A program made the position numbers and the translations under genes. Shown here one piece after another: positions 1 through 64,000 of a stretch of DNA of 64,000 nt. Below the pieces are notes generated by a model. That model did not search any database and was not told where the DNA came from. It saw only the letters and a list, made by a program, of their open reading frames with translations. The number at the start of each line of letters is the position of its first letter. Position 1 is the stretch's first letter. This stretch comes from Sebaldella termitidis ATCC 33386 (GTDB lineage: Bacteria; Fusobacteriota; Fusobacteriia; Fusobacteriales; Leptotrichiaceae): positions 3,441,989 to 3,505,988 of the forward strand of contig NC_013517.1 in the NCBI RefSeq assembly GCF_000024405.1, written 5' to 3'.

Positions 1-296
1 TTTTTATTTGTTCTGTATTATTTAAAAATTACTATTCAAAATATATGATTTCTCCCTGTTCATATTATAGACTGCCGCCGTAATATACCCTCTCTTTTCC
101 AGTTACAGCTGCTCTCTTTTTAATAAATAATATTTTTTTATATACCTGCTCTGATATTTTTTCTGAAATATTACGGCAGACCTGAAAATATTCCGCATTT
201 TCCGGCACTTTTCCATCTGAACCTTTGTTTTTCCTTTTTCACACGATTGCCACATTTATTTGATATTATTTATTTATAGAAAAGGAGATGATCAAA
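1..296. other. Gene-poor start of window
   Basis: No convincing coding sequence was seen on either strand. The stretch contains a separated inverted repeat: CTGCCG-CCG-TAATAT at 72-86 and its partner ATATTACGGCAG at 168-179, differing by a three-base insertion. It could fold as a long stem around an 80-base loop, but nothing identifies it as a known RNA. The last bases form the 5' region of the small gene that starts at 297. Confidence 0.4.
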
Positions 297-620
297 ATGA
301 ATAAAAGAATTTTTTCAATAGGAATTTTAGCATTAAGTTTAGGAATGACAGGCATGGCTAACCCAAACCCAAATAACGGAAGACCGAATATGCCGAAAAG
401 AAACTTTCAGAGACAGGCTATGACGCCGGAAATGCAGAAGCAGAGAATAGCGATAGAAGAAAAACAGCTGGCTATAAAAAAAGAGATGATAAAAGACAAG
501 CCGAACTGGACACAGATAGAAAAGCTCAACAGAGAAATTGCACTGGAGCATGCATCAGCAAAGACTGAAAGAATGAAACAGATGAAAGAAAACATGGCAA
601 ATCAAGCTTTACCTAAATAA
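297..620 (+). CDS. Small exported protein, Spy/CpxP-like helical
   Basis: The product has 107 residues. A Sec signal peptide (Lys-Arg, then a hydrophobic stretch ending near GMTGMA) is followed by an Asn/Pro-rich linker and a highly charged Glu/Lys/Met-rich helical region. An MTPEMQKQR-like segment and a second helix make it resemble periplasmic Spy/CpxP-type metal or envelope stress proteins; this is inference, and the usual LTxxQ motif is not evident. An upstream ATG at 288 is in frame, but it abuts the GGAG at 284-287; ATG 297 has proper spacing and is chosen. The gene stands alone and ends in a strong terminator. Confidence 0.7.
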   Translation: MNKRIFSIGILALSLGMTGMANPNPNNGRPNMPKRNFQRQAMTPEMQKQRIAIEEKQLAIKKEMIKDKPNWTQIEKLNREIALEHASAKTERMKQMKENMANQALPK

Positions 621-641
621 TTAAAATTTTATATTATAATT

Positions 642-667
642 ACAGGAATTTCTATTCCTGTTTTTTT
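642..667 (+). terminator. Intrinsic terminator of the small exported protein gene
   Basis: Perfect 8-bp stem ACAGGAAT/ATTCCTGT with a 4-base loop, followed directly by a run of T. Confidence 0.9.
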
Positions 668-694
668 ATACCTCTGTTTATTTTATAATTATAA

Positions 695-757
695 ACATAA
701 AAATCAAGACTGTCCCTTTCAAATTTTAAAGAGTAATCCTGATTTTTATGTATTTTT
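695..757. terminator. Hairpin between convergent genes, probable autotransporter terminator
   Basis: A perfect 12-bp inverted repeat, ACATAAAAATCA at 695-706 and TGATTTTTATGT at 740-751, lies just past the autotransporter stop codon. A T-run follows on the plus strand and the stem itself is A/T-rich, so it could stop transcription from either side. Confidence 0.6.
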
Positions 758-778
758 TAGTTCTATACCGGATAAATA

Positions 779-3301
779 CTATTTCAGTATATAAGAAATT
801 CCAGTCTTGATATTATGATTTTCATAATTTTCATTATATTCATATGTATATCCCGCCTGAATACTGAATTTTTCAGAAACTTTTACGTCAAAATCAATAT
901 AAGCATCAAAAGAATCTCTGGCATAATGAAGCTTTTCCATTTTATATCCATTACTCATATTTCTTTCTTCATGAAAAGTATCTGTAAAATTATAGCTGTA
1001 ATTAATCCCAGCATTCCATTTTAGTGTATTATTCTGACTATTTCCTATTCCAATACCAAGAATACCGGTAAAACCTTCTCCGCTGGCAGAACTTATATCT
1101 GACATTCCGTCAGTTCTTATTTTGCCTTCATATACTCTTGTATAATCAATACCTATACCTGGTCTCAGATTCAGCCTGTCCTCAAAGATAGTCTTATTAT
1201 ATACTGCATCAAAACCTGCTTTAAAAACATTGGAATCATAATAACTGTCAGCCGTCCCCAGACCCATCCAGTCAAAAGCTGTCTCATGGTAGTTATGCCC
1301 GTAACCTAACCTTGCTCCTAAATCCCAGTTATTTTTTGTATATTTTCCAAAAATTCCGGCATTTACGGACTCTATATCTTCTGAATCGTTATTTTCATAT
1401 TTTACATCATTATTTGAGTATGATAATGCAAAACCGGCATAAAGATTTTCACTTTGCTTATATATAAAACTTCCGGCAATACCATTAGAATTTACATCAT
1501 AATCGTAATTATAATTATTTTTGGCATTGAATTCCGAATTAAATTTAGTTCCTGAATATTCCAGCGAAAATTTATGATCACCGGGTTTCATGTCTGCTGT
1601 CCCTGTCTGCATAACTCTTTTTACATAATTGTCGAGTTTATTTAAATTATCAAGATCAACTCTGTTTCTTGGGACAGAATTTATTTTGCCATATTCTTGT
1701 CCCGGCTTTACGTCAGGATCAGGTTGATTTGTTGGCGGGTCAGAGCTTTTTGATTCTTTTGTATAAATTTCATCCATAACTGTTACACCGTTTTCAATTC
1801 TTGATACAGTGTCTCTTTTCCAGCCGTCTAAAGTTTCTAATTCGCTGGAAACGGAAAATTTAAAATCCGGATTCACAGCCTGTTGTTTATTTGAAATAAT
1901 TATGCTTTTTATCGAAATTCTGTCTTTTTCGCCGCTTTTCTGTGCTTCTGTTATCAAATTATCGGTAGTTCCCCCTTTATTTATAAGAACGACTTTACCG
2001 CCGTTTAACATCGTCAGGCTGTTTGTAATTATTTTCCCTGTCTTATCTGTCTCAGAAGATATATTATCATAATCTACACCTATATTTACAGTTCCTTTTA
2101 CGGTTAATTTCCCAACATGAGTCTCAGAAGAAATCTGGCTCAAATCCTTTACATTTGAAAATGACTGAGTATAATAATCATTATTAACAGAAGGATTTAG
2201 ATTTATTACTCCGTCTATAACAGTATCACCTGAAACTATAAGTTTATTAAAATTATTTACCTCACTATTGTTAAGGCTTATATTACCATTTACAATCAAA
2301 ATATTTTCACCGGAACCACCGTCAATCTTACCCTTTATATCACTCCCGCCTGATAATTCCAGTACATTGTCTGCTCCGTTAAATAATACTGCATTATTGG
2401 AAGAATCTATTATTCCACTGTTTTTAAAATGTCCGCTGTACTGATTGCTTCCGGATGTTATTTTCACACCTGTATCCAGTGATTCTATCTTGCCTTTATT
2501 TTCAAGATACACCCCGTCATTGCTTACTACACCTGTCAGCGGGCTTTGAATATAATTTTCATTTATAATACTTGATTTTTCCGAATAAATTCCTATTTTA
2601 TTTCCCTGAATGCTTCCTTTATTCACCAAATTTGAAAAAGCTATATTAGCCCCCATATTATCACTTTTTATTTCACCGCTGCTGTCATTTAGAAATGTAT
2701 TATTCAGGGAATACAGACCTGTATTTTGCCCGTACAGTCTGCCATTATTTACGGCATCAGTATAGTTAATAATATTCAGAGCAATTCCTGTTACATTTAC
2801 AATTCCTTCGTTATAAAAAGTTTTTGTATTCCCGACTGTCTGATTTATCACAAAACCATGAGCATCACCGCTTATATCTCCATAATTCTCCACTGAAGTT
2901 TCAGAAGCATTTACTCCCATACCACCGTTTAAAACAATTATATTCCCGTAATTTTTCAGTCCGGAATTTATCAGAAGAAATCCTGTTTCTCCTGTTATTG
3001 TTCCAGTTGTATTATTTATAACAACGGAATCGGATGCTTCTATACCATGCTGCTGTGAGATTATTGAAGCATTATTTGTTAAATTACTGCCATTAGAAAA
3101 TATTCCTGAGGTATTGGCAGAAATAGCAGAATTATTAGTAACATCAGAATTATTGACCATTACTATCCCATAATCATTGCCTGTGAGATCCGGGCCTGAA
3201 ATAACTATTGTCTGATTACTTATATAGTGATTCGAGGTCCACCCCATCCCCACATTTCCGCTCGCTAGTATTCCTAATACCGCATACTTTAATCTTTTCA
3301 T
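779..3301 (-). CDS. Type Va autotransporter
   Basis: The product has 840 residues. The signal peptide (about 1-20) leads into an Asn/Ser/Gly-rich passenger of about 560 residues with repeated NNS/NNT/NxG strand motifs, typical of a right-handed beta-helix. A Pro/Asp-rich linker (SSDPPTNQPDPDVKPG) precedes a C-terminal beta-barrel of about 255 residues with alternating aromatic strands, characteristic of the autotransporter domain. The barrel exports the passenger to the surface; adhesion is the likely role but no specific ligand can be read. The last residue is Lys after Tyr-Ile-Leu, rather than the usual terminal Phe. A TAAAGGAG site precedes ATG 3301. It is monocistronic. Confidence 0.88.
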   Translation of the reverse strand: MKRLKYAVLGILASGNVGMGWTSNHYISNQTIVISGPDLTGNDYGIVMVNNSDVTNNSAISANTSGIFSNGSNLTNNASIISQQHGIEASDSVVINNTTGTITGETGFLLINSGLKNYGNIIVLNGGMGVNASETSVENYGDISGDAHGFVINQTVGNTKTFYNEGIVNVTGIALNIINYTDAVNNGRLYGQNTGLYSLNNTFLNDSSGEIKSDNMGANIAFSNLVNKGSIQGNKIGIYSEKSSIINENYIQSPLTGVVSNDGVYLENKGKIESLDTGVKITSGSNQYSGHFKNSGIIDSSNNAVLFNGADNVLELSGGSDIKGKIDGGSGENILIVNGNISLNNSEVNNFNKLIVSGDTVIDGVINLNPSVNNDYYTQSFSNVKDLSQISSETHVGKLTVKGTVNIGVDYDNISSETDKTGKIITNSLTMLNGGKVVLINKGGTTDNLITEAQKSGEKDRISIKSIIISNKQQAVNPDFKFSVSSELETLDGWKRDTVSRIENGVTVMDEIYTKESKSSDPPTNQPDPDVKPGQEYGKINSVPRNRVDLDNLNKLDNYVKRVMQTGTADMKPGDHKFSLEYSGTKFNSEFNAKNNYNYDYDVNSNGIAGSFIYKQSENLYAGFALSYSNNDVKYENNDSEDIESVNAGIFGKYTKNNWDLGARLGYGHNYHETAFDWMGLGTADSYYDSNVFKAGFDAVYNKTIFEDRLNLRPGIGIDYTRVYEGKIRTDGMSDISSASGEGFTGILGIGIGNSQNNTLKWNAGINYSYNFTDTFHEERNMSNGYKMEKLHYARDSFDAYIDFDVKVSEKFSIQAGYTYEYNENYENHNIKTGISYILK

Positions 3302-3640
3302 TCTTTCTCCTTTATATCAGATACTGCATTGCTTATTTTTTTTGCTTTGCAGCATATTATGTTCTTTATACTATCATATTTTTCAGAACTTCATAATAGA
3401 TCTCCATTATTTTATACTAATAACAAATATGATAAAATTATATAAGTTTTATAAAAATATGTTCTACATTATAACATAATTTTTTTGAAAATAAAAATCA
3501 GTCCGATATAGTATTAATTTATTCGTAAAAAGCTTGAATTTTATTTATATGCTGGAATATTTCCTGTTTAGATTATTTATAAAATTTCATTTTTTTAATT
3601 ACAGTCTTTATTTTTCTCCTGTTTATAAAGCCATGATATT
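3302..3640. other. Intergenic region between autotransporter and metQ
   Basis: AT-rich, with no ORF of note. It must hold the minus-strand promoter of the autotransporter and the 3' end of the metQ transcript; no convincing promoter hexamers or T-tailed hairpin stood out. Confidence 0.4.
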
Positions 3641-4426
3641 TTAAAATGCCGGAATAACAGCACCATTATAATTATTTTCTATAAATTCCCTTACCCTGTC
3701 ACTCTGCAATGCTTTAATTAATTTTTTTACAGACTCATTATTTTCATTCCCGCTCAGAATAACCAGAACATTGGCATAAGGCGAGTCTTTATCTTCTACA
3801 AGTACTGCATCTTCGGCGATAGTAAGATTATTCTTCATAGCAAAGTTTCCGTTTATAATCGCCCCGTCTACTTCATTTATCCTTGGTGCTATCTGTTCTG
3901 CCGCCATTGGCACTATTTTCAGCTTTTTGGGATTTTCCAGAATGTCCTCAGGTGTAGAATCCAGCTTTTTATTATCTTTAAGCTTTATAATACCATTTTT
4001 ATCCAGCAGTAAAAGTGCTCTTCCCTGATTAGTGGCATTATTCGGTATCAGAATTTCTCCACCTTCAGGAAGTTCTTCTATGTCTTTGATTTTTTTCGAA
4101 TAAAGTGCCAGCGGCTCCACATGTATTTTAGCAGCTGATATGAGCTTGGAATTATATTTTTTATTGAAATCCTCCATATACGGGACATGCTGAATAAAAT
4201 TTGCATCCAGCCCCTTACCTGCGACTTCCTGATTCGGCAGTACAGCATCTTCAAAGCTTACTATTTCCAGCTTTATTCCTTCTGCTTGTAATTCTTCTGC
4301 TGCTATTTTCAGAATTTCAGAATGAGGAATCGGAGATGCCCCGACTCTTAGTACGATTTCTTTTTCTTTTTTTGCACAGGAAAAAATCAAACCTGATACT
4401 AATAATAAAAGTAATATTTTTTTCAT
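3641..4426 (-). CDS. metQ: MetQ/NlpA-family substrate-binding lipoprotein
   Basis: This 261-residue lipoprotein has a Lys-Lys n-region and lipobox IFSC with lipidation at C17. The mature part starts LRVGASPIPHSEIL and contains the NlpA/MetQ hallmarks NFIQHVPYM, GRALLLLDKNG, DGAIINGNFA and a C-terminal VREFIENNY region. Family members deliver methionine or a related sulfur amino acid to a MetNI ABC transporter, but no metN or metI is nearby, so it must work with a distant importer. A longer in-frame ORF reaches 4498 and overlaps cysK, but GGAG lies just before ATG 4426 and the signal peptide begins there. It is transcribed after cysK. Confidence 0.9.
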   Translation of the reverse strand: MKKILLLLLVSGLIFSCAKKEKEIVLRVGASPIPHSEILKIAAEELQAEGIKLEIVSFEDAVLPNQEVAGKGLDANFIQHVPYMEDFNKKYNSKLISAAKIHVEPLALYSKKIKDIEELPEGGEILIPNNATNQGRALLLLDKNGIIKLKDNKKLDSTPEDILENPKKLKIVPMAAEQIAPRINEVDGAIINGNFAMKNNLTIAEDAVLVEDKDSPYANVLVILSGNENNESVKKLIKALQSDRVREFIENNYNGAVIPAF

Positions 4427-4488
4427 TTTTTTCTCTCTCCTCTTATATTTTTGTTTTTTACATTGTCTGAACAGTTTACTCTCCTTTG

Positions 4489-5397
4489 TTACTGCCATAT
4501 ATTAAGTGAGAGATATTTTTCCCCGCTGTCAGGAGAAATTGTCAGTACTTTTTTCCCTTTTCCCAGTTTTTTCGCAGTTTCATATGCTGCTGCAATATTA
4601 GCTCCGGAAGAAGCTCCCAAAAGCAGACCGTTTTCTGCGAGAATACGACATATTTCAAATGCTCTTTCTGTGGGTATCTCTATTATCTCGTCTACTACAG
4701 ATAAGTCAAGATTATCAGGAACAAAGCCTGCCCCTATTCCCTGAATTTTATGCGGTCCGGGTTTTCCTCCGGAAATAACCGGGGATTCTTGCGGCTCTAC
4801 GGCAACTATCTTAATTTCGGAATTAAATTCTTTAAGTCTCTTCCCTGCACCTGATATAGTTCCCCCGGTTCCCACTCCGGCTACGAAAGCATCTAAATCC
4901 GGCAGATCCTTAATTATTTCTTCTCCGGTAGTCTCATAATGTTTCAAAGGATTAGCAGAATTTTTAAACTGCTGGGGCATAAAAAAATCCGGATTGTTTT
5001 CTATCAGTTCACCAGCCTTTTCTATGGCGCCGTTCATTCCTTTTTTCCCCTCTGTCAGTATAAGTTCTGCTCCATAAGCTGCAATGATACTTCTGCGTTC
5101 CACACTCATTGTATCCGGCATTACCAGAATAACTTTATAGCCTTTTAATTTGGAAATAAGCGCCAAAGAAATACCTGTGTTTCCGCTCGTAGGCTCTACT
5201 ATTGTTCCGCCCGGTTTCAATTTTCCGGCTTTTTCCGCTGCTTCTATCATACCTAATGCAGCCCTGTCTTTTACACTGTTTCCTAGATTATAACCTTCCA
5301 GCTTCACATAAATATCAGCAATATCCCCGCTAAATATATTATTAAGTTTTATAACAGGTGTATTCCCTATTAAATCAATTAAATTTTCATAAACCAT
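4489..5397 (-). CDS. cysK: Cysteine synthase A (O-acetylserine sulfhydrylase)
   Basis: The protein has 302 residues, normal for CysK. It makes cysteine from O-acetylserine and sulfide using pyridoxal phosphate. Visible motifs: N-terminal LIGNTPVIKLNN, the PLP lysine in GNSVKDRA, the substrate loop TSGNTGISLA, the phosphate-binding GVGTGGTISGAGK, and a C-terminal SPDSGEKYLS. ATG 5397 is preceded by AAGGAGATAATT. It is the first large gene of a cysK-metQ unit, and the pairing with a methionine-type binding protein fits sulfur amino-acid supply. Confidence 0.95.
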   Translation of the reverse strand: MVYENLIDLIGNTPVIKLNNIFSGDIADIYVKLEGYNLGNSVKDRAALGMIEAAEKAGKLKPGGTIVEPTSGNTGISLALISKLKGYKVILVMPDTMSVERRSIIAAYGAELILTEGKKGMNGAIEKAGELIENNPDFFMPQQFKNSANPLKHYETTGEEIIKDLPDLDAFVAGVGTGGTISGAGKRLKEFNSEIKIVAVEPQESPVISGGKPGPHKIQGIGAGFVPDNLDLSVVDEIIEIPTERAFEICRILAENGLLLGASSGANIAAAYETAKKLGKGKKVLTISPDSGEKYLSLNIWQ

Positions 5398-5461
5398 AAT
5401 TATCTCCTTAGTATTTAATTTCAGACTGTTTGTTTGCTTTTCCTTTTAATATTACTAACAT

Positions 5462-5557
5462 TCAGATACATAAAAAATATTTTTTACTCTTAAAATGTTC
5501 TAAATAATGTCTTCCCCCTCTCCTCCGTTTATCATTTTCAATCTGTAAAAACAGCAT
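5462..5557 (-). CDS. Candidate 31-residue leader peptide upstream of cysK
   Basis: A short ORF begins at ATG 5557 behind a canonical GGAGG at 5567-5571, 9 bases from the start. It encodes a basic peptide with a central KRRRGGR cluster, several aromatic residues and a single Cys two codons before the stop (LCI-stop). It ends 64 bases before cysK. A Cys codon at the very end could sense cysteinyl-tRNA, but one codon is a weak basis. No matching terminator/antiterminator was recognised, so regulatory function is inference. Confidence 0.4.
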   Translation of the reverse strand: MLFLQIENDKRRRGGRHYLEHFKSKKYFLCI

Positions 5558-5571
5558 GACTCTATACCTCC

Positions 5572-6075
5572 TTATAAATATATTTCAATGCATTGTGATT
5601 TCTATTTCATTTTTATTTTTTGAAAAACGCTTTAATTTAATTATAATTCAAATGCCGAATTTTGTTTGTATATCTAAATGTTTTGTTAGTATTTAATATC
5701 CATAAATAAATAATCTTATAAAATAAAAAAACTGGACATCTGCCCAGACCATAATAAATTTAGTGCTTCTGACACAGACTTTTTTAGATTCAAAACCGTA
5801 AAAAGAGCCTGTATAAATTATCCACAAACTCTGTCATCAACACATACACATCATTAAATTGTTTTTATCTATAATATAATGCACTTTCATTTTTAAACAA
5901 CTCCTAAAAATTTTATAAACCTATTATATTACTTATTTATCTATATGTAAAATTTATTATAATTATCCCATTGATTCATAATACTAATACTTGAAATTAT
6001 ATTTTATATATTTACAAACAATATCCGTATTTCCTGACTAAATAGCTTTTATTATTATATCCGGTAAAATTTTCA
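5572..6075. other. Gene-free divergent region between cysK and the metal-import operon
   Basis: No intact gene was found. At 5799-5835 a stretch starting AAAAAGAGCCTGTATAAA resembles the end of an insertion sequence of the IS256 type, and 5728-5790 contains an imperfect CTGG...CCAG hairpin; these may be debris of a lost element, at low confidence. No T-box, SAM or other known cysteine/methionine riboswitch consensus was recognised upstream of cysK. Confidence 0.3.
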
Positions 6076-6122
6076 TTGACATTTAGGCTTGCCAAATGAT
6101 ATATTTAGGTATACCTAAATAT
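6076..6122 (+). promoter_or_regulatory. Promoter with two DtxR/MntR-like operators
   Basis: TTGACA at 6076-6081 and TATATT at 6100-6105 are 18 bp apart. An imperfect palindrome with TTTAGGC and GCCAAA arms (6081-6097) fills the spacer. A perfect 22-bp palindrome at 6101-6122, with core TTTAGGTATACCTAAA, overlaps the -10. Both match the TTAGGnnnnCCTAA style of DtxR-family operators. The first gene downstream encodes such a regulator, so autorepression of the whole operon by Mn(II) or Fe(II) is the natural reading. Confidence 0.85.
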
Positions 6123-6148
6123 AAAATAGTATAACCTAAGGAGAATAT

Positions 6149-6793
6149 ATGACTACAAGTATAGAAGATTATTTAAAAGGCATTTACCTGCTGAAGGAAA
6201 ATAATAAGCTGAATAATAAAAATTTAGCCGAGCATCTGAAAATTTCCGCTGCCTCTGTCAGTGAAATGATAAAAAAGCTTGCTAAAGAAGGATACATAAT
6301 CATTGAAAACAAAGATATAATACTGACTGAAAAGGGCAACAGACTGGCAGTAGAGGTAATAAGAAAGCACAGAATATGGGAAGTTTTTCTTGTACAGGTA
6401 CTGAATTTCAAAAAAGATGATATACATGAAGAGGCTGAAAAGCTGGAACACGCTACCAGCTGGAAGGTTTTGCAGAAGCTGGAAAAATTTCTTTCATATC
6501 CGAAAGAATCTCCTCACGGCAAGCCTATCATATATGATAATGAATATCTGAAGCTGGAGGATATAGTCAAACTCTCGGAAGTCGAGGTAAATGATAAAAT
6601 AGTAATATTTAAAATCAAAAATGATGCTGATCTGGAAAATTATTTGAAAGATATGCATATAAATATAAAAGACATCTACGAAGTAAAAAAAATAGATCCC
6701 TTTAACGGACCTATATATTTAAAAAATAATTCCGATACTAAGGCTGTTGCATTAGATGCAGCCAAATTAATAGATATATATAAAATAGTATAA
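6149..6793 (+). CDS. DtxR/MntR-family metal-dependent repressor
   Basis: The protein has 214 residues in three parts. Residues 1-65 form the winged helix (SIEDYLKGIYLL, then LAEHLKISAASVSEMIKKL). Residues 65-125 form the dimerisation and metal site with RKHRIWE and EEAEKLEHATS (the H and the E-x2-EH ligands). From about 140 an SH3/FeoA-like domain follows. The EDYLK start resembles the ScaR/SloR/TroR branch with its extra C-terminal domain, rather than the short MntR of Bacillus. It opens the operon, so it likely represses its own promoter and the importer when metal is plentiful. ATG 6149 follows AAGGAG. Confidence 0.9.
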   Translation: MTTSIEDYLKGIYLLKENNKLNNKNLAEHLKISAASVSEMIKKLAKEGYIIIENKDIILTEKGNRLAVEVIRKHRIWEVFLVQVLNFKKDDIHEEAEKLEHATSWKVLQKLEKFLSYPKESPHGKPIIYDNEYLKLEDIVKLSEVEVNDKIVIFKIKNDADLENYLKDMHINIKDIYEVKKIDPFNGPIYLKNNSDTKAVALDAAKLIDIYKIV

Positions 6794-6816
6794 ATTATAG
6801 AAAAGGTGTGATGTCC

Positions 6817-7752
6817 ATGAAAGAAAAACTAAAATATTTCGGATTTATTTTTGGATTTATTTTATGTATTACAATTCTTGTTTCCTGCAGTAAATCTGAA
6901 AATACAGCTGCTGACAGCCAAAAATTAAAAATAACGACAACTACCACTATGCTGAAAGATCTTATTCAGACAATCGGCGGAGATAAAGTCGAGGTAATAA
7001 ATCTAATGGGCGAAGGCGTAGACCCCCATTTATATAATGCAAGTGCCGGTGATGTGGAAAAGCTTGCCAATGCTGATGTAATAATATACGGCGGCTTACA
7101 TTTGGAAGGTAAAATGAGTGATGTTTTCGGAAAACTTGAAAACAGCGGAAAAGATGTTTTAGATGTAGGAAACACTTTAGATAAAAATCTTCTTATATTT
7201 CAGGAAGAAAATATTCCTGATCCCCATGTATGGTTTGATACAAATTTATGGATTTTGGAAGCAGAAGCTGTTGCTGCGAAATTATCGGATATTGATCCTG
7301 AAAATAAAGATTATTATATGTCTAATTTAGAAAGCTACAAAAAGGAGCTCAGCGATCTGACAGAATATGTAATCCGGAGAATAAACGAAATCCCCGAATC
7401 ACAAAGAATTTTAGTTACTGCACATGATGCCTTCGGTTATTTTGCCAAGCAATTCAGGCTTGAAGTCCGCTCTATTCAGGGAATCAGCACTGATTCAGAA
7501 GCAGGAACAAAAGACATAAGCGAGCTTGCAGACTTTATTGCCGAAAAAAAAATTAAAGCAGTCTTTATAGAATCTTCTGTTCCGAGAAAAACTATAGAAT
7601 CACTGCAGGAAGCAGTAAAGGCCAGAGGCTGGGATGTAAAAATCGGCGGTGAACTTTATTCCGACTCTCTCGGAGATAAAGAACACAACACCAATACATA
7701 TATTAAAACTGTCAAAAAGAATGTGGACGTAATTGTAGAAGCACTAAAATAA
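6817..7752 (+). CDS. troA: Mn/Zn-type ABC transporter substrate-binding lipoprotein
   Basis: The lipoprotein has 311 residues, with lipobox LVSC and lipidated C24. Cluster A-I metal-binding fold: ligands expected in GVDPHLYN, GLHLEG, TAHDAFGYF and the C-terminal ELYSDSLG segment. The absence of a His-rich loop between the first two ligands favours manganese or iron over a dedicated zinc chaperone, though specificity cannot be fixed from sequence. Three in-frame starts exist (GTG 6808, ATG 6811, ATG 6817); ATG 6817 has the best spacing from AAAAGG. It follows the regulator by 23 bases. Confidence 0.9.
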   Translation: MKEKLKYFGFIFGFILCITILVSCSKSENTAADSQKLKITTTTTMLKDLIQTIGGDKVEVINLMGEGVDPHLYNASAGDVEKLANADVIIYGGLHLEGKMSDVFGKLENSGKDVLDVGNTLDKNLLIFQEENIPDPHVWFDTNLWILEAEAVAAKLSDIDPENKDYYMSNLESYKKELSDLTEYVIRRINEIPESQRILVTAHDAFGYFAKQFRLEVRSIQGISTDSEAGTKDISELADFIAEKKIKAVFIESSVPRKTIESLQEAVKARGWDVKIGGELYSDSLGDKEHNTNTYIKTVKKNVDVIVEALK

Positions 7753-7780
7753 AAAAGCAGCAGTCAGGAAGTGATGTACC

Positions 7781-8530
7781 ATGAGAAATAATACAGCTGT
7801 CAGTATAAACGATCTGACAGTAGCTTATGACGATAAACCCGTTTTATGGGATATTGATCTGGACATAAAAAAAGGAACCTTAATGGCAATAGTCGGACCA
7901 AACGGCGCCGGTAAGTCTACGCTTATAAAAGCTATGCTGAATCTGATAAAGCCAATTACAGGCTGTATCAGCTTTTTCGGAAGCAGTTATAAAAAGGAAA
8001 GATCAAAAATTGCTTATGTTCCTCAGAGAGGAAGTGTCGACTGGGATTTTCCTACTACTGCTCTGGATGTTGTGGAAATGGGAAGATACGGTAAAATCGG
8101 ATGGATAAAAAGAGTAGGAAAATCAGACAGAAAAATTGCTGTGGATGCTATCAAAAAAGTAGGAATGGAAGGCTTTGAGAAAAGACAGATAAGCCAGCTT
8201 TCCGGCGGGCAGCAGCAGAGAATTTTTTTAGCAAGAGCATTGGTTCAGGATGCGGAAATCTATTTTATGGATGAGCCCTTTCAAGGTGTGGATGCCAAAA
8301 CGGAAAAATCTATTATAAATATTTTAAAAAAATTAAGAGATAAAGGAAAGACTGTTATTGTAGTACATCATGATCTTCAGACTGTAGAAGAATATTTTGA
8401 TTATATTGCCTTTATAAATGTAGCAGTAATTTCCTCCGGTAAAGTAAAAGAAATATTTAACAGGGAAAATATAGAAAAAACATATAAAAACCGGAGTTTT
8501 ACAGATTTCTCCCTGTTTGGGAGTGATTAA
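7781..8530 (+). CDS. troB: Mn/Zn-type ABC transporter ATPase
   Basis: The 249-residue ATPase powers the importer. Walker A GPNGAGKST, Q-loop YVPQRG, signature LSGGQQQR, Walker B IYFMDEP and the switch HHD are all intact. The VPQRGSVDWDFPTTALDVV segment is typical of the MntB/TroB/ZnuC group. It sits between the binding protein and two permeases, so the transporter is complete. Confidence 0.95.
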   Translation: MRNNTAVSINDLTVAYDDKPVLWDIDLDIKKGTLMAIVGPNGAGKSTLIKAMLNLIKPITGCISFFGSSYKKERSKIAYVPQRGSVDWDFPTTALDVVEMGRYGKIGWIKRVGKSDRKIAVDAIKKVGMEGFEKRQISQLSGGQQQRIFLARALVQDAEIYFMDEPFQGVDAKTEKSIINILKKLRDKGKTVIVVHHDLQTVEEYFDYIAFINVAVISSGKVKEIFNRENIEKTYKNRSFTDFSLFGSD

Positions 8531-8531
8531 T

Positions 8532-9455
8532 ATGGAAAATATTATTTTTTTGCTGAATGATCATACTTTTCGAATAGTTGCACTGGGGTGTACAATACTG
8601 GGAGTATGCTGCGGAATTCTGGGAAGCTTTGCATTCCTCAGAAAACAGAGCCTTCTCGGTGATGCAGTAGCACACGCCTCACTTCCCGGAGTATGTATTG
8701 CATTCTTACTTACGAATACTAAAAATACTGAATATTTACTGGGCGGTGCACTTATTTCAGGTATTATCTGCATATTATTAATTCATATTATTCAAAAATA
8801 TACAAAAATAAAATTTGACAGTATTCTGGCCTTTATCCTGTCTTCTTTTTTCGGATTCGGTCTGGTTCTTCTTTCATACTTAAATAAACTTCCGGGTGCC
8901 AACAAATCCGGACTGAATAAATTTATTTTCGGACAGGCTTCTACACTTTTGACAAAAGATGTAGTTTTAATATTCTGTGTTTCTGTAATTCTTATCGGAC
9001 TGGTGATATTGTTCTGGAAAGAATTTAAAATAATATCTTTTGACCCTGAATATGCAGAAATTATCGGTTTTTCATCTAAAAATACAGGAACATTTTTATC
9101 GGTACTGATAGTGGTCTGTATAATTATAGGAATCCAGACTGTGGGAGTAATACTCATAAGCTCTATGCTTATTGCCCCAGCCGCCGCTGCAAGACAGTGG
9201 ACGCAGAAATTATCTGTTATGGTGCTACTGGCTGGTTTTTTCGGAGGATTATCCAGTATTACCGGCACAATTATAAGCTCCAGCTTTGAAAAATTACCTA
9301 CCGGTCCTGTTATAGCAGTTATTGTCTCATTACTGGTTTTTATCAGCATATTATTTTCTCCGGTCAGAGGAATCATTTTCACTAAACATCTGCTGCGGAA
9401 TAAAAGAAAAAAATTTGAACACAGGGGAGGGAAAGCTCTTGGAAATAAATATTGA
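8532..9455 (+). CDS. troC: Metal ABC transporter permease 1
   Basis: The product has 307 residues with about eight hydrophobic helices. It matches the ABC-3 family: FLRKQSLLGDAVAHASLPGV near the N terminus and VGVILISSMLIAPAAAARQ in the middle. A TTG at 8517 is in frame, but ATG 8532 is preceded by GGGAG and avoids an unneeded overlap with the ATPase stop at 8530. It forms the channel with the second permease. Confidence 0.92.
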   Translation: MENIIFLLNDHTFRIVALGCTILGVCCGILGSFAFLRKQSLLGDAVAHASLPGVCIAFLLTNTKNTEYLLGGALISGIICILLIHIIQKYTKIKFDSILAFILSSFFGFGLVLLSYLNKLPGANKSGLNKFIFGQASTLLTKDVVLIFCVSVILIGLVILFWKEFKIISFDPEYAEIIGFSSKNTGTFLSVLIVVCIIIGIQTVGVILISSMLIAPAAAARQWTQKLSVMVLLAGFFGGLSSITGTIISSSFEKLPTGPVIAVIVSLLVFISILFSPVRGIIFTKHLLRNKRKKFEHRGGKALGNKY

Positions 9456-10536
9456 AATACTGCTGACTGCTGTTGTAGTTTCCAGTGCCTGTGCATTATT
9501 AGGCGTTTTTCTGGTTTTGAAAAGCATGGCTATGATATCGGATGCCATAACCCATACTATACTTCTCGGAATAGTTATTGCATTTTTTATTGTCCATGAT
9601 CTGAATTCTCCTTTTTTAATAATCGGGGCATCAATAACCGGTGTAATAACTGTATATCTCATAGATACTCTGAATTCTACAAAGCTTGTAAAGGAAGATT
9701 CGGCAATCGGGATTATATTCCCGTTCTTATTCAGCATAGCTGTTATTCTTATATCCAGATTTGCAGGAAACATACATCTGGATATAGATTCTGTTTTACT
9801 GGGAGAGCTGGCTTTCGTCCCGTTTAACAGGATAGATGTTCTGGGCTACAGTATACCGAAAGGACTGCTGTCCACATCTGTAATATTAATTATAAACCTG
9901 TGTTTTATTACCATATTTTTCAAAGAGTTAAAGCTTGTGACCTTTGATAAAATTCTGGCCGCAGGATTAGGATTTTATCCGGTTGCTTTGAACTATATAT
10001 TTATAACACTTGTATCTGTCACTGTAGTAGGTTCTTTTGAAACCGCCGGTTCTGTTTTAATCATAGCCTTTATGATAGGCCCTGCTGTTACTGCCTATCT
10101 TCTGTGTGACAGACTGCATACCATGATACTGATAAGTATTTTTACCGGGATTTTATCGTCATTTTTAGGATTTTATATCTCAATGTATTTTGATGTTTCT
10201 ATAGCAGGTACCATAGCTGCAGTCATAGGAATAATATTTCTGCTTGTACTGTCTTTCTCTCCTAAAAAAGGTATAATAATGAATATTCTTAATAAAAGAA
10301 AGCAAAAAATAAAATTTGCAGTTATTTCTATGCTGATTCATCTGCATAACCATAAAAATAGAGATGAAAAAGAAGAATGTGATATTAAAACTATTGAAAA
10401 TCATCTGAACTGGGATAAAAAATTTCTTCAGAAAATCATAGAAAAAGTTCTAAGTGATAAATATGCTGTTATTGAAAGAGATATACTCAAAATTACTAAT
10501 AAAGGTGCTGCCTATCTAAGTTTTTTAGATAAATAA
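9439..10536 (+). CDS. troD: Metal ABC transporter permease 2 with C-terminal winged-helix-like tail
   Basis: The product has 365 residues. An ABC-3 permease of about 290 residues (LKSMAMISDAITHTILLG; GSVLIIAFMIGPAVTAYLL) is followed by a soluble tail of about 75 residues. The tail (SMLIHLHNHKNR ... NLNW-like helix ... LSDKYAVIERDILKITNKGAAYL) looks like the winged helix of a DtxR-type protein. TTG 9439 is chosen because GGAGG lies 8 bases upstream and the ATG at 9322 would put an implausible 39 residues before the first helix. It overlaps the preceding gene by 17 bases. The tail could couple metal sensing to transport, which is speculative. Confidence 0.88.
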   Translation: MEINIEILLTAVVVSSACALLGVFLVLKSMAMISDAITHTILLGIVIAFFIVHDLNSPFLIIGASITGVITVYLIDTLNSTKLVKEDSAIGIIFPFLFSIAVILISRFAGNIHLDIDSVLLGELAFVPFNRIDVLGYSIPKGLLSTSVILIINLCFITIFFKELKLVTFDKILAAGLGFYPVALNYIFITLVSVTVVGSFETAGSVLIIAFMIGPAVTAYLLCDRLHTMILISIFTGILSSFLGFYISMYFDVSIAGTIAAVIGIIFLLVLSFSPKKGIIMNILNKRKQKIKFAVISMLIHLHNHKNRDEKEECDIKTIENHLNWDKKFLQKIIEKVLSDKYAVIERDILKITNKGAAYLSFLDK

Positions 10537-10550
10537 TTCCTTTCTCAAGA

Positions 10551-10582
10551 AATCCGGATATTAGTTCACTGATACCCGGATT
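10551..10582 (+). terminator. Terminator of the metal-import operon
   Basis: AATCCGG and CCGGATT arms enclose an 18-base partly self-complementary loop directly after the last operon gene. The T-tract is interrupted (TCTCCTCTCTTTCTT), so it is a weaker intrinsic terminator. Confidence 0.6.
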
Positions 10583-10611
10583 CTCCTCTCTTTCTTAATA
10601 TGTAAATCTAT

Positions 10612-10647
10612 ACAAAAAAAAGAGGCTTTTTGTTGCTGACCTCTTTT
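10612..10647 (-). terminator. Minus-strand intrinsic terminator
   Basis: Read on the minus strand, AAAAGAGG/CCTCTTTT encloses a 15-base loop and is followed by a T-run. It may end the transcript of the gene at 10832-11260, or be the end of degraded insertion-sequence DNA. Confidence 0.6.
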
Positions 10648-10831
10648 GATCTGCCGGTTTCCCGAAATTTTCTGTACACCTTTATTAAATTATTTAAAAA
10701 CGGACCAAAACCTTGAATTCCACGTTTTTTAATTTTTCAATTTACTGTAATTCCATGACTATACAATCTGAAATTTCTCTCCTTCATATATTCTTCAGTA
10801 TTTACTCCTTCGTGTTTCTCCTGCTGTATTT

Positions 10832-11260
10832 TTAATTGGGCTGTAACTGTTCCAATATAAAGTTTTTTATCCATGTACATATTTTCCTACAATTATCTAC
10901 ATCTATTAATTCCAGCCATTCCTTTATTCCCAAAAGAGCTTCTCTTAATTTGGCTTTTTCTTCGGATAATTTCATACCGAACTGTTCTGCCAGCGATATT
11001 TTCATTGCTTCTGTAGATATATCATCTAACTCTTCATAAATTTTCTCCTCAATTATGGAAAATACATAATTTTCTATTGATTCAGCAAGTCTTAGACTTT
11101 CCTGATTATCAAGCTTATATTTCTTAGTTACGCCATCTATATTTTTTGCTGTTAAATCTAACATTCTTTTTACCAAAGCATTACTTAAAACTTCTTTTCT
11201 GTTCCATAACTTCAATACATCTTTTTTTACGTCCATCAAAGCTTTTTGTTCATTTGTCAT
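10832..11260 (-). CDS. Hypothetical helical protein
   Basis: I do not recognise this 142-residue product. It is rich in Lys, Glu and Leu and appears all-helical, with no signal peptide or membrane segment. ATG 11260 is preceded by GGAAGTG; an ATG at 11275 is in frame but lacks that spacing. It is transcribed divergently from the XRE regulator at 11587, a common arrangement for a regulator and its target. Reading past its stop, another frame stays open for about 40 codons, so the C terminus could have been altered by a frameshift. Confidence 0.55.
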   Translation of the reverse strand: MTNEQKALMDVKKDVLKLWNRKEVLSNALVKRMLDLTAKNIDGVTKKYKLDNQESLRLAESIENYVFSIIEEKIYEELDDISTEAMKISLAEQFGMKLSEEKAKLREALLGIKEWLELIDVDNCRKICTWIKNFILEQLQPN

Positions 11261-11586
11261 CGTAATCACTTCCATTCTAGTATATATTGATTTTATTGAG
11301 CTGTTACACTAACATGTTAATATATAAAAGATTTTTCAGATTAAATTTACACAACATTCCATACTTAATATTACATAAGGTCTCCTTTTTACCATTTTAC
11401 ACCTTACTCAGCCATTTGTCAAACAAAATTACAACGATAATTTTTAATGTTGTAATATTGCATACACTTTTATATATTAAACTTTATTCCCAAAATATTT
11501 TATTATTTTTTTATAATATTTTGTATTTTTTCATTTTTAAGGTTATAATAAAAATATCATATTATTTTACAAGGGGTGTTTCATAT

Positions 11587-12192
11587 ATGAAGATAGAGAC
11601 AGAAAAATTAAAAAAACTTGGTAAAACTTTAAAAGAACTCCGAATACAAAATAATCTGTCTTTTAGAGAAGTTGATAAACTTACCGGTGTGGGTATCTCC
11701 ACAATAAGCCGGCTTGAGGAAGCTAAAGGACACAGAATTAATACTTTGATTCTGAATAAACTTGCCAAAGTGTATAATGTTAACCCTGTTTCGCTCCTTA
11801 TGATCATTGATTATGTCAAAGAAAATGACATAAAGCAATATCTTGATATTACTGAAAGTGAAGCCAGTTCGATAAATAATAATGAAATAGAAATTCTGAA
11901 TGAAAATAACAGCTCGTACTATCCGAAAAGATTTATGAAGCTGCCTGATATCACTAAATGCAAAGCTGTTAAAATCAATAACCGGATCTTTCTATATGAT
12001 GATTCCTGTCCGGATAATAATGATCTCGGTCTTTTTCGCATTAATGATAAAATTACTGTGGCTTTTTACTACTTTTTAGATGATACTGTTACTTTCAAGG
12101 ATTTTTTTACCGACTTTATTTTTATGAGAAAAAAAGATTCATTTTCAATAATTGGAAAAATTAAAAGCATTGTAGATATTTCTCTGATGTAA
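11587..12192 (+). CDS. XRE-family transcriptional regulator
   Basis: The protein has 201 residues. Residues 8-65 are a Cro/CI-type helix-turn-helix (LGKTLKELRIQNNLSFREVDKLTGVGISTISRLEE). The remainder has no catalytic or peptidase motif; a C-terminal beta-rich part (KCKAVKINNRIFLYDD) may be a dimerisation or sensing domain, but LexA/CI residues are absent. The open frame extends to 11287, but ATG 11587 follows AAGGGGTG and starts the conserved domain. Its target is probably itself and/or the divergent gene at 10832-11260. Confidence 0.85.
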   Translation: MKIETEKLKKLGKTLKELRIQNNLSFREVDKLTGVGISTISRLEEAKGHRINTLILNKLAKVYNVNPVSLLMIIDYVKENDIKQYLDITESEASSINNNEIEILNENNSSYYPKRFMKLPDITKCKAVKINNRIFLYDDSCPDNNDLGLFRINDKITVAFYYFLDDTVTFKDFFTDFIFMRKKDSFSIIGKIKSIVDISLM

Positions 12193-12219
12193 TAATCAGT
12201 ACTCTTTTAAAATGTGAAA

Positions 12220-12244
12220 GGGCAGACAGGAGACGTAAAATCTC
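12220..12244. terminator. Hairpin between convergent small genes
   Basis: AGGAGA/TCTCCT with outward extension around an AAAA loop. It lacks a proper T-run, so termination is only possible. Confidence 0.3.
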
Positions 12245-12424
12245 CTATCTTTCATGTAACAAACATGCTAAATACCCTTTTTTAAAATACTTATATTTAA
12301 TTCTTTCCAGTTCTCTTATCAGATCGTCCTCTTTTAGTTCCAATATTTCTTTACTGCCTGTTTCAATACTTTCCAGTAAGTCGTACAATTCTCTTATTTC
12401 TTCTTCCAAATGTGAATGCTTCAT
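12245..12424 (-). CDS. Small hypothetical protein (59 residues)
   Basis: An ORF of 59 codons encodes a charged, helix-forming peptide with an acidic first half (HLEEEIREL...) and a basic end (RIKYKYFKKG). Codon use is like that of neighbouring genes. The Shine-Dalgarno is poor: AGGAAA lies about 13 bases before ATG 12424. It converges on the XRE regulator gene. No family recognised. Confidence 0.4.
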   Translation of the reverse strand: MKHSHLEEEIRELYDLLESIETGSKEILELKEDDLIRELERIKYKYFKKGYLACLLHER

Positions 12425-12606
12425 CTATTTTGTCTATTTCCTAATTTATATAAAAGGTTTTTACCTGTTATTGTAATATATCAAATTAAAAAATTTTCCC
12501 TCCTTTCTTTATTAATTCGTAGTATAATTTTAATATTTTTTTCTTAGTATTTATTTTGTTATTCATTATATTTGTATATGAAAACTTAGATTCAAAAAAA
12601 GATAAT

Positions 12607-12720
12607 AAAAAAGAGACTGTATTAAAACGTCTCTTTGACATTCAGGCTTCTTAAATATTGTATTTTCATGGATTTCACAATATTTTGCCGTCAAATTTTT
12701 ATTTTAATACAGTCTCTTTT
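12607..12720. repeat. MITE-like element with perfect 19-bp terminal inverted repeats
   Basis: AAAAGAGACTGTATTAAAA at 12609-12627 is perfectly inverted at 12702-12720. Inside the left end, AAAGAGAC (12610-12617) pairs with GTCTCTTT (12628-12635), which read on the minus strand makes a terminator-like hairpin with a T-run. The GAGACTGT... ends resemble insertion-sequence termini, so this could be a 114-bp deletion derivative of an IS. It contains no ORF. Confidence 0.55.
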
Positions 12721-13008
12721 ATGTTAATGAATAAAACAAAACTCAAAAATATCAGGATTCCATGATATTATATTCGTTATTATTAGATTTATTTTTTCCC
12801 TGATATTTTTAAATCTCTATGTTCTATCCGGCTTATATTTCATATTTTCAAGTTATAAGTTTTTTTAGGTATTACTTTCATCATTTAGAGTATCTGCTTA
12901 ACAGTTTTTTCTGTTTTAATGGAATTTTCTTTCTGATGCTTTTTATATTTTACATTCTTTTTAGTAAATTTGCAATGTTTTTCATTATTTTATTTAAAAT
13001 TATGCTGT

Positions 13009-13422
13009 TTAGTTAAGTTTATTAAGATGCTTTTTTATCTTATGATATGATAAAGCTGTTTCAATACATGCCATCAATTCATTTTCCGGTATTTCTTCGT
13101 TAATATCCAGAATAATTGCCCTGTTTTTAGAATAAGAAAATAAATCTCCAAACTGCATTTTAAAGTTCTCTACCAGAGTAGTCCGGCAGTTAAAGAATAT
13201 TCCTATGTTATTTTGATCGAAAATATCAAGTCTGACAGGACTTCCGTGTTTTGTTGCATATGAAGGCTGATTCCATTTTAGTTCTTCTGTGATGCTTTCA
13301 GATCCGTACATTTTTTCTGCTGTGTCGTAAATCAGCTCTCTTATCTTCAGTAATGGCGTTCTGTATTTTTCTTCATAGCTTTCATATATAGTTAAAACAT
13401 CGGGATTTTTTATTGGTCTCAT
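13009..13422 (-). CDS. DUF1801 (YdhG-like) domain protein
   Basis: The 137-residue product has the DUF1801 layout: an N-terminal helical IRELIYDTAEKM, the ELKWNQPSYAT turn, then IGIFFNCRTTLVENF and a C-terminal helix. The family is small, cytosolic and has no established biochemical role. ATG 13422 follows AAAAAGGAG. Its promoter region carries a striking palindrome at 13456-13481. It is not in an operon. Confidence 0.8.
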   Translation of the reverse strand: MRPIKNPDVLTIYESYEEKYRTPLLKIRELIYDTAEKMYGSESITEELKWNQPSYATKHGSPVRLDIFDQNNIGIFFNCRTTLVENFKMQFGDLFSYSKNRAIILDINEEIPENELMACIETALSYHKIKKHLNKLN

Positions 13423-13442
13423 TTTATCTCCTTTTTCTTTTC

Positions 13443-13481
13443 ATTATACATTTTGGAATGTGACAGGTTGCTGTCATATTC
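13443..13481 (-). promoter_or_regulatory. Promoter and palindromic operator of the DUF1801 gene
   Basis: Minus-strand TATAAT at 13443-13448 lies just upstream of the gene. An inverted repeat with 11-bp arms (GAATGTGACAG and CTGTCATATTC, one mismatch, 4-base centre GTTG) occupies 13456-13481 and covers the -35 position, where no good -35 hexamer is visible. This suggests an activator-dependent or repressed promoter. The regulator is unknown. Confidence 0.55.
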
Positions 13482-14334
13482 AAATGTTTTTTTGAGATTA
13501 TTACCAGAATATTTGGCTATTTCTTATATTATAGCATTTTATCGTTATATATGAAATTTTTGTGTCTAATGGATGATTTTTGAGATTTTTATGATATGTT
13601 TTTAGATATTAGTAAATGATCTGCTTATTTTTAGTAAGTCATGCTGAATATTCTATCATTTTACAAAAAATAATCAATAAAAATACAGAAGTTATATAAA
13701 TTTATTAGATAATGTGACTAAATGATAAAATAAACAGCAATATTCAGTTAATTAGAATTACGGTATTTTTTTACGGCATCATAATAAGATTGCCAGCATA
13801 AAGCTCGCAGCCAGAATATATAGTATTATTATTTTTACTGCCACAAACGTTTTGCAAATGAAAAAAATACAATACAACATGTATACAGCAATTCTTTTTG
13901 TTCTTCAAATCATATTCTCTCCTTTCATTTGATTCTGATATTCTGTTTTTTGTTTAAGATTTATCTTTTTGGGAATTTACAGCTGCTCTATTTCTTTTTT
14001 ATATTCGTGTTTTTATAATAATACGAATTGATTATGTAATAAAAAAATATTAATATTTAGTTTTATTTTTTGACATTATGTATAAATATTACGCCAAAAT
14101 CAAGTATAAAACAATATCCTGTGGCTAAAAACAGGCTTTTTATGCTTAAAAAGACTAATTTTATATCCGAAATTAAATAGTCATATATTATTTTCTTTAT
14201 ATAAATTGAAGCTACCATTATATAAATTCAAAAATATAATATTATATTTCATTTTGAAGTTTTTTATTGAATTGGTTTTGGTGCCAGATAAGATTATGAG
14301 ATTTTGTAGATTTTGAAGATTATGATATATATAA
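13482..14334. other. Long AT-rich gene-poor stretch
   Basis: No confident gene. A minus-strand segment near 13790-13940 encodes short hydrophobic peptides behind GGAGAGAAT, but stops and frame changes interrupt it. The rest is very AT-rich. Confidence 0.4.
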
Positions 14335-14363
14335 AAATCAGGGTGTTTCTCCCTGATCTTTTT
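14335..14363 (+). terminator. Intrinsic terminator
   Basis: ATCAGGG/CCCTGAT with a 7-base loop followed by CTTTTTATTT. No intact plus-strand gene precedes it, so it may be left from a lost gene; it can also act on the minus strand. Confidence 0.7.
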
Positions 14364-14420
14364 ATTTGCTGTTATTTACAGTTACTTGTTTTCTGTCCAG
14401 TTTAGGTTTGCTGTTTCTTC

Positions 14421-14540
14421 AAATTTTTCATGGTATGTTCATTTGGTATCAATCCTTTTGTTTGCCCTAAATGTAATATTAAAATGAAAGTCTCAGAATT
14501 TTATCATTACTTATATCCACCAACCAGAATATATATTTGA
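14421..14540 (+). pseudogene. C-terminal fragment of a putative transposase (zinc-ribbon motif)
   Basis: An open frame of 39 codons ending at TGA 14540 encodes FGINPFVCPKCNIKMK followed by an aromatic tail with YHYLYPP. The Pro-x2-Cys-Pro-x-Cys signature followed by Lys-Met and aromatic residues resembles the C-terminal Cys-Cys ribbon of several transposases. It has no start, and a stop lies in frame at 14403. The family assignment is tentative. Confidence 0.3.
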
Positions 14541-14592
14541 TTTTTTTTTATCTAACTCTGTTAGATTATTTTGTGATGCTTATTTTTTAATA

Positions 14593-14616
14593 GATAAGGA
14601 GCTTACGCTCCTTATT
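14593..14616 (-). terminator. Probable terminator after cdiA-cdiI
   Basis: GATAAGGAGC-TTAC-GCTCCTTATTC forms a 10-bp stem with a 4-base loop, about 105 bases past the last gene of the minus-strand operon. The adjacent T-tract is poor. Confidence 0.5.
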
Positions 14617-14721
14617 CATATCTTATATATATCAAAATTTCTTATCCTATCTATTTTATTTAATTTCAATACATTAACTTTAAATTTACTTTCCTTACTA
14701 TTTAAAAAGCACAATAAGTTA

Positions 14722-14919
14722 TTATTTATATCTTACCAATTCTTCTTCTCTTATTGGGAAACTGGCTATTGTTCTTCCTACTTCGTCACTAAATTCTACT
14801 TCATAAGCTAAATTAGGCTTTGTATATATCATTACAATTACACCTGTATCCCCCTTTTTTATTTTGTAGTCTGGATAGTCTTTTGATACAATTATTGTAT
14901 CGTATTCTTTAAACTTCAT
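14722..14919 (-). CDS. cdiI: DUF4926-like CDI immunity protein
   Basis: The 65-residue protein matches the small beta-barrel DUF4926 pattern: KFKEYDTIIV, KKGDTGVIVMIY, YEVEFSDEVGRTIA, and a C-terminal EEELVRYK. DUF4926 proteins are repeatedly found behind polymorphic toxin genes. Here the start lies 9 bases after the cdiA stop with its own GGAG. It should bind and neutralise the C-terminal toxin domain encoded just upstream; this is inferred from position and family, not shown. Confidence 0.8.
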   Translation of the reverse strand: MKFKEYDTIIVSKDYPDYKIKKGDTGVIVMIYTKPNLAYEVEFSDEVGRTIASFPIREEELVRYK

Positions 14920-14928
14920 ACTTTCTCC

Positions 14929-17900
14929 TTATTTTACATAAATTGTTGTCATTTCAGGTGTTGTTGAATCAGGTTTTATAATCCAGCCAGTTCTTACCGT
15001 AGCCGTATTCCCATTTGGTCCTGTTATTTGCATATCTACTGTGTATCTTTGTCCAAATTGATCACTTTTCCCTAGAACAGAATTTGAACTTGGCAGTTTT
15101 TGTTTTACTTGTGCTAATAAATCATCTGAATTTGATTGATTATATCCTAAAACGCTTTCAAATACTTTTGCTTTATTTTTACCAACAGGATGTTCACTAT
15201 TTAAAGCATACTCTGTTAATTTTCTTGGATCAATTTTTGCATTTTCAGCATTCACTAATTTATTCACATTATTTTCAACCTTAGGAGTCCCATTGCTAAC
15301 TATTTTTTTTGGAATCTCATCATCATTGACTGAATATTGTTTATAAGCATCTCCTTTAGGTATCTGATCATCACCTGATATTGTTGAAGTTCCATATTTA
15401 TTCTTTATATCCTGAATTGTCTGTTGTGACGCTCCACCTTCAATTCTTCCGACTTCTGCTACCATGGCACTTCCTGCTTTTTCAACTTCACCTAACATTT
15501 TATTCTTATCAACTACCAATACTCCATCTTTATAACTTAATGCTGACTCCACTAATGATTTTCCTGTATAATACTCGTTATAAGTCATTTTGTTATAAAC
15601 TATTTTGTTCATTTCTAGTTGATTCTGTTCTAACTCTTTCTCTATTTTCTTTTTTTCTTCTGATGTTTTGGAATTACTCAATTTATTAGCTAATTCGTTA
15701 TTTATAGCTGATAGCCTCTCTAACTCAGCTTTTTCTTCCGGTGACTTTGAGTAATAATATTCATCAAAATTATTATATTTAATTTCTTTTCCTGATTCAT
15801 CTCTTACTATTATAACTGTATTGGCTGGTAATCCATTTACTTCTACTTCTTTTTTTAAATCTGCAACCCCTTGCTTATTTTTTCTATCTATGTATTCATT
15901 ATAACCCTGTTGTTCTTTTTTCGTCTGTTCCGTATAACTATACTGTTTCTTTAATTTTTCATCTTGTTCCTTTAATTTTTCTAGTTTGTTTTTTTTATTC
16001 TTATCCGTATTTAATCTTGTATTTTCTACTGTATTCCGTTTTAAACTTGTTTCTATATTTCCTATTACTTCAGTCCAATATGCCTCACATGCAAAACTTC
16101 CACATTTACTCTTTTCTTTCCTTGCTCTTTCAAGACCTAAATCGTCAACTGTGAGTCTCTCTACATCATATCCTTGATATTGATTATCTAGTTTATCCTT
16201 TCCTGTTATTAATATTCCTACATTCTCGCTATTATCCAGCCACTTTTCTATATCAAAGTCATTACTTTTTACCGTGTCTCCTAATATTTCTTCTAACCTC
16301 TTACCTGCTGAATTCGAATCTGTCTCATTATGTCCTTCTCTACCTCTTCTGTTATCATCAATGTGATTCGGCTCATGACCATATATTGAAGCTACACTTT
16401 CTCCTAAAGCTATTTGAGATACATCTAGTATAAATACATCTTTTTTCCCTTCACCTGACTGACTTCCATTTATATAACCTGATCCTGAACCATCTGCTAC
16501 AATTATTACCTCAACATCTTTTCCTGTCATATACTTTATGTAATCTTTTGTCATCTGTTCTATTTCTGATGCGCTCTTACTATCCGGGTTTTTCATAAAC
16601 TCCATCATTTGAGGATTTTTCTCTATATAATACTGAGCATATCTGTCTGTTCTGGCTTCTTCATAATTTAAATTATCTCTACCTACAGAATCTATTATAT
16701 CTAATATTCCATGTTCTGCTTTTCTTACGTCTTCTGTAAACTGTTTTCTAGTACCGTCATTTAATAAATCTGTATGTAAATTTGTATCTATCTGCTCTAC
16801 TATTTCATCTTTTGTTACCACTTGAGCTTTTGAAATGTCTGTATTTATTCCCAATTCCTCAAGATCAAGTTTTTTTCCTGCTTCCGTTACTTCTGAGTTT
16901 ACGAATGTTGCATTACTGTTCTGTTCTTTATCATGACTTCCATACTGTACTCCTGTCTGCCCTATTGGATTATCATTATTTAATCCTATTCCTCCTACAT
17001 TAACTCCTGCATTCTCTCCTCTGTTATAATCTTCAAGATTGGATACTACAACTTTGTTTGCATCTATACTTAATTTACTATCACTGTTAAGACTTCCTAT
17101 TATAGAACCTACATTTGTTAATGTTCCATCTACTGATACAGTCCCTCCATTATTTGCTATTATACTAGTCTGATCACTTACCCATTTACTTTCTGCATTA
17201 TTTTGGCTATAACTTAAGTTTCCTGTTACACTCCCTACCATTGTCTGGTTTGTTGTTGGATTTTTCTCACTATAACCTAAACCTGCTCCCCAATTTTTCC
17301 CTTCTGACTTAGATTCATCCTGTAAGGATATTATGCTTAAATCTCGTCCTATATCAAAATTTATTTTATCAGCTATTACATTAGCTCCTGCAAATAAAGC
17401 ATCTTCTCTTGTTGTTAACTGGAATGTTCCACCAACATTTATTACTGTATTATCATAATATTTAGAATCTGTATTTGATTTTCCGCCTGATACATTTACT
17501 CCACCCGTCATTGTTCTCTGAGCAAAGTCATACCCTATATTTCCTCCTGATGAACTTGACTTTGTATTATTACTGTAAGTATTTTCCCCTGCTCTTGCTT
17601 CAAAATTTTTAGCATCTACAATAAAGTTTTCTCCTACATTAACTTTTTGATTTATCAGTCTTACATCACCATCTGATTCTATCACAAAGTTTTTTCCTAC
17701 ATTTATATTTCCTGCTACTGATGTTGTACTATTTGTATTTGACTCATAACTGCTCTGGCTAAAACTTAATGATGCATTTGCTGTTATTCCTGCCAAGGCA
17801 TTTGCAGGATGTATTCCAGTTACCAGTTTATCGTAAATAGACTGCGCATCATTAAAAGCACTTACTCCGCTTCTAAATAAAGTAAAACCGTCTCCTGCTG

Positions 17901-20900
17901 AATTTATAAGTTCTGATGTATTTGTAGCACCGTATTTATCCTTGTCATTATACATATTATTTGCCTGATCTATGAAGCTTGTTACTGTAGAACCTACACT
18001 CACTGATAAACCAATACTTGTACTTTTCTGTTTTACTTTTTCTTCATATACTTCTTTGGCATCCAGAAGTTCTACCCCATTTACTCCCCTTATTACAAGA
18101 TTCTCTCCAATATCAGCCTGCATTGCTTCTGTTCTTACTCTGTTTCCTGCATCTAATACTGTACTTCCTTCTGACATTAAGCTTGACACTGCTACTGTTG
18201 TGCTGTTTCTTTCATTCTCCAGACTGCTTTTGCTGTAACTTACTCCGGCTGATATACCACCGCCTCCTGTTGAAAAGCTTGAACTAAATCCACTTCTCTT
18301 TTCTGTCAAGGAGTATTCATTATTCATGTCATCTGTCGTAATATGTATATTATTTCCGGCTGTAACCAGTATATTGCCACCTGTATTCTCAAGACTATCT
18401 TTTACTGCTATTACATTTGATGCTTTTATATTTACATCATTCCCAGCATCCAGTATTACATTATTCCCTATTAATGTACTTCCTACTGCACTTTCCCTAT
18501 AATCTGTCTCATATCTGTAATAGCTTGAAAATGTCCCCTTCTTCTCTTCCTTTTCCTCATGATACATTGTATTCTTATCATTTGATATATTTATGTTATT
18601 TTCTGCTGTTAACTGTACCGTCCCGTCTGATGCTACTGTACTTCCCTTTATATTTATATCATTCCCGGCATTCATTATTACATTATCAAGCCCTGTTACT
18701 TCCGAACCTAATTTCTGATTTACTTCTGTATATTGATAACCGTTCTTTATGCCTTCTCTTTCTGATTCTCTCAGATTTATTGTATTTATTGAAATATCTT
18801 TCTCTGCTTCTATATACGTTGTTCCCTCTGACTGTGTTACCGCTCCCCTCGATACATAGTTTTCTCCACTGATATATGTTGTATCTCCTGAGCTTATCAC
18901 TCCTACATTCTGTATATTATCTGCTGTATAACTTCTTTCTTCCCCTCTTAATCTATCATGTTCTATTACCTGTACCCCAGTTGTTATATTGCTTATTGTT
19001 CCCCCTGCTGTTAATACAACATTTTCCTTAGCTGCTATCACAGCTCCTATATTCAGTATATCATTTTTTGCATCTATCTGTATATTTGTTCCTGTTATCT
19101 CTGCTGTTAATGCTCCCACACTCTTATTTATCAGATTATCTGTATTTACATATACTGTATTTCCTTCAAGTCTGCCCTGATTTACAAGACTGCTGCTGTT
19201 TATTGCAAGTGTTTCCTGTGCTGATATTGTTGTTGTAGGACTCTTTATATTCTCCAATGTTGCCTGACTTAAATATACCTGTGGTACTAATACCTTTTCC
19301 CCGTTTACTTCCTGTTCCACATACCAGATTATATCACTCTTCAATGCTGCTATCTGATCTCCTGTTAAAGCTATTCCTATTGTTAACTGCAAATCCCCGC
19401 TTGTTGCCACTGCATTATCAAGCATTTCTTTCATTAATTCTGTATCTGCTTTTCCATTTATAAATCTTGTTCCCAGTGTTTCCAAAAGAAGATTATTCAT
19501 ATATTTAGTTTCATAATATGCATCCCCTAATCTTCTTGCATTATTCCAGTCATTTGATTCATTATATCCTATTCTGCTTAAGAAATAATCACTTCCATAA
19601 AATCTTGATAAATCTATATATTGTGATCTTGTTTCCATTAAGTACTTTGATGAAGGATCTTTATTCTCCGAAAATAACTTACTTACAGAACTGTTAAATA
19701 CTCCTGGATTAAATGGTATTGTCCCTGTTGTTATTATATCTATTACTGCTGTTCTGTCCACATGTACTGTTACAGGATCGTAATATAGATCTACATCTAC
19801 ATCTTTTGATGTTATTGTACTTGGGTCTACTACTGCTCCTGATTGAATAACATATCCGTTACTTATTACAGGGCTCCCCTCTATTATCACATTATTTCCT
19901 TCTATTACTGATACACTGTCCGCTATATTTACATCTCTTCCTGCTGTTTTTAAATCTCTTCTTACTCCCAGTGCTGCTCCTGTTCTTGTATCTCCATTTC
20001 CTGCTGTCCAGTGTAATTCCCATGTTTTTACCTGTTCTTCACCGTCATAAACTTTTATTGTGGAAGCTGTTGTTTCATTTTTTATTGTCTGAACCTTATC
20101 TGTTATTCTTAATGTACCTCCTGAACTTATTTTTGAATTCACATTTTCCAGTTCTATTACATCAAGTGTCAGATTTCCTCCTGACAATATTCTTCCGCCC
20201 TCTGTTACAAGTCTGCTTGTATCTATATATCCTGTTAGTACCTGTGTCATATAATTTTTTGTAGGATTAAGCTGGCTGCTTGTCAGATTCCCGTAATAAA
20301 GCTTATAGTCTAAATCATTATTTATGTCATCAAGTTCATCTTTAGGATTTATTCCCCAACCCTGCATATTTGATCTGCCTTCTGAAAATATCCATTCATT
20401 CAGTCTAGTTATCAAACTACTGTTTCCTGTCAGTGTATAAGTATCATCTAAGTTTCTCCATACATCATCATATATTATACGACCGTCCCATGTTTCCCAG
20501 TAAAGTCTGTATTGTCCTGATACTTCTCCGCTGTTTAAAAGCTTATTCCCGCTTAACAGTATATTTCCTCTGCTGTCTATTATCCCCTTTGTATTATCCA
20601 GTAAATTAAAGCCTGTTATATTAAGGGTACTCTGCCCTACTATCTCCCCGCCTGTATTATCTACATCACCTGTGGATATATTCAATTCATTATCACTGTA
20701 TACTGATGCATCTTTATTTACAAACTTTGTTCCTTCTATATCAAGCTTATCAAGAAATACTATCAAATCCTTGTTTGTTATATTATTTCCTGATAATTTT
20801 CCTCTTTCTCCCTCTATCATGGAATTATTTAATATATTTCCTGTTGCCAGTAATTCCACATTACTTGCTGATATTGTTAAGTTATTCGTTATATCTCTTC

Positions 20901-23127
20901 CTGATAATCTTAATAACCCTGAACTTATTGTATTTCCGTTATTTGTTATGTCCACTCCAGATATTAATAAGTTATTTATTCCCTGTATTTTTCCTTCAAG
21001 AAGTAAATTCCCTGAAGATGTTAATGTTATATTATTTCCTCTTATTATCCCAGTATTATTATCATAAGAAAATACATTTTGTAAATTTACTATTGTTGAT
21101 TCTATTGAACTTCTATTTACTATTGATGTATTATTTAAGTTTATACTGCCATTTGATGCCAGCTTTCCTGTATTAGTTAAACTCGTATTATTAGCTGTTA
21201 TCACTTCTTCTGCTAATATCTGACCGCTGTTTATTAATACCGGTGTTGTTATTTCTATATTCTTTGAAGCTATTATCCCCTGATTATTTACATTACTGCT
21301 TCCTTTTAGTTTAGATGTCTCTACGACTGTTATCTTATTTGTATTCATGATATTTGTACTGTCTACATCTAAATTTACTGTTACTATTTCTCCTGTATTT
21401 GTAAAACTAAACCCTTTTGATACTATTTTATCTGATACCTTTAATGTACCTGTATTTGTTAAATCTTTTGTACTTACTAATCCTCCTACATTAATTACAT
21501 TATAGTTTTCAAGGTTTGAAAATATTATAAAACTGCCGTTTGTATTTATTTGTCCGTGGTTTGCTGCATTTCCTGCTGTATCTATTCCTTCTCCTGTTGT
21601 TATCTTTCCTGTACTTTTATTTTCAAGGTTTTTTGTGACAAGTTTTTTATTTGTTATTATTTCTCCGTTATTATCTAAATTATCTGTGCTTATATTTCCT
21701 TCTACTGTAAGTTTTCCTGTATTCGCTGTATCTTTAGCTCTTAATTCTCCTGTAGTCTGAACACTTCCTGTATTATTGAGATTTTTTTCTATTTTTACAT
21801 TGTCTTTTCCGTATAAAGTTCCCTGATTAACTGTATTCCCTTTTATATTAAGTTCTTTATCAGAAAGTATTCTTCCTGTATTTATTGTATCTTCTGAAAC
21901 AGTTATATTCCCTTCACTTTGTATATCAGATCTATTAACCAGACTTTTCCCAACTCTTATTTCATTTTTTCCATATACTAAATTATCTGAATCAAGACTC
22001 CCTTTTATGTCTAAACCATTTTCTGATATTATCTGCCCTTTATTCTTTACATCTTTTCCTACAGTTACATTACCTGTTGAATAAAGATTACTATTATTAT
22101 CCAGATTACCGCTTATTTCTATCTCTGATACCTGAGTTCCTATACCTTTTAATGTAGTTTTATCTGCTTCTATTGTTAATTTCCCCTCTGTATATACCGA
22201 ACCTTCCTGAACAAATTCTTTTGCCTTTATTTCCATGGCTTCTTTAGCCTGTGTTTTATTTGTGACAATTGTTCCGTCAGCATTGATTTTCAACACACGT
22301 TCTGAAATGACGTCGCCTGCAACTCCAATATTTCCATTTACTCCTACTATCTTTATCTGATTTCCATAGATTGAACCGAATGCTGATGAAGATATCAAAA
22401 GCTCATTATTACTTACCCCCTGTTTTGTATAATCTCTAGTATGAGGATTATAGTCAAAGTCTCCTGCTGTCAGGTCTATATCTGCATCCTTTGCATATAT
22501 CTGACCATCTATATACATCTGTCTTGATAACAGTGCTAAATATCTTACACCTTCTGCATTTATTCCTTCACGACCAATCTCTATCTTTCCACCTCTTATA
22601 TTGAAAGGAAGAAGATCTCCGTTTCCGTCTAAGTCTACTCTTGATGTTGTAAATATTACTTTATCAAAATTTATGAAACCCGTATTATTTAAATAGAAAC
22701 CATTCTGTGACGAAAAAATTATATCAGTTTTGTTTTCCGACATCACTTCTAACCAGTTTTCTATTTCTACTCTGTTATTTCCGCCTACTCTGTTTAATAT
22801 TAATCTTGCTGCCTGTTCCTTCGTTAGGTTAGGATTAGCTGCCATCATTCCTGCAAGATAACTTCTTCCTACTCCCTGACCAAAGTTATTAAATACTGTA
22901 GGATCTTTTGTTCTGAACTCACTAAAATCATTAACACTAATTCCTTTATTATTAGGAGTATTAATATTAATGATGTTAGCACCATTTTGTGCTCTGTCTA
23001 CACTTGTTTTCTGTGGTACATTTTTATCTACCTTTATATCTGCAAACAACATGCTGTTCAGCATTCCAAGCAGTAGCCCTACTACTACATTTCTTTTTAC
23101 AATGTTATACCTTTTTCCTCTCTTCAT
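14929..23127 (-). CDS. cdiA: CdiA/filamentous haemagglutinin-type contact toxin
   Basis: The protein has 2732 residues. An extended signal peptide ends near SMLFA. The TPS secretion domain (about 25-280) carries a MAANPNLTKEQAA motif and QNGFYLNNTGF. Long beta-helical haemagglutinin repeats follow (many GN/DN turns) to about residue 2050, interrupted near 870-1000 by a Trp-rich non-repeat block (YWETWDG) that could be a receptor-binding segment. After about 2060 comes a pre-toxin part with the zinc-peptidase-like motif HEPNH at residues 2251-2255. A Lys/Glu coiled coil follows at about 2360-2540. Residues 2625-2732 match the DUF6883 pattern (VNAENAKIDPRKLTEYAL, HPVGKNKAKVFES, GWIIKP, TIYVK). 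No VENN motif was seen. It should be secreted by a TpsB partner, but none is adjacent. Confidence 0.88.
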   Translation of the reverse strand: MKRGKRYNIVKRNVVVGLLLGMLNSMLFADIKVDKNVPQKTSVDRAQNGANIININTPNNKGISVNDFSEFRTKDPTVFNNFGQGVGRSYLAGMMAANPNLTKEQAARLILNRVGGNNRVEIENWLEVMSENKTDIIFSSQNGFYLNNTGFINFDKVIFTTSRVDLDGNGDLLPFNIRGGKIEIGREGINAEGVRYLALLSRQMYIDGQIYAKDADIDLTAGDFDYNPHTRDYTKQGVSNNELLISSSAFGSIYGNQIKIVGVNGNIGVAGDVISERVLKINADGTIVTNKTQAKEAMEIKAKEFVQEGSVYTEGKLTIEADKTTLKGIGTQVSEIEISGNLDNNSNLYSTGNVTVGKDVKNKGQIISENGLDIKGSLDSDNLVYGKNEIRVGKSLVNRSDIQSEGNITVSEDTINTGRILSDKELNIKGNTVNQGTLYGKDNVKIEKNLNNTGSVQTTGELRAKDTANTGKLTVEGNISTDNLDNNGEIITNKKLVTKNLENKSTGKITTGEGIDTAGNAANHGQINTNGSFIIFSNLENYNVINVGGLVSTKDLTNTGTLKVSDKIVSKGFSFTNTGEIVTVNLDVDSTNIMNTNKITVVETSKLKGSSNVNNQGIIASKNIEITTPVLINSGQILAEEVITANNTSLTNTGKLASNGSINLNNTSIVNRSSIESTIVNLQNVFSYDNNTGIIRGNNITLTSSGNLLLEGKIQGINNLLISGVDITNNGNTISSGLLRLSGRDITNNLTISASNVELLATGNILNNSMIEGERGKLSGNNITNKDLIVFLDKLDIEGTKFVNKDASVYSDNELNISTGDVDNTGGEIVGQSTLNITGFNLLDNTKGIIDSRGNILLSGNKLLNSGEVSGQYRLYWETWDGRIIYDDVWRNLDDTYTLTGNSSLITRLNEWIFSEGRSNMQGWGINPKDELDDINNDLDYKLYYGNLTSSQLNPTKNYMTQVLTGYIDTSRLVTEGGRILSGGNLTLDVIELENVNSKISSGGTLRITDKVQTIKNETTASTIKVYDGEEQVKTWELHWTAGNGDTRTGAALGVRRDLKTAGRDVNIADSVSVIEGNNVIIEGSPVISNGYVIQSGAVVDPSTITSKDVDVDLYYDPVTVHVDRTAVIDIITTGTIPFNPGVFNSSVSKLFSENKDPSSKYLMETRSQYIDLSRFYGSDYFLSRIGYNESNDWNNARRLGDAYYETKYMNNLLLETLGTRFINGKADTELMKEMLDNAVATSGDLQLTIGIALTGDQIAALKSDIIWYVEQEVNGEKVLVPQVYLSQATLENIKSPTTTISAQETLAINSSSLVNQGRLEGNTVYVNTDNLINKSVGALTAEITGTNIQIDAKNDILNIGAVIAAKENVVLTAGGTISNITTGVQVIEHDRLRGEERSYTADNIQNVGVISSGDTTYISGENYVSRGAVTQSEGTTYIEAEKDISINTINLRESEREGIKNGYQYTEVNQKLGSEVTGLDNVIMNAGNDINIKGSTVASDGTVQLTAENNINISNDKNTMYHEEKEEKKGTFSSYYRYETDYRESAVGSTLIGNNVILDAGNDVNIKASNVIAVKDSLENTGGNILVTAGNNIHITTDDMNNEYSLTEKRSGFSSSFSTGGGGISAGVSYSKSSLENERNSTTVAVSSLMSEGSTVLDAGNRVRTEAMQADIGENLVIRGVNGVELLDAKEVYEEKVKQKSTSIGLSVSVGSTVTSFIDQANNMYNDKDKYGATNTSELINSAGDGFTLFRSGVSAFNDAQSIYDKLVTGIHPANALAGITANASLSFSQSSYESNTNSTTSVAGNINVGKNFVIESDGDVRLINQKVNVGENFIVDAKNFEARAGENTYSNNTKSSSSGGNIGYDFAQRTMTGGVNVSGGKSNTDSKYYDNTVINVGGTFQLTTREDALFAGANVIADKINFDIGRDLSIISLQDESKSEGKNWGAGLGYSEKNPTTNQTMVGSVTGNLSYSQNNAESKWVSDQTSIIANNGGTVSVDGTLTNVGSIIGSLNSDSKLSIDANKVVVSNLEDYNRGENAGVNVGGIGLNNDNPIGQTGVQYGSHDKEQNSNATFVNSEVTEAGKKLDLEELGINTDISKAQVVTKDEIVEQIDTNLHTDLLNDGTRKQFTEDVRKAEHGILDIIDSVGRDNLNYEEARTDRYAQYYIEKNPQMMEFMKNPDSKSASEIEQMTKDYIKYMTGKDVEVIIVADGSGSGYINGSQSGEGKKDVFILDVSQIALGESVASIYGHEPNHIDDNRRGREGHNETDSNSAGKRLEEILGDTVKSNDFDIEKWLDNSENVGILITGKDKLDNQYQGYDVERLTVDDLGLERARKEKSKCGSFACEAYWTEVIGNIETSLKRNTVENTRLNTDKNKKNKLEKLKEQDEKLKKQYSYTEQTKKEQQGYNEYIDRKNKQGVADLKKEVEVNGLPANTVIIVRDESGKEIKYNNFDEYYYSKSPEEKAELERLSAINNELANKLSNSKTSEEKKKIEKELEQNQLEMNKIVYNKMTYNEYYTGKSLVESALSYKDGVLVVDKNKMLGEVEKAGSAMVAEVGRIEGGASQQTIQDIKNKYGTSTISGDDQIPKGDAYKQYSVNDDEIPKKIVSNGTPKVENNVNKLVNAENAKIDPRKLTEYALNSEHPVGKNKAKVFESVLGYNQSNSDDLLAQVKQKLPSSNSVLGKSDQFGQRYTVDMQITGPNGNTATVRTGWIIKPDSTTPEMTTIYVK

Positions 23128-23145
23128 AATCTCCTCACCTTTTTA

Positions 23146-23276
23146 TTAAAATTTTATTCCAAATATCACATAATTATTAATTCTATTACTGTATTGTTTC
23201 TTTCTATTATATCTCCCACTCCTGCTGAAAATACAATATTCCCCAATAAAAAAACTGCTATTATTTTCCTCTTCAT
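23146..23276 (-). pseudogene. Remnant of an outer-membrane protein, possibly the cdiA TpsB partner
   Basis: ATG 23276 follows AAAGGAG and opens a 36-codon ORF (stop at 23166) consisting of a typical signal peptide (KRKIIAVFLLGNIVFSA) and a dozen more residues. In another frame the DNA directly continues as NNYVIFGIKF-stop (ending at 23146), which looks like the last strand of an outer-membrane barrel. The simplest reading is a gene that lost its middle, leaving the two ends joined out of frame. It lies 19-149 bases upstream of cdiA, where cdiB would be expected. Alternatively it is a genuine tiny leader gene. Confidence 0.4.
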
Positions 23277-23534
23277 TTTTTTCTCCTTTAAAAAAGAAAA
23301 TAGCAAATAAACAAGATACTTAGTAATTGTTATTAGTATTACCCTAATATGTTACTATTAATATTTCTTCTATTTGCTAATTTCAATATTTCCATTCTTT
23401 GTTTTATCTTAGTCAAAATTAATTATACAATAATATATTTATTATTGTCAATTATTTTTTACTATTTTGACAACAAGTATCTAATCTTTTTGTAATAAAA
23501 AAAGATAGTATTTTTATATACTACCTATATTTAT
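23277..23534. other. AT-rich region upstream of the cdiA unit
   Basis: No coding potential seen. It probably holds the promoter for the cdiA-cdiI transcript; no convincing hexamer pair was identified. Confidence 0.4.
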
Positions 23535-23740
23535 TTATATTTCTCTTTTTAGTGGTTTTGCTATTTCACAAAAATTATCCCAATCTCCAAAATTATTTAC
23601 TATTTGTTCTATGCTTACGCCTGTTTCCTTATAGAAATCTTCTGTTGATATTTTTACATTTTTATATTTCCCTACTAATTCACCCTATCACTGTATTTCC
23701 CTTCAAATCCAGCCATAAAATCCTTCGAACGTAGCTTTTT
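23535..23740 (-). pseudogene. Frameshifted gene fragment, HNH-associated-repeat-like
   Basis: Two open frames on the minus strand join across a frameshift near 23681. The first (from about 23740) reads KKLRSKDFMAGFEGKYSDRVN-stop in pieces; the second ends at TAA 23535 and contains KISTEDFYKETGVSIEQIV followed by NNFGDWDNFCEIAK. The pattern of a helix, FGxWxNF and a following helix resembles the homing-endonuclease-associated repeat. No start codon with ribosome binding site remains. Confidence 0.4.
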
Positions 23741-23766
23741 TTATAACTTATCATAATATTTTTTTA

Positions 23767-24156
23767 TTATTCTTGAATACACCCTTTATTTAGAAATCGA
23801 TTCATTTGTTCTGCCGTCTCATATTCTTTAATATTTCCTTCTTGCTTATATATTCTGGCTAACCCGCAATAAGAACGACCTTCACCATTTTCAGCAGCTA
23901 ATTTATAGTATTTTTTAGCTAAAACAATATTTTGGGTATATTCATATAATTGAGCTAATTTATACATTCCAACCGAACTTCCTAAATCTGCAGATTTTTT
24001 GAATGATATTTCCGCTTTTTCAATTTCTCCTTTTTTCAAAAACTCTGTTCCTTTTGCAGAATGATAAGAAGGGTAACCAAATTTAATTAAAAACCAGACT
24101 ACAAATAAAATAAATAATCCTAAAAATATAAATTTTATAAACTTAAATTTCTTCAT
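23767..24156 (-). CDS. Membrane-anchored Sel1/TPR-repeat protein
   Basis: The product has 129 residues. An N-terminal membrane anchor (about 8-27, preceded by Lys/Phe) is followed by two to three Sel1-like helical repeats (AEISFKKSADLGSSVGMYKLAQLY; AKKYYKLAAENGEGRSYCGLARIY). Such repeats mediate protein contacts. ATG 24156 follows AAAGGA. It lies in a region of debris upstream of the CDI locus; Sel1 proteins often sit near such loci, but a role as a spare immunity protein is only a guess. Confidence 0.7.
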   Translation of the reverse strand: MKKFKFIKFIFLGLFILFVVWFLIKFGYPSYHSAKGTEFLKKGEIEKAEISFKKSADLGSSVGMYKLAQLYEYTQNIVLAKKYYKLAAENGEGRSYCGLARIYKQEGNIKEYETAEQMNRFLNKGCIQE

Positions 24157-24222
24157 ATTATATATCCTTTCGATTTATTCATAACAAGTATATCATGAAT
24201 TTAAATCTAAAAAAAGCTGAAA

Positions 24223-24562
24223 TTAATCAGGTTCAACTTCTTCTTTTTTATTCAATCTTTCAAATACCTTCTTTAAAAATCCAGGTATCGGTACTCCCAT
24301 TTCTGATATATTTCCTAATATTGATATTCCTTCATTTGCTATTATAAATACTAACACCAACATTCTAAAACTCATGCTATTGTCCGGTATCAGATTTATT
24401 TTATCCAGCCAGTGTTCTATCAATATCATTGATAAAAACATTGCTTTCCTCAATAAATCTTTTCTGCTTTTATTGCTGCTCACTTCTCCATTATGCCACA
24501 CCTTTATCAGTCCTGTTGCAAAATTAAGGACTATTAAACATAAAAGTTCCTTATTAATGATC
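24223..24562 (-). pseudogene. Truncated phage holin (TcdE/phi-holin family)
   Basis: The minus-strand frame is open from about 24562 to a stop at 24223. It encodes KELLCLIVLNFATGLIKVW, then SSNKSRKDLLRKAMFL, two further hydrophobic helices and a charged tail ending KKEEVEPD. This layout matches the TcdE-type holins of phages and toxin loci. The first membrane helix is clipped by a stop at about 24563, and no start with a ribosome binding site is present. A GTG at 24501 would give 92 residues but lacks a good signal. It abuts the recombinase remnant at 24559. Confidence 0.6.
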
Positions 24563-24759
24563 TAGAATTACAAAAGAAGTTATTAGCCAATTTAAATACT
24601 AAAAATGAAAGCGAAGTATTCGAAACACTGAAGAAGGTTTTGAATAATATGGAGGATATGGACAGAAAGGACATGCAGAAGTTATTTAAAATATTAATAA
24701 AAAAAATTGAACTAACTTCTATTAGTCCAATTAAGGTTGATATAATTCTTAATTTATGA
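24559..24759 (+). pseudogene. C-terminal remnant of a site-specific serine recombinase
   Basis: A 66-codon plus-strand frame ending at TGA 24759 encodes a charged helical tail (LQKKLLANLNTKNESEV; MDRKDMQKLFKILIKKIEL) that closes with PIKVDIILNL-stop. This is the typical C-terminal pattern of large serine recombinases of phages and integrative elements. The catalytic and DNA-binding domains are missing. It meets the truncated holin at about 24560, so a deletion seems to have removed the body of a prophage. Confidence 0.55.
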
Positions 24760-24800
24760 TAAACCGACTACTTTTTTCACTCCGTAATCGGAGATAATTC

Positions 24801-24877
24801 TGGTGCCTAGAAGAGGACTCGAACCTCCGACCCTGCGGGTATGAACCGCATGCTCTAGCCAGCTGAGCTATCTAGGC
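24801..24877 (-). tRNA. tRNA-Met (elongator, CAU)
   Basis: A full cloverleaf of 77 nt with encoded CCA: acceptor GCCTAGA/TCTAGGC, D arm TAGCTCAGCTGG, anticodon loop TTCATAC, T arm GGAGGTTCGAGTCCTC. The G1-C72 pair marks it as elongator. It is the last of three tRNAs in one transcript. Confidence 0.95.
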
Positions 24878-24882
24878 TTATT

Positions 24883-24959
<77 letters not shown>

Positions 24960-24982
24960 TCAACCATTGTTATTTATTAAAG

Positions 24983-25070
24983 TGGTGCCTCGGGCCGGAC
25001 TTGAACCGGCACGGTGATAATCACCACAGGATTTTAAGTCCTGTGCGTCTACCTATTTCGCCACCAAGGC
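24983..25070 (-). tRNA. tRNA-Leu (UAA)
   Basis: Class II tRNA of 88 nt with encoded CCA: acceptor GCCTTGG/CCGAGGC with a G-U type pair, anticodon loop CTTAAAA (UAA), long variable arm TGGTGATTATCACCG, T arm GCCGGTTCAAGTCCGGC. First gene of the tRNA unit, behind a strong promoter. Confidence 0.95.
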
Positions 25071-25086
25071 TTAAACAACAAAAGAA

Positions 25087-25115
25087 ATTATACACTGTCT
25101 TTCGCTGTTTGTCAA
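25087..25115 (-). promoter_or_regulatory. Consensus promoter of the tRNA operon
   Basis: Minus-strand TTGACA (25110-25115) and TATAAT (25087-25092) are exactly 17 bp apart, both perfect matches to consensus, 17 bases before the tRNA-Leu. Confidence 0.92.
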
Positions 25116-25154
25116 CACTTTTTTTTATTTTTTCTTTATTTTACAATATTTCTA

Positions 25155-25451
25155 CTAGAATACGACCGCATCAATAGGTGTTACTATTACTGCTAAGGCT
25201 ATTCTGTCACTCAGATCATCTTTTATTTTCCTTACTACATCCACTATTTCCTGAGCCTGTTCATCCTCTACTATCAGAAGAAGCATACTGTCAGTTCCGG
25301 GCCAAACGTGATTATCAAAATGCTTCAGATCTTTTCTCCACTGACCGGTAATCTTAGATAATATCAAATACCTTTCTACCCCGGATTCTTTAATCTCTGA
25401 CACTACTGTATCTAAAAGGTACGAGGCAAATAATATTTTTACTTCCTTCAT
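25155..25451 (-). CDS. PII-like regulatory protein in the RND operon
   Basis: The 98-residue protein has the ferredoxin-like beta-alpha-beta repeat of the PII-like group: KEVKILFASYLLDTVVSEIK, then GTDSMLLLIVEDEQAQEIVDVV and a final ALAVIVTPIDAVVF strand. PII-like proteins of this type are often encoded behind RND pumps and are thought to sense a ligand or modulate the transporter. GGAGG at 7 bases selects ATG 25451 over the in-frame ATG 25475. It follows the RND gene by 16 bases. Confidence 0.7.
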   Translation of the reverse strand: MKEVKILFASYLLDTVVSEIKESGVERYLILSKITGQWRKDLKHFDNHVWPGTDSMLLLIVEDEQAQEIVDVVRKIKDDLSDRIALAVIVTPIDAVVF

Positions 25452-25467
25452 TCCCTTTCCTCCTTTA

Positions 25468-28400
25468 TTAATCATCTTGATATTTCTTTTTTTCCTGAGC
25501 TTTCAGTTTTCTTTCTTCTACTATTGAGTAAACTACAGGTATGAATACAAGTGTCAGCAATGTCGAACTTGACAGTCCGAATATTACCGCAATTGACATT
25601 CCCTGATAATATCCTGCCCCTGTTCCTATTCCCAGAGCCAGTGGTACCCATCCTAATACTGTTGTCAGTGTAGTCATAAGTATCGGTCTTAATCTCGATC
25701 TACCCGAATCCATAATTGCCTGTCTGAGCTCTACGCCCCGGCTCCGCAGAAGACCGATAAAATCCAGTAAGACTATCGCGTTATTAACAACCATTCCCGC
25801 AAGCATGATAAGTCCTACGAGTACGAACATACTTATCGGTGTATTTGTTATCAGAAGCCCCAGTGTTACCCCTATCAGTGATAACGGCAGTGTTCCCAGA
25901 AGTATTAGAGGCAGTGAGAATGACTCAAGCTGTGCAGCCATTATGAAGTACATCAGGAATATCGAAAGCAGCAATGATTGCGCTAATTCTCCACCCATTT
26001 CCTGCTGGCTGTCTGCATCTCCAGAAAGACCTATCTGATATCCGCTTGCCGGATTTTCATCTTTAAATGCCTGCTGTACTATTTCAAGAGCTTCGTTCAA
26101 TCCTCTTGTACCTATATTTGCTCCTACTTTTATCTGCTGAAGTCCGTCTTGCTTTTCTATCGCCGAAGGTCCTTCTACTTCCTCTACATGCGCAAAATCT
26201 CTTAATCTTACGAATGAACCGTTACTTGATTTCATGCTTAAATCCAGTATCTTATCGTTAGTATCTCTGAACTGTTCCTCCAGCTGGATTGTTACATCTA
26301 TTTCATCATTTCCTTCCCTGATATTTATCGGATCTATACCAAGGACAGACATATTTAATAATGTCGCTACATCTGAGACAGAAATTCCGTATGTTGCTGC
26401 TTTTTCCCTGTCTATAATTACTCTTGCCTGTGGATTTCCGCCTTCATATGAAGATTTTATATCCTTAAGCCAGCCTGTAGCCTGCATTTTTGCTATTATT
26501 CCTTTGGAAATTCTGTCTAATTCATCTATATTATCCCCTTGCACAAGGAATTCAAAATCTCTGTTCGGTGTACTTGTACTGAAGTTTGGAGACAGATTTA
26601 GTTTTATATCCGGTATATCCTGAAGTTGATCTCTTATTCTGTCCATTACTTTGAATGTACTCTCTTTAGTTTTATCTTTTATTTTTACGTTTACTATTGC
26701 ATAGCCTTTATCTACAACCGCTGAGTAAACTCCTGTTGTCTCCTCTTTGGACACTACATTCTCTATTTGCTTTGTTACCTCATAAGATTTTGTCAGGTCA
26801 AGTCCCGAAGATAATTCGGCAACTACTGCATATTCTTTATTGTCTACCTGTGGAAAGAATACCATCTTTACGAATCTTAATCCAAAAATAGCCAGTACAA
26901 ACATTATTAACACTGATATTATTACTACAGCCTTATTATCCAGAGCTTTACCTATAAATTTATAGTATCCCTCTTTCATTCTTGTAAAGAATTTTCCTTC
27001 CGGTTTTACTCTTTTTGCATCCAGAAAGAATTTTGACGCCAGAGGAACGAATAATAATGCTACTACTATTGATGTACTGTGCGCAAACATAATTGACAAT
27101 GATAAATCCTTAAATACCATTCTTGCCGCACCCTGCTGAAGCAGAATAGGAAAGAATACACAGACCGAAGTCGCTGTGGAAGCTACCAGTGCCAGTCCTA
27201 CTTCGTTTGTACCGTTAATTGCCGCTGCGTCTATCGGTTCCCGTTCTTCTGTCATATGCCTGAATATATTATCCAGGACCACGACGGAGTTATCGACCAG
27301 AGATCCTACCCCTAATGACAGTCCCATTAGTGAAACCAGATTCAGTGATACACCCTGTGTAGTTAGCAGGAAGAATGTAAATACTATCGATATCGGAACT
27401 GCCAGTGCTACTACCAGTGTTGCTCTTATATCCTTAAGGAATACTAAAAGCACTATTACTGCAAGCACAAGAGCTCCTACTGCCGTATCTCTAACGTTTG
27501 CTATGGAATCTTTTATATTTTGGCTTCCATCATATATTATTTCATATTTTGAACCTGACGGGAAATATGGTTCCAGCTCTTTCAGCTGCTCTTTTATCTT
27601 ATCGCTTATTTCCACAAGGTTACCATCACTGGTTTTACTTATGGCAATACTTACCGCATCTGTTCCGTCAAGCTTTGAGTATGTATCTCTGTCTTTTGTA
27701 GTATACGATACTTTTGATACATCTTTAAGCTTCAGAGTCTGTCCGCTGTTATTTCGGATAAGTATATTTTCCACCTGATCCAGTGTTTTAATTTCTCCGA
27801 GAACTCTTAAAAGAAATTCTTTTCCTCCTTCTTTTACGAATCCGGAAGGAATTATTGTATTTGAACTTTGGATAAGGCTGTACAGCTCTACGGGAGTCAG
27901 CCCGAAAGCTTCAAGTTTATAAGGATCTACTTCTACCCTTATCTCTCTTGTCAGTCCCCCGAGGGTATCTACCGCTCCTACCCCTTTTATTCTTTTTAAT
28001 CTCTGTTCCAGCATGTTCGATGCGAATGTAGTTATCTCTACCGCATCACTTCCTGAAAAGTTTACCAGTAATACTAAATTACCACTTGCTATTTCATATG
28101 TCCCTACAATAGGAGAATCTGAATCACTCGGCAGATCCTTTTTTATTTTATCTACTTCTGCCTGTATCTGTGTCTGTTTAATATCTGTATCTTCACCATA
28201 CTCGAATTGTACTACTACTGTTGATACTCCCAGTTGTGAGTTTGTCATTACCTTTTTAATACCATCTACGTTTAGTACCGCATCTTCAACCTGTCTTGTG
28301 ATCTGACTGTCCACATCTTCCGGAGAAGCTCCGTTCCATGTAACCGATGCCACAACTACCGGTATATCAAAGTTCGGTAATAACTCCTGTTTCATATTCA

Positions 28401-28488
28401 TCATCGAAACAAGTCCCAAAAAGAACATAACAATTATTATTACAATAGTCGTAACTTTCCTCTTTAGAGCAAATTCTGCTGCTGTCAT
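25468..28488 (-). CDS. RND-family efflux pump inner-membrane subunit (HAE1/AcrB-like)
   Basis: The protein has 1006 residues, in the normal AcrB range. A first transmembrane helix is followed by a large periplasmic loop, helices 2-6, a second large loop and helices 8-12. Typical pieces: PVVVASVTWNGASPEDV, GLSLGVGSLVDNSVVVLDNI (helix 4 with the proton-relay acid region), and GMVVNNAIVLLDFI in the second half. Drug or metabolite efflux by proton antiport is the family role; the substrate is unknown. The unit is completed by an adaptor and TolC-like gene upstream. Confidence 0.93.
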   Translation of the reverse strand: MTAAEFALKRKVTTIVIIIVMFFLGLVSMMNMKQELLPNFDIPVVVASVTWNGASPEDVDSQITRQVEDAVLNVDGIKKVMTNSQLGVSTVVVQFEYGEDTDIKQTQIQAEVDKIKKDLPSDSDSPIVGTYEIASGNLVLLVNFSGSDAVEITTFASNMLEQRLKRIKGVGAVDTLGGLTREIRVEVDPYKLEAFGLTPVELYSLIQSSNTIIPSGFVKEGGKEFLLRVLGEIKTLDQVENILIRNNSGQTLKLKDVSKVSYTTKDRDTYSKLDGTDAVSIAISKTSDGNLVEISDKIKEQLKELEPYFPSGSKYEIIYDGSQNIKDSIANVRDTAVGALVLAVIVLLVFLKDIRATLVVALAVPISIVFTFFLLTTQGVSLNLVSLMGLSLGVGSLVDNSVVVLDNIFRHMTEEREPIDAAAINGTNEVGLALVASTATSVCVFFPILLQQGAARMVFKDLSLSIMFAHSTSIVVALLFVPLASKFFLDAKRVKPEGKFFTRMKEGYYKFIGKALDNKAVVIISVLIMFVLAIFGLRFVKMVFFPQVDNKEYAVVAELSSGLDLTKSYEVTKQIENVVSKEETTGVYSAVVDKGYAIVNVKIKDKTKESTFKVMDRIRDQLQDIPDIKLNLSPNFSTSTPNRDFEFLVQGDNIDELDRISKGIIAKMQATGWLKDIKSSYEGGNPQARVIIDREKAATYGISVSDVATLLNMSVLGIDPINIREGNDEIDVTIQLEEQFRDTNDKILDLSMKSSNGSFVRLRDFAHVEEVEGPSAIEKQDGLQQIKVGANIGTRGLNEALEIVQQAFKDENPASGYQIGLSGDADSQQEMGGELAQSLLLSIFLMYFIMAAQLESFSLPLILLGTLPLSLIGVTLGLLITNTPISMFVLVGLIMLAGMVVNNAIVLLDFIGLLRSRGVELRQAIMDSGRSRLRPILMTTLTTVLGWVPLALGIGTGAGYYQGMSIAVIFGLSSSTLLTLVFIPVVYSIVEERKLKAQEKKKYQDD

Positions 28489-28527
28489 TATTTCACCTCT
28501 TAACTATCTCAAAATTTATTATTCTGA

Positions 28528-29538
28528 CTACTGTACTACTCTTATCTTTTCGCCGTTTTCTATAGTAGTTTGTCCTTCTATCAGATATTGTACTCCTGTT
28601 GTTAGTCCTTCGCCTTCTACAACTGCGCTTTGATCATTTTGGTTTGTTATGTTTACCTTAACCTGTTTTGCTACTCCGTTATCATTAATAAATATTACCT
28701 TGCTTATTCCTTTTATTACTATTGATGTCTGCGGAACCACCAAGCCTTGCGTAGAACCTAAATCTACACTTGCCACACCGTACATACCTTTTTTAAGTTC
28801 ACGGTCGGGATTAGGAATACGTACTTTGATTAGAAACTGTCTTGTAACAGGATCCGCCGCAGGACTCACTTCACTTACGAAAGCTTCTACCTCTTTATTT
28901 ATTTCACTTACTTTTACTTTAACTGCACTTCCTATATGTATCATGCTTATTGTGTTTGCAGGAACACCGATTTCCAGTTCCATGGTATCTTCGCTTACAA
29001 GAGTAAATAATGTATCTCCTACTCTGATTTCCTGATACTGCTTCAGATTCAGCCCGGAAATAACACCGCTTACATCTGCTCTGATGATCGTTCTGTTTAC
29101 GCTGTCATTCGTAGCTGCGAGATTAGCTGCCGCTGAATCAAATCTGCTCTTAGCCGCAAAGTAATCTGTTTCTGTTACCAGTCTTTTTTCATAAAGTGTT
29201 CTCATTTTATCATACTCTACTTTGGCTATGCTGTATTCAGACGAAGCCGACATCTGGCTTGATCTTGTCTGCTGATCATCTATTGCCAGTATCAGCTGAC
29301 CTTTCTGCACATAGTCTCCGTTTTTGAAATTTATAATTTTTAACGTTCCGCTTGATGAAGCCGTGTATGGCACTTCATCCACCGGTTTTATTTCAGCATT
29401 TCCCGAATAAGTCAATTCCAGTGTTTCATTTTTTAAATCTGCTACCTTTACAGGCAGGGCTAATTCTACTGCTTCTTCTTTCTTCTTACATGAAAATATA
29501 AAAACAAGAACTATCAGTAAATAACAAATCTTTTTCAT
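28528..29538 (-). CDS. RND periplasmic adaptor (membrane fusion) lipoprotein
   Basis: The 336-residue lipoprotein has lipobox IFSC with C17. The order is barrel-sandwich half (SGTLKIINFKNGDYVQKGQLI), a coiled-coil hairpin (residues about 95-145), the second half (IIRADVSGVISGLNL), a beta-barrel and a membrane-proximal domain ending EGQTTIENGEKIRVV. It links the pump to the outer-membrane channel. AGGAGG precedes ATG 29538. Confidence 0.92.
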   Translation of the reverse strand: MKKICYLLIVLVFIFSCKKKEEAVELALPVKVADLKNETLELTYSGNAEIKPVDEVPYTASSSGTLKIINFKNGDYVQKGQLILAIDDQQTRSSQMSASSEYSIAKVEYDKMRTLYEKRLVTETDYFAAKSRFDSAAANLAATNDSVNRTIIRADVSGVISGLNLKQYQEIRVGDTLFTLVSEDTMELEIGVPANTISMIHIGSAVKVKVSEINKEVEAFVSEVSPAADPVTRQFLIKVRIPNPDRELKKGMYGVASVDLGSTQGLVVPQTSIVIKGISKVIFINDNGVAKQVKVNITNQNDQSAVVEGEGLTTGVQYLIEGQTTIENGEKIRVVQ

Positions 29539-29552
29539 TTTCCCTCCTAATT

Positions 29553-30809
29553 TTAGTTAAACATAGATTCATATTTAGATATCAAATAATAGTAGTTTAG
29601 ACGTGTTGATATATAGTCTATTTTGCTTTCTCTCAGCTTTACCTCAGCATTCAGGAGATCTCTTAATGTTATCAGATTATACTGATATCTCTCTGTTTCA
29701 AGTTTATATACCTCTGCCGCTGTTTCTACTGCCTTTTGTTTAGTTTCCAGAACCTTTTCGCTGTGAACAATGTCCATATATGTTGATTTTAATGCAGTCC
29801 TTACATCTTCCAGTACATTGGTCTGCTTGAGCTTACTTATTTCAAGGTTATTTTTTGCTTTCTTTACATCATCCTTGGCACTTCCCCAGTCGAATAACTG
29901 CCATTTAAATGTAACACCAAAAGTCATAAAAGAATTTTCTCCCTTAAAACTGTCTGAAAATTCCGGCTGTGAATCTGTTCCATAAGATACACTTGCATTT
30001 ATTGTCGGATAATAAATTGACTTCGCACTGTCGATATTAATTTTTGATATTTCAGACTGTAATTCTGAAATTTTATATTCTGAATTTTCATCTTCCAGTC
30101 TTATGATATCTTCTGTATAATTGATCTTGCTGCTGAACTTATCCGCTACAGTAAATGGAACTACCTCAATATCACTTCCTACCCTCATTCCCAGAGCTTT
30201 TATCAGATTATCCTTTGCTATATTTACCTGATTCTGATTATCCAGAATCTGTGCCTTTACTTCCAAAACTGATCTTTCTGCTTCAAGAAGATCAGGTCTT
30301 GTAGCCAGACGCACATTATATTTCTCTTTTATTATTCTTAAGTTTTCATTCAGTGATTTTTCTGAGCTTTGAAGAACTTCTGTCTTGTTTTCATAATTCA
30401 GAACCTCTATATACATATCTATCACATTCAGGACTGTGTCCTTCTTACTTTTCTCCAATTGATACATGGATAAATTTTTAGCTGTTTTAGCTGTTTTTAT
30501 ACCCGCTGCAATTTTACCTCCCTGAAATATCGGCTGCTCCAGACTGATTGCCTGACCGTGCTTACCATCAGGGACTTGTGCATTAGATCCTTCAGCAGTA
30601 AAAAACATCTCATTGGATATGAAATTCACTTTAAAAAATGAGTCTTTCCATGATTTTCTAACATCCAAATCGCTGTTTTCAAGGTTTTTCATCTCTATTT
30701 TAATGTCTCTGTTATTTTTCAAAGCCATTTCAGCTGCTTCCTGAATAGTGATTTTTTCTGCTGCCAGAGCACTTAAGCACAGGGTAAGATACACCGCTAA
30801 CTTTTTCAT
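29553..30809 (-). CDS. TolC-family outer-membrane efflux channel
   Basis: The product has 418 residues. A signal peptide (to LSALAA) is followed by two TolC-type helical repeats: ITIQEAAEMALKNNRDIK and later EYKISELQSEISKINIDSAKS, with YYPTINASVSYG in strand regions. It ends in a short tail KYESMFN. It forms the outer-membrane exit duct for the RND pump in the same operon. It overlaps the tetR stop by 4 bases (ATGA). Confidence 0.92.
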   Translation of the reverse strand: MKKLAVYLTLCLSALAAEKITIQEAAEMALKNNRDIKIEMKNLENSDLDVRKSWKDSFFKVNFISNEMFFTAEGSNAQVPDGKHGQAISLEQPIFQGGKIAAGIKTAKTAKNLSMYQLEKSKKDTVLNVIDMYIEVLNYENKTEVLQSSEKSLNENLRIIKEKYNVRLATRPDLLEAERSVLEVKAQILDNQNQVNIAKDNLIKALGMRVGSDIEVVPFTVADKFSSKINYTEDIIRLEDENSEYKISELQSEISKINIDSAKSIYYPTINASVSYGTDSQPEFSDSFKGENSFMTFGVTFKWQLFDWGSAKDDVKKAKNNLEISKLKQTNVLEDVRTALKSTYMDIVHSEKVLETKQKAVETAAEVYKLETERYQYNLITLRDLLNAEVKLRESKIDYISTRLNYYYLISKYESMFN

Positions 30810-31411
30810 ATTTCCTCCTTTTGTATTCCGTGTAATATCAAAGTCGTCAGATCTTCAATAATTCCTTCTTTGTTTTGCTCTATAAATTCAGCTTCTCTCT
30901 CTTTCAGATTTATCATTATAAATGTATGTATAGACGAGATTGTATATTCTATTACCAGGGTTTTGTTAAAATACCTTTGATTCTCACCCAGCTTTTCGAA
31001 TATATTTTCTCTGACAAACTTTACATCCACTTCTTTGAAACTCGGAAGCTTTCTTTTTATTTCGTCTACTTTGAAAAAGTCATTAAATATGACCTGTTGA
31101 ATTAGAGCAGTCACATTTTTATTAACCATGGTTTTCTCTATTGAGGTTTTCAGATAGAGCCTCAGGGTACTTTCAGCATCCAAATCCTTAGTTTCTTCTG
31201 CCGTTTTATCCAGTATTATACAATGCTGTTCAAATAAATAGTTTAGTATCCCCAGCAATAAAGACTCTTTACTGTCAAAATATGTGTAAAAACTCCCCTT
31301 AGATATACTCAAGGAATTGGTAATCTCCTCTACTGTTGTTTTCAAATATCCAGCTTCACCAAACAGCTCGATTGCCTTTTCCAAGATTTTCTTTTTTTTG
31401 TCTTCCTTCAT
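30806..31411 (-). CDS. TetR-family regulator of the RND operon
   Basis: The 201-residue protein has the TetR helix-turn-helix at about 28-48 (TTVEEITNSLSISKGSFYTYFDSKESLL). The C-terminal ligand-binding part is variable and gives no clue to the effector. It is the first gene of tetR-tolC-adaptor-RND-PII-like and lies behind a promoter with two GAC-N6-GTC palindromes, so autorepression of the whole operon with relief by a pump substrate is likely. AGGAGG lies 11 bases before ATG 31411. Confidence 0.9.
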   Translation of the reverse strand: MKEDKKKKILEKAIELFGEAGYLKTTVEEITNSLSISKGSFYTYFDSKESLLLGILNYLFEQHCIILDKTAEETKDLDAESTLRLYLKTSIEKTMVNKNVTALIQQVIFNDFFKVDEIKRKLPSFKEVDVKFVRENIFEKLGENQRYFNKTLVIEYTISSIHTFIMINLKEREAEFIEQNKEGIIEDLTTLILHGIQKEEI

Positions 31412-31439
31412 TATTTGACAAACCTCCTAAATTTTTCCA

Positions 31440-31482
31440 TGACCTGTTAGTCAATTCTATCTTATCTTGACTTTATTGTCAA
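31440..31482 (-). promoter_or_regulatory. Promoter and twin operators of the tetR-RND operon
   Basis: Minus-strand TTGACA (31477-31482) and TAGAAT (31454-31459) have 17-bp spacing. TTGACTTTATTGTCAA (31467-31482) is a palindrome covering the -35, and TGACCTGTTAGTCA (31440-31453) is a second one just after the -10. Both are GAC-N6-GTC. This is a textbook position for TetR repression. Confidence 0.8.
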
Positions 31483-31690
31483 TAAAAAAATTAATATTTT
31501 TGCACTCTGGCAGAGATTCTTCCCAAAGTCTTTCCAGCTATACCTCGGAAACACTCATGTAAAAATTTTACTAGAATGACCGCTTCATACAATACTGTCC
31601 AAAGCTTTATTATACTAATTCATTCTAGTTTTATATTTTTAAAACCTATAATAATATATAACATATATTTTTTCTATCTATAATTGATAT
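31483..31690. other. Region between RND operon and trp promoter
   Basis: Contains a 10-bp inverted repeat, ACTAGAATGA at 31570-31579 and TCATTCTAGT at 31620-31629, with a 40-base loop and a TTTTAT tail. It may insulate the divergent units. No gene seen. Confidence 0.4.
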
Positions 31691-31719
31691 TTGACTTCAA
31701 GGCATTAATATTATAGAAT
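31691..31719 (+). promoter_or_regulatory. trp operon promoter
   Basis: TTGACT (31691-31696) and TAGAAT (31714-31719) with 17-bp spacing, about 38 bases before the leader peptide start. Confidence 0.75.
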
Positions 31720-31757
31720 CTAGGAAATAAAAAACAATAAAAACAAAGGAGAGAATT

Positions 31758-31829
31758 ATGAAAAGAAATTTTTGGAGCTGGTGGAATAATATTTTACAAT
31801 TTAATATTTTTTCTGCCCTTACCAAATAA
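31758..31829 (+). CDS. trpL: trp operon leader peptide
   Basis: A 23-codon ORF starts at ATG 31758 behind AAAGGAG. Codons 6, 8 and 9 are TGG (the run is Phe-Trp-Ser-Trp-Trp), which is the hallmark of a tryptophan attenuator: the ribosome stalls here when charged tRNA-Trp is scarce. Two terminator hairpins follow before trpE. The stretch 31802-31812 can pair with the 5' arm of the first terminator, giving a candidate antiterminator that would be free when the ribosome waits at the Trp codons. Confidence 0.9.
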   Translation: MKRNFWSWWNNILQFNIFSALTK

Positions 31830-31856
31830 TTTTTGTGATTCTTTTATATTTATATT

Positions 31857-31894
31857 AAAGAGATATTATCAAATCTGGTGATATCTCTTTTTTT
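31857..31894 (+). terminator. trp attenuator terminator 1
   Basis: AAAGAGATAT/ATATCTCTTT, 10-bp perfect stem, 14-base loop, then TTTT. The 5' arm (31858-31868) is complementary, with two G-U pairs, to TAATATTTTTT at 31802-31812. Confidence 0.88.
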
Positions 31895-31896
31895 AC

Positions 31897-31936
31897 AAAG
31901 AGTTTCCTTATATTTGCGGGAGACTCTTTTTATTTT
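31897..31936 (+). terminator. trp attenuator terminator 2 (tandem)
   Basis: AAAGAGTTTCC and GGGAGACTCTTT form a second stem (one G-U) with a loop TTATATTTGC and a TTATTTT tail, directly after terminator 1 and before the trpE ribosome binding site. It may give a second stop for readthrough. Confidence 0.8.
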
Positions 31937-31955
31937 ACAAATCCGGAGGCCGATT

Positions 31956-33215
31956 ATGATCATAAAACCAAAGTGTGAAGCTGCTGACTGCTTCAAATAT
32001 ATAAAGAAAGTTTTTCCTAACAGCTATCTTGCCGAAGATAACAGACAGATAATAATAGGAATTGATGTTGTCTATTTTGATTCTGACACATATACCTATT
32101 CAGATCTGCGTGAATTGGTAAAATCAAGAAAAAGCATTGCAGAATTTTCCGGATTGTTCGGAGTATTCTCATACGAGACTATCCATTATTTTGAAAAGAT
32201 AAACAGAAAAGAAAAAGCGGAATATGACTATCCTGAATTTATATTTTCCGATGCCGGAGCCTATCTTCATTTTGACAAAAAAAATTCTGAATTCAGCTTT
32301 TTTGGAGATACAGAAAAATATTCAGATTTACTTTTACAACTGAAAGATGTGGCGTCTGCCGAAAAGTCCGAAAATAATAAAAGCTTCAAAATTCTCAGTA
32401 ATGAATCCGAGAAAAAAAATATTTTTCTGAAGAATGTTAATGAAGCCAAGGAATATATAAAAAAAGGCGATATTTTCCAAATTGTGCTGAGTTCTCAGAT
32501 AATAATCGAATCAGACTATGATCCTTATGATTTCTATATGGAACTTACAGAAAAAAATCCTTCGCCGTATATGTTTTATTTCCCCACACCATACGGAACA
32601 GTCATAGGCTCAAGTCCGGAAATACTTTTGAAAATAGAGGACAAACAGATTTTCATAGCTCCCATTGCAGGAACAAGACCCAGAGGCCGTGACCCGGAGG
32701 AAGACAAAATATTAGCCCGTGAACTTTTAAATGATGATAAAGAGCTGGCAGAACACAGAATGCTTATAGATCTTGCACGAAATGACATAGGAAAGTTCAG
32801 CAGCCCCGGCAGTGTGAAAGTAAAGAATCCTATGCATGTAGAATACTTCCAGCATGTTATGCACATTGTAAGCGACGTTTACGGAGAGCTTGCTGACGGA
32901 ACAGATATTTTTGACGTTATTTCTACTGCTTTTCCAGCGGGAACCTTGAGCGGAGCCCCGAAAATCAGAGCAATGGAAATAATTGCAGAGCTTGAACTCC
33001 ATAAGAGAAATATCTACGGCGGCGGAATAGGCTTTCTTCATTATAACGGGAATTCACAGATCGCCATTATTATAAGAACAGCATTTTATAAAGATAAAAA
33101 ATACTATATACAGTCAGGAGCCGGAATCGTATATGATTCAGATCCGGAAAAGGAATATCTTGAAATACTGCATAAAAGAAAGTCGCTCACAGGTATACTG
33201 ACTGATTGTAAATAA
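31956..33215 (+). CDS. trpE: Anthranilate synthase component I
   Basis: The 419-residue enzyme makes anthranilate from chorismate with ammonia from TrpG. The chorismate-binding part shows the family blocks ENPSPYMFYF, IGSSPEILLKI, IAGTRPRGRDPEED, LIDLARNDIGK, FPAGTLSGAPKIRAMEII, and a final QSGAGIVYDSDPEKEY. The open frame extends upstream through the terminators, but CGGAGG before ATG 31956 fixes the start. First structural gene of the operon. Confidence 0.96.
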   Translation: MIIKPKCEAADCFKYIKKVFPNSYLAEDNRQIIIGIDVVYFDSDTYTYSDLRELVKSRKSIAEFSGLFGVFSYETIHYFEKINRKEKAEYDYPEFIFSDAGAYLHFDKKNSEFSFFGDTEKYSDLLLQLKDVASAEKSENNKSFKILSNESEKKNIFLKNVNEAKEYIKKGDIFQIVLSSQIIIESDYDPYDFYMELTEKNPSPYMFYFPTPYGTVIGSSPEILLKIEDKQIFIAPIAGTRPRGRDPEEDKILARELLNDDKELAEHRMLIDLARNDIGKFSSPGSVKVKNPMHVEYFQHVMHIVSDVYGELADGTDIFDVISTAFPAGTLSGAPKIRAMEIIAELELHKRNIYGGGIGFLHYNGNSQIAIIIRTAFYKDKKYYIQSGAGIVYDSDPEKEYLEILHKRKSLTGILTDCK

Positions 33216-33249
33216 AAATGCATACTAATTTTTTAAGGAGGAAAATCTT

Positions 33250-33843
33250 ATGATTTTATTAATAGATAACTATGATTCTTTTGTTTTCAACGTAAAGCAG
33301 TATGTCGAGGATATCAGCGGGAAAAGAGTCCATACTGTAAGAAATGACCGCATTACCATTAAAGATATTAAAAAGCTAGACCCTTCGGGAATAATACTCT
33401 CACCGGGACCTAAGCACCCTGCTGACAGCAATATATGCCTTGATATCCTGAAAAGTATTCCGGATATCCCCGTACTTGGAATCTGCCTCGGTCATCAGGC
33501 TGTGGGCTACTCCTGCTCAGGTCTGATAAATCGTCTCAGCATACCGGTTCATGGAAAAGTTTCCAATGTAAATATTATAAAGAAAGAAAAACTGTTTCAA
33601 AATATCCCGGAAAAGTTTTCAGTTATGCGCTATCACTCATTGTATATATCAGAAAATAATTTTCCGGAAGAACTTGAAATTTTGGCAAAAACAGATGACG
33701 GCATAATTATGGCAATAAAGCATAAAACTAAAGAAATATACGGAGTACAGTTTCATCCGGAATCATATTTTACAAATTACGGAAAGGAAATTCTGAAAAA
33801 TTTCCTGTCTATCTCATATAATCAGGAGGAATATTCATGTTAA
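33250..33843 (+). CDS. trpG: Anthranilate synthase component II (glutamine amidotransferase)
   Basis: The 197-residue class I amidotransferase supplies ammonia to TrpE. Catalytic C79 lies in VLGICLGHQAVGY, and the His-Glu pair in VQFHPESY. The N-terminal LIDNYDSFVFNV and SPGPKHPADS are typical. It is separate from TrpD here. AAGGAGG precedes ATG 33250; its end overlaps trpD by 7 bases. Confidence 0.96.
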   Translation: MILLIDNYDSFVFNVKQYVEDISGKRVHTVRNDRITIKDIKKLDPSGIILSPGPKHPADSNICLDILKSIPDIPVLGICLGHQAVGYSCSGLINRLSIPVHGKVSNVNIIKKEKLFQNIPEKFSVMRYHSLYISENNFPEELEILAKTDDGIIMAIKHKTKEIYGVQFHPESYFTNYGKEILKNFLSISYNQEEYSC

Positions 33844-34856
33844 GAAAATATATTGTAAAGTTACAGGATAAAGAAAGATTATCAAATAATGACTTTGAAG
33901 AAATAGTAAAAATTATCGCAGATAAATCATATGATGAAAATCAGCTGAGTGCGCTCCTTGTACTTATCTCGGAGGAAAGCCTCACACCAGAGGGGTTAGC
34001 CGCTTTTGTAAAAAACATTCTGAAATACAGCTCCACTTTTGAAGATAAGAAAGCTATGATTGATGTATGCGGAACAGGCGGTGACGGCTTCAAAACCATT
34101 AATATTTCCACGGCAACAGCATTTATATGCGGAGCACTGGGAGTAACCGTGGCAAAACACGGCAACAGAGCAGTTTCCAGCAGAAGCGGAAGCAGCGACA
34201 TTCTGGATATTCTTAATGTTCCTCTGGAAAGTTCTATTGATAAACAGCAGCATATATTAAAGAATCAAAATCTTTCTTTCTTTCATGCTCCGTATTTTCA
34301 TAAACTGGTGGGAGAAGTAAAAACTCTTCGGGAAAAACTCGGAGTAAGAACAGTTTTTAATATTCTGGGACCCCTGCTTCATCCAAACCTCTCGCTGAAA
34401 TACCAACTTGTAGGAATTTATCATAAACCTGTACAGAGTCTTTATGCCGAAACACTCCGGCATCTGGGACGGGAGCATGCACTTATCGTAAGAGGAAATG
34501 ATGGTCTTGATGAGATATCCATTACTGCGGACACTGAGATCATTGAGGTAAAACAAAATGAAATAAAGAAATTTTCCGTTTCTCCGGAAGAATATGGTTT
34601 TAAAAGAGCCCCGCACAATGAAATCACTGGCGGAAATCCCGGAGAAAATGCCGAAATCCTTATTAACATACTAAACGGCAGGGAAAAAGGAGCTAAAAGA
34701 GACATTGTCGTATTGAATTCAATGTTTGCCCTTTACACATCAGATTTTTCCGATTCTCCGGAAAAAGCAAAAACAATAATAGAAAATGCTTTGGACAGCG
34801 GTCATATATATGATTATTTCAGAAATTACATTGATTTTTTAAAGGAGGTAAGCTAA
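33837..34856 (+). CDS. trpD: Anthranilate phosphoribosyltransferase
   Basis: The 339-residue enzyme transfers phosphoribose from PRPP to anthranilate. The glycine-rich CGTGGDGFKTINIST, KHGNRAVSSRSGSSD and the NILGPLLHP block are all present. ATG 33837 overlaps the trpG end, indicating translational coupling; its stop shares a base with the trpC start. Confidence 0.96.
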   Translation: MLRKYIVKLQDKERLSNNDFEEIVKIIADKSYDENQLSALLVLISEESLTPEGLAAFVKNILKYSSTFEDKKAMIDVCGTGGDGFKTINISTATAFICGALGVTVAKHGNRAVSSRSGSSDILDILNVPLESSIDKQQHILKNQNLSFFHAPYFHKLVGEVKTLREKLGVRTVFNILGPLLHPNLSLKYQLVGIYHKPVQSLYAETLRHLGREHALIVRGNDGLDEISITADTEIIEVKQNEIKKFSVSPEEYGFKRAPHNEITGGNPGENAEILINILNGREKGAKRDIVVLNSMFALYTSDFSDSPEKAKTIIENALDSGHIYDYFRNYIDFLKEVS

Positions 34857-35590
34857 TGTCAAATATACTGCATAAAATCAAGCTGGAAAGGGAAAAACAG
34901 CTTTCAGAGGAAAAAAAAATACTTTCAAAGCCGTCGCTTATAAAAGCTTTGAAGAAAGACGGCATTCAGATAATAGGTGAGATAAAAAGAGCTTCTCCGT
35001 CCAAAGGGACTATTGCAAAAGATACCTTTGACATAGAAAAACAGCTCGATTATTATGTAAAAAACAATATCGCAGCTTTTTCAATCCTGACAGAAAATCA
35101 TTTTTTTAAAGGACAAAATGAAGACCTCACTTTTGCGGGAAAGCTTCATCCTGAAATACCTGTATTAAGAAAGGATTTTATTTTCGATCCGTTTCAGGTG
35201 GCACAGGCAAAATTTATAGGAGCAAGCGCAGTACTGCTAATAGTAAAAATGCTTTCAGATATTGAACTTATTAATCTTCATAAACTGGCTCTTGATCTGG
35301 AGCTGGAAGTGCTTGTGGAAATTCATAATGAAGAAGATCTGGAAAGAGCTTTAAGAATCCCGGAAATTAAGCTTTTGGGAATTAACAACAGAAATCTTGA
35401 TACCTTTGAAACTTCGCTTTCTGTAACAGAAAATCTTTTTCCAAAAATTCCTGCCGGAAAAGATATTACTATTATAAGTGAAAGCGGGGTTCATACACAG
35501 GAAGATTTAAAATTTTTAGAATCTATAGGTGTTGACGGAGTCCTTATAGGGGAATCGCTTATGAAAACCAGTCTTTTGAATCCAAAATAA
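34856..35590 (+). CDS. trpC: Indole-3-glycerol-phosphate synthase
   Basis: The 244-residue TIM barrel closes the indole ring. Visible: EIKRASPSKGTI, PVLRKDFIFDPFQV, GINNRNLDTFE and SESGVHTQEDL. It is a stand-alone TrpC, not fused to TrpF. TAATG overlap with trpD and an AAAGGAGG site. Confidence 0.96.
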   Translation: MSNILHKIKLEREKQLSEEKKILSKPSLIKALKKDGIQIIGEIKRASPSKGTIAKDTFDIEKQLDYYVKNNIAAFSILTENHFFKGQNEDLTFAGKLHPEIPVLRKDFIFDPFQVAQAKFIGASAVLLIVKMLSDIELINLHKLALDLELEVLVEIHNEEDLERALRIPEIKLLGINNRNLDTFETSLSVTENLFPKIPAGKDITIISESGVHTQEDLKFLESIGVDGVLIGESLMKTSLLNPK

Positions 35591-35618
35591 AATACTTCTT
35601 TATCGGATGGGAGAAATT

Positions 35619-36209
35619 ATGAGTAAACTAAAAATATGCGGAATCAGGTCTATGGAAGAAATACTTGAACTTGCAGAACTTGATATCGATTATTTCGGAT
35701 GTATTTTTGCCAAAAGTCCCAGACAGGTTTCTGCGGATCTTGCAAAAAAAATAACAGAAACAGCACATCAATATAATAAAAAAACAGTCGGTGTCTTTGT
35801 TAACTCATCAGTAGATGAGATAAGAGAAATAAGAAATGCTGCAAAGCTTGATATTATCCAGCTTCATGGTGATGAAAGTCCGAATTTCTGTAAAAAGCTC
35901 GGCGGAACAATCTGGAAAGTATTCAGGGTTTTTGACAAAATACCTGATATCTTACCTTATAAAGAGTATATTGAATATCCTCTTTTTGATACCAAAGGTA
36001 AGGAGCACGGCGGAAACGGAATTGTTTTTGACTGGAGCATACTGGAAAATCTGAATTATCCTTATATTCTCGCAGGAGGACTGTCAGAAAAAAATATAAA
36101 GGATGCGCTGAAATATAACCCGGCAGTTCTTGATGTCAACAGCAGGGTTGAAATAAATAACAGAAAAGATAAAAAACTTATACTCGACATAATTAATATT
36201 GTTAAATAA
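35619..36209 (+). CDS. trpF: Phosphoribosylanthranilate isomerase
   Basis: The 196-residue TIM barrel catalyses the Amadori rearrangement before TrpC. The family start KLKICGIRSMEE with its catalytic Cys, IQLHGDESPNFC, and the end ILAGGLSEKNIKDAL ... DVNSRVE are clear. GGGAG selects ATG 35619 over ATG 35607. Confidence 0.95.
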   Translation: MSKLKICGIRSMEEILELAELDIDYFGCIFAKSPRQVSADLAKKITETAHQYNKKTVGVFVNSSVDEIREIRNAAKLDIIQLHGDESPNFCKKLGGTIWKVFRVFDKIPDILPYKEYIEYPLFDTKGKEHGGNGIVFDWSILENLNYPYILAGGLSEKNIKDALKYNPAVLDVNSRVEINNRKDKKLILDIINIVK

Positions 36210-36223
36210 GAAAGGAATAAAAT

Positions 36224-37405
36224 ATGAATAAAAAATCTTATTATGGAAATTTCGGGGGACAGTTTGTTCCTGAAACTATTATGAATGCACTGATTGATCT
36301 TGAAAATGAATATGAAAAAACCATTGATGATAAAAAATTCAGAGACGAATTTCAAAGTCTGCTGAAAGACTTCGTAGGAAGAGAAACTCCTTTATACCAC
36401 GCAAAAAATCTGAGTGAATTTTACGGGCATAATATATTTTTAAAAAGAGAAGATCTGAACCACACAGGAGCTCATAAAATAAATAATGCACTTGGTCAGG
36501 CTCTTCTTGCCAAAAGAATGGGTAAAAAGAAAGTAATTGCTGAAACAGGTGCAGGACAGCACGGTGTTGCCGCAGCTACTGCCGCTGCTCTTCTGGGTAT
36601 GGAATGTGATGTATATATGGGAGCTGTAGATATCGAAAGACAAAGGCTGAATGTTTTTCGTATGGAACTCCTCGGAGCCAGAGTCATTTCAGTGGAGGAA
36701 GGGCTGAAAACCCTGAAAGAGGCTACTACCGCTGCTATTCAGGCATGGGTCAATGAAGTAGAGGATGTATTTTATATTATTGGTTCCGTAGTAGGACCAT
36801 ATCCATATCCAAAAATGGTAAAAGATTTTCAGTCTGTCATCGGTGATGAGACAAAAAAACAAATGGAGAAATATGGAAATACTGACTGTATTATTGCCTG
36901 TGTGGGCGGCGGCAGTAATGCCATGGGTATTTTTTCCGCTTTTCTTGATAATGAAGATACGGCATTGTACGGTATTGAAGCCGGAGGAAAAGGAATTGAC
37001 ACAGAAGAGCATGCAGCTACCCTTAGTATGGGAAGTCCGGGAATACTCCACGGTATGAAAACTTATGTTCTTCAGGATAAATACGGGCGGATAAATCCTG
37101 TTCACTCTATATCAGCAGGGCTTGATTATCCCGGAGTCGGTCCCGAACACTCTTATCTTTTTGATACTAAAAGAGTAACATATGCGGCGGTTACTGATGA
37201 TGAAGCTATAGAAGCACTTCTGCTGCTCACACAAAAAGAAGGAATAATTCCCGCTATAGAAAGTGCACATGCAGTGGCCTATCTAAAAAAACTATGCCCT
37301 GTATTAAAAGAAAAGAAAAACATTGTTGTAAATATTTCAGGACGCGGAGATAAAGATATGCATACAGTATTTTCAATATTAAAAGGAGGAGAAATCCATG
37401 AATAA
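36224..37405 (+). CDS. trpB: Tryptophan synthase beta chain
   Basis: The 393-residue PLP enzyme condenses indole with serine. GGQFVPET at the start, the PLP lysine in [14 protein letters not shown], the ETGAGQHG loop, and GGGSNAMG for the phosphate site mark a TrpB1-type subunit meant to pair with TrpA. AAAGGAAT precedes ATG 36224. Confidence 0.97.
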
Positions 37406-38156
37406 GCTGCAAAATATTTTTAAAGACAAGAAAAATGTAAATATCGGATATATAGTAGGCGGTTTTCCAAATATTGATTATACCAGAAAGTTTCTTCTGA
37501 ATCTGAAAAAATCACCTATAGATATTCTGGAAATAGGTATTCCCTATTCCGATCCCATAGCTGACGGAAAAATAATTTCAGAAGCTTCCTTTAAAGCTTC
37601 ACAGAATAATATTACTCCTGACACAGTTTTTGACCTTTTAATTTCTGAAAAGGAAAATATACATACTCCCCTTGTGTTTTTAATTTATTATAATCTTATT
37701 TTTGCTTACGGAATTGATCATTTTATAAAAAAATCCGTAGAAGCAGGCATAACAGGACTTGTAATTCCTGATCTGCCGTATGAAGAGGCACAGGAGCTTA
37801 TTGAGAAGCTTAATAAAAATAATATTGCCTTTATTCCTCTTATAAGCGTTACTTCACAAAACCGGATTCCAAAACTGGTTTCACAGGGAAGCGGTTTTAT
37901 ATATGCTATTGCATCACTTGGCGTTACTGGAACAAAACAGGTTTCTCCGGACAGACTTACTGAATTTATACACGAGATAAAAAAGTATACTGATCTTCCT
38001 GTTGCTATAGGCTTTGGAATAAAAAACAGGGAAGATATAATAAAGCTGCGTAACTCGGCAGACGGTCTGATAGTGGGAACCTCTATAGTCCGGCTGACAG
38101 AAAGCTATACTCCTGATGAGGTAGTTCCCAAGCTGGAGGAGTTATTCGTTGTATAG
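37398..38156 (+). CDS. trpA: Tryptophan synthase alpha chain
   Basis: The 252-residue TIM barrel releases indole from indoleglycerol phosphate. The catalytic Glu is in [14 protein letters not shown], the Asp in [12 protein letters not shown], and the phosphate site in VGFGIK-type [11 protein letters not shown]. It overlaps trpB by 8 bases and ends the operon before a strong terminator. Confidence 0.96.
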
Positions 38157-38225
38157 ATTTTCTGGCTAAAATTCAGACAGCTTGTTGTATTTAGCCATTT
38201 AAAAATGAAATAAATAATTTTATGC

Positions 38226-38264
38226 AAAGACCGGATTAACATCCTTATTTAATCCGGTCTTTTT
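38226..38264 (+). terminator. trp operon terminator
   Basis: AAAGACCGGATTAA/TTAATCCGGTCTTT, 14-bp perfect stem, 9-base loop and TT tail. Also the shared end for the convergent tetR gene. Confidence 0.92.
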
Positions 38265-38275
38265 ATTATTATTTA

Positions 38276-38818
38276 TCAGATTTCTGTTCTTTCGCTTAAC
38301 ATTTTATATATAAAGTCTATCCTTACAGCAATATCCTCCACACTGTGATTTTCATCGCCTGTCATGAGTCCTATCATTATATTCATTATACCGCCCTGTA
38401 AAAATTTCAGTATAAAATCATCATGATCATTATCTTTAAAAACCACTTTCAGGAATTTTTTCATGTACTCATCTGTAGAAATAGATATCAGATATATCAG
38501 CTTATCACGAAAAAACAGTTTATTCTCTTCCAGATTCTCCATAAAATGCAGAAACAGCATTTCAATCAGCTCCCTGTAGCTGATACTTTCCATCATAGTT
38601 ATTTTCCCTATAATTTTTTCAAAGTTATTGTTGAAATAATATAGAACAATATCCTCTTTGCTTTCAAAATTTCTGTAATAACTAAGCCTTGATACTCCTG
38701 CTTTTTTACATATTTCTGTTATTTTTATCTCATGAAAAGATTTCTTTCTCATTAAATATACCAATGACTGCACTATCAAGCCTTTACTCTGTATTTTCTG
38801 TTCCACTTTGCTTCCCAT
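38276..38818 (-). CDS. TetR-family regulator
   Basis: The 180-residue protein has the helix-turn-helix FHEIKITEICKKAGVSRLSYYRNFESKEDI. The C-terminal half resembles the TetR_C-like group (DhaS/YbiH style). It is divergent from a flavoprotein gene, with a perfect palindrome between them, so it is the likely repressor of that gene and itself. GGAGG precedes ATG 38818. Confidence 0.88.
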   Translation of the reverse strand: MGSKVEQKIQSKGLIVQSLVYLMRKKSFHEIKITEICKKAGVSRLSYYRNFESKEDIVLYYFNNNFEKIIGKITMMESISYRELIEMLFLHFMENLEENKLFFRDKLIYLISISTDEYMKKFLKVVFKDNDHDDFILKFLQGGIMNIMIGLMTGDENHSVEDIAVRIDFIYKMLSERTEI

Positions 38819-38867
38819 TCCTGCCTCCCTGATTATAAATTTATAAAATAATTTTCTCGTAAAAGTA

Positions 38868-38886
38868 ACAAAACAACTGGTTTTGT
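38868..38886. promoter_or_regulatory. Palindromic operator between tetR and flavoprotein gene
   Basis: ACAAAAC-AACTG-GTTTTGT, perfect 7-bp arms with a 5-base centre, partly extended outwards (GTA/ATC). It sits in the divergent control region, 50 bases from the tetR start, where a TetR dimer could block both genes. Confidence 0.6.
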
Positions 38887-38996
38887 ATCTTTAAAAAAAG
38901 AATTTAGTGTGTTATATTATTTTATGTAACAATTGTATCATATGAGTTTTTTTTCTGGAAGAGAAAAAAACAAAAAGAATTTAAGGAGAGAACATA

Positions 38997-39932
38997 ATGA
39001 AAATACTTGGAATTTCAGCAGGCACAAGAAACGGAAATAATGATTCGATGTGTAAGGAAGCACTGATGGGAGCAAAACTGGCAGGAGCCGAAGTAGAATT
39101 TATAAGACTGCTTGATCTTGATATTAAGCATTGTACAGGCTGTACTGTCTGTGTAAGAACTCTGATGTCAGGACAGGGCGGAATATGTACGCTAAAAGAT
39201 GATTTTGAATGGATAAAAGATAAAATTCTGGATGCTGACGGATTGATTTTTTCTGTTCCTATTTTTGAAAAAGGAGCACTTGGATTGTTCAGAACCCTTC
39301 TTGACCGTTTCGGACCGAGAATGGACAGAGCAAACAATGTTATCGGTACAGAAATAGCAAGAGAAAACGGCGGCAAGGAACCGGATCAGAGAATCTTGAA
39401 AAATAAGGTTGTTTCATACATGAGCTTAGGCGGCTCTGAGTGGACAACAAGAGTTCAGTGTGATATGGAGCTGTTTTCACTGGTTCCTATGTGGAAAACA
39501 ATAAACAATGAAGTTTTTGACTGGTCTTCAAATATTATTTTAGACGATAAAAGAGTAAAAAAAGTAAATGAAATCGGACAAAATCTTGCAAAAGCCGCTT
39601 TTGACATAGAAAAAGCAGAATATCTCGGAGATTCGGGAATATGCCCTCACTGTCACAGCAGAAACTTTTATTTAAATAATAATTCCAACGAAGCTATATG
39701 CTGCTTATGCGGAATAACAGGAGAAATTAAGACAACAGACGGAAAAATCAGCTTTCACTTTCCGGAAGAACAAATTTCACATGCACATAATACAATGCCC
39801 GGAAAAATTATTCATGTCAATGATATTAAACAAACAGTGGAGACATTAAAAGAAGTGAAAAGTTCTGATTTATACGCTGACAGAATGAAAAAATACAAAG
39901 AATTTATTCAGCCGGTTATGCCCGAAAATTAA
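38997..39932 (+). CDS. Iron-sulfur flavoprotein-like NAD(P)H:FMN reductase with zinc-ribbon tail
   Basis: The protein has 311 residues. The flavodoxin-like fold starts ILGISAGTRNGNND (FMN-phosphate loop). C46, C49, C52 and C64 (HCTGCTVC ... GGIC) match the compact cluster pattern of Isf-type flavoproteins, though the last spacing is longer than usual. At about 216-245 a second Cys set, CPHCHS ... CCLC, looks like a zinc ribbon, which is unusual. The role is likely electron transfer or reduction of a quinone, nitro or similar compound. AAGGAGAG precedes ATG 38997. Controlled by the divergent TetR. Confidence 0.85.
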   Translation: MKILGISAGTRNGNNDSMCKEALMGAKLAGAEVEFIRLLDLDIKHCTGCTVCVRTLMSGQGGICTLKDDFEWIKDKILDADGLIFSVPIFEKGALGLFRTLLDRFGPRMDRANNVIGTEIARENGGKEPDQRILKNKVVSYMSLGGSEWTTRVQCDMELFSLVPMWKTINNEVFDWSSNIILDDKRVKKVNEIGQNLAKAAFDIEKAEYLGDSGICPHCHSRNFYLNNNSNEAICCLCGITGEIKTTDGKISFHFPEEQISHAHNTMPGKIIHVNDIKQTVETLKEVKSSDLYADRMKKYKEFIQPVMPEN

Positions 39933-39965
39933 TTTGCAACCACAATAACCAAAAAATATATAAAA

Positions 39966-39998
39966 ATGCAGTAAATAATATTACTGCATCTTTTTTTA
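39966..39998 (+). terminator. Terminator of the flavoprotein gene
   Basis: ATGCAGTAA/TTACTGCAT with a 6-base loop, then a C and seven T. Confidence 0.92.
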
Positions 39999-40040
39999 TT
40001 CAGTCAGTCCGGAGTCAAATATTTCTTCTCTCTTATTAAT

Positions 40041-40088
40041 AAAAAAACAGTTCTCTTATATTCAAAATCCTATAATAAGAACTGTTTA
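40041..40088 (-). terminator. Terminator of the secreted MORN-like protein gene
   Basis: Read on the minus strand, AAACAGTTCTTAT pairs with ATAAGAGAACTGTTT and a T-run follows. It lies just downstream of the gene ending at 40110. Confidence 0.85.
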
Positions 40089-40109
40089 TCGTTTTATTTA
40101 TTCGCATTC

Positions 40110-40565
40110 CTAATTTATTGCTGCCCCGTCCTTAAATGTAATAGTTTCCAGCTCAGTTCCGTCCTCGTCAAATGTCGTGATAGTACCGTTATTTACATTA
40201 CTTCCCTCAAATACGCCTATAGTGGCAATATTCCCGTTCCCGTAATAAATAACAAGACCGTTCAGCGTGTCATCTCCGGAAGGTTCAAATTCTTTAATAT
40301 GACCTTCTGTTGTCTCAAAAATATATGCCGGTTCTTTGGTATCTGCAAAATAGTCCACCACTATATACAGATTTCTTCCCTGCGAATAAACTTTACGCTC
40401 ATATTCGGCATCTGCCTTGCTGACAGAATTCCCTTCCGGATCAAAGTAAATCACGGTTTTCCCTTTAGAATACTGCAGGCTGTCATATTTTGCTATTCCT
40501 GATTTTTGTGCAGAAAAAACTGATAATGCTAAAAGTAAAAATAATATCAGACTTAATTTTTTCAT
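40110..40565 (-). CDS. Secreted protein of unknown function, MORN-like
   Basis: The product has 151 residues. A signal peptide (to VFSA) is followed by two short beta motifs in which charge and Gly alternate: GKTVIYFDPEGNSV, NGLVIYYGNGNIATIGVFEG and GTITTFDEDGTELETITFKDG. The repeated "tyrosine/phenylalanine-x-x-(D/N)G" pattern resembles degenerate MORN or YwqK-type repeats, which are common in Fusobacteria. No enzyme motif. AGGAGG precedes ATG 40565. It is monocistronic. Confidence 0.7.
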   Translation of the reverse strand: MKKLSLILFLLLALSVFSAQKSGIAKYDSLQYSKGKTVIYFDPEGNSVSKADAEYERKVYSQGRNLYIVVDYFADTKEPAYIFETTEGHIKEFEPSGDDTLNGLVIYYGNGNIATIGVFEGSNVNNGTITTFDEDGTELETITFKDGAAIN

Positions 40566-40644
40566 ACTGTCCTCCTGTTTAATTTCTTTATATTATATCA
40601 TTAATTAATCGTTTTAGATATAAGATTTTTAAAAACTTTTTCTT

Positions 40645-40673
40645 TTGTAACTATGCTCAAAAAATGTTATAAT
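40645..40673 (+). promoter_or_regulatory. Promoter of the GlcD-type dehydrogenase gene
   Basis: TTGTAA (40645-40650) and TATAAT (40668-40673), 17-bp spacing. The transcript would have a 120-base leader including the small hairpin ACAGAA-TCACTG-TTCTGT. Confidence 0.65.
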
Positions 40674-40801
40674 TAGGGATATTTTATCATATACGGTATC
40701 TTTATTACTGACAATTTTACAGCTGATAAAAACAGAATCACTGTTCTGTAAAAAATATAAAATTTCAGCAATAAATCTACCTGTTAAGAAGGAGTTTCAA
40801 A

Positions 40802-42214
40802 ATGTCATATAAAAAAATCGACAGTCATATTATTTCTGAATTTTTGTCTTTTCTTGATGAAAAGCAGGTTATTGCTTCAGAAAACGAAAAGCTGGCATAC
40901 GCACAGGATAAAACAGAAGATTTTGTATATATGCCGGAATTAGTTTTGGTTCCCGGCAATACAGAGGATATCTCAAAAATATTAAAAATATGTAATAAAC
41001 ACATAATTCCTGTTACGGTGAGAAGTACCGGTACAGGACTCAGCGGCGGAGCACTTCCGGTAAAAGGCGGAATTGTGATTTCCATGGAAAAATTCAACAA
41101 AATACTCAATATTGATACTGATAATTTCCAGATAACTACAGAGCCGTTTGTCATAAATTATATTTTACAGCAGGCAGTAAAAGAAAAAGGTCTTTTTTAT
41201 CCTCCTGATCCTGCTAATTACAAAGACTGCTCTATCGGAGGAAATATATCTGAAAATTCAGGCGGACCCAAAGCTGTCAAATACGGCACTACGAAAGATT
41301 ACGTTCTAAGTCTTGAAGTAGTACTTGCCAACGGAGATATTATACACACAGGAAGAAATCTTATAAAAGATGTCGCAGGCTATAATCTGACACAGCTCTT
41401 TGTGGGAAGCGAGGGCACTCTCGGGATTATTACTAAAGCTACATTAAAGCTCCTTCCTGTTGTAAAAGAAAATGTACTTATGCTTATGTCATTTACTTCT
41501 GTGGAAGACGCAGGAAAAGCTGTAAATACTATTTTGAATACGGGAATTATTCCAAGCTCTCTTGAATTTATGGAAAGAAATGCCCTTATTATATCCAAAG
41601 AACATATAAATGCTGAATTTCCTCCTGTAAGTGAAAAAACTCAGGCACATCTTATAGTAGAGCTTGACGGCAATGATTATGAAAAACTTCTTGAAGAAAG
41701 AGAACTTCTGAAAAAAGCAGTAGAAAATGCTGACAACCCTGAATTTATCCTCTTTGCCAATTCAGAGGAGGAAAAAGAACAGATATGGACACTGCGTAGA
41801 AATACGGGAACTGCCGTAGGAGATAAGGATGTTTATAAGGAACAGGATATTTCCATACCGCGTGCCAATATCCCGAAAGCAGTAAATTATATCAATAACT
41901 GGTGTCAGAAATACGGCTATACAGCTGCATGCTACGGACATGCAGGAGACGGGAATATCCATGCAAATATTTTGCGTTCGGGAGTTTCTGACGATATCTG
42001 GAATAATAAGCTGAAACTGCACCTAAAAGAGCTTTTTGATTATATATGCAATGCCCTGAACGGCTCAGTTACCGGAGAACACGGAATAGGCTTTGTTCAG
42101 AGAGAATATCTTCCGGTTATGATAGACCAGACTACACTTAATATAATGAAAAGCATAAAGAATCTTCTTGATCCGAATAATATTATTAATCCGGGTAAGA
42201 TTTTTCTGGATTAG
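40802..42214 (+). CDS. FAD-linked 2-hydroxyacid dehydrogenase (GlcD/D-lactate dehydrogenase family)
   Basis: The protein has 470 residues. The FAD-binding PCMH domain (about 40-220) shows VLVPGNTEDISKIL, STGTGLSGGALP, the CSIGGNISENSGGPKAVKYG block and VGSEGTLGIIT. The C-terminal FAD-oxidase domain carries CYGHAGDGNIHANIL and GSVTGEHGIG with its typical His. The family oxidises glycolate or D-lactate and feeds an electron carrier; which substrate cannot be read here. No glcE, glcF or Etf genes are adjacent. AAGGAG precedes ATG 40802. Confidence 0.92.
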   Translation: MSYKKIDSHIISEFLSFLDEKQVIASENEKLAYAQDKTEDFVYMPELVLVPGNTEDISKILKICNKHIIPVTVRSTGTGLSGGALPVKGGIVISMEKFNKILNIDTDNFQITTEPFVINYILQQAVKEKGLFYPPDPANYKDCSIGGNISENSGGPKAVKYGTTKDYVLSLEVVLANGDIIHTGRNLIKDVAGYNLTQLFVGSEGTLGIITKATLKLLPVVKENVLMLMSFTSVEDAGKAVNTILNTGIIPSSLEFMERNALIISKEHINAEFPPVSEKTQAHLIVELDGNDYEKLLEERELLKKAVENADNPEFILFANSEEEKEQIWTLRRNTGTAVGDKDVYKEQDISIPRANIPKAVNYINNWCQKYGYTAACYGHAGDGNIHANILRSGVSDDIWNNKLKLHLKELFDYICNALNGSVTGEHGIGFVQREYLPVMIDQTTLNIMKSIKNLLDPNNIINPGKIFLD

Positions 42215-42273
42215 ACGCAGTCTGGGGTACACGAAAATTAAATAAGAAAAATATTTTGATACTGTCAAAAAAT

Positions 42274-42314
42274 AAAAAAGTTATGTCTTCATTAAGTTCA
42301 CATAACTTTTTATT
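42274..42314. terminator. Bidirectional terminator
   Basis: AAAAAGTTATG/CATAACTTTTT flanked by A-rich and T-rich runs, between convergent genes. Confidence 0.9.
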
Positions 42315-42333
42315 ATATTATTCTGATTTTTAA

Positions 42334-42951
42334 TTACAGCTTTTTTTCTGCATCTTCAAGAGAGCTGTATCCGTACATTTTTACCATATTCTCAAGATTA
42401 TCACGGACCAGATTCCGTCCGGCACGGACACAGTCAAGAATATATGAATAATAAAGCTCCAGAGTCTCCACCGAATATGTAAGAAGCTCCCCCCTGTAAT
42501 ATGTTTCCACTGAAGTCACTTCCTCTGTATCGTCGTTTTTTTCCAAAGGTCTTCCTGCATTGGAAAGCTTAGGATATTTTTTATTTACCTCTTTCCTCCA
42601 CGGAAGATATTCCTTTAGAATATTTTCAGTTATTTCCTGTTTTATATCACTTATTTTGGGAAGCTTGTCTTTAATTTTCCCATATTCTTCCGGCATTGTG
42701 TATTCCATCATTCTGGCATATTTTTCAGTAAGAAGATTATATCCTGCTGCCTCTGCTCTGATCAGATCTGTAAGATAACTGTTTAAAACAGGAGTATTGC
42801 AAGTTTCCCACTGGCTTTTCCTCATTATTTCAAATGTCTCCCGATCATTCTGACACGAGGCCTGTCCACCGATATTCTGTGTATTATGAAACATTTTCCA
42901 TTCTCTCTGTGTTATTTCCTCTGCCAGCTCCTGTATACTTTTTTCAGTCAT
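42334..42951 (-). CDS. DUF4125 protein
   Basis: The 205-residue protein opens with QELAEEITQREWKMFHNTQNIGGQASCQND and has a conserved-looking FEIMRKSQWETW-like segment and EAAGYNLLTEKYARMMEYT, matching DUF4125. The family has no known biochemistry. It is the third gene of a TPR-DUF4037-DUF4125 unit; the recurring combination suggests a common pathway. AAAGGAG precedes ATG 42951. Confidence 0.82.
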   Translation of the reverse strand: MTEKSIQELAEEITQREWKMFHNTQNIGGQASCQNDRETFEIMRKSQWETCNTPVLNSYLTDLIRAEAAGYNLLTEKYARMMEYTMPEEYGKIKDKLPKISDIKQEITENILKEYLPWRKEVNKKYPKLSNAGRPLEKNDDTEEVTSVETYYRGELLTYSVETLELYYSYILDCVRAGRNLVRDNLENMVKMYGYSSLEDAEKKL

Positions 42952-42993
42952 AAATTTTCTCCTTTCCGGTTACATAACCTGTTTTTAGCTGTA

Positions 42994-43917
42994 CTAATCT
43001 ATCCACGGATTAGAATTTCTCAAACTCTCATCTGATATTTTTCTCTGAATATCCGGTCCGTGATCAAGTAAAAAATCACTTTTATTTTCAGAAATCCCCT
43101 GTATTTTCAGCTCATTAATTATCAGTCCGCAAATTTTTTCTGCTGTTTCAGGCTTTTCGGAATTTTGTATACTTATAAGATTATTAAGCAAATTATGCAC
43201 TTCTTTGCCAAGTATAGGCAAAAACTGCATATCCTTATGCATCCATTTATAAAAAGGCATATATTTTTTATTCAGAAGATAAATCATGTATATACTTTCA
43301 TTGATAAACTCAGCTTCTGCAATTCTTGCAGCAACAAATTCCCCTCTTTTCAGACATCTTCCAAGGTTATATTGTCCCGATTGGGCTATTTTCATACATC
43401 TGGAAGCTATTTTATCAAGCCTTATATCCTCAGGATAATATTCCAGAAGGCGGTTTCTTATTTTCGTAAATTCGCCCAAGGGATCGCTGAATACACTGCC
43501 GTTTGTTACTATAGAAAGATTTGTTTCGGGAATCATTCTCCATTCATCCAGCGTTTCAGGCCCGTTTTCTTTTCCTGTAAATTTCCGGTAAAAGCTTTCT
43601 GTATTCAATACTCCCCGTCTGCCGCCTCCCCATTCGCTCATTTTCAACGCAGGAAACGACATAAAGCTCTTTGGCAGAGAATCCAGTATTTCCCTGAGCT
43701 TTCCGCCGTATATCCGGTAATCTTCCTTTGTCAGCCAAAAACAGCATGATGGTCCGAAATCATGGTCTCTTGATATTTCATCATCATAACCGTAACACTC
43801 AGAACCCTCGCCTACAAGTCCGACCGCTGTCCGTTCTGTAAGCTCTCCTGCTTCTTTCTCTATCACAGGCTTGCAGACTTTTTCATAATAAAGCCTTGAC
43901 AGTTCCATTCCTTTCAT
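42994..43917 (-). CDS. DUF4037 putative nucleotidyltransferase-like protein
   Basis: The 307-residue protein shows the DUF4037 signature GLVGEGSECYGYDDEISRDHDFGP near residue 32-55 (the start of a nucleotidyltransferase-like fold with paired acids). Later parts include LSIVTNGSVFSDPLGEF and KWMHKDMQFLPIL. A transferase acting on a small molecule or tRNA-like substrate is conceivable, but the family is uncharacterised. ATG 43917 overlaps the TPR gene by 4 bases, so they are coupled. Confidence 0.8.
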   Translation of the reverse strand: MKGMELSRLYYEKVCKPVIEKEAGELTERTAVGLVGEGSECYGYDDEISRDHDFGPSCCFWLTKEDYRIYGGKLREILDSLPKSFMSFPALKMSEWGGGRRGVLNTESFYRKFTGKENGPETLDEWRMIPETNLSIVTNGSVFSDPLGEFTKIRNRLLEYYPEDIRLDKIASRCMKIAQSGQYNLGRCLKRGEFVAARIAEAEFINESIYMIYLLNKKYMPFYKWMHKDMQFLPILGKEVHNLLNNLISIQNSEKPETAEKICGLIINELKIQGISENKSDFLLDHGPDIQRKISDESLRNSNPWID

Positions 43918-44732
43918 GATTCTTCACCTGTTTTTGCCCTTACTGCTTTCAAATTCTCTTCAAGATTTTTATAATTAATGCTGTTTTTTCCAAATGTCTT
44001 TTCACAAATCCGAAGGCTTTCCTCAAATAAATCTCCGGCTTTTTTATATTCCTTCTCTTCATAGAAAAATATAGCAAGATTGTTTAAAGCCGCTGAATAA
44101 AGCGAATGCTCTTTTCCCAGTGTTCCGGCAAATATTTCCAAAGCTTCTTCCGTACATTTTTTAGCTTTTTCCCTTTTTCCAGTTAATTTATAAGGAAGTA
44201 CAAGATTATTAAGAGTAGTTCCGTATTCAAGCCTGTAATCCGACAGCTTTCCCAGAATTTCCAGACTTTTTTCATGCAGCTCCAAAGCCTTTTCGTATTC
44301 CTTTATATCCTGATATAAAAGCCCCAGATTATTACATACACTTGCATATAGATATCCGTTTTCACCATTTGCTGAATATATTTTCATGCTCTTTTTATAA
44401 AGCTCCAGAGCTTTATCATACTCTCTCATAAATCTGTATAATTCTGCAAGATTTAAAATACAAGTGGCATATTCTCTATTATCTGTGCCGTATTTTTTTC
44501 TTATAAGCTTTTCTGACTCAAGCAAATAGCTCTCTGCCTCGCTATATTCGCCTACATATCTCAAAATTCCGCCTAAATCATTTAATATTGTTATTACTTC
44601 ATTACTCTCAGTACCGTAATTCTGTCTCGCAGCAAAAAGCAGTTCCCTGTAAACGGGAATTTGCTCCAAAACTTTTCCCTGTTTTTTTAATTCCAAAATT
44701 TTTTCTGTCAGGCTTTCCAAAGACATCTCCAT
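43914..44732 (-). CDS. Tetratricopeptide-repeat protein
   Basis: The 272-residue protein consists of about six 42-residue TPR units of the kinesin-light-chain type (YSEAESYLLESEKLIRK; YDKALELYKKSMKIY; YEKALELHEKSLEIL; AKKCTEEALEIF; YKKAGDLFEESLRI), with no signal peptide. It probably scaffolds the two downstream products. Starts at 44747, 44732 and 44726 are in frame; AAAGGA is 6 bases before ATG 44732. Confidence 0.82.
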   Translation of the reverse strand: MEMSLESLTEKILELKKQGKVLEQIPVYRELLFAARQNYGTESNEVITILNDLGGILRYVGEYSEAESYLLESEKLIRKKYGTDNREYATCILNLAELYRFMREYDKALELYKKSMKIYSANGENGYLYASVCNNLGLLYQDIKEYEKALELHEKSLEILGKLSDYRLEYGTTLNNLVLPYKLTGKREKAKKCTEEALEIFAGTLGKEHSLYSAALNNLAIFFYEEKEYKKAGDLFEESLRICEKTFGKNSINYKNLEENLKAVRAKTGEES

Positions 44733-44816
44733 TCTTATTCCTTTCATTTATACATACACTAATAATCCCTGTTTCAAAAATATAGATTTATTATAAACAA
44801 ATTTCCTGTATTAAAT

Positions 44817-46145
44817 TTATTTGTCTTTTTTATAAAATACCAGTCCCGCTGCTATTAATACTCCCGATATAAACATATACCACGGATTGGCTATAGCTGC
44901 ATATACTGCTATTGTAATCCCGCTTATTGTGGCAAGTACGGGAATAACCGGATAACACGGCACCTTGTAAGGTCTTTCTATATCAGGTGCTTTTTTTCTC
45001 AGTATTATAACACCCATAAACAGGAAAGAATAATATACCCAGAATACCGCTACAGGGATATCACCGAATACATTGGGATTTCTCGTGATGAATATAAGTG
45101 CCAGATAAATACATGCCAAAATATACATAAGTATAGAAGCATTTATAGGCTGATCATATTTTGTATTCACTTTTCCGATTATATTCTTACAGGGAAATTT
45201 ATTTTCCAAAGCCAGACTGTAAGGAATTCTGGGGCTTGCTATTATAAAACCGTTTAATCCGCCGAATGCAGATATTACAATTCCGGCAAATATAAATTTT
45301 GCTCCTTTTTCCCCGAAAAGATAAAGAGCTATTCCGAATATTCCCTGCTCTATTATTTTATTTACGGGAAAAACGGCAAGCAACGCTGTATTAAACAGTA
45401 AATATACCAGAGTTATTATACTTAAGCCCCATATTATCGATCTTGGAAGATCTTTCTTCAGATTTTTCAGCTCTCCGGATATGGAACTTACATATATCCA
45501 GCCGTCAAATGCAAACATAACAGGCACCAAAGCTTTTCCAAACAAAAGAAAAAAAGATTTCCCGTGACCGCTCCCTGTCATTCCGTATGAATTCCACGTG
45601 ACATGCAGCATATTCCCTTTTGAAAAACCATATATTATTATCAGAACAATAGGAATTAATTTTGCTGCTGTCGATACTATCTGTATTATTCCTCCGGCTT
45701 TTTTTGTAAACATATTTATAAAGCTTACTGCTGTGAGCGTTCCGAAGGAGATAAGAAGCATATAAGGCATATTTGCCTCTATTCCGAGAAAATTCAGCAA
45801 AAAAATAGAAAAATAGTATACTATAATTGCTTCTATTGCTGGCATATATAAAATGCAGAGACTCCATCCCACTATATAGGAAAAAAATCTTCCATATATT
45901 TCATCTGCATAAGCTACTATTCCCCCAGTTTTAGGTATTGCTGCACTCACTTCCGCAATTGTCAGCCCGGAAAAAATTGTTATTACCCCGCCGGCAGCCC
46001 AAGCAAGAAGTGCTATTTTCGGGTTACCCCCTGCTTCATTTAATATCACCTCTGCCTTAAAGAATATCCCTATTCCTATGACAATTCCCACTACCATTGA
46101 TAATGCTACGAATAAACCGTATTTTTTATTTAAATGCGTTTCCAT
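44817..46145 (-). CDS. APC-family amino acid permease
   Basis: The 442-residue protein has about 12 transmembrane helices. The start GLFVALSMVVGIVIGIGIFFKA is the APC signature near helix 1, and helix 6 carries FAFDGWIYVSSISGELKN. It resembles serine/threonine or leucine exchangers of the SteT/YfnA branch; substrate unknown. A weak AGGAAT site precedes ATG 46145. It lies between operons. Confidence 0.88.
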   Translation of the reverse strand: METHLNKKYGLFVALSMVVGIVIGIGIFFKAEVILNEAGGNPKIALLAWAAGGVITIFSGLTIAEVSAAIPKTGGIVAYADEIYGRFFSYIVGWSLCILYMPAIEAIIVYYFSIFLLNFLGIEANMPYMLLISFGTLTAVSFINMFTKKAGGIIQIVSTAAKLIPIVLIIIYGFSKGNMLHVTWNSYGMTGSGHGKSFFLLFGKALVPVMFAFDGWIYVSSISGELKNLKKDLPRSIIWGLSIITLVYLLFNTALLAVFPVNKIIEQGIFGIALYLFGEKGAKFIFAGIVISAFGGLNGFIIASPRIPYSLALENKFPCKNIIGKVNTKYDQPINASILMYILACIYLALIFITRNPNVFGDIPVAVFWVYYSFLFMGVIILRKKAPDIERPYKVPCYPVIPVLATISGITIAVYAAIANPWYMFISGVLIAAGLVFYKKDK

Positions 46146-46165
46146 TTTTTGTAATTCCTATTCCA

Positions 46166-47194
46166 CTAAAAGTTTTTTATATCATTAAATACTACAAAAA
46201 CCATCAAACCTATAAGAAGACTAAAGCCTATTATATGAAATTTTTCTTCAAGCTTCTTATTTATCTTTATTCCTATCATTTCCAAAAATACAAAAATGAT
46301 TCTGCCGCCGTCAAGTGCCGGAAACGGCAAAAGATTAAGCAGTCCTATATTAAGTGATATCAACACAAAGAAATTCAGCAGTATTATAAATCCGCCGCTG
46401 GAATAAGCCTCTCCCACTACTTTAGTAAGTCCTACCGGACCTGTAAGATTGTTTAATCCTACTTTACCTGTTACCAGCCCCGCCAGTCCTTTTATCATTT
46501 CTTCCATTATTTTGAAAAATGAAAGAAAAGACAGCTTTGCCCTGTCAAGAGGATTCATTTTCGGAGCATCTACTTCCACTCCCAGTATATAATTATTTCC
46601 CTCTCCTGATGTAAGCTTTGTTTTCAAATCTATCTCTTTATTGTCTCTTAAGACTTTTAAATCTATATCCTGTCCTTTATATCCGCTGACATTTAATTCT
46701 ATAATATTTTTCGTAAGCTCCTGCCAGTTATTTATTTTATTTCCGTTAAAGGAAGTTATTATGTCTCCCTTTTGCAAAACACTGCTTGCTTCTGCAGATA
46801 CCGCAACATTCTTTACTTTTGCCGGTATATCCTTAGTTGAGATTACACCTGTTATAGAAAATAAAATAAATAATGCGATTATCCCTGACAAAAAATTCAT
46901 AAAGACTCCTGCACTTAGTACTATCAGTCTTTTTAAAGGATTTTGCGTATTAAACCCGTTTTCTACTTCATTTTCTGCTTCCACTTCCATTCCGTCTATG
47001 CTCACAAAACCGCCGAAAGGAATTGCCCTTATAGAGTAGACTGTTGTTTTTACTTTTTTTGATATAAGCTTCGGCCCCATACCTACTGCGAACTCCAGTA
47101 CAGGCATATGAAACATCTTCGCTGTTATAAAATGTCCGAATTCGTGGATAAATACTATTATCCCTAATAAAAGCACTGTAATTATTATACTCAT
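46166..47194 (-). CDS. rseP: Site-2 protease RseP (M50 family)
   Basis: The 342-residue intramembrane metalloprotease has the zinc motif HEFGH (residues 17-21) in the first helix, a PDZ domain in the middle (GDIITSFNGNKINNWQEL), and the C-terminal zinc-ligand motif FPALDGGRIIF. In bacteria it cleaves membrane-bound anti-sigma factors and residual signal peptides. It has one PDZ domain instead of the two of E. coli. AAAGGAG precedes ATG 47194. Confidence 0.93.
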   Translation of the reverse strand: MSIIITVLLLGIIVFIHEFGHFITAKMFHMPVLEFAVGMGPKLISKKVKTTVYSIRAIPFGGFVSIDGMEVEAENEVENGFNTQNPLKRLIVLSAGVFMNFLSGIIALFILFSITGVISTKDIPAKVKNVAVSAEASSVLQKGDIITSFNGNKINNWQELTKNIIELNVSGYKGQDIDLKVLRDNKEIDLKTKLTSGEGNNYILGVEVDAPKMNPLDRAKLSFLSFFKIMEEMIKGLAGLVTGKVGLNNLTGPVGLTKVVGEAYSSGGFIILLNFFVLISLNIGLLNLLPFPALDGGRIIFVFLEMIGIKINKKLEEKFHIIGFSLLIGLMVFVVFNDIKNF

Positions 47195-47251
47195 AATCTC
47201 TCCTTTATCTGAATGTTCTTATATTATATAACAGAATTGAAATTATTACTA

Positions 47252-47280
47252 TTGACATTTTTTATTAGAAATTATATGAT
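47252..47280 (+). promoter_or_regulatory. Promoter of the FMN riboswitch-impX unit
   Basis: TTGACA (47252-47257) and TATGAT (47275-47280), 17-bp spacing, about 10 bases before the riboswitch aptamer. Confidence 0.8.
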
Positions 47281-47287
47281 AGGATTA

Positions 47288-47447
47288 TACTCTTCGGGGC
47301 AGGGTGCGATTCCCTACCGGCGGTAAAGTCCGCAAGCTTATTTTTTTTATAAGCACGAACCGGTTAGATTCCGGTACCGACAGTTATAGTCTGGATGAAA
47401 GAAGATTTTTATGCTGCTTTCTTTCATTGCTTGATGAAAGTTTTTTT
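47288..47447 (+). promoter_or_regulatory. FMN riboswitch (RFN element) with terminator platform
   Basis: The aptamer (about 47288-47404) shows the conserved blocks TTCGGGGCAGGGTG, TTCCCTACCGGCGGTA, AGTCCGC, CCGGTTAGATTCCGGTACCGA and CTGGATGAAAGAAG. The expression platform at 47421-47447 is a terminator (CTTTCAT/ATGAAAG, then T7). GATGAAAGAAG of the aptamer end can instead pair with CTTTCTTTCAT at 47417-47427, an antiterminator that would form without FMN. FMN therefore should switch impX off. Confidence 0.96.
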
Positions 47448-47468
47448 ATTTTGGGAGGACTTCATATT

Positions 47469-48413
47469 ATGGATAAGAAATTCAGGTTTTTCAGCAATAT
47501 CCTTATAATTATTGCAGCAGCTATGTGGGGAATAGACGGTGTGCTTCTTACTCCGTCATATTTTTCGGTATTTCATTTTTATAATGTGGAATTTATTGTG
47601 TTTGTGGCACATTTTATTCCATTTATATTTTTGAGTATTTTTATGTTTAAAAAGTATAAATATTTAAAAGTGTTTACTCTGAGTGATATAACATACTTTT
47701 TCCTGATTGCCCTGTTCGGGGGTGTCATAGGTACACTTTCTATGGTAAAAGCACTGCAGCTCAGTGAATTCAGCCAATACAGCGTTGTTATACTGCTTCA
47801 GAAATTGCAGCCTGTTTTTGCTATTTTACTTGCAGCAATACTGCTAAAGGAAAAACCCGGCAAAAAGTTTTACCTTCTGGCGTTAGTTGCCGTATGTTCC
47901 AGCTATATACTTGCTTTTGGCTTCAAAAGTCCTATGCTTCTCGAAAAAAATAATGTGCAGGCATCTTTATACTCTGTTCTTGCTGCTTTTTCTTTTGGAA
48001 GCGGTACGGTATTCGGAAGAAAGGTTTTAAATAAATATGATTTTTCCACAAGTACTTTTTACAGATTTACATTTACAGCTCTTATTATGTTTGTAATACT
48101 TCTGTTCAAAAAAGAACTCGGGACTGTATATGCATTTACAGCCAATAAGGACATGGTTTTTCTTGCATTATTTATTGCCTTTTTCGGACTTTTGGCTGTA
48201 TTTATATATTATTTGGGATTAAAAGGAACCTCTGCATCTGTAGCCACTCTTTGTGAACTGGCTTTTCCGCTGACTTCAGTGGTTTTAGAAGGAATCCTCA
48301 GACATAGGGTTCTCAGCTTTATTCAGATTATCGCTGCTTTAGTTTTGATTTCTTCAATTTTATATCTGAATTTTTCAAATATTAATTCTGAAGAAAAATT
48401 TGAAAAAAGCTGA
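47469..48413 (+). CDS. impX: Riboflavin-linked DMT transporter ImpX
   Basis: The 314-residue protein has ten transmembrane helices in two EamA halves (AAAMWGIDGVLLTPSYF; LAAFSFGSGTVFGRKVL). Comparative genomics of FMN riboswitches proposed ImpX of the drug/metabolite superfamily as a flavin importer in Fusobacterium and Desulfitobacterium; the switch upstream makes that assignment likely here. The frame extends through the riboswitch, but GGGAGG before ATG 47469 marks the true start. Confidence 0.88.
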   Translation: MDKKFRFFSNILIIIAAAMWGIDGVLLTPSYFSVFHFYNVEFIVFVAHFIPFIFLSIFMFKKYKYLKVFTLSDITYFFLIALFGGVIGTLSMVKALQLSEFSQYSVVILLQKLQPVFAILLAAILLKEKPGKKFYLLALVAVCSSYILAFGFKSPMLLEKNNVQASLYSVLAAFSFGSGTVFGRKVLNKYDFSTSTFYRFTFTALIMFVILLFKKELGTVYAFTANKDMVFLALFIAFFGLLAVFIYYLGLKGTSASVATLCELAFPLTSVVLEGILRHRVLSFIQIIAALVLISSILYLNFSNINSEEKFEKS

Positions 48414-48440
48414 TCTGATTCCAATACAAAAACTAAAATT

Positions 48441-48485
48441 AAAAAACGGAGTTTGTCCCTCATTAAGGATTTACTCCGTTTTATT
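48441..48485. terminator. Bidirectional terminator between impX and HAD phosphatase
   Basis: AAAACGGAGT/ACTCCGTTTT with a GTCC/GGA-type inner stem and A/T flanks on both sides. Confidence 0.88.
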
Positions 48486-49254
48486 ATATCAGTCCTAATT
48501 TTACCATTGCTTTATATACTCCGTCGTCATCAATGGAGTCTGTTACCATATCGGCACACTCTTTCAGATTATCACTCCCGTTTCCCATGGCAATACCTAT
48601 CTTTGAAGCTTTCAAAAGCTCTATGTCATTATCACCGTCACCAATAGAAACTACTTCTGAAAAATCTATACCGAGATTTTCCAGTAAAATTTTTACCCCA
48701 GTCTGCTTTGATACTGATTTTGAAATAATATCCACACCTGCTTCATTCCATCTGAGAATACGCATATTATTTTGCTCCGCTGTTTCGATAAGAATATTAT
48801 CATATCTGCTCCCTGCGAAAATCCACAGACAATTTCCCGGAATATATCTTTTTTCAAGCTTTTGAGGCATATACTCTATATCCACGACATCCAGATCATT
48901 CATTTTTTCAGGATGTAAATTCAGATATGTTCCATCATTATTTATGATTCCATAAGAAAAATCATTTTTCTCTGCCAGTTCAAACATAACTCTGGCTTTG
49001 TCTTCATCTATTATCTGATCATGTATTATTTTGTTTTCAAGCCATACAGTATGACCATTTAAAAATACTGCATTATTTATGGAAAGCTTATCAAGATATT
49101 CATTAATTGTATACTTCGGTCTTCCTGTGGCTATGATAGGTATTATGCCGGATTTTTTCAGTAATTTTATTGCTTTTTCCGTATTTTCCCTCATTGTATG
49201 ATCTTTTTTTGATACAAGTGTATCGTCAAAATCAAAAAATACCGCTTTTATCAT
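48484..49254 (-). CDS. Cof-type HAD-IIB phosphatase
   Basis: The 256-residue hydrolase has the nucleophile and acid/base Asp in FFDFDDTLVS, a Thr/Lys core and the magnesium motif IGDGDNDIELLKAS, with the alpha/beta cap of the Cof/YidA group. It removes phosphate from sugar phosphates or cofactors; substrate unknown. GGAGG selects ATG 49254 rather than ATG 49293. A single gene. Confidence 0.9.
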   Translation of the reverse strand: MIKAVFFDFDDTLVSKKDHTMRENTEKAIKLLKKSGIIPIIATGRPKYTINEYLDKLSINNAVFLNGHTVWLENKIIHDQIIDEDKARVMFELAEKNDFSYGIINNDGTYLNLHPEKMNDLDVVDIEYMPQKLEKRYIPGNCLWIFAGSRYDNILIETAEQNNMRILRWNEAGVDIISKSVSKQTGVKILLENLGIDFSEVVSIGDGDNDIELLKASKIGIAMGNGSDNLKECADMVTDSIDDDGVYKAMVKLGLI

Positions 49255-49368
49255 TTCAAATCCTCCATTGCAATTAAACACAAAAAGGTTCAATTATATT
49301 AATTTTTAATAAAAATTGAACTATAGTTTCTGTATTAATTTGTATAAAATCCATAAAATACTTTGATT

Positions 49369-49827
49369 TTAAAAGTCCTTTTCTTCAAACATGGCGTCAT
49401 CCATATCTTCATATCCAATGCCGCTTGGTATAATCGTAAATACTTTATCAGTGATCTTAGAAAGCTGTGCATCCATGGCATAAGCCGTTCCGCTCACGAA
49501 ATCTATTACTCTCTGTCCTATTTCAAAACCTAAAAATTCCAAACTAAAAGTAACTACCTTTTTCTCTTTTATAGAATCCGCAATTAATCTCGAATCCTCA
49601 AAAGTTTTCGGCCTTATTATTGATACTGAACTCACTCTCATCTTACCACCTTCTTCTCGTCTTGCACCGCCAAAAATATTTACGATCTTTCTGTTTTCAT
49701 CGTTTATATTAGTTTCTATAGGCTGAGATTTTATCTGCACGTGTTTTTTAGGCTCATAATACTCCTCCTCAAACTCGTCTTTTTCATCATAATTCATGCC
49801 TATCATTTCCAGAATTTTTTTAAACAC
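49369..49827 (-). CDS. sepF: Cell division protein SepF
   Basis: The 152-residue protein has a membrane-binding helix at the start (MFKKILEMIGM), an acidic linker, and the SepF domain (about 60-145) with SIIRPKTFEDSRLIADSI, VVTFSLEFLG, RVIDFVSGTAYAMDA and TIIPSGI. SepF anchors FtsZ at the septum in Firmicutes, Actinobacteria and others; its presence with an outer membrane fits Fusobacteria. A GTG start at 49827 follows AGGAGG. It lies right after yggS, as in many sepF loci. Confidence 0.93.
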   Translation of the reverse strand: MFKKILEMIGMNYDEKDEFEEEYYEPKKHVQIKSQPIETNINDENRKIVNIFGGARREEGGKMRVSSVSIIRPKTFEDSRLIADSIKEKKVVTFSLEFLGFEIGQRVIDFVSGTAYAMDAQLSKITDKVFTIIPSGIGYEDMDDAMFEEKDF

Positions 49828-49838
49828 CTTTTTCCCTC

Positions 49839-50510
49839 CTATTCAAACAGCTTGCTGCCGATCCTCACTATTGTAGCACCTTCCATCAAGGCTTCCTTAT
49901 AGTCATTTGACATTCCCATTGATAATTCATCTAAATTCAGATTATATTTTTTATTTATATCATTCTTAACTTCAAATGTTTCTCTGAAATACTTCCTTAG
50001 TTCACTTTCATCATCTGTTAAAGGGGCCATTGTCATCAAACCTCTTATATTTATATTATCAGCTCTTACTTTAAATACGTCTGATAACTCTGATACGTGA
50101 AAACCTGTTTTTGTTTCCTCATGACTGACATTAACCTGTATCAGTACATCTACTTTTCTCCCGATTTCACAGGCTTTTTCATTTACTTCCTCAAGTAAAG
50201 AAATTGTATCTATTGAATGTATTAAATTAACACGCTTAATTATATACTTTATTTTATTTTTTTGCAAGCGTCCAATAAAATCCCATCTTAATTCAGGATT
50301 ATCAATAGTTTTAATCTTGTCTCTAAATAACTGTGCCTTATTTTCACCAAAATAATTAAACCCCATATTAACTATTTTCTGGTGTTCTTCAATGTCAAAA
50401 TATTTTGTTACAAATAAAATTTTTACTTTTTCAGGATAAGGTGAATATTTTTTTATATCATTTTCTATTTTACTGTAATTTTCTATGATTTTATCTTTAT
50501 TAAGCTCCAT
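49839..50510 (-). CDS. yggS: PLP homeostasis protein YggS/PLPBP
   Basis: The 223-residue single-domain PLP-binding barrel has the cofactor lysine K36 in KILFVTKYFD, the FGENKAQLFRDK block, WDFIGRLQKNKIKYI, and LSMGMSNDYKEALMEGATIVRIGS for phosphate binding. It balances vitamin B6 and amino-acid pools. It is next to sepF, a conserved neighbourhood. AAGGAG precedes ATG 50510. Confidence 0.95.
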   Translation of the reverse strand: MELNKDKIIENYSKIENDIKKYSPYPEKVKILFVTKYFDIEEHQKIVNMGFNYFGENKAQLFRDKIKTIDNPELRWDFIGRLQKNKIKYIIKRVNLIHSIDTISLLEEVNEKACEIGRKVDVLIQVNVSHEETKTGFHVSELSDVFKVRADNINIRGLMTMAPLTDDESELRKYFRETFEVKNDINKKYNLNLDELSMGMSNDYKEALMEGATIVRIGSKLFE

Positions 50511-50519
50511 GCTGTCTCC

Positions 50520-51593
50520 TTATATAAATTCCACGAACACTTCATTGGCAAGCATTACACCTTTTTTAGTAAGTATTATTCTGTTATTTTCTTTTTTGAG
50601 AAGTCCGTTCCCGAATAATTTTTCTACTCTGCTGTCATTAAAATACGGTATTCCTGTATCCAAAAGTCTAAGTCCCAATATTATTTTCATTTTTTCTTTT
50701 TCAGCTCTGTCTACATTCTCAAGGCTGCTGATATCTATGGGCAATTCTTTATTGTCTATCATTTTATAATACTTATACAGATTTTTCAGATTTTTATATC
50801 TCTGGTCATTGTAATAGCTGGAAGAATTTACTCCCAATCCTATGAATTCCTTATTTTCCCAGTATTTCGTATTATGTCTTGCTTTTTTTCCCGGCTTTGC
50901 AAAATTGGATATTTCATAATGAATATAACCGTCTTTTGTCAATTCTTCTATTATTGTCTCGTACATACGTGCTTCGAGATCAATATCAGCTTCCTCTATC
51001 AGTCCATTTTCCCTTTGTTTCCAGAATAACGTTCCTTCCTCCCATATAAGAGAATAAACTGATATATGATCTGGACTTATTTCTTTTATTATTTTGATAT
51101 CATTATAAACATCCTCAAGAGTCTGCCCGGGTATGCCAAACATCAAATCCACAGTTATATTTTCAAAGCCTGCTTCCCTTGCTTTTCTGTATGTCTCCAA
51201 TGCCTGTGTACCATTATGGTTTCGCCCTGCCGTTTTCAGCACATGATCCTGAAAGCTCTGAATCCCTATGCTGAGTCTGTTTACTCCCGCTTTTCTATAA
51301 TTACGAAAATCTTCGGTACTATAATTAAGGGGATTTATTTCTGCTGTTACTTCTGCATTTTCTTTCACTTTCAATGCCGAGAGTATTTTGGCGAAATTGT
51401 CAGCCCCTATTAATCCAGGAGTTCCCCCTCCAAAATAGACTGTATCATAGTAGTACACCGGATACAGTCTGCTTTCCTTTATTATATAATCTGTATATCT
51501 GTCTATTTCATGCCCCATATTTATAAATGTCCAAAAGTCGCAATAAAAACATTTTTTATCACAAAACGGGATATGAATATATAATGCGTCCAT
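50520..51593 (-). CDS. hemW: Heme chaperone HemW (radical SAM)
   Basis: The 357-residue radical SAM protein carries the CX3CX2C cluster motif in HIPFCDKKCFYCDFW, without the extra upstream Cys of true coproporphyrinogen oxidase HemN. YFGGGTPGLI, INPLNYSTEDF and GIQSFQDHVLKTAGRNH follow, and a C-terminal HemN_C-type domain ends it. HemW inserts heme into target proteins. It follows the mutase by 8 bases. Confidence 0.9.
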   Translation of the reverse strand: MDALYIHIPFCDKKCFYCDFWTFINMGHEIDRYTDYIIKESRLYPVYYYDTVYFGGGTPGLIGADNFAKILSALKVKENAEVTAEINPLNYSTEDFRNYRKAGVNRLSIGIQSFQDHVLKTAGRNHNGTQALETYRKAREAGFENITVDLMFGIPGQTLEDVYNDIKIIKEISPDHISVYSLIWEEGTLFWKQRENGLIEEADIDLEARMYETIIEELTKDGYIHYEISNFAKPGKKARHNTKYWENKEFIGLGVNSSSYYNDQRYKNLKNLYKYYKMIDNKELPIDISSLENVDRAEKEKMKIILGLRLLDTGIPYFNDSRVEKLFGNGLLKKENNRIILTKKGVMLANEVFVEFI

Positions 51594-51601
51594 AGAATTA
51601 C

Positions 51602-53323
51602 CTATATTTCCAAAGTTTTTGTAAATTCTTTCATTGTTTTATCCAGTTTTTCCTGTACTGCTTTTTCTGATTTTTCATTTACGCTGAAATAAAACTTGAT
51701 TTTCGGCTCAGTTCCTGAAGGTCTTGCAGTTATATATGTATCATCTTCAAGAATAAACTGTATTACATTCTCCACAGGAAGATTGATATCTTTTTCCTCA
51801 TTTGTTTCATAGTTGTATTCTTTTTTTAGTTTAAAATCTTTTTTTATTTTTATCTTTTTACCCAGAAGCTTATCCTTTACATTTTCACGAAGATCTGTCA
51901 TTAAAGCTCCCATTTTTTCTATTCCGTCTTTTCCTGCAAGAGTTACTGATTCTATTCCTTCCAGATAAAATCCGTGTTTTTCATAGAATTTTTCCAGCTC
52001 TTCCGGAATACTTGTTCCTTCCGAATCATAGAAAGCTGCCATTTCTGCTATAATAAGACTTGTTACTATGGCATCCTTATCTCTTGCATGTGTACCTACT
52101 AAATATCCGTAGCTTTCCTCAAAACCAAACAGATATGTTCCTTCTATTTCTTTTGCTTCAAACTGTCTTATTTTCTCTCCTATATATTTGAAACCTGTAA
52201 GTGTTTTTATAACTCCCACATTTTCAGAAGCTCCTATTTTATCTATCATAGGTGTAGAAACCACAGTTGTTATTACCTTTGCATCTGCCGGAATATTCTT
52301 TTTATTATTCAGCAGATACTGTAAGATCAAAAGTCCCATCTGATTCCCGTTTGGATAATACCATTCTCCGGCTTTTGTTTTTACAGCTATTCCTATTCTG
52401 TCCGCATCAGGATCATTAGCCATTACGAGAGTCGATCCTATACTGTCCGCAAGCTTTATCCCCAATTCAAAAACAGGTTTTTCTTCGGGATTTGCATATT
52501 TTACTGTAGGAAAAGTCCCGTCCGGTTCTATCTGTTCTTTCACTGCCGTTACATCAAAATCAAGCTCCCCAAGTACTCTCATTACAGGTCTTCCGCCTGT
52601 ACCGTGAAGAGGAGTGTAAACTATCTTAAATTTCTCTTTTCCTTTTATCTCTTTATTTATTACCTGTGTTTTTATTGCTTCTATGTATAAATCGTCTATT
52701 TTTTCATCTAAAACTATAATAAGCCCTTTTTCTTTAGCTTCTTCTTCTGACATCAGCTTAATTTCATCAAATCCGTTAATTTTATTTACTTCATTAACTA
52801 TTCCGGAAGCATGAGGCTCTACCACCTGTGCGCCATCTTCCCAATAAGCCTTATATCCGTTATATTCCACAGGATTGTGACTTGCAGTAACCACTACACC
52901 AGCCATGCATCCCATTTCTCTTACGCCGAACGAAAGCTCGGGTGTCGATCTCAGGCTTTTATAAACATAAGCTTTTATTCCGTTTCCTGCCATGACTCTT
53001 GCTGTATTCATAGCATATTCCACAGAACCTATTCTACAGTCATGCGCTATTATTATTCCTTTTTTTACAGCATCTTCCTTATTTACAGACAACATATAAT
53101 TAGCCAGTCCCTGAGTGGCTTTTCTAATAACATATTTATTTATTCTGTTAGTTCCTACACCTCTGATACCTCTAATACCTCCTGTACCAAAAGTAAGGTC
53201 CTTATAAAATCTTTCTTCCACTTCTTTAGTATCACTTTTTATATTCTCCAATTCTTTTTTGTCTTCCTCGTCAATAAAGTCTGAATGAAGCCACTCGTTG
53301 TATCTTTGAATATAATTTTCCAT
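51602..53323 (-). CDS. Phosphoglucomutase/phosphomannomutase
   Basis: The 573-residue alpha-D-phosphohexomutase has the phosphoserine loop VVTASHNPVEYNGYK, the metal loop NDPDADRIG, sugar loop GFEESYGYLVG and phosphate loop TARPSGTEPKIKFY. The length and architecture match the PgcA type that links glucose 6-phosphate and glucose 1-phosphate. AGGAGG precedes ATG 53323. It begins a unit with hemW, yggS and sepF. Confidence 0.94.
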   Translation of the reverse strand: MENYIQRYNEWLHSDFIDEEDKKELENIKSDTKEVEERFYKDLTFGTGGIRGIRGVGTNRINKYVIRKATQGLANYMLSVNKEDAVKKGIIIAHDCRIGSVEYAMNTARVMAGNGIKAYVYKSLRSTPELSFGVREMGCMAGVVVTASHNPVEYNGYKAYWEDGAQVVEPHASGIVNEVNKINGFDEIKLMSEEEAKEKGLIIVLDEKIDDLYIEAIKTQVINKEIKGKEKFKIVYTPLHGTGGRPVMRVLGELDFDVTAVKEQIEPDGTFPTVKYANPEEKPVFELGIKLADSIGSTLVMANDPDADRIGIAVKTKAGEWYYPNGNQMGLLILQYLLNNKKNIPADAKVITTVVSTPMIDKIGASENVGVIKTLTGFKYIGEKIRQFEAKEIEGTYLFGFEESYGYLVGTHARDKDAIVTSLIIAEMAAFYDSEGTSIPEELEKFYEKHGFYLEGIESVTLAGKDGIEKMGALMTDLRENVKDKLLGKKIKIKKDFKLKKEYNYETNEEKDINLPVENVIQFILEDDTYITARPSGTEPKIKFYFSVNEKSEKAVQEKLDKTMKEFTKTLEI

Positions 53324-53532
53324 TTTATCCTCCTGATTTTTTAGTTCTCTTTCTTTTTAATTCTACCATATTTTTTCCAATCTACAAAGATTTTTATAGT
53401 AAGAAAATAAAATGGAACGCGATTCTGCTTTGGCTGTTTATTATTTCCATAGTTTTTCCCCTTATTATCAGTTATTTTAATGTAGTTTTCCTATAGAAAA
53501 CTCTTTAATTCCCTTTTTTTATCCCTAAAAAT

Positions 53533-53581
53533 AAAAACAGACTTTTCGTCATCACACGAAAAATCTGTTTTGGTTTAGAAA
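53533..53581 (-). terminator. Terminator of the PTS/GH4 operon
   Basis: On the minus strand, AAAACAGATTTTTCGTG pairs with ACGAAAAGTCTGTTTTT-like bases (one mismatch) followed by T. Confidence 0.85.
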
Positions 53582-53609
53582 TCGAAATATTCTGCGGGCT
53601 CTATACTTA

Positions 53610-54941
<1,332 letters not shown>

Positions 54942-55015
54942 TTATTCCTCCTAAAAATTTTTTATATATTATTTTTTACTTGAAACTCCTTGCAATATAT
55001 TCATTTTTTAATGGC

Positions 55016-56590
55016 TTATTCTTTTATCAGCTCTTCAAAACGTTCTCTTACCTGCGGCACTGATAATCCGACCACTATCTGAAAAGCCTTTCCGTTTCTT
55101 ACCACACCGTGAGCCCCGCCTTCCCTGAAAGCAGCATCCGGCTTTACCACAGTTTCGTCATTTACGCTTATTCTCAGCCTTGTAGCACAATTATTTACTT
55201 CCTGAATATTCTCTTTTCCGCCGAGAGCATCAAGAAATATCATTGCCTGATCCATAAATGCATCTTTGGTGTTAAGGTCACCTTTTTTGGCTTTATAGTC
55301 TGCCTTTGAGTATAGTTTTACTTCCGCATTCTCCTCTTCTTCACGTCCCGGTGTAGCGATATTAAATTTTAGTATGAGAAACCGGAATACAAAAAAGTAA
55401 ATTACAGTAAAGATCAGCCCGATAATTATTTGTGCAAATACAGTTCCTGAATGATTCTTAAACAGCGGTATCCAGTTCTGCGTCATTATTTCTATGAGTC
55501 CGCCTCCCATATTTCCCACTACCCCAAAGGCATACATTATAGTTGCCATTGTAGCTGCAAGCACAGCATGCACTGCAAATAATGCCGGTGCTATAAATAT
55601 AAATGTAAATTCAAGAGGTTCTGTAATACCTGCTACTATTGCAGTTAAGGTTGCCGACACCAGAAGACCGAGAACCATTTTTTTCTTTTCAGGTTTGGCT
55701 GTTACATATATTGCAGCCGCTATCCCCGGAACACCAAATATTTTAGAATTTCCATGAAGAGCAAATCCGCCTTGCGGAAACAGATTTTTTAACGGCTCTG
55801 TCGATGCAGCAAATTCCGGAAGATGTTCAGCCCAGTATTTTGCTATACCGCCCTCCACCACTGCAGGACCAAATATAAACGGACCGTATATAAAGTGATG
55901 AAGACCTGTAGGAATAAGAATTCTTTCCAAAAATGTATAAAGCCATACGCCCAGCAGCTGCGAAGATACTAAAAATCCCTGCATCGAAGCTATCAGATTC
56001 TGAATTACCGGCCATACAAACGCCGTAACCAAGGCACACGGTATCATGGCAAAAAATGCTATTATTACCACAAATGACGAGCCCTGAAATATCCCGAGAA
56101 AATCAGGAAGCTTAGTGTCAAAATATCTGTTGTGTATGCCTATTATAATAGCTGATATTGCTATAGCACCTACTATACTTGTATCAAGTGTTTTTATCCC
56201 GGCTATATCAGTAAGACCGCTAATACCCCCTATTTCCTGAGTCATGTCTACGCCAAACCGTCCGCCCCATATAGTAAGTATTGCATTTAGAAAATAATTA
56301 AATGTAAGATATGATACTAATGTTTCCAAACATGCTCTTGCATGTGCCTTTTTTGCCAATCCTATCGGCAGCCCTACTGCAAATAACAGCGGCATCTGCC
56401 TGAAGACTGTCCATCCTCCTTCTTCCACCACCTGAAATATTTTGTACCACATATGGTCGGGAGTTGCCAGATTTCCAAATATATCCGGATTTTTGAATAA
56501 TATTGTAAGTCCTACAACCATACCGGCAAACGCAAACAGCATTACCGGCGTAAACATTGCTCCTCCAAATCTCTGTACTTGTTTTAACAT
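55016..56590 (-). CDS. malX: PTS alpha-glucoside EIICB
   Basis: The 524-residue protein has an N-terminal EIIC with about ten helices (GGAMFTPVMLFAFAGMVVGL, TGLHHFIYGPFIFGP) and a C-terminal EIIB with the phosphorylated Cys in NNCATRLRISV. It resembles the MalX/GlvC subfamily for alpha-glucosides. There is no EIIA domain, so a separate EIIA-Glc is needed. AGAGGTGG precedes ATG 56590. It precedes malH by 77 bases. Confidence 0.92.
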   Translation of the reverse strand: MLKQVQRFGGAMFTPVMLFAFAGMVVGLTILFKNPDIFGNLATPDHMWYKIFQVVEEGGWTVFRQMPLLFAVGLPIGLAKKAHARACLETLVSYLTFNYFLNAILTIWGGRFGVDMTQEIGGISGLTDIAGIKTLDTSIVGAIAISAIIIGIHNRYFDTKLPDFLGIFQGSSFVVIIAFFAMIPCALVTAFVWPVIQNLIASMQGFLVSSQLLGVWLYTFLERILIPTGLHHFIYGPFIFGPAVVEGGIAKYWAEHLPEFAASTEPLKNLFPQGGFALHGNSKIFGVPGIAAAIYVTAKPEKKKMVLGLLVSATLTAIVAGITEPLEFTFIFIAPALFAVHAVLAATMATIMYAFGVVGNMGGGLIEIMTQNWIPLFKNHSGTVFAQIIIGLIFTVIYFFVFRFLILKFNIATPGREEEENAEVKLYSKADYKAKKGDLNTKDAFMDQAMIFLDALGGKENIQEVNNCATRLRISVNDETVVKPDAAFREGGAHGVVRNGKAFQIVVGLSVPQVRERFEELIKE

Positions 56591-56692
56591 TCTACCACCT
56601 CTAAAAAAATTTATTATATTATTTTAAAATTAACAAATATATATTTTTATAGTTAATTATTAAATTTTACCGAGTTGACTTTTTCCAATTTT

Positions 56693-56721
56693 AGTCTACC
56701 TTTATTTTATTATTCTGTCAA
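56693..56721 (-). promoter_or_regulatory. Promoter of the malX-malH operon
   Basis: Minus-strand TTGACA (56716-56721) and TAGACT (56693-56698) with 17-bp spacing, about 100 bases upstream of malX. Confidence 0.7.
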
Positions 56722-56816
56722 TATCAAAAGATGAATTTTAATTTAATAACTTCAAATAAATATTATTTTTAAATTTATAATAAAAAAATAAAAAATAAAT
56801 CATAGAAAAAATAATT

Positions 56817-56858
56817 TACGAATTTATTTTTGTTTTTGTTCGTAGAAAATGTTATAAT
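56817..56858 (+). promoter_or_regulatory. Promoter of the Rep-like gene with overlapping palindrome
   Basis: TTGTTT (56830-56835) and TATAAT (56853-56858) have 17-bp spacing. TACGAA at 56817-56822 and its complement TTCGTA at 56839-56844 flank the -35, so a repressor, possibly the Rep-like protein itself, could bind there. Confidence 0.55.
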
Positions 56859-56941
56859 TAATAAAAAATATATTTTCGCATATTTTTTTTATAGAAAATA
56901 ATAATAAAAAATTTCGTTTTTCTTTTACTGGTGAGGTGTAT

Positions 56942-58123
56942 ATGGAAGCAATTTTAGAAAATATTTTTGAAAAAAATTTTGAAAATTTTATTGTAAATAT
57001 AGATTTAGATCGAAATTTTTCCAAAAATGAAAAGAAATTTTTGGAGATTTTGTACTTTAATTTTGATTCTGATTCATTATATTTATTTTTTGATACGGAA
57101 AATCTGAAAAAAGCGCTTAATTACAAAGATGATTCCCAAATCCCCGTATTCTTTGAGAAACTAATGTCAAAGAAGATCAGATATACTATTTCCGAAAATG
57201 ATGATATTCTTTATTCAGGATTCTTTTCCATAATAAATTCATATTTTCACGGAAATAATAAAACAGGAATTTCTGTATCACAGGAATTAAAAATGTCTTT
57301 CAGGGAAAATAATTTTTTCTCCTGTTATAATTTTGAGAAATATATATTTATGGAGGAACCCGCTTCGCTGAAGTTATATGAATATATTAACTCTACTGCA
57401 CCAAGAGACTTTTTATCATTATCACTGACTGAGCTGAAAGATATTCTCGGATTGAAAGATGCTTATGTCAGATTTTTTGATTTTGAAAAATACATACTAA
57501 AAAAAATAATAAAAGATATCAATCTGTTTTCTGATATAAAAATAGAATATCAGAGACACAAGTCATCTAATACCCTGATCAACTTCTTTTTTACAAAAAA
57601 TGAGAACAGTATATATAATACAAGCTATAATCTTGCAAAAAAGATAATGAAGTCATTGAAAAATAAAATAGATGATCCGAAATTTATAACCAGTCTTATT
57701 TCCGGTTATATAATAAAAAAAGGGTATGATTATGTCTGTGTTAATGCATCTTTTGCCGATACCGTAAAGGATGACGGAAATTTTGATTACCTGCTGAAAA
57801 AAGCATTAATGTATGATTCCGCAGAATTTGAAAAAAATAAAAGAGAAAATTTCGTATTGTTTTTTGAAAAATATGAATTATATAAAAACTCACTGGTCTT
57901 ATATAATGATCTGTACAAATATCTGAATAAAATTCTCTATGTTACACCCCTTCTTGAAGAGCTCTATTCGCTTGATATTGTTACAGCCATAAGAAATCTC
58001 CGGGATAATGAAATTTTTGAATATAAAAACTCTGATTTAAAAATTATCATCCGGTACTATCTGAATAAAAAAAGCCTTGTCCAGTTATTTTTTAAAGAAA
58101 AGCTTATAAGCTCTTCTGTTTGA
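56942..58123 (+). CDS. Rep_3-like initiator family protein, chromosomal
   Basis: The protein has 393 residues. Its middle resembles the second winged helix of Rep_3/RepB plasmid initiators: SLSLTELKDILGLKDAYVRF, FDFEKYILKKIIKDIN, then DIKIEYQRHKSSNTLINFFF. The preceding part (SVSQELKMSFRE; KYIFMEEPASLKLYEYIN) fits the first. An unrelated C-terminal 150 residues is helical and Lys-rich. GAGGTG precedes ATG 56942. No partition genes, iterons or plasmid backbone are visible. It could be a domesticated initiator or a regulator. Confidence 0.6.
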   Translation: MEAILENIFEKNFENFIVNIDLDRNFSKNEKKFLEILYFNFDSDSLYLFFDTENLKKALNYKDDSQIPVFFEKLMSKKIRYTISENDDILYSGFFSIINSYFHGNNKTGISVSQELKMSFRENNFFSCYNFEKYIFMEEPASLKLYEYINSTAPRDFLSLSLTELKDILGLKDAYVRFFDFEKYILKKIIKDINLFSDIKIEYQRHKSSNTLINFFFTKNENSIYNTSYNLAKKIMKSLKNKIDDPKFITSLISGYIIKKGYDYVCVNASFADTVKDDGNFDYLLKKALMYDSAEFEKNKRENFVLFFEKYELYKNSLVLYNDLYKYLNKILYVTPLLEELYSLDIVTAIRNLRDNEIFEYKNSDLKIIIRYYLNKKSLVQLFFKEKLISSSV

Positions 58124-58165
58124 TCCTTTTTTGAAATACTGCACCTGAAAATAAATTCTTTACCT

Positions 58166-58215
58166 AGTATGGTGACAAGTTCACAAGCAGCGGACTTGTT
58201 ACCATACTCATTTTT
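58166..58215 (+). terminator. Strong hairpin after the Rep-like gene
   Basis: AGTATGGTGACAAGT pairs with ACTTGTTACCATACT (15 bp, one G-U) around a 13-base loop, followed by CATTTTTAT. Confidence 0.75.
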
Positions 58216-58218
58216 ATA

Positions 58219-58260
58219 TGCTGTGATTTTATATTAATATTTTCCGGTAAAATCACAGCA
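58219..58260 (-). terminator. Hairpin after the PNPOx-family gene
   Basis: TGCTGTGATTTTA/TAAAATCACAGCA, perfect 13-bp stem with a 16-base loop, just past the stop of the convergent minus-strand gene. Confidence 0.65.
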
Positions 58261-58273
58261 CCCTTTATAACAA

Positions 58274-58711
58274 TTATAATTTCCCGGTTATTTCCTGCCA
58301 GTCTACAAAAAGATTATATTTTTCAGTCTTAAATTCAAGAACACAGTATTCAGGATCTTCCGGTCCGCTGAAATGATGCTTTAATCCTTCATACCACATT
58401 TCTTTTTTTACTTTTGGATCTGTTATTATCTCTATTGTCCCTGTTAAAGTTATGTTATATTCAAGGCTGGAAAAACATATACCCGCACGATTGCATTTTC
58501 TGACTCTTTCTGCTTTATTGCTGCTAAGTCCGGTACACATGCTTATTTTTTCAATACCTTCAGCCTGTGCCGGCGTTATTGCCGAAGCTGTCGGGTATCC
58601 CTCCAGATCAATAAGAGCAAGTACACAATACGGTTCTGACCCTTCGGCTGCATTTTTACCGGTATGTGTCTGAATGATTTTACCGGCTTTTTCAATTATC
58701 TCTTTACTCAT
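58274..58711 (-). CDS. Pyridoxamine 5'-phosphate oxidase-family protein
   Basis: The 145-residue protein has the split-barrel flavin-binding fold: PYCVLALIDLEGYPTASAI, KAERVRKCNRAGICFSS and VTLTGT-like NITLTGTIEII. Members bind FMN or F420 and reduce diverse substrates; true PNPOx activity is not implied at this length. GAGGAGG selects ATG 58711 rather than ATG 58726. Confidence 0.82.
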   Translation of the reverse strand: MSKEIIEKAGKIIQTHTGKNAAEGSEPYCVLALIDLEGYPTASAITPAQAEGIEKISMCTGLSSNKAERVRKCNRAGICFSSLEYNITLTGTIEIITDPKVKKEMWYEGLKHHFSGPEDPEYCVLEFKTEKYNLFVDWQEITGKL

Positions 58712-58822
58712 TAAATACCTCCTCACATAAATCTAAAACTATTTGAATTATTTATAAAATAATAAGTGCAGTAAAAAATACTGACTTTTTATCCGAACAA
58801 AAATTTGCGAAAATAAGAAGCT

Positions 58823-61225
58823 CTATATCAGCCTTGTCTGCTCTCCGTTTTCATTAACAGAATAAGGAATCCATGCAATAAAAAATTTCTGTACTGTAAT
58901 ATCTGTTTTTCTGGGAGGCAGTGAAACTTTTTCCACCAAAAGATTATCCGCATTAAAATTATTTTGTATATTATCAACATCCTTTTGAAACTCTGCTTCT
59001 ATCTCTTTTAATTTTTCATTTTGTATGCCGTACTCTTCCTCTGCTCTCTCCACATCGGCCTTTGCACCCCCGGTTCTTCCGAGACCTCTTAATGCAGTGG
59101 CTGCACGTCCCGTATTTACTTTTTTGCCTTTTCCGAGAAAGGCTCCGAAAACTGTAGCTCCTATATCCACGATATTAGTCATTTTTTTCTGCTTATAGTC
59201 TTCTTTTTCTTTATCTATACTTTGACCTAATTTTCTTAATTTTTCTTTCTGGGTATTAATTTTAGATGAGTATTTTTCTCTTATTTTTTCTATTTCCGCG
59301 TCTTTCTTTTCACGCATCAGATGTGACAGTCTTCCTCTGAAAGTCCCCTCATCCTCTTCGGGAGCTGAATATGCTTTGAAATCTTTACTGTAAAACAAAT
59401 CCACCGGATTTGCCTCATATAAAAACTGTTTAAATGCCTTCTCCAGCTTTGAAAAAGTATTTTTTCCCAATACAGCTGCCGGAAGATTTTCAAATACAAA
59501 ATTCCCGTCTGCCTCTGATGTGTAATTAGCAGTTTTCAAACGCTCGTTTTCATTAAATACTGCTGCCTCATCATCTACAGGTATCAGAAAACTGCCCGTA
59601 TCCCATATGTCAATATCAGGTGCTTTTACATAATGTGCCTTGCCTTCGCCGTATATAAACGGTTTATATATCAGCTTTCCGCCGCTGCCTGCATATTTCT
59701 GCGGCTGAAAAAATACTTCCTTTACGTCCTGCGGCAGAACCGGCTTACTTCCCGACACTGCTGATGAAACATTTATATTTTCTGTGATTCCAGAATCTGC
59801 TGCTTTAGAAATTTCAGACTTTTTATCTTTCATCAAAATTTCTATCTGAGGCTTTGTTATAGGTCCTCTCAGATAATTCAGCGCCCATCTTGTCTGAAAT
59901 ATCTCGGCATTGCTTCCGTTTGTATTGCTTACAAGAAATGTTCTGTTTTCAAGCCCTGATATTATATCCTCAAGACCGCCCTTGTCCATTTCCGAATTAA
60001 TGCTTCTAAGACCCTCTATCATACGGCTTTTATCCCTTTCAGTCTGAAGCCTTCCTATAAACCATGTTCCTATATTGGAAAGCCCTTTATAATCAATGTC
60101 TACAGGATTCTGCGCTGCCAGCATAACGCCCAGTCCGAATGCTCTTGCCTGCTTCAGTAAAGTAAGCATAGGCTGTTTTGAAGGCGGATTTGAAACAGGA
60201 GGAAAATATCCGAATATTTCATCCATATAGAAAAGTGCTCGCAGACTGGAAGTTCCCTGCTGTGTTCTCATCCATGCCACCAATTCGTTCAGAAGCATTG
60301 TTACAAAGAACATTCTTTCTTTATCAGATAAATGTGCTATTGAAAATATGGAAATTTTTGGTTTTCCCTCTTTGGTATAAAGAAATTTCCCTATATCAAG
60401 GCTTTCTCCCTCAAGCCATACAGAAAAGGACGGCGAGGCAAGTATTGAATTTACTTTCACTGAAAGTGCCATTCTGTCCTTCTGCGGAAAGAAGCTTTCC
60501 AGATCAAAAACACCTATACTGCTAAACTGCGGCTGCTGTATAAGACGTATAAGATCTGCCAGTGTAAGGGATTTTCCCTCTGACCATGAATATGACAAAA
60601 TATTGGAAATAAGTATGTGTTCTCTGCTTTGAAGCGGATCGGCCTCTATTCCTATAAGTGACAATATTCCGGATACAGTTGTCTGTATTTTTTCATTCAA
60701 TGCCTCGCTGTTTTCCATTATCAGCTGTGCAGGAACATCAAAAGATTTTAATGCTGTGACAGAGATGCCTGACTTGCTTCCCGGAGTATAAATAACCACA
60801 TCCGAACTGTCTTTATAAAGCTTTATTCTTTCCCCGTCCTCATCCCAGCTCTGAAGTCCGTTTTTCCATAATTCGGCAGTGGATTCGGCATATTCTTCAA
60901 GTGTCATTCCTTTTTTATCTGCCTCCTCCTGACTTATCCACGGAAGAAAGTCTTCCGGCTTCAGGTCAGGAAAGCTCAGCATAAGATTCCCGAGATCACC
61001 TTTGGGATCTATTGCTATAACAGGTATTCCGTCTATTGCCGCTTCCTCTATCAGTGACAGACAAAGTCCCGTTTTCCCGCTTCCGGTCATACCCACACAG
61101 AGTCCGTGTGTGGTAAGATCCTTGGAATCATATAAATAATATTCATTAGTAAGCTCCTTTTTCCCGAAATCATACTTTTTTCCAAGATAAAATGAACCCA
61201 GTTTTTCATAATCCAGTTTACTCAT
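58823..61225 (-). CDS. HerA-like ATP-binding protein (DUF87/DUF853-type)
   Basis: The 800-residue protein has Walker A GMTGSGKTG (K51), IPVIAIDPKGDLGNL, and Walker B LRALFYMDEIFGYFPP, followed by LLKQARAFGLGVMLAAQNP, the sensor region of HerA/VirB4-like pumping ATPases. The C-terminal part (about 600-760) is a long coiled coil with a short hydrophobic stretch (NIVDIGATVFGAFLGKG). No nuclease (NurA) partner is adjacent. The DNA or protein translocation role is inferred. GGGAGG precedes ATG 61225. Confidence 0.88.
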   Translation of the reverse strand: MSKLDYEKLGSFYLGKKYDFGKKELTNEYYLYDSKDLTTHGLCVGMTGSGKTGLCLSLIEEAAIDGIPVIAIDPKGDLGNLMLSFPDLKPEDFLPWISQEEADKKGMTLEEYAESTAELWKNGLQSWDEDGERIKLYKDSSDVVIYTPGSKSGISVTALKSFDVPAQLIMENSEALNEKIQTTVSGILSLIGIEADPLQSREHILISNILSYSWSEGKSLTLADLIRLIQQPQFSSIGVFDLESFFPQKDRMALSVKVNSILASPSFSVWLEGESLDIGKFLYTKEGKPKISIFSIAHLSDKERMFFVTMLLNELVAWMRTQQGTSSLRALFYMDEIFGYFPPVSNPPSKQPMLTLLKQARAFGLGVMLAAQNPVDIDYKGLSNIGTWFIGRLQTERDKSRMIEGLRSINSEMDKGGLEDIISGLENRTFLVSNTNGSNAEIFQTRWALNYLRGPITKPQIEILMKDKKSEISKAADSGITENINVSSAVSGSKPVLPQDVKEVFFQPQKYAGSGGKLIYKPFIYGEGKAHYVKAPDIDIWDTGSFLIPVDDEAAVFNENERLKTANYTSEADGNFVFENLPAAVLGKNTFSKLEKAFKQFLYEANPVDLFYSKDFKAYSAPEEDEGTFRGRLSHLMREKKDAEIEKIREKYSSKINTQKEKLRKLGQSIDKEKEDYKQKKMTNIVDIGATVFGAFLGKGKKVNTGRAATALRGLGRTGGAKADVERAEEEYGIQNEKLKEIEAEFQKDVDNIQNNFNADNLLVEKVSLPPRKTDITVQKFFIAWIPYSVNENGEQTRLI

Positions 61226-61342
61226 ACAGCCTCCCAGTTATTTACTCTATTTAATATATTATAAAGCTTTTTAATTATTAAGTCTATGATTTTACATGAA
61301 ATTTTTAAAAAAACAATTTTTTTTATTTTTTAAATTTTTTAT

Positions 61343-61379
61343 TTGACAAAAATATTTTTTTGCACTATAATGCAAAAAA
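61343..61379 (+). promoter_or_regulatory. Promoter with palindromic operator for nitroreductase-like/OMP unit
   Basis: TTGACA (61343-61348) and TATAAT (61366-61371) are perfect and 17 bp apart. TTTTTTGCA (61356-61364) and TGCAAAAAA (61371-61379) form a perfect palindrome across the -10. The TetR gene two genes downstream is the obvious candidate repressor. Confidence 0.8.
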
Positions 61380-61409
61380 TAACACTATTAGTTTCAGGAG
61401 GTAGGAAAT

Positions 61410-62528
61410 TTGAAAAAAACTTTGATTTTATTGATGTTTTTGCACATTATGCAGATTACATGTGCAAAAGCTTTTTCACAGGATGAATTTTTAAAGCAGA
61501 ATCCTGTTTTAGAAAAACTTCTTTATTATGGTACTCTGGCTCCCAGTTCTCATAATGCCCAGATGTGGAAGGTGCGAATTCTGTCTGATAACGAATTTCT
61601 TATAATTTTAGATAAGGAAAGAAACCTGAATTATGTTGATCCCGACAGCCGAGAATCTCTTATATCCATTGGTGCTTTTCTGGCTAATATTATACGCGGT
61701 TCAGAAATATTAGGGCTGAATCTGCAATATAATATCTACAATGAAACTGCTCCTGATAATTCTGTTGTATATGTTTCATTTTCAGGAATAGAAACTGAAT
61801 CTTTTTCAGATTCGGTTCAAAAATTTGAAAATCTTCTCTTAAAAAGAAAAACATCCAAGGAGAAATTCTCAAAGAAAAAAATTCCTGTTCAAGAAATAAA
61901 TAAAATTATTGCAGGATATGAAGACAGTGTAATTTATTTTCCCAAAGACAGTTCCTCATACCAATATATCAGGGAAAATACAATGAAAGCTTATGAAACA
62001 CAGGGTCAGAATCAGGACAAAAGAAATGAACTCAGTGAGTGGTTTAGATTTTCCGATAAGGAAACTGAGGCAAAAAAAGATGGATTTAGCGCTGAAATGC
62101 TTGGCATGGGTTCATTAAAAAAATTTTTTTATTATAATTTTTATAACAGAGAAAAAGTACGGAATATAAAGTTTTTGAATGAGGAATTAAAACTTATAAA
62201 AACTCAGACAGATACTGCAGACGGCTTTTTACTTGTTATCGCAAAAGACAATTCCGTAAAGGAAAATATCCGTGCGGGAATCATTCTGGAAAACATATGG
62301 CTGAATGCTGCTGATGCAGATATAAAAATACAGCCTTTGAGTCAGATTTTGGAAGAAGAGCCATATAAAAACAATATCAGCAATGATTTGAACATAAACG
62401 GAGAAGTAAAAATGATTCTGAGAACAGGTTATTCTGCTAATAATAAAATAGTAAAAAAAGTAAGAAGAAACATAAAAGATATTTTGGATAATACCGAAAT
62501 ACTGAATACAAAGGAGGAAAAACAATGA
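61410..62528 (+). CDS. Exported nitroreductase-fold (Acg-like) protein
   Basis: The 372-residue protein has a signal peptide (to CAKA) and an LLYYGTLAPSSHNAQMWKV motif, the FMN-binding start of Acg-like nitroreductases. Later segments (ILENIWLNAADADIKIQPL) match the second flavin-site helix. An exported flavoprotein would be odd, as FMN is normally cytoplasmic; some Acg homologues with leader peptides exist. The start is TTG 61410 behind CAGGAGG. It overlaps the next gene by 4 bases. Confidence 0.7.
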   Translation: MKKTLILLMFLHIMQITCAKAFSQDEFLKQNPVLEKLLYYGTLAPSSHNAQMWKVRILSDNEFLIILDKERNLNYVDPDSRESLISIGAFLANIIRGSEILGLNLQYNIYNETAPDNSVVYVSFSGIETESFSDSVQKFENLLLKRKTSKEKFSKKKIPVQEINKIIAGYEDSVIYFPKDSSSYQYIRENTMKAYETQGQNQDKRNELSEWFRFSDKETEAKKDGFSAEMLGMGSLKKFFYYNFYNREKVRNIKFLNEELKLIKTQTDTADGFLLVIAKDNSVKENIRAGIILENIWLNAADADIKIQPLSQILEEEPYKNNISNDLNINGEVKMILRTGYSANNKIVKKVRRNIKDILDNTEILNTKEEKQ

Positions 62529-63049
62529 AAAAAATAATGCTTATACTGTTAGCCGTATTAGGAAGTGCAGTATTTTCAGACACTATCGAGATAAGAAACG
62601 GAGGGTATTTTGAAGGGCAGTATCATACTGAGGAGGATACGCTTAAAACAAAATTTCCTGCAATGGAAGTAGCAGTAGAATACAGAAAAGAAGTAATTAA
62701 CAATCTTGAAATAGGCGGCGGAATCGCATTTCAATACCAAAAAAGAATTAACGGAAATGATATAGACGGATTTAACTCTATTCCTCTGTATGCTACTGCC
62801 AGATATGCTTTTTTTGAAAGCGGTAAATTTAAGAGCTATGTAAAAGCAGATGTAGGTTATTCATATAATTCCGGAAATTTTGATGATGACATATATTATG
62901 GTGCAGGACTTGGTGTCCAATATAGTAAAATCACATGGGACATCATGTACAAAAGAAATAATTCCTCGCATAATAATTCGGAATATTACAAAAATAAATT
63001 CGATTATGACAGACTTTCTCTCAGTTCAGGTTTTATTTTTGATTTTTAA
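62525..63049 (+). CDS. Small outer-membrane beta-barrel protein
   Basis: The 174-residue protein has a signal peptide (to AVFS) and alternating strands with aromatic residues (VAVEYRKEV, NLEIGGGIAFQYQ, YATARYAFF, SYVKADVGYSYN, YYGAGLGVQYSKITWDIMYKR), ending in the Phe signature IFDF. An OmpA/OmpW-like barrel of eight strands is likely. It is coupled to the upstream gene by ATGA overlap. Function unknown. Confidence 0.8.
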   Translation: MKKIMLILLAVLGSAVFSDTIEIRNGGYFEGQYHTEEDTLKTKFPAMEVAVEYRKEVINNLEIGGGIAFQYQKRINGNDIDGFNSIPLYATARYAFFESGKFKSYVKADVGYSYNSGNFDDDIYYGAGLGVQYSKITWDIMYKRNNSSHNNSEYYKNKFDYDRLSLSSGFIFDF

Positions 63050-63134
63050 TACATCAGCTATTTACAATTTTCTTCATAAGTATTATACTAATATAAAATA
63101 TTTAAAATTATTATAAATATAAAGGAGTCTGCTT

Positions 63135-63779
63135 ATGAAAGAAGAGCTGAAACTAAAAATAAGTGAACTGAAAAAAGATAATATCATAGATCATGCAGAG
63201 AAACTTTTCTCAGAGCTTGGTATTGAAAATACAACCATAGATGTTATAGCCAAAAGTGCCGGAATCAGCAAAAGAACTGTTTATACATATTTTTCTTCAA
63301 AAACAGAGCTTTATAATGCTATTTTGTACAGGGCTAATAAAGATATGTATGAATATTTTTATATACTTATACAAAAAAAGGAATTTATCTCACTTAAGCC
63401 CAAAGAAAAATTAAATGCACTTTGGAGTGCGTTAATTAACTTCAAAACAGAAAAAAATCTTTATTTTAAAATTATTACTATGTATGAAAATCAAAAAGAG
63501 GATATCAGTACCACTGATGAATATCTGAAAAAATCTTATGAATGGGGCCAGAAAATACATTTAATTCTAAAAGAAATCATTATCGAACTAAATCCTGGTT
63601 TTTTTAAGGATAAGAATCCTGATGAAATTGTGCTTATTTTATGGATGACTTCAATAAGCATCCTTAATACAATAGATGTGAAAAAGTTTTATCTGCAGGA
63701 CTTTTTTGACATTAATGCGGAAGAATTTGAAAATACTTTTTTCAGATATATTGCTTCCCCGCTCTTTAACAACAAATAA
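63135..63779 (+). CDS. TetR-family regulator
   Basis: The 214-residue protein has the helix-turn-helix TTIDVIAKSAGISKRTVYTYFSSKTELYNAIL and a TetR_C-type C-terminal domain. Located 85 bases after the OMP gene, it is a good candidate for the palindrome-bearing promoter at 61343-61379. AAAGGAG precedes ATG 63135. Confidence 0.9.
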   Translation: MKEELKLKISELKKDNIIDHAEKLFSELGIENTTIDVIAKSAGISKRTVYTYFSSKTELYNAILYRANKDMYEYFYILIQKKEFISLKPKEKLNALWSALINFKTEKNLYFKIITMYENQKEDISTTDEYLKKSYEWGQKIHLILKEIIIELNPGFFKDKNPDEIVLILWMTSISILNTIDVKKFYLQDFFDINAEEFENTFFRYIASPLFNNK

Positions 63780-63871
63780 AATATCACTTTCTGCCGCAGA
63801 ATCTCCTGATTTTATTTTCATGACCTGTTGATGAATCCGGATATGCAAAATCGGCAGAATATCAATAATAT

Positions 63872-63926
63872 AAAAGCTTAAGATATCATTTTAAAGAATT
63901 CAGCTTCTGATGTCTTAAGCTTTTTT
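63872..63926 (+). terminator. Terminator after the tetR gene
   Basis: AAAAGCTTAAGATATCA pairs with TGATGTCTTAAGCTTTT (one mismatch-like G-U) followed by T. Confidence 0.88.
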
Positions 63927-63962
63927 CTGCATTCTACAATATATTTTAACCGTATAAGCTTT

Positions 63963-63998
63963 TTATCTTTCCAGTTTCACAGGTTTTCCCGTAATTAT
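63963..63998 (-). CDS. Possible 3' end of a gene beyond the window
   Basis: The last bases give a minus-strand frame IITGKPVKLER-stop ending at 63963. The terminator before it and the open frame suggest the tail of a gene entering from the right, but twelve codons cannot establish that. Confidence 0.2.
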   Translation of the reverse strand: MITGKPVKLER

Positions 63999-64000
63999 AC

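Follow-up and report, generated by a model that had tools for sequence, protein, structure and literature searches.

A tandem-terminator trp leader in Sebaldella termitidis and a model in which one antiterminator serves both terminators

Main finding

The trp operon in the window (the whole 64,000-nucleotide stretch of Sebaldella termitidis DNA analysed here) is probably governed by a ribosome-mediated trp attenuator in which, according to folding models, a single antiterminator segment, R2 (about 31802-31850), would serve two intrinsic terminators, T1 and T2, in turn. The anatomy of the leader, its conservation, the lineage-specific complementarity between R2 and T2, and the dependence of this R2:T2 pairing on the state of the ribosome were all computed.

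Anatomy of the leader

The features of the region are collected in Table 1. The leader ORF runs from an ATG at 31758 to a TAA at 31827-31829, and its Trp codons (31773-31775, 31779-31781 and 31782-31784) agree with the first-pass annotation, which had described three of them in four leader positions. The WSWW cluster here, and the Trp clusters found in 19/19 family genomes, read as the leader ORF of a trp-type attenuator. The amino-acid genes expected of such an attenuator follow downstream as trpEGDCFBA (31956-38156), with TrpF assigned from sequence alone and the best matches of TrpE and TrpC lying below the curated equivalog cut-offs. Upstream of the leader lies a divergent TetR-like gene (30806-31411, minus strand), and the start of the promoter-like site agrees with the start of the interval flagged in the earlier annotation.

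Table 1. Features of the trp leader region; positions are counted from the first letter of the window
Feature	Position	Strand	Basis and remarks
Promoter-like site TTGACT-N17-TAGAAT	31691..31719	+	Consensus scan, 10/12 matches; function not implied by the match
Leader-peptide Shine-Dalgarno GGAGA	31748..31752	+	Sequence; at the base of the R1:R2 helix 31749-31764:31830-31845
Leader peptide MKRNFWSWWNNILQFNIFSALTK, 23 aa, WSWW	31758..31829	+	ORF read from sequence; region R1
Region R2, putative shared antiterminator	31802..31850	+	Folds and cognate test; would be sequestered by R1 or free for T1, then T2
Anti-T2 outer helix	31823..31828 with 31911-31916	+	Stalled-state fold; alternative register 31809-31816 with 31916-31923
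Anti-T2 inner helix, GAUUCUUU with AAAGAGUU	31837..31844 with 31897-31904	+	Stalled-state fold; alternative register 31830-31837 with 31894-31901
Terminator T1, 5' arm AAAGAGAUAUUAUCA, UGGUGA adjoining loop	31857..31890	+	Fold; position conserved in 19 genomes
Terminator T2, 5' arm AAAGAGUUUCCU	31897..31929	+	Fold; position conserved in 19 genomes; 5' side lineage-specifically complementary to R2
trpE, first gene of trpEGDCFBA	31956..33215	+	TrpE best match below curated equivalog cut-off

RNA folding bears out the earlier claim of two terminator hairpins in series after a trp leader: T1 is a 15-bp hairpin of -16.5 kcal/mol with a U run after the stem, and T2 a 12-bp hairpin of about -14 kcal/mol with a U-rich tail, the two being separated by a gap of 6 nt. 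Among 21 terminator-like hairpins counted on both strands of the 64-kb window, to which this background count applies, T1 and T2 form the only pair within 40 nt. A simple terminator scanner called no site at either position, probably because its rule looks for the U run 3' of the stem, and here each stem takes that run in.

Pairing between the leader ORF region (R1) and R2 comprises three helices, 31749-31764:31830-31845, 31771-31775:31822-31826 and 31780-31786:31811-31817. A counterpart of the R1:R2b pairing is present in other lineages, and the cognate test of R1 against R2b gives p=0.00028. In untranslated RNA the stretch 3' of the leader's stop codon holds its Shine-Dalgarno and start codon in a helix.

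Within R2, the stretch 31837-31844 that takes part in the inner anti-T2 helix also pairs with the T1 5' arm, and both other genomes of the genus with a trpE have a counterpart of it. The register of R2:T2 in this genome is ambiguous, with two registers of similar energy. The 5' arm of T1 had been proposed to pair with 31802-31812 as its antiterminator; that helix exists (31802-31812:31858-31868, 11 bp, -5.3) but is a minor one, contributing 3.0 expected pairs with T1 in the stalled ensemble against 6.5 for 31830-31850, and it was rejected as the main anti-T1 element.

R2 and T2 are matched lineage by lineage

The complementarity of R2 to T2 was assessed over nine distinct family lineages, using RNAduplex to pair each R2 with the T2s of all lineages, cut to their 5' two thirds. 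R2 was defined to start 11 nt beyond the first base of the final Trp codon and to extend towards T1 for at most 75 nt (in short, the leader-ORF end to about 30 nt past the stop); these limits and those of T2 were picked after first inspection and varied in a separate parameter scan. Own pairs beat swapped ones, with a mean double-centred residual of -2.8 kcal/mol that ranks first among 362,880 permutations (exact p=2.8e-6); swapping controls for composition, yet it assumes that lineages are exchangeable despite their shared ancestry, so this value is a guide. With only one of the three same-genus genomes kept, the cognate arrangement again ranks first, of 5,040 (1/5040), and over all parameter choices tried p lies between 3e-3 and 2.8e-6. 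The first-pass annotation had seen no obvious competitor for T2, a view that this lineage-specific partner overturns.

Controls point the same way. Dinucleotide shuffling of R2 gives p<0.05 in 7/9 lineages and 0.053 in an eighth, leaving L017 (0.40) as the only one of the nine without significant R2:T2 complementarity in this test. The R1:R2 pairing, included as a positive control, is recovered by the cognate test (p=0.0014). As partners of T2 over the nine lineages, neither R1 (p=0.84) nor T1 (p=0.28) is significant, and both were ruled out in that role; the same is true of the sequence controls, namely reversed R2 (0.18), reverse-complemented R2 (0.71) and a downstream segment (0.065).

Between R2 and T1 the family shows no lineage-specific complementarity (p=0.11), since the lineages have the UGGUG motif in common. 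Control of T1 by R2 is instead suggested by the anatomy and by the change from CACCA/UGGUG to CACCG/CGGUG in L017.

Modelled pairing depends on the state of the ribosome

Folding models predict mutually exclusive 1:2, antiterminator and terminator structures whose formation depends on ribosome position. In the RNA left free by a ribosome stalled at the Trp codons, folded up to the T2 loop, every family lineage forms R2:T2 around a refolded T1, the expected number of pairs ranging from 5.5 to 14.7. When the whole leader is free, R1:R2 takes R2 and R2:T2 drops to 0-2 pairs in most lineages, the exceptions being L006, L012 and L021. In this genome T2 makes about 12 pairs with R2 in the stalled state, about 1 with the ribosome at the stop codon and 0.3 with no ribosome. 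The lineage-specific match follows the same pattern in full folds: with T1 present and the ribosome stalled, the cognate interaction is -5.4 versus -2.95 for swapped pairs (p=2.8e-5), and with no ribosome it is -1.2 versus -1.8 (p=0.93). A ribosome parked at the stop codon fails to mask R2:T2 in several relatives, and masking must therefore come from release and the refolding of R1:R2.

Once the transcript is full length, the equilibrium in this genome and most relatives lies with the T2 hairpin and not with R2:T2, which means that T2 would have to be disarmed kinetically. T1 likewise beats its own antiterminator at equilibrium, and thus both antitermination steps must be kinetic. Folding indicates that R2:T1 forms before the T1 3' arm is out. 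The parts of R2 that pair with T1 and with T2 overlap, and R2:T2 around a folded T1 is nested, with no pseudoknot, which implies a relay in time and not simultaneous pairing. In L027 and L029, R2:T2 persists partly even at full length, with an effect size that depends on the exact ends folded.

A proposed sequence of events

With no ribosome on the leader, or after synthesis and release of the leader peptide, R1 (carrying the Shine-Dalgarno, start codon and Trp codons) would pair with R2, leaving both T1 and T2 free; transcription would stop at T1, and T2 would catch the leakage. A ribosome stalled at the Trp codons would cover R1 and free R2, which would first pair with the emerging 5' side of T1 and so let the polymerase pass. 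Since T1, once complete, is a far more stable hairpin, R2 would be released after the polymerase has passed; T1, refolded and by then harmless, would give R2 back. R2 would next pair with the emerging 5' arm and loop of T2, enclosing the refolded T1, and the polymerase would pass T2 and reach trpE. We infer the response to tryptophan, the order of these events and the survival of R2:T2 beyond the emergence of the T2 3' arm.

A wider formulation, to which about even chances are given, is that of a relay attenuator in which each transcript uses one antiterminator segment two times: the delayed folding of the first terminator would set the segment free, and it would then be turned against the second. 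The arrangement would be fixed in one family and present in part of another, and would give a sharper on/off ratio from one sensor.

Alternative explanations for T2

One alternative is that the leader controls T1 only and that T2 acts as an unregulated fail-safe, lowering basal expression and letting polymerase through at a constant rate. Full-length folds of most genomes do favour the T2 hairpin, and four genomes of a second family (L025, L026, L030 and L037) manage with one terminator. However, a fail-safe would leave unexplained why the 5' side of T2 matches the R2 of its own leader (p=2.8e-6) and why that match is lost in the no-ribosome fold. Moreover, a strong unregulated T2 would be expected to cap the induced level of the operon, a consideration of reasoning that counts for a controlled T2. 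An unregulated T2 is thus thought unlikely.

The suggestion in the first-pass annotation that T2 may respond to a second signal (a protein, a ligand or a second peptide) has a precedent in tandem attenuators such as that of Salmonella mgtCBR, where attenuators in series can mean two inputs (PMC3641672). Here, however, the 6-nt gap between T1 and T2 has no room for an aptamer or a second leader ORF, no Rfam family or regulatory element matches the leader, and T2 has as its partner the very leader segment that is under the control of the Trp codons, so that a second signal is very improbable. A chain of antiterminators, in which disarming T1 releases its 3' arm to pair with the T2 5' arm (CUCUUU:AAAGAG, 31885-31890:31897-31902), is scarcely credible: although the 6-bp helix exists here (-3.8) and a similar one in L006, it is weaker than R2:T2, is not seen in other genera and has no lineage-specific complementarity over the family (p=0.29), on which ground the T1 3' arm was rejected family-wide as the anti-T2 element.

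Distribution among relatives

A TrpE search of 100 relatives gave 19 same-family genomes with a match, the source genome included; minus-strand trpE loci were reverse-complemented before reading. The leader, T1 and T2 are present in 19/19 of these, so that the arrangement picked out in the first-pass annotation, which had named conservation as a check, is general among trpE-bearing genomes of the family. In a second family of the order, tandem terminators occur in nine genomes (L024, L027, L028, L029, L031, L032, L033, L036 and L040) and the single terminator mentioned above in four, these being the genomes where the arrangement could be judged.

One of the nine, L040, has a leader of unrelated sequence in which, with the ribosome stalled, a single CAGGUUUUG stretch is paired successively to the ACCUG arm of T1 (10.4 bp) and the GGCCUG arm of T2 (11.6 bp); the pairing with T2 is absent in other ribosome states. 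From these folds, L040 may be an independent parallel to the shared R2 of the first family. In L031, L032 and L036, the sequence of T2 is close to that of T1, as in a duplicate that has diverged (CCUGUUCACUAUGAGCAGG against CCUAUUCAUAAUGAGUGGG), which suggests that T2 in L031 and its kin arose by duplication of T1. R2:T2 pairing is weak in this group.

Some loci carry additional sequence before trpE. In L007, a match to the TrpX tryptophan-transporter binding protein (447-1442, below the curated cut-off) lies between the tandem-terminator Trp leader and trpE, and in L015 (555-1458) and the corresponding stretch of L016, T2 and trpE lie about 0.9 kb apart with no obvious gene between them.

No comparable leader was found in a first round of scanning genome contigs, nor upstream of trpE in the other phyla that a second round returned. 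Of the TrpE proteins that the scan found beyond the family, the closest are encoded in two records titled Campylobacter (L044 and L045, 50% and 48% identity), a closeness that may reflect gene transfer. A viral-contig scan found none. In the genome itself, the other TGGNNNTGGTGG sites that were fetched showed no convincing leader, and a weak DNA match (L002) considered as a second Trp leader was rejected because it falls within an open frame of 316 codons whose product resembles a sugar kinase.

Relation to known attenuators

Textbook attenuation joins one sensor to one terminator. In the trp attenuator of Enterobacteria (E. coli trpL), adjacent Trp codons in a leader peptide, alternative 1:2, 2:3 and 3:4 pairings and a U-tract terminator precede trpE. 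The present leader shares with E. coli trpL (Rfam RF00513, Trp_leader) the Trp-codon leader, the alternative hairpins and the terminator before trpE, but differs in having two terminators and not one, in a segment 2 with two successive partners, and in a 1:2 stem that contains the leader's own Shine-Dalgarno and start. The RF00513 covariance model does not match the leader at its gathering score or at E up to 5, nor does the T-box riboswitch model, and below threshold Rfam gives only chance-level matches there.

In Salmonella mgtCBR, two ORFs sensing ATP and proline serve two attenuators in one leader (PMC3641672). That leader resembles the present one in having two attenuators governed by short-ORF translation; here, however, a single Trp-codon ORF and one shared antiterminator take the place of two ORFs and two signals, and with one Trp leader ORF and 6 nt between the terminators there is no separate sensor ORF or aptamer for each. 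In the trp attenuators of Corynebacterium and Streptomyces, UGG codons are doubled or tripled in the leader peptides, and the alternative hairpins carry conserved complementary triples (PMC1262725). Clustered UGG codons and complementary elements are thus common to both, whereas tandem terminators are not mentioned there (PMC1262725) and a further complementary element lies here in T2. The rimP-leader of some Gammaproteobacteria likewise has a second, tandem terminator accompanied by a potential antiterminator (PMC2965389), but belongs to another gene and signal, has no reported amino-acid leader peptide and has its extra terminator upstream.

The kind of system, a ribosome-mediated trp attenuator, is therefore already known, and the new element would be one antiterminator relayed to two terminators. 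A literature search that covered few subscription papers, and so leaves absence unproven, turned up neither a trp leader with tandem terminators nor a description of trp attenuation in Fusobacteria; within the same incomplete coverage, one antiterminator relayed to two terminators was not found. If the relay is true, two terminators under one antiterminator would let a leader multiply termination efficiencies without losing induction, a terminator already passed could act as a timer or switch, and ribosome-mediated trp attenuation would extend to a group for which the literature found holds no such description. The matched R2/T2 variants of the relatives would offer ready-made compensatory pairs.

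Other features of the window

Elsewhere in the window are an FMN riboswitch (47286-47410, plus strand, 109 bits) and three tRNA genes in a row (24804-25070, minus strand).

Follow-up and report, generated by a model that had tools for sequence, protein, structure and literature searches.

A chromosomal Rep_3-derived gene of Sebaldella termitidis and its Fusobacteriota relatives: candidate regulators of divergent sugar-uptake operons

The locus and its predicted promoters and operators

The stretch of the Sebaldella termitidis ATCC 33386 genome analyzed here (the window) is 64,000 nt long. It includes an open reading frame, confirmed at 56942–58123 on the forward strand, for a 393-aa protein that will be called the regulator. 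The best start is the ATG at 56942, behind GGTGAGG; the mechanically called GTG start is at 56936. The gene faces a divergent PTS operon, whose EIIC-EIIB permease gene (55016–56590, reverse strand; Pfam PTS_EIIC 3.6e-65, PTS_EIIB 1.3e-13) is the presumed target; by resemblance, its substrate class is taken to be alpha-glucosides. The second gene of the operon (53610–54938, reverse strand) is an open reading frame named by sequence resemblance: without a domain scan, its product is taken to be a 6-phospho-alpha-glucosidase-like Family 4 glycosidase.

The divergent PTS gene has a predicted promoter, TTGACA-17-TAGACT, at 56693–56721 on the reverse strand, in a block that is conserved across three genomes from this genus. 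The regulator's own promoter has an extended −10 element (TGTTATAAT, TG-extended) at 56850–56858 on the forward strand, conserved in the same number of genomes; its start site is inferred. A first-pass annotation, made without database searches, had described a promoter with a palindrome, and this held: predicted operator 1, at 56818–56843, is an ACGAA-N16-TTCGT inverted repeat with half-site starts 21 bp apart. Given the inferred start site, it would span about −47 to −22 of the regulator's promoter, of which autorepression is the natural reading. An inverted repeat in this position is as expected of autoregulated Rep dimers; binding itself is inferred. A predicted operator 2 half-site, TTCGT, is at 56913–56917 on the forward strand, 74 bp, or seven turns, from an operator 1 half-site. 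The arrangement ACGAA-N15–17-TTCGT is found at only five places in the 4.49-Mb genome, four of them beside genes of the family described below.

The features expected of a plasmid replicon were sought around the gene. An iteron array is absent: there are only two two-copy direct repeats (82–86%) in 56585–56945, and none in 58115–58290. Nor are there ParA, toxin-antitoxin or other plasmid genes beside the gene, which is on a 4.42-Mb contig among metabolic neighbors. Its GC content is 0.266, vs. 0.337 for the window.

Between the convergent ends of the regulator and the next gene there are two strong inverted repeats, at 58166–58208 (15-nt arms, 93%) and 58219–58260 (13-nt arms, 100%); these are terminator-like, but were not reported by a terminator scan.

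The protein

Pfam, profile, AlphaFold2 and Foldseek results divide the protein into two winged helices, WH1 (residues ~16–138) and WH2 (~140–220), and a tail (224–393). The tandem arrangement is of the RepE type. By sequence, Pfam Rep3_C (WH2) matches residues 161–217 (E = 1.9e-9) and is found in all 77 relatives; the PHROGs family phrog_4402, “replication initiation protein,” matches residues 73–224 (E = 1e-10); and a 77-relative profile aligns with RepE, the plasmid F initiator, across WH1 as well as WH2 (E = 8e-10). A match to NCBIfam repM_Acin (E = 3.5e-9) is far under its cut-off (36 of 250 bits). Pfam gave no Rep3_N (WH1) match in the 393-aa protein, and only one in the 77 relatives (E = 0.01). 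Despite this, the predicted fold of the WH1 part does match RepE: the AlphaFold2 model (mean pLDDT 83.6) has RepE structures as its best matches, with RctB weaker, and is matched by Foldseek to the RepE dimer–operator complex 2z9o with E = 1.2e-6 (structural alignment Z 12.6, rmsd 7.6, 178 aligned). The double winged-helix fold is thus a computed result and not an inference. In the first-pass annotation, a Rep_3-type winged-helix segment and an extra 150-residue tail were claimed, a Rep_3 profile search was proposed as a check, and a structure prediction without Rep-type winged helices was named as a refutation. Both claims held, the tail being some 170 residues long; the profile search matched Rep3_C but not Rep3_N, and the refutation failed, winged helices being predicted.

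The tail (57602–58120, forward strand) consists of a helical part followed by a b-a-a-a-b-b-b part. Its putative function as a sensor is inferred. Ser378 is nearly invariant; there is no conserved His or Cys, the highest His column being 31% of the 77 relatives. The tail is without a match to any known domain in the searches run: Foldseek against the PDB and BFVD gave nothing under E = 0.001, sequences of solved structures nothing under E = 0.3, and 72,556 plasmid records nothing for the tail alone, and no consistent Pfam family was found among the 77 tails. The best VIA-align row (Z 5.4, rmsd 2.7, 54 aligned) is to an unrelated chain. Roadblock-, longin- and PAS-like rows in its second half are weak and not significant, and no fold was assigned.

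Several other candidates were set aside. A Pfam Beta_helix hit on the protein (E = 0.019, under its cut-off), MMM1 hits in two of the 77 relatives, and a PRD hit in one of the 77 tails (E = 0.028) were taken as chance. The idea that the PTS phosphorylates a conserved His was rejected, there being no such residue.

Three near-identical 448-aa Rep_3 genes (L207, L208, L214) were found within ~12 kb of one 297-kb contig of another genome (G095, contig C2); the tail profile matches these faintly, with domain E-values of 2e-5 to 4e-5 against a whole-protein E of ~1.

Orthologs and paralogs

The regulator gene is open and full length at the same chromosomal place in three genomes of the genus. The two orthologs (L046 and L047; 90% and 69% identity), a search for which the first-pass annotation had also proposed, face the same alpha-glucoside-type PTS operon, without plasmid remnants. 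Its second possible refutation, presence in one strain only next to such remnants, therefore failed as well.

The Sebaldella genome has ten family genes, all on the large contig (the tenth, L199, at C1:722288) and none on the two smaller contigs; the 54-kb contig bears an ordinary Rep_3 gene of its own. All ten face a sugar-transport operon, nine of them PTS and one (L043) an SFCGS/PRD operon. The partners are alpha-glucoside (in the window), glucose-type, glucitol, cellobiose with a 6-phospho-beta-glucosidase, mannose-family PTS, a DgaE-like enzyme with a mannose-family PTS, ascorbate/galactitol-type, fructose-type with an alpha-mannosidase, EIIC (L199), and SFCGS/PRD. These neighborhoods were assigned by reading, with operon types confirmed by Pfam on representatives and substrates named by resemblance. 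There are 44 PTS_EIIC loci in the 4.49 Mb, so PTS neighbors are not everywhere. The gene had been described as sitting alone between metabolic genes; “alone” did not hold, since it faces a PTS operon and has nine paralogs.

These observations bear on the reading that the gene was left behind by an integrated plasmid, as a Rep gene that now does nothing in the cell. In its favor are the Rep_3 fold and Pfam hit, the low GC content, and a relative's public annotation, “replication initiation protein.” Against it are the full-length gene at the same place in three genomes; a clade free of plasmid Reps (below); the absence of ParA, toxin-antitoxin genes and iterons, unlike plasmid-type genes; and ten copies all beside sugar operons. 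It can be regarded as practically ruled out, and a plasmid-borne replicon was rejected along with it. With a Rep_3 fold but neither iterons nor plasmid genes, the protein is not classed as an initiator.

Distribution and neighbors in the Fusobacteriota

A search with the regulator itself found matches in 51 of 98 Fusobacteriota genomes; the profile at E = 1e-5 found them in 61, some of the matches being plasmid-type Reps. The surroundings of 124 matches were read, one of 125 having been dropped as the second piece of a broken gene (G007). Seven of these are at contig edges and two have no divergent gene (L152, L158), while 115 have one within 700 bp. The divergent neighbor is a PTS operon in 102 of the 115: 92 by the first gene, and ten by the operon, with a DUF7916, DgaE-like or porin gene first, one of these by orthology where the contig ends. 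The remainder are nine SFCGS/PRD operons, three ABC transporters and one transposase-like gene. (ABC, porin, transposase-like and beta-glucoside [L147] neighbors were named by reading, not by Pfam.) As controls, a PTS gene is the first downstream gene in seven of 119 cases, and is found in one of the 91 remaining divergent gene pairs at these loci, a comparison biased by the PTS genes already having been taken. Many different PTS families are partnered. The near-universal divergent PTS neighbor is accordingly a count, not an inference.

A later set consisted of 18 members found only by the profile and unused in its building, three at contig ends and 15 readable. A PTS gene is among the first three divergent genes in 13 of the 15; the exceptions are L193, with only a phospho-beta-glucosidase-like gene, and L202, a clade member without a divergent gene. 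By comparison, none of nine plasmid-type Rep_3 genes of the same phylum has a PTS neighbor (one, L210, has no readable upstream region); where readable, their neighbors are ParA, toxin-antitoxin-like and nuclease genes and the like. A relative on a Cetobacterium somerae megaplasmid (L174:6827–8059, WP_330112116.1), annotated “replication initiation protein,” faces a mannose-family PTS operon.

An outside-phylum scan with the pattern RFYDFEKx[IV] found 14 relatives, 12 of them fusobacterial by title. The other two (Thermosipho and Clostridiaceae) are ordinary Reps of ~315 aa, one adjoining a ParA gene and the other among genes not resembling sugar transport. The pattern is narrow, so absence of the family elsewhere is not shown.

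Two further observations concern the partner operons. The SFCGS/DUF4311/PRD operon, whose function is unknown, faces a family member at nine loci (L043, L091, L100, L104, L107, L109, L110, L129, L136); the repeated pairing points to a role in sugar uptake for this operon as well. At L087 (G007), a broken regulator copy with internal stops lies beside an intact-looking divergent operon.

Phylogeny

A tree of the winged-helix region was made by a quick method with 79 rows, kept from 147 proteins of at least 270 aa after near-copies were dropped. The PTS-linked proteins form one clade in it (66 rows, SH-aLRT 97), so that the single clade too is computed; the regulator is inside it. Outside it are RepM-type, Aureibacter, Megaera and fusobacterial plasmid Reps. 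Of the three matches that lack a transporter neighbor, L152 and L157 are also outside, and L158, a fragment, was too short to be placed. The position of the long row L207 is uncertain. Members of 278–311 residues, without a tail, are found both near the base of the clade and nested inside it, so the tail was probably lost in more than one branch; since short members do without it, it is not essential for the family.

A conserved half-site and its spacing

Of the 115 intergenic regions, 52 were dropped for sharing a 22-mer with a kept one, leaving 63 non-redundant regions. Besides ribosome-binding sites and the −35 box, the words enriched in these are forms of AGACGAAA/TTTCGTCT. GACGAA is found in 40 of the 63, compared with 3.7 expected on shuffles and with six of 215 intergenic regions taken from the same loci as controls. 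As an ACGAA/TTCGT inverted repeat with starts 20–22 bp apart there are 17 instances, 12 of them at 21 bp. Half-site and inverted repeat are in this sense shown; that they are operators is a prediction. On the regulator side, TTCGT is within 10 bases of TATAAT in nine of the 63 (0.66 expected). On the PTS side, TTCGT is 15–18 or 26–28 bp from GTCAA, which is the PTS −35 box on the other strand; GTCAA and TTCGT at about these fixed distances are found in 33 of 63 regions, where 0.12 would be expected. For PTS −35 boxes anchored in this way, the −10 box is most often at 17 nt. This anchoring is also a computed result.

In a set of ten later, non-overlapping regions (four of 14 dropped for sharing a 22-mer), ACGAAAA is in seven of ten (1.29 expected) and AGACGAAA in three (0.18 expected). 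GACGAA is in only three (0.66 expected), which is a point against.

The spacings of paired TTCGT sites 40–115 bp apart cluster near 52, 74, 84, and 94 bp. For a 10.5-bp period they give R = 0.586, which none of 20,000 random sets reached. When each of the 25 protein clusters contributes a single value, R is 0.618 (p = 7e-5), the peak again being at 10.5. The phasing itself is shown; what it may serve is discussed below.

At three loci (L077, L081, L082), both core elements of the regulator's promoter, −35 and −10, lie between the arms of the operator (ACGATTTACA...TTCGTGTATAAT). This is the clearest layout for autorepression, as far as can be inferred from sequence alone.

In the window, the PTS −35 box is ~100 bp from the inverted repeat, with no half-site at the usual 15–18 or 26–28 bp. 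Control of this PTS operon is therefore inferred from the family rather than seen in its promoter, and would be less direct than in the 33 of 63 regions.

A second alternative is that the gene is self-contained and autoregulated and its PTS neighbor incidental, its role being replication control like that of RctB, or iteron binding that blocks incoming plasmids. The window operators, on the gene's own promoter and not at the PTS −35, are in its favor, as is a weak structural match to RctB (Z 5.8, rmsd 5.4, 176 aligned). Against it, 33 of 63 regions have the half-site at set distances from the PTS −35, many PTS families are partnered, and a downstream PTS gene is found in only seven of 119 cases. 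It is considered very improbable.

Within the regulator reading there is a closer competitor, a pure repressor of the PTS operon, acting through a loop between phased operators with release by an inducer, and not an activator. The 10.5-bp phasing of paired sites would suit this, Rep_3 proteins are known autorepressors, and the PTS promoters have good −35 boxes and 17-nt spacers. The PTS-side half-site is mostly upstream of the −35 box, however, and not over the start, and this makes pure repression slightly the weaker choice.

Proposed function

The best reading of the gene, and very probably the right one, although no experiment has been done, is as a transcription regulator derived from a domesticated Rep_3 initiator, controlling the divergent PTS alpha-glucoside operon and its own gene. 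It would belong to a Fusobacteriota family in which each paralog is paired with a different sugar operon. Two possibilities had been put forward in the first-pass annotation: a plasmid gene since domesticated, or a Fusobacterial family whose chromosomal function lies in replication or in regulation. Each is supported, and of the two functions the evidence picks regulation because of the single clade apart from plasmid Reps, the recurrent type of divergent operon, and the conserved operator.

As a mechanism, a dimer may bind the inverted repeat in the manner of RepE on its own operator; this is inferred by analogy. The site over its own promoter would give autorepression. The second, helically phased site may allow cooperative looping, in which a pair of dimers sharing one helical face would hold a loop between the divergent promoters; two-site looping is itself inferred, and is considered probable. 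The tail would act as the sensor for a sugar or sugar phosphate, and then release or re-set the complex or otherwise switch binding. As to the effect at the PTS promoter, activation is slightly favored over repression, by a narrow margin, because the half-site is usually just upstream of a good −35 box. The core half-site is apparently common to the ten paralogs of one cell, and how cross-talk would be avoided is unexplained.

A bolder reading joins these points into one claim: that the phylum made a class of sugar regulators from one captured Rep_3 initiator, with up to ten paralogs per genome, each with its own sugar system; that Rep operator binding and “handcuffing” became helically phased looping between two divergent promoters; and that a new C-terminal sugar-sensing domain was added, and lost in some branches. 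Taken jointly, this could as easily prove wrong as right.

Databases would name the gene a plasmid replication initiator; it looks instead like a member of a family of sugar-operon switches. If this is true, a regulator and an operator are predicted for scores of Fusobacteriota sugar operons, the annotation “replication initiation protein” (for example, of WP_330112116.1) should be corrected, and a plasmid initiator became a transcription factor family by steps that the sequences still record: absence of iterons, acquisition of a tail, multiplication, and new operon pairing.

Comparison with known systems

PTS operons with neighboring regulators are known, of PRD/antiterminator, LevR, MtlR, GntR, RpiR, and LacI types. 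Like these, the regulator is encoded beside the PTS operon it would control; unlike them, it has none of their domains by Pfam in its 393 aa, and no conserved His such as PRDs have. Autoregulation by Rep_3 proteins is likewise already known. In the literature searched (open-licence PMC papers only), there was no report of chromosomal Rep_3 proteins as PTS regulators, and such a family was not found in print.

Among Rep proteins, the nearest annotated plasmid hits outside the phylum are RepM-type Rep_3 proteins of Acinetobacter, Moraxella and Psychrobacter plasmids, with 23–40% of the query covered; these differ in being on plasmids and outside the PTS-linked clade, and the plasmid records hold no match to the tail alone. 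RctB of Vibrio chromosome II shares a Rep-like double winged helix and is an initiator kept by a chromosome; it drives replication, whereas there is no such sign for the regulator. The closest likeness is to RepE of plasmid F (2z9o), which as a dimer occupies inverted repeats lying between promoter and coding region of repE and so curbs its own synthesis (PMC13028717). Both winged helices, the profile and fold matches, and dimer sites as inverted repeats beside the gene's own promoter are common to the two. RepE, however, starts replication at iterons, while the regulator, without an iteron array and with an added tail, is chromosomal, multicopy, and paired with PTS operons.
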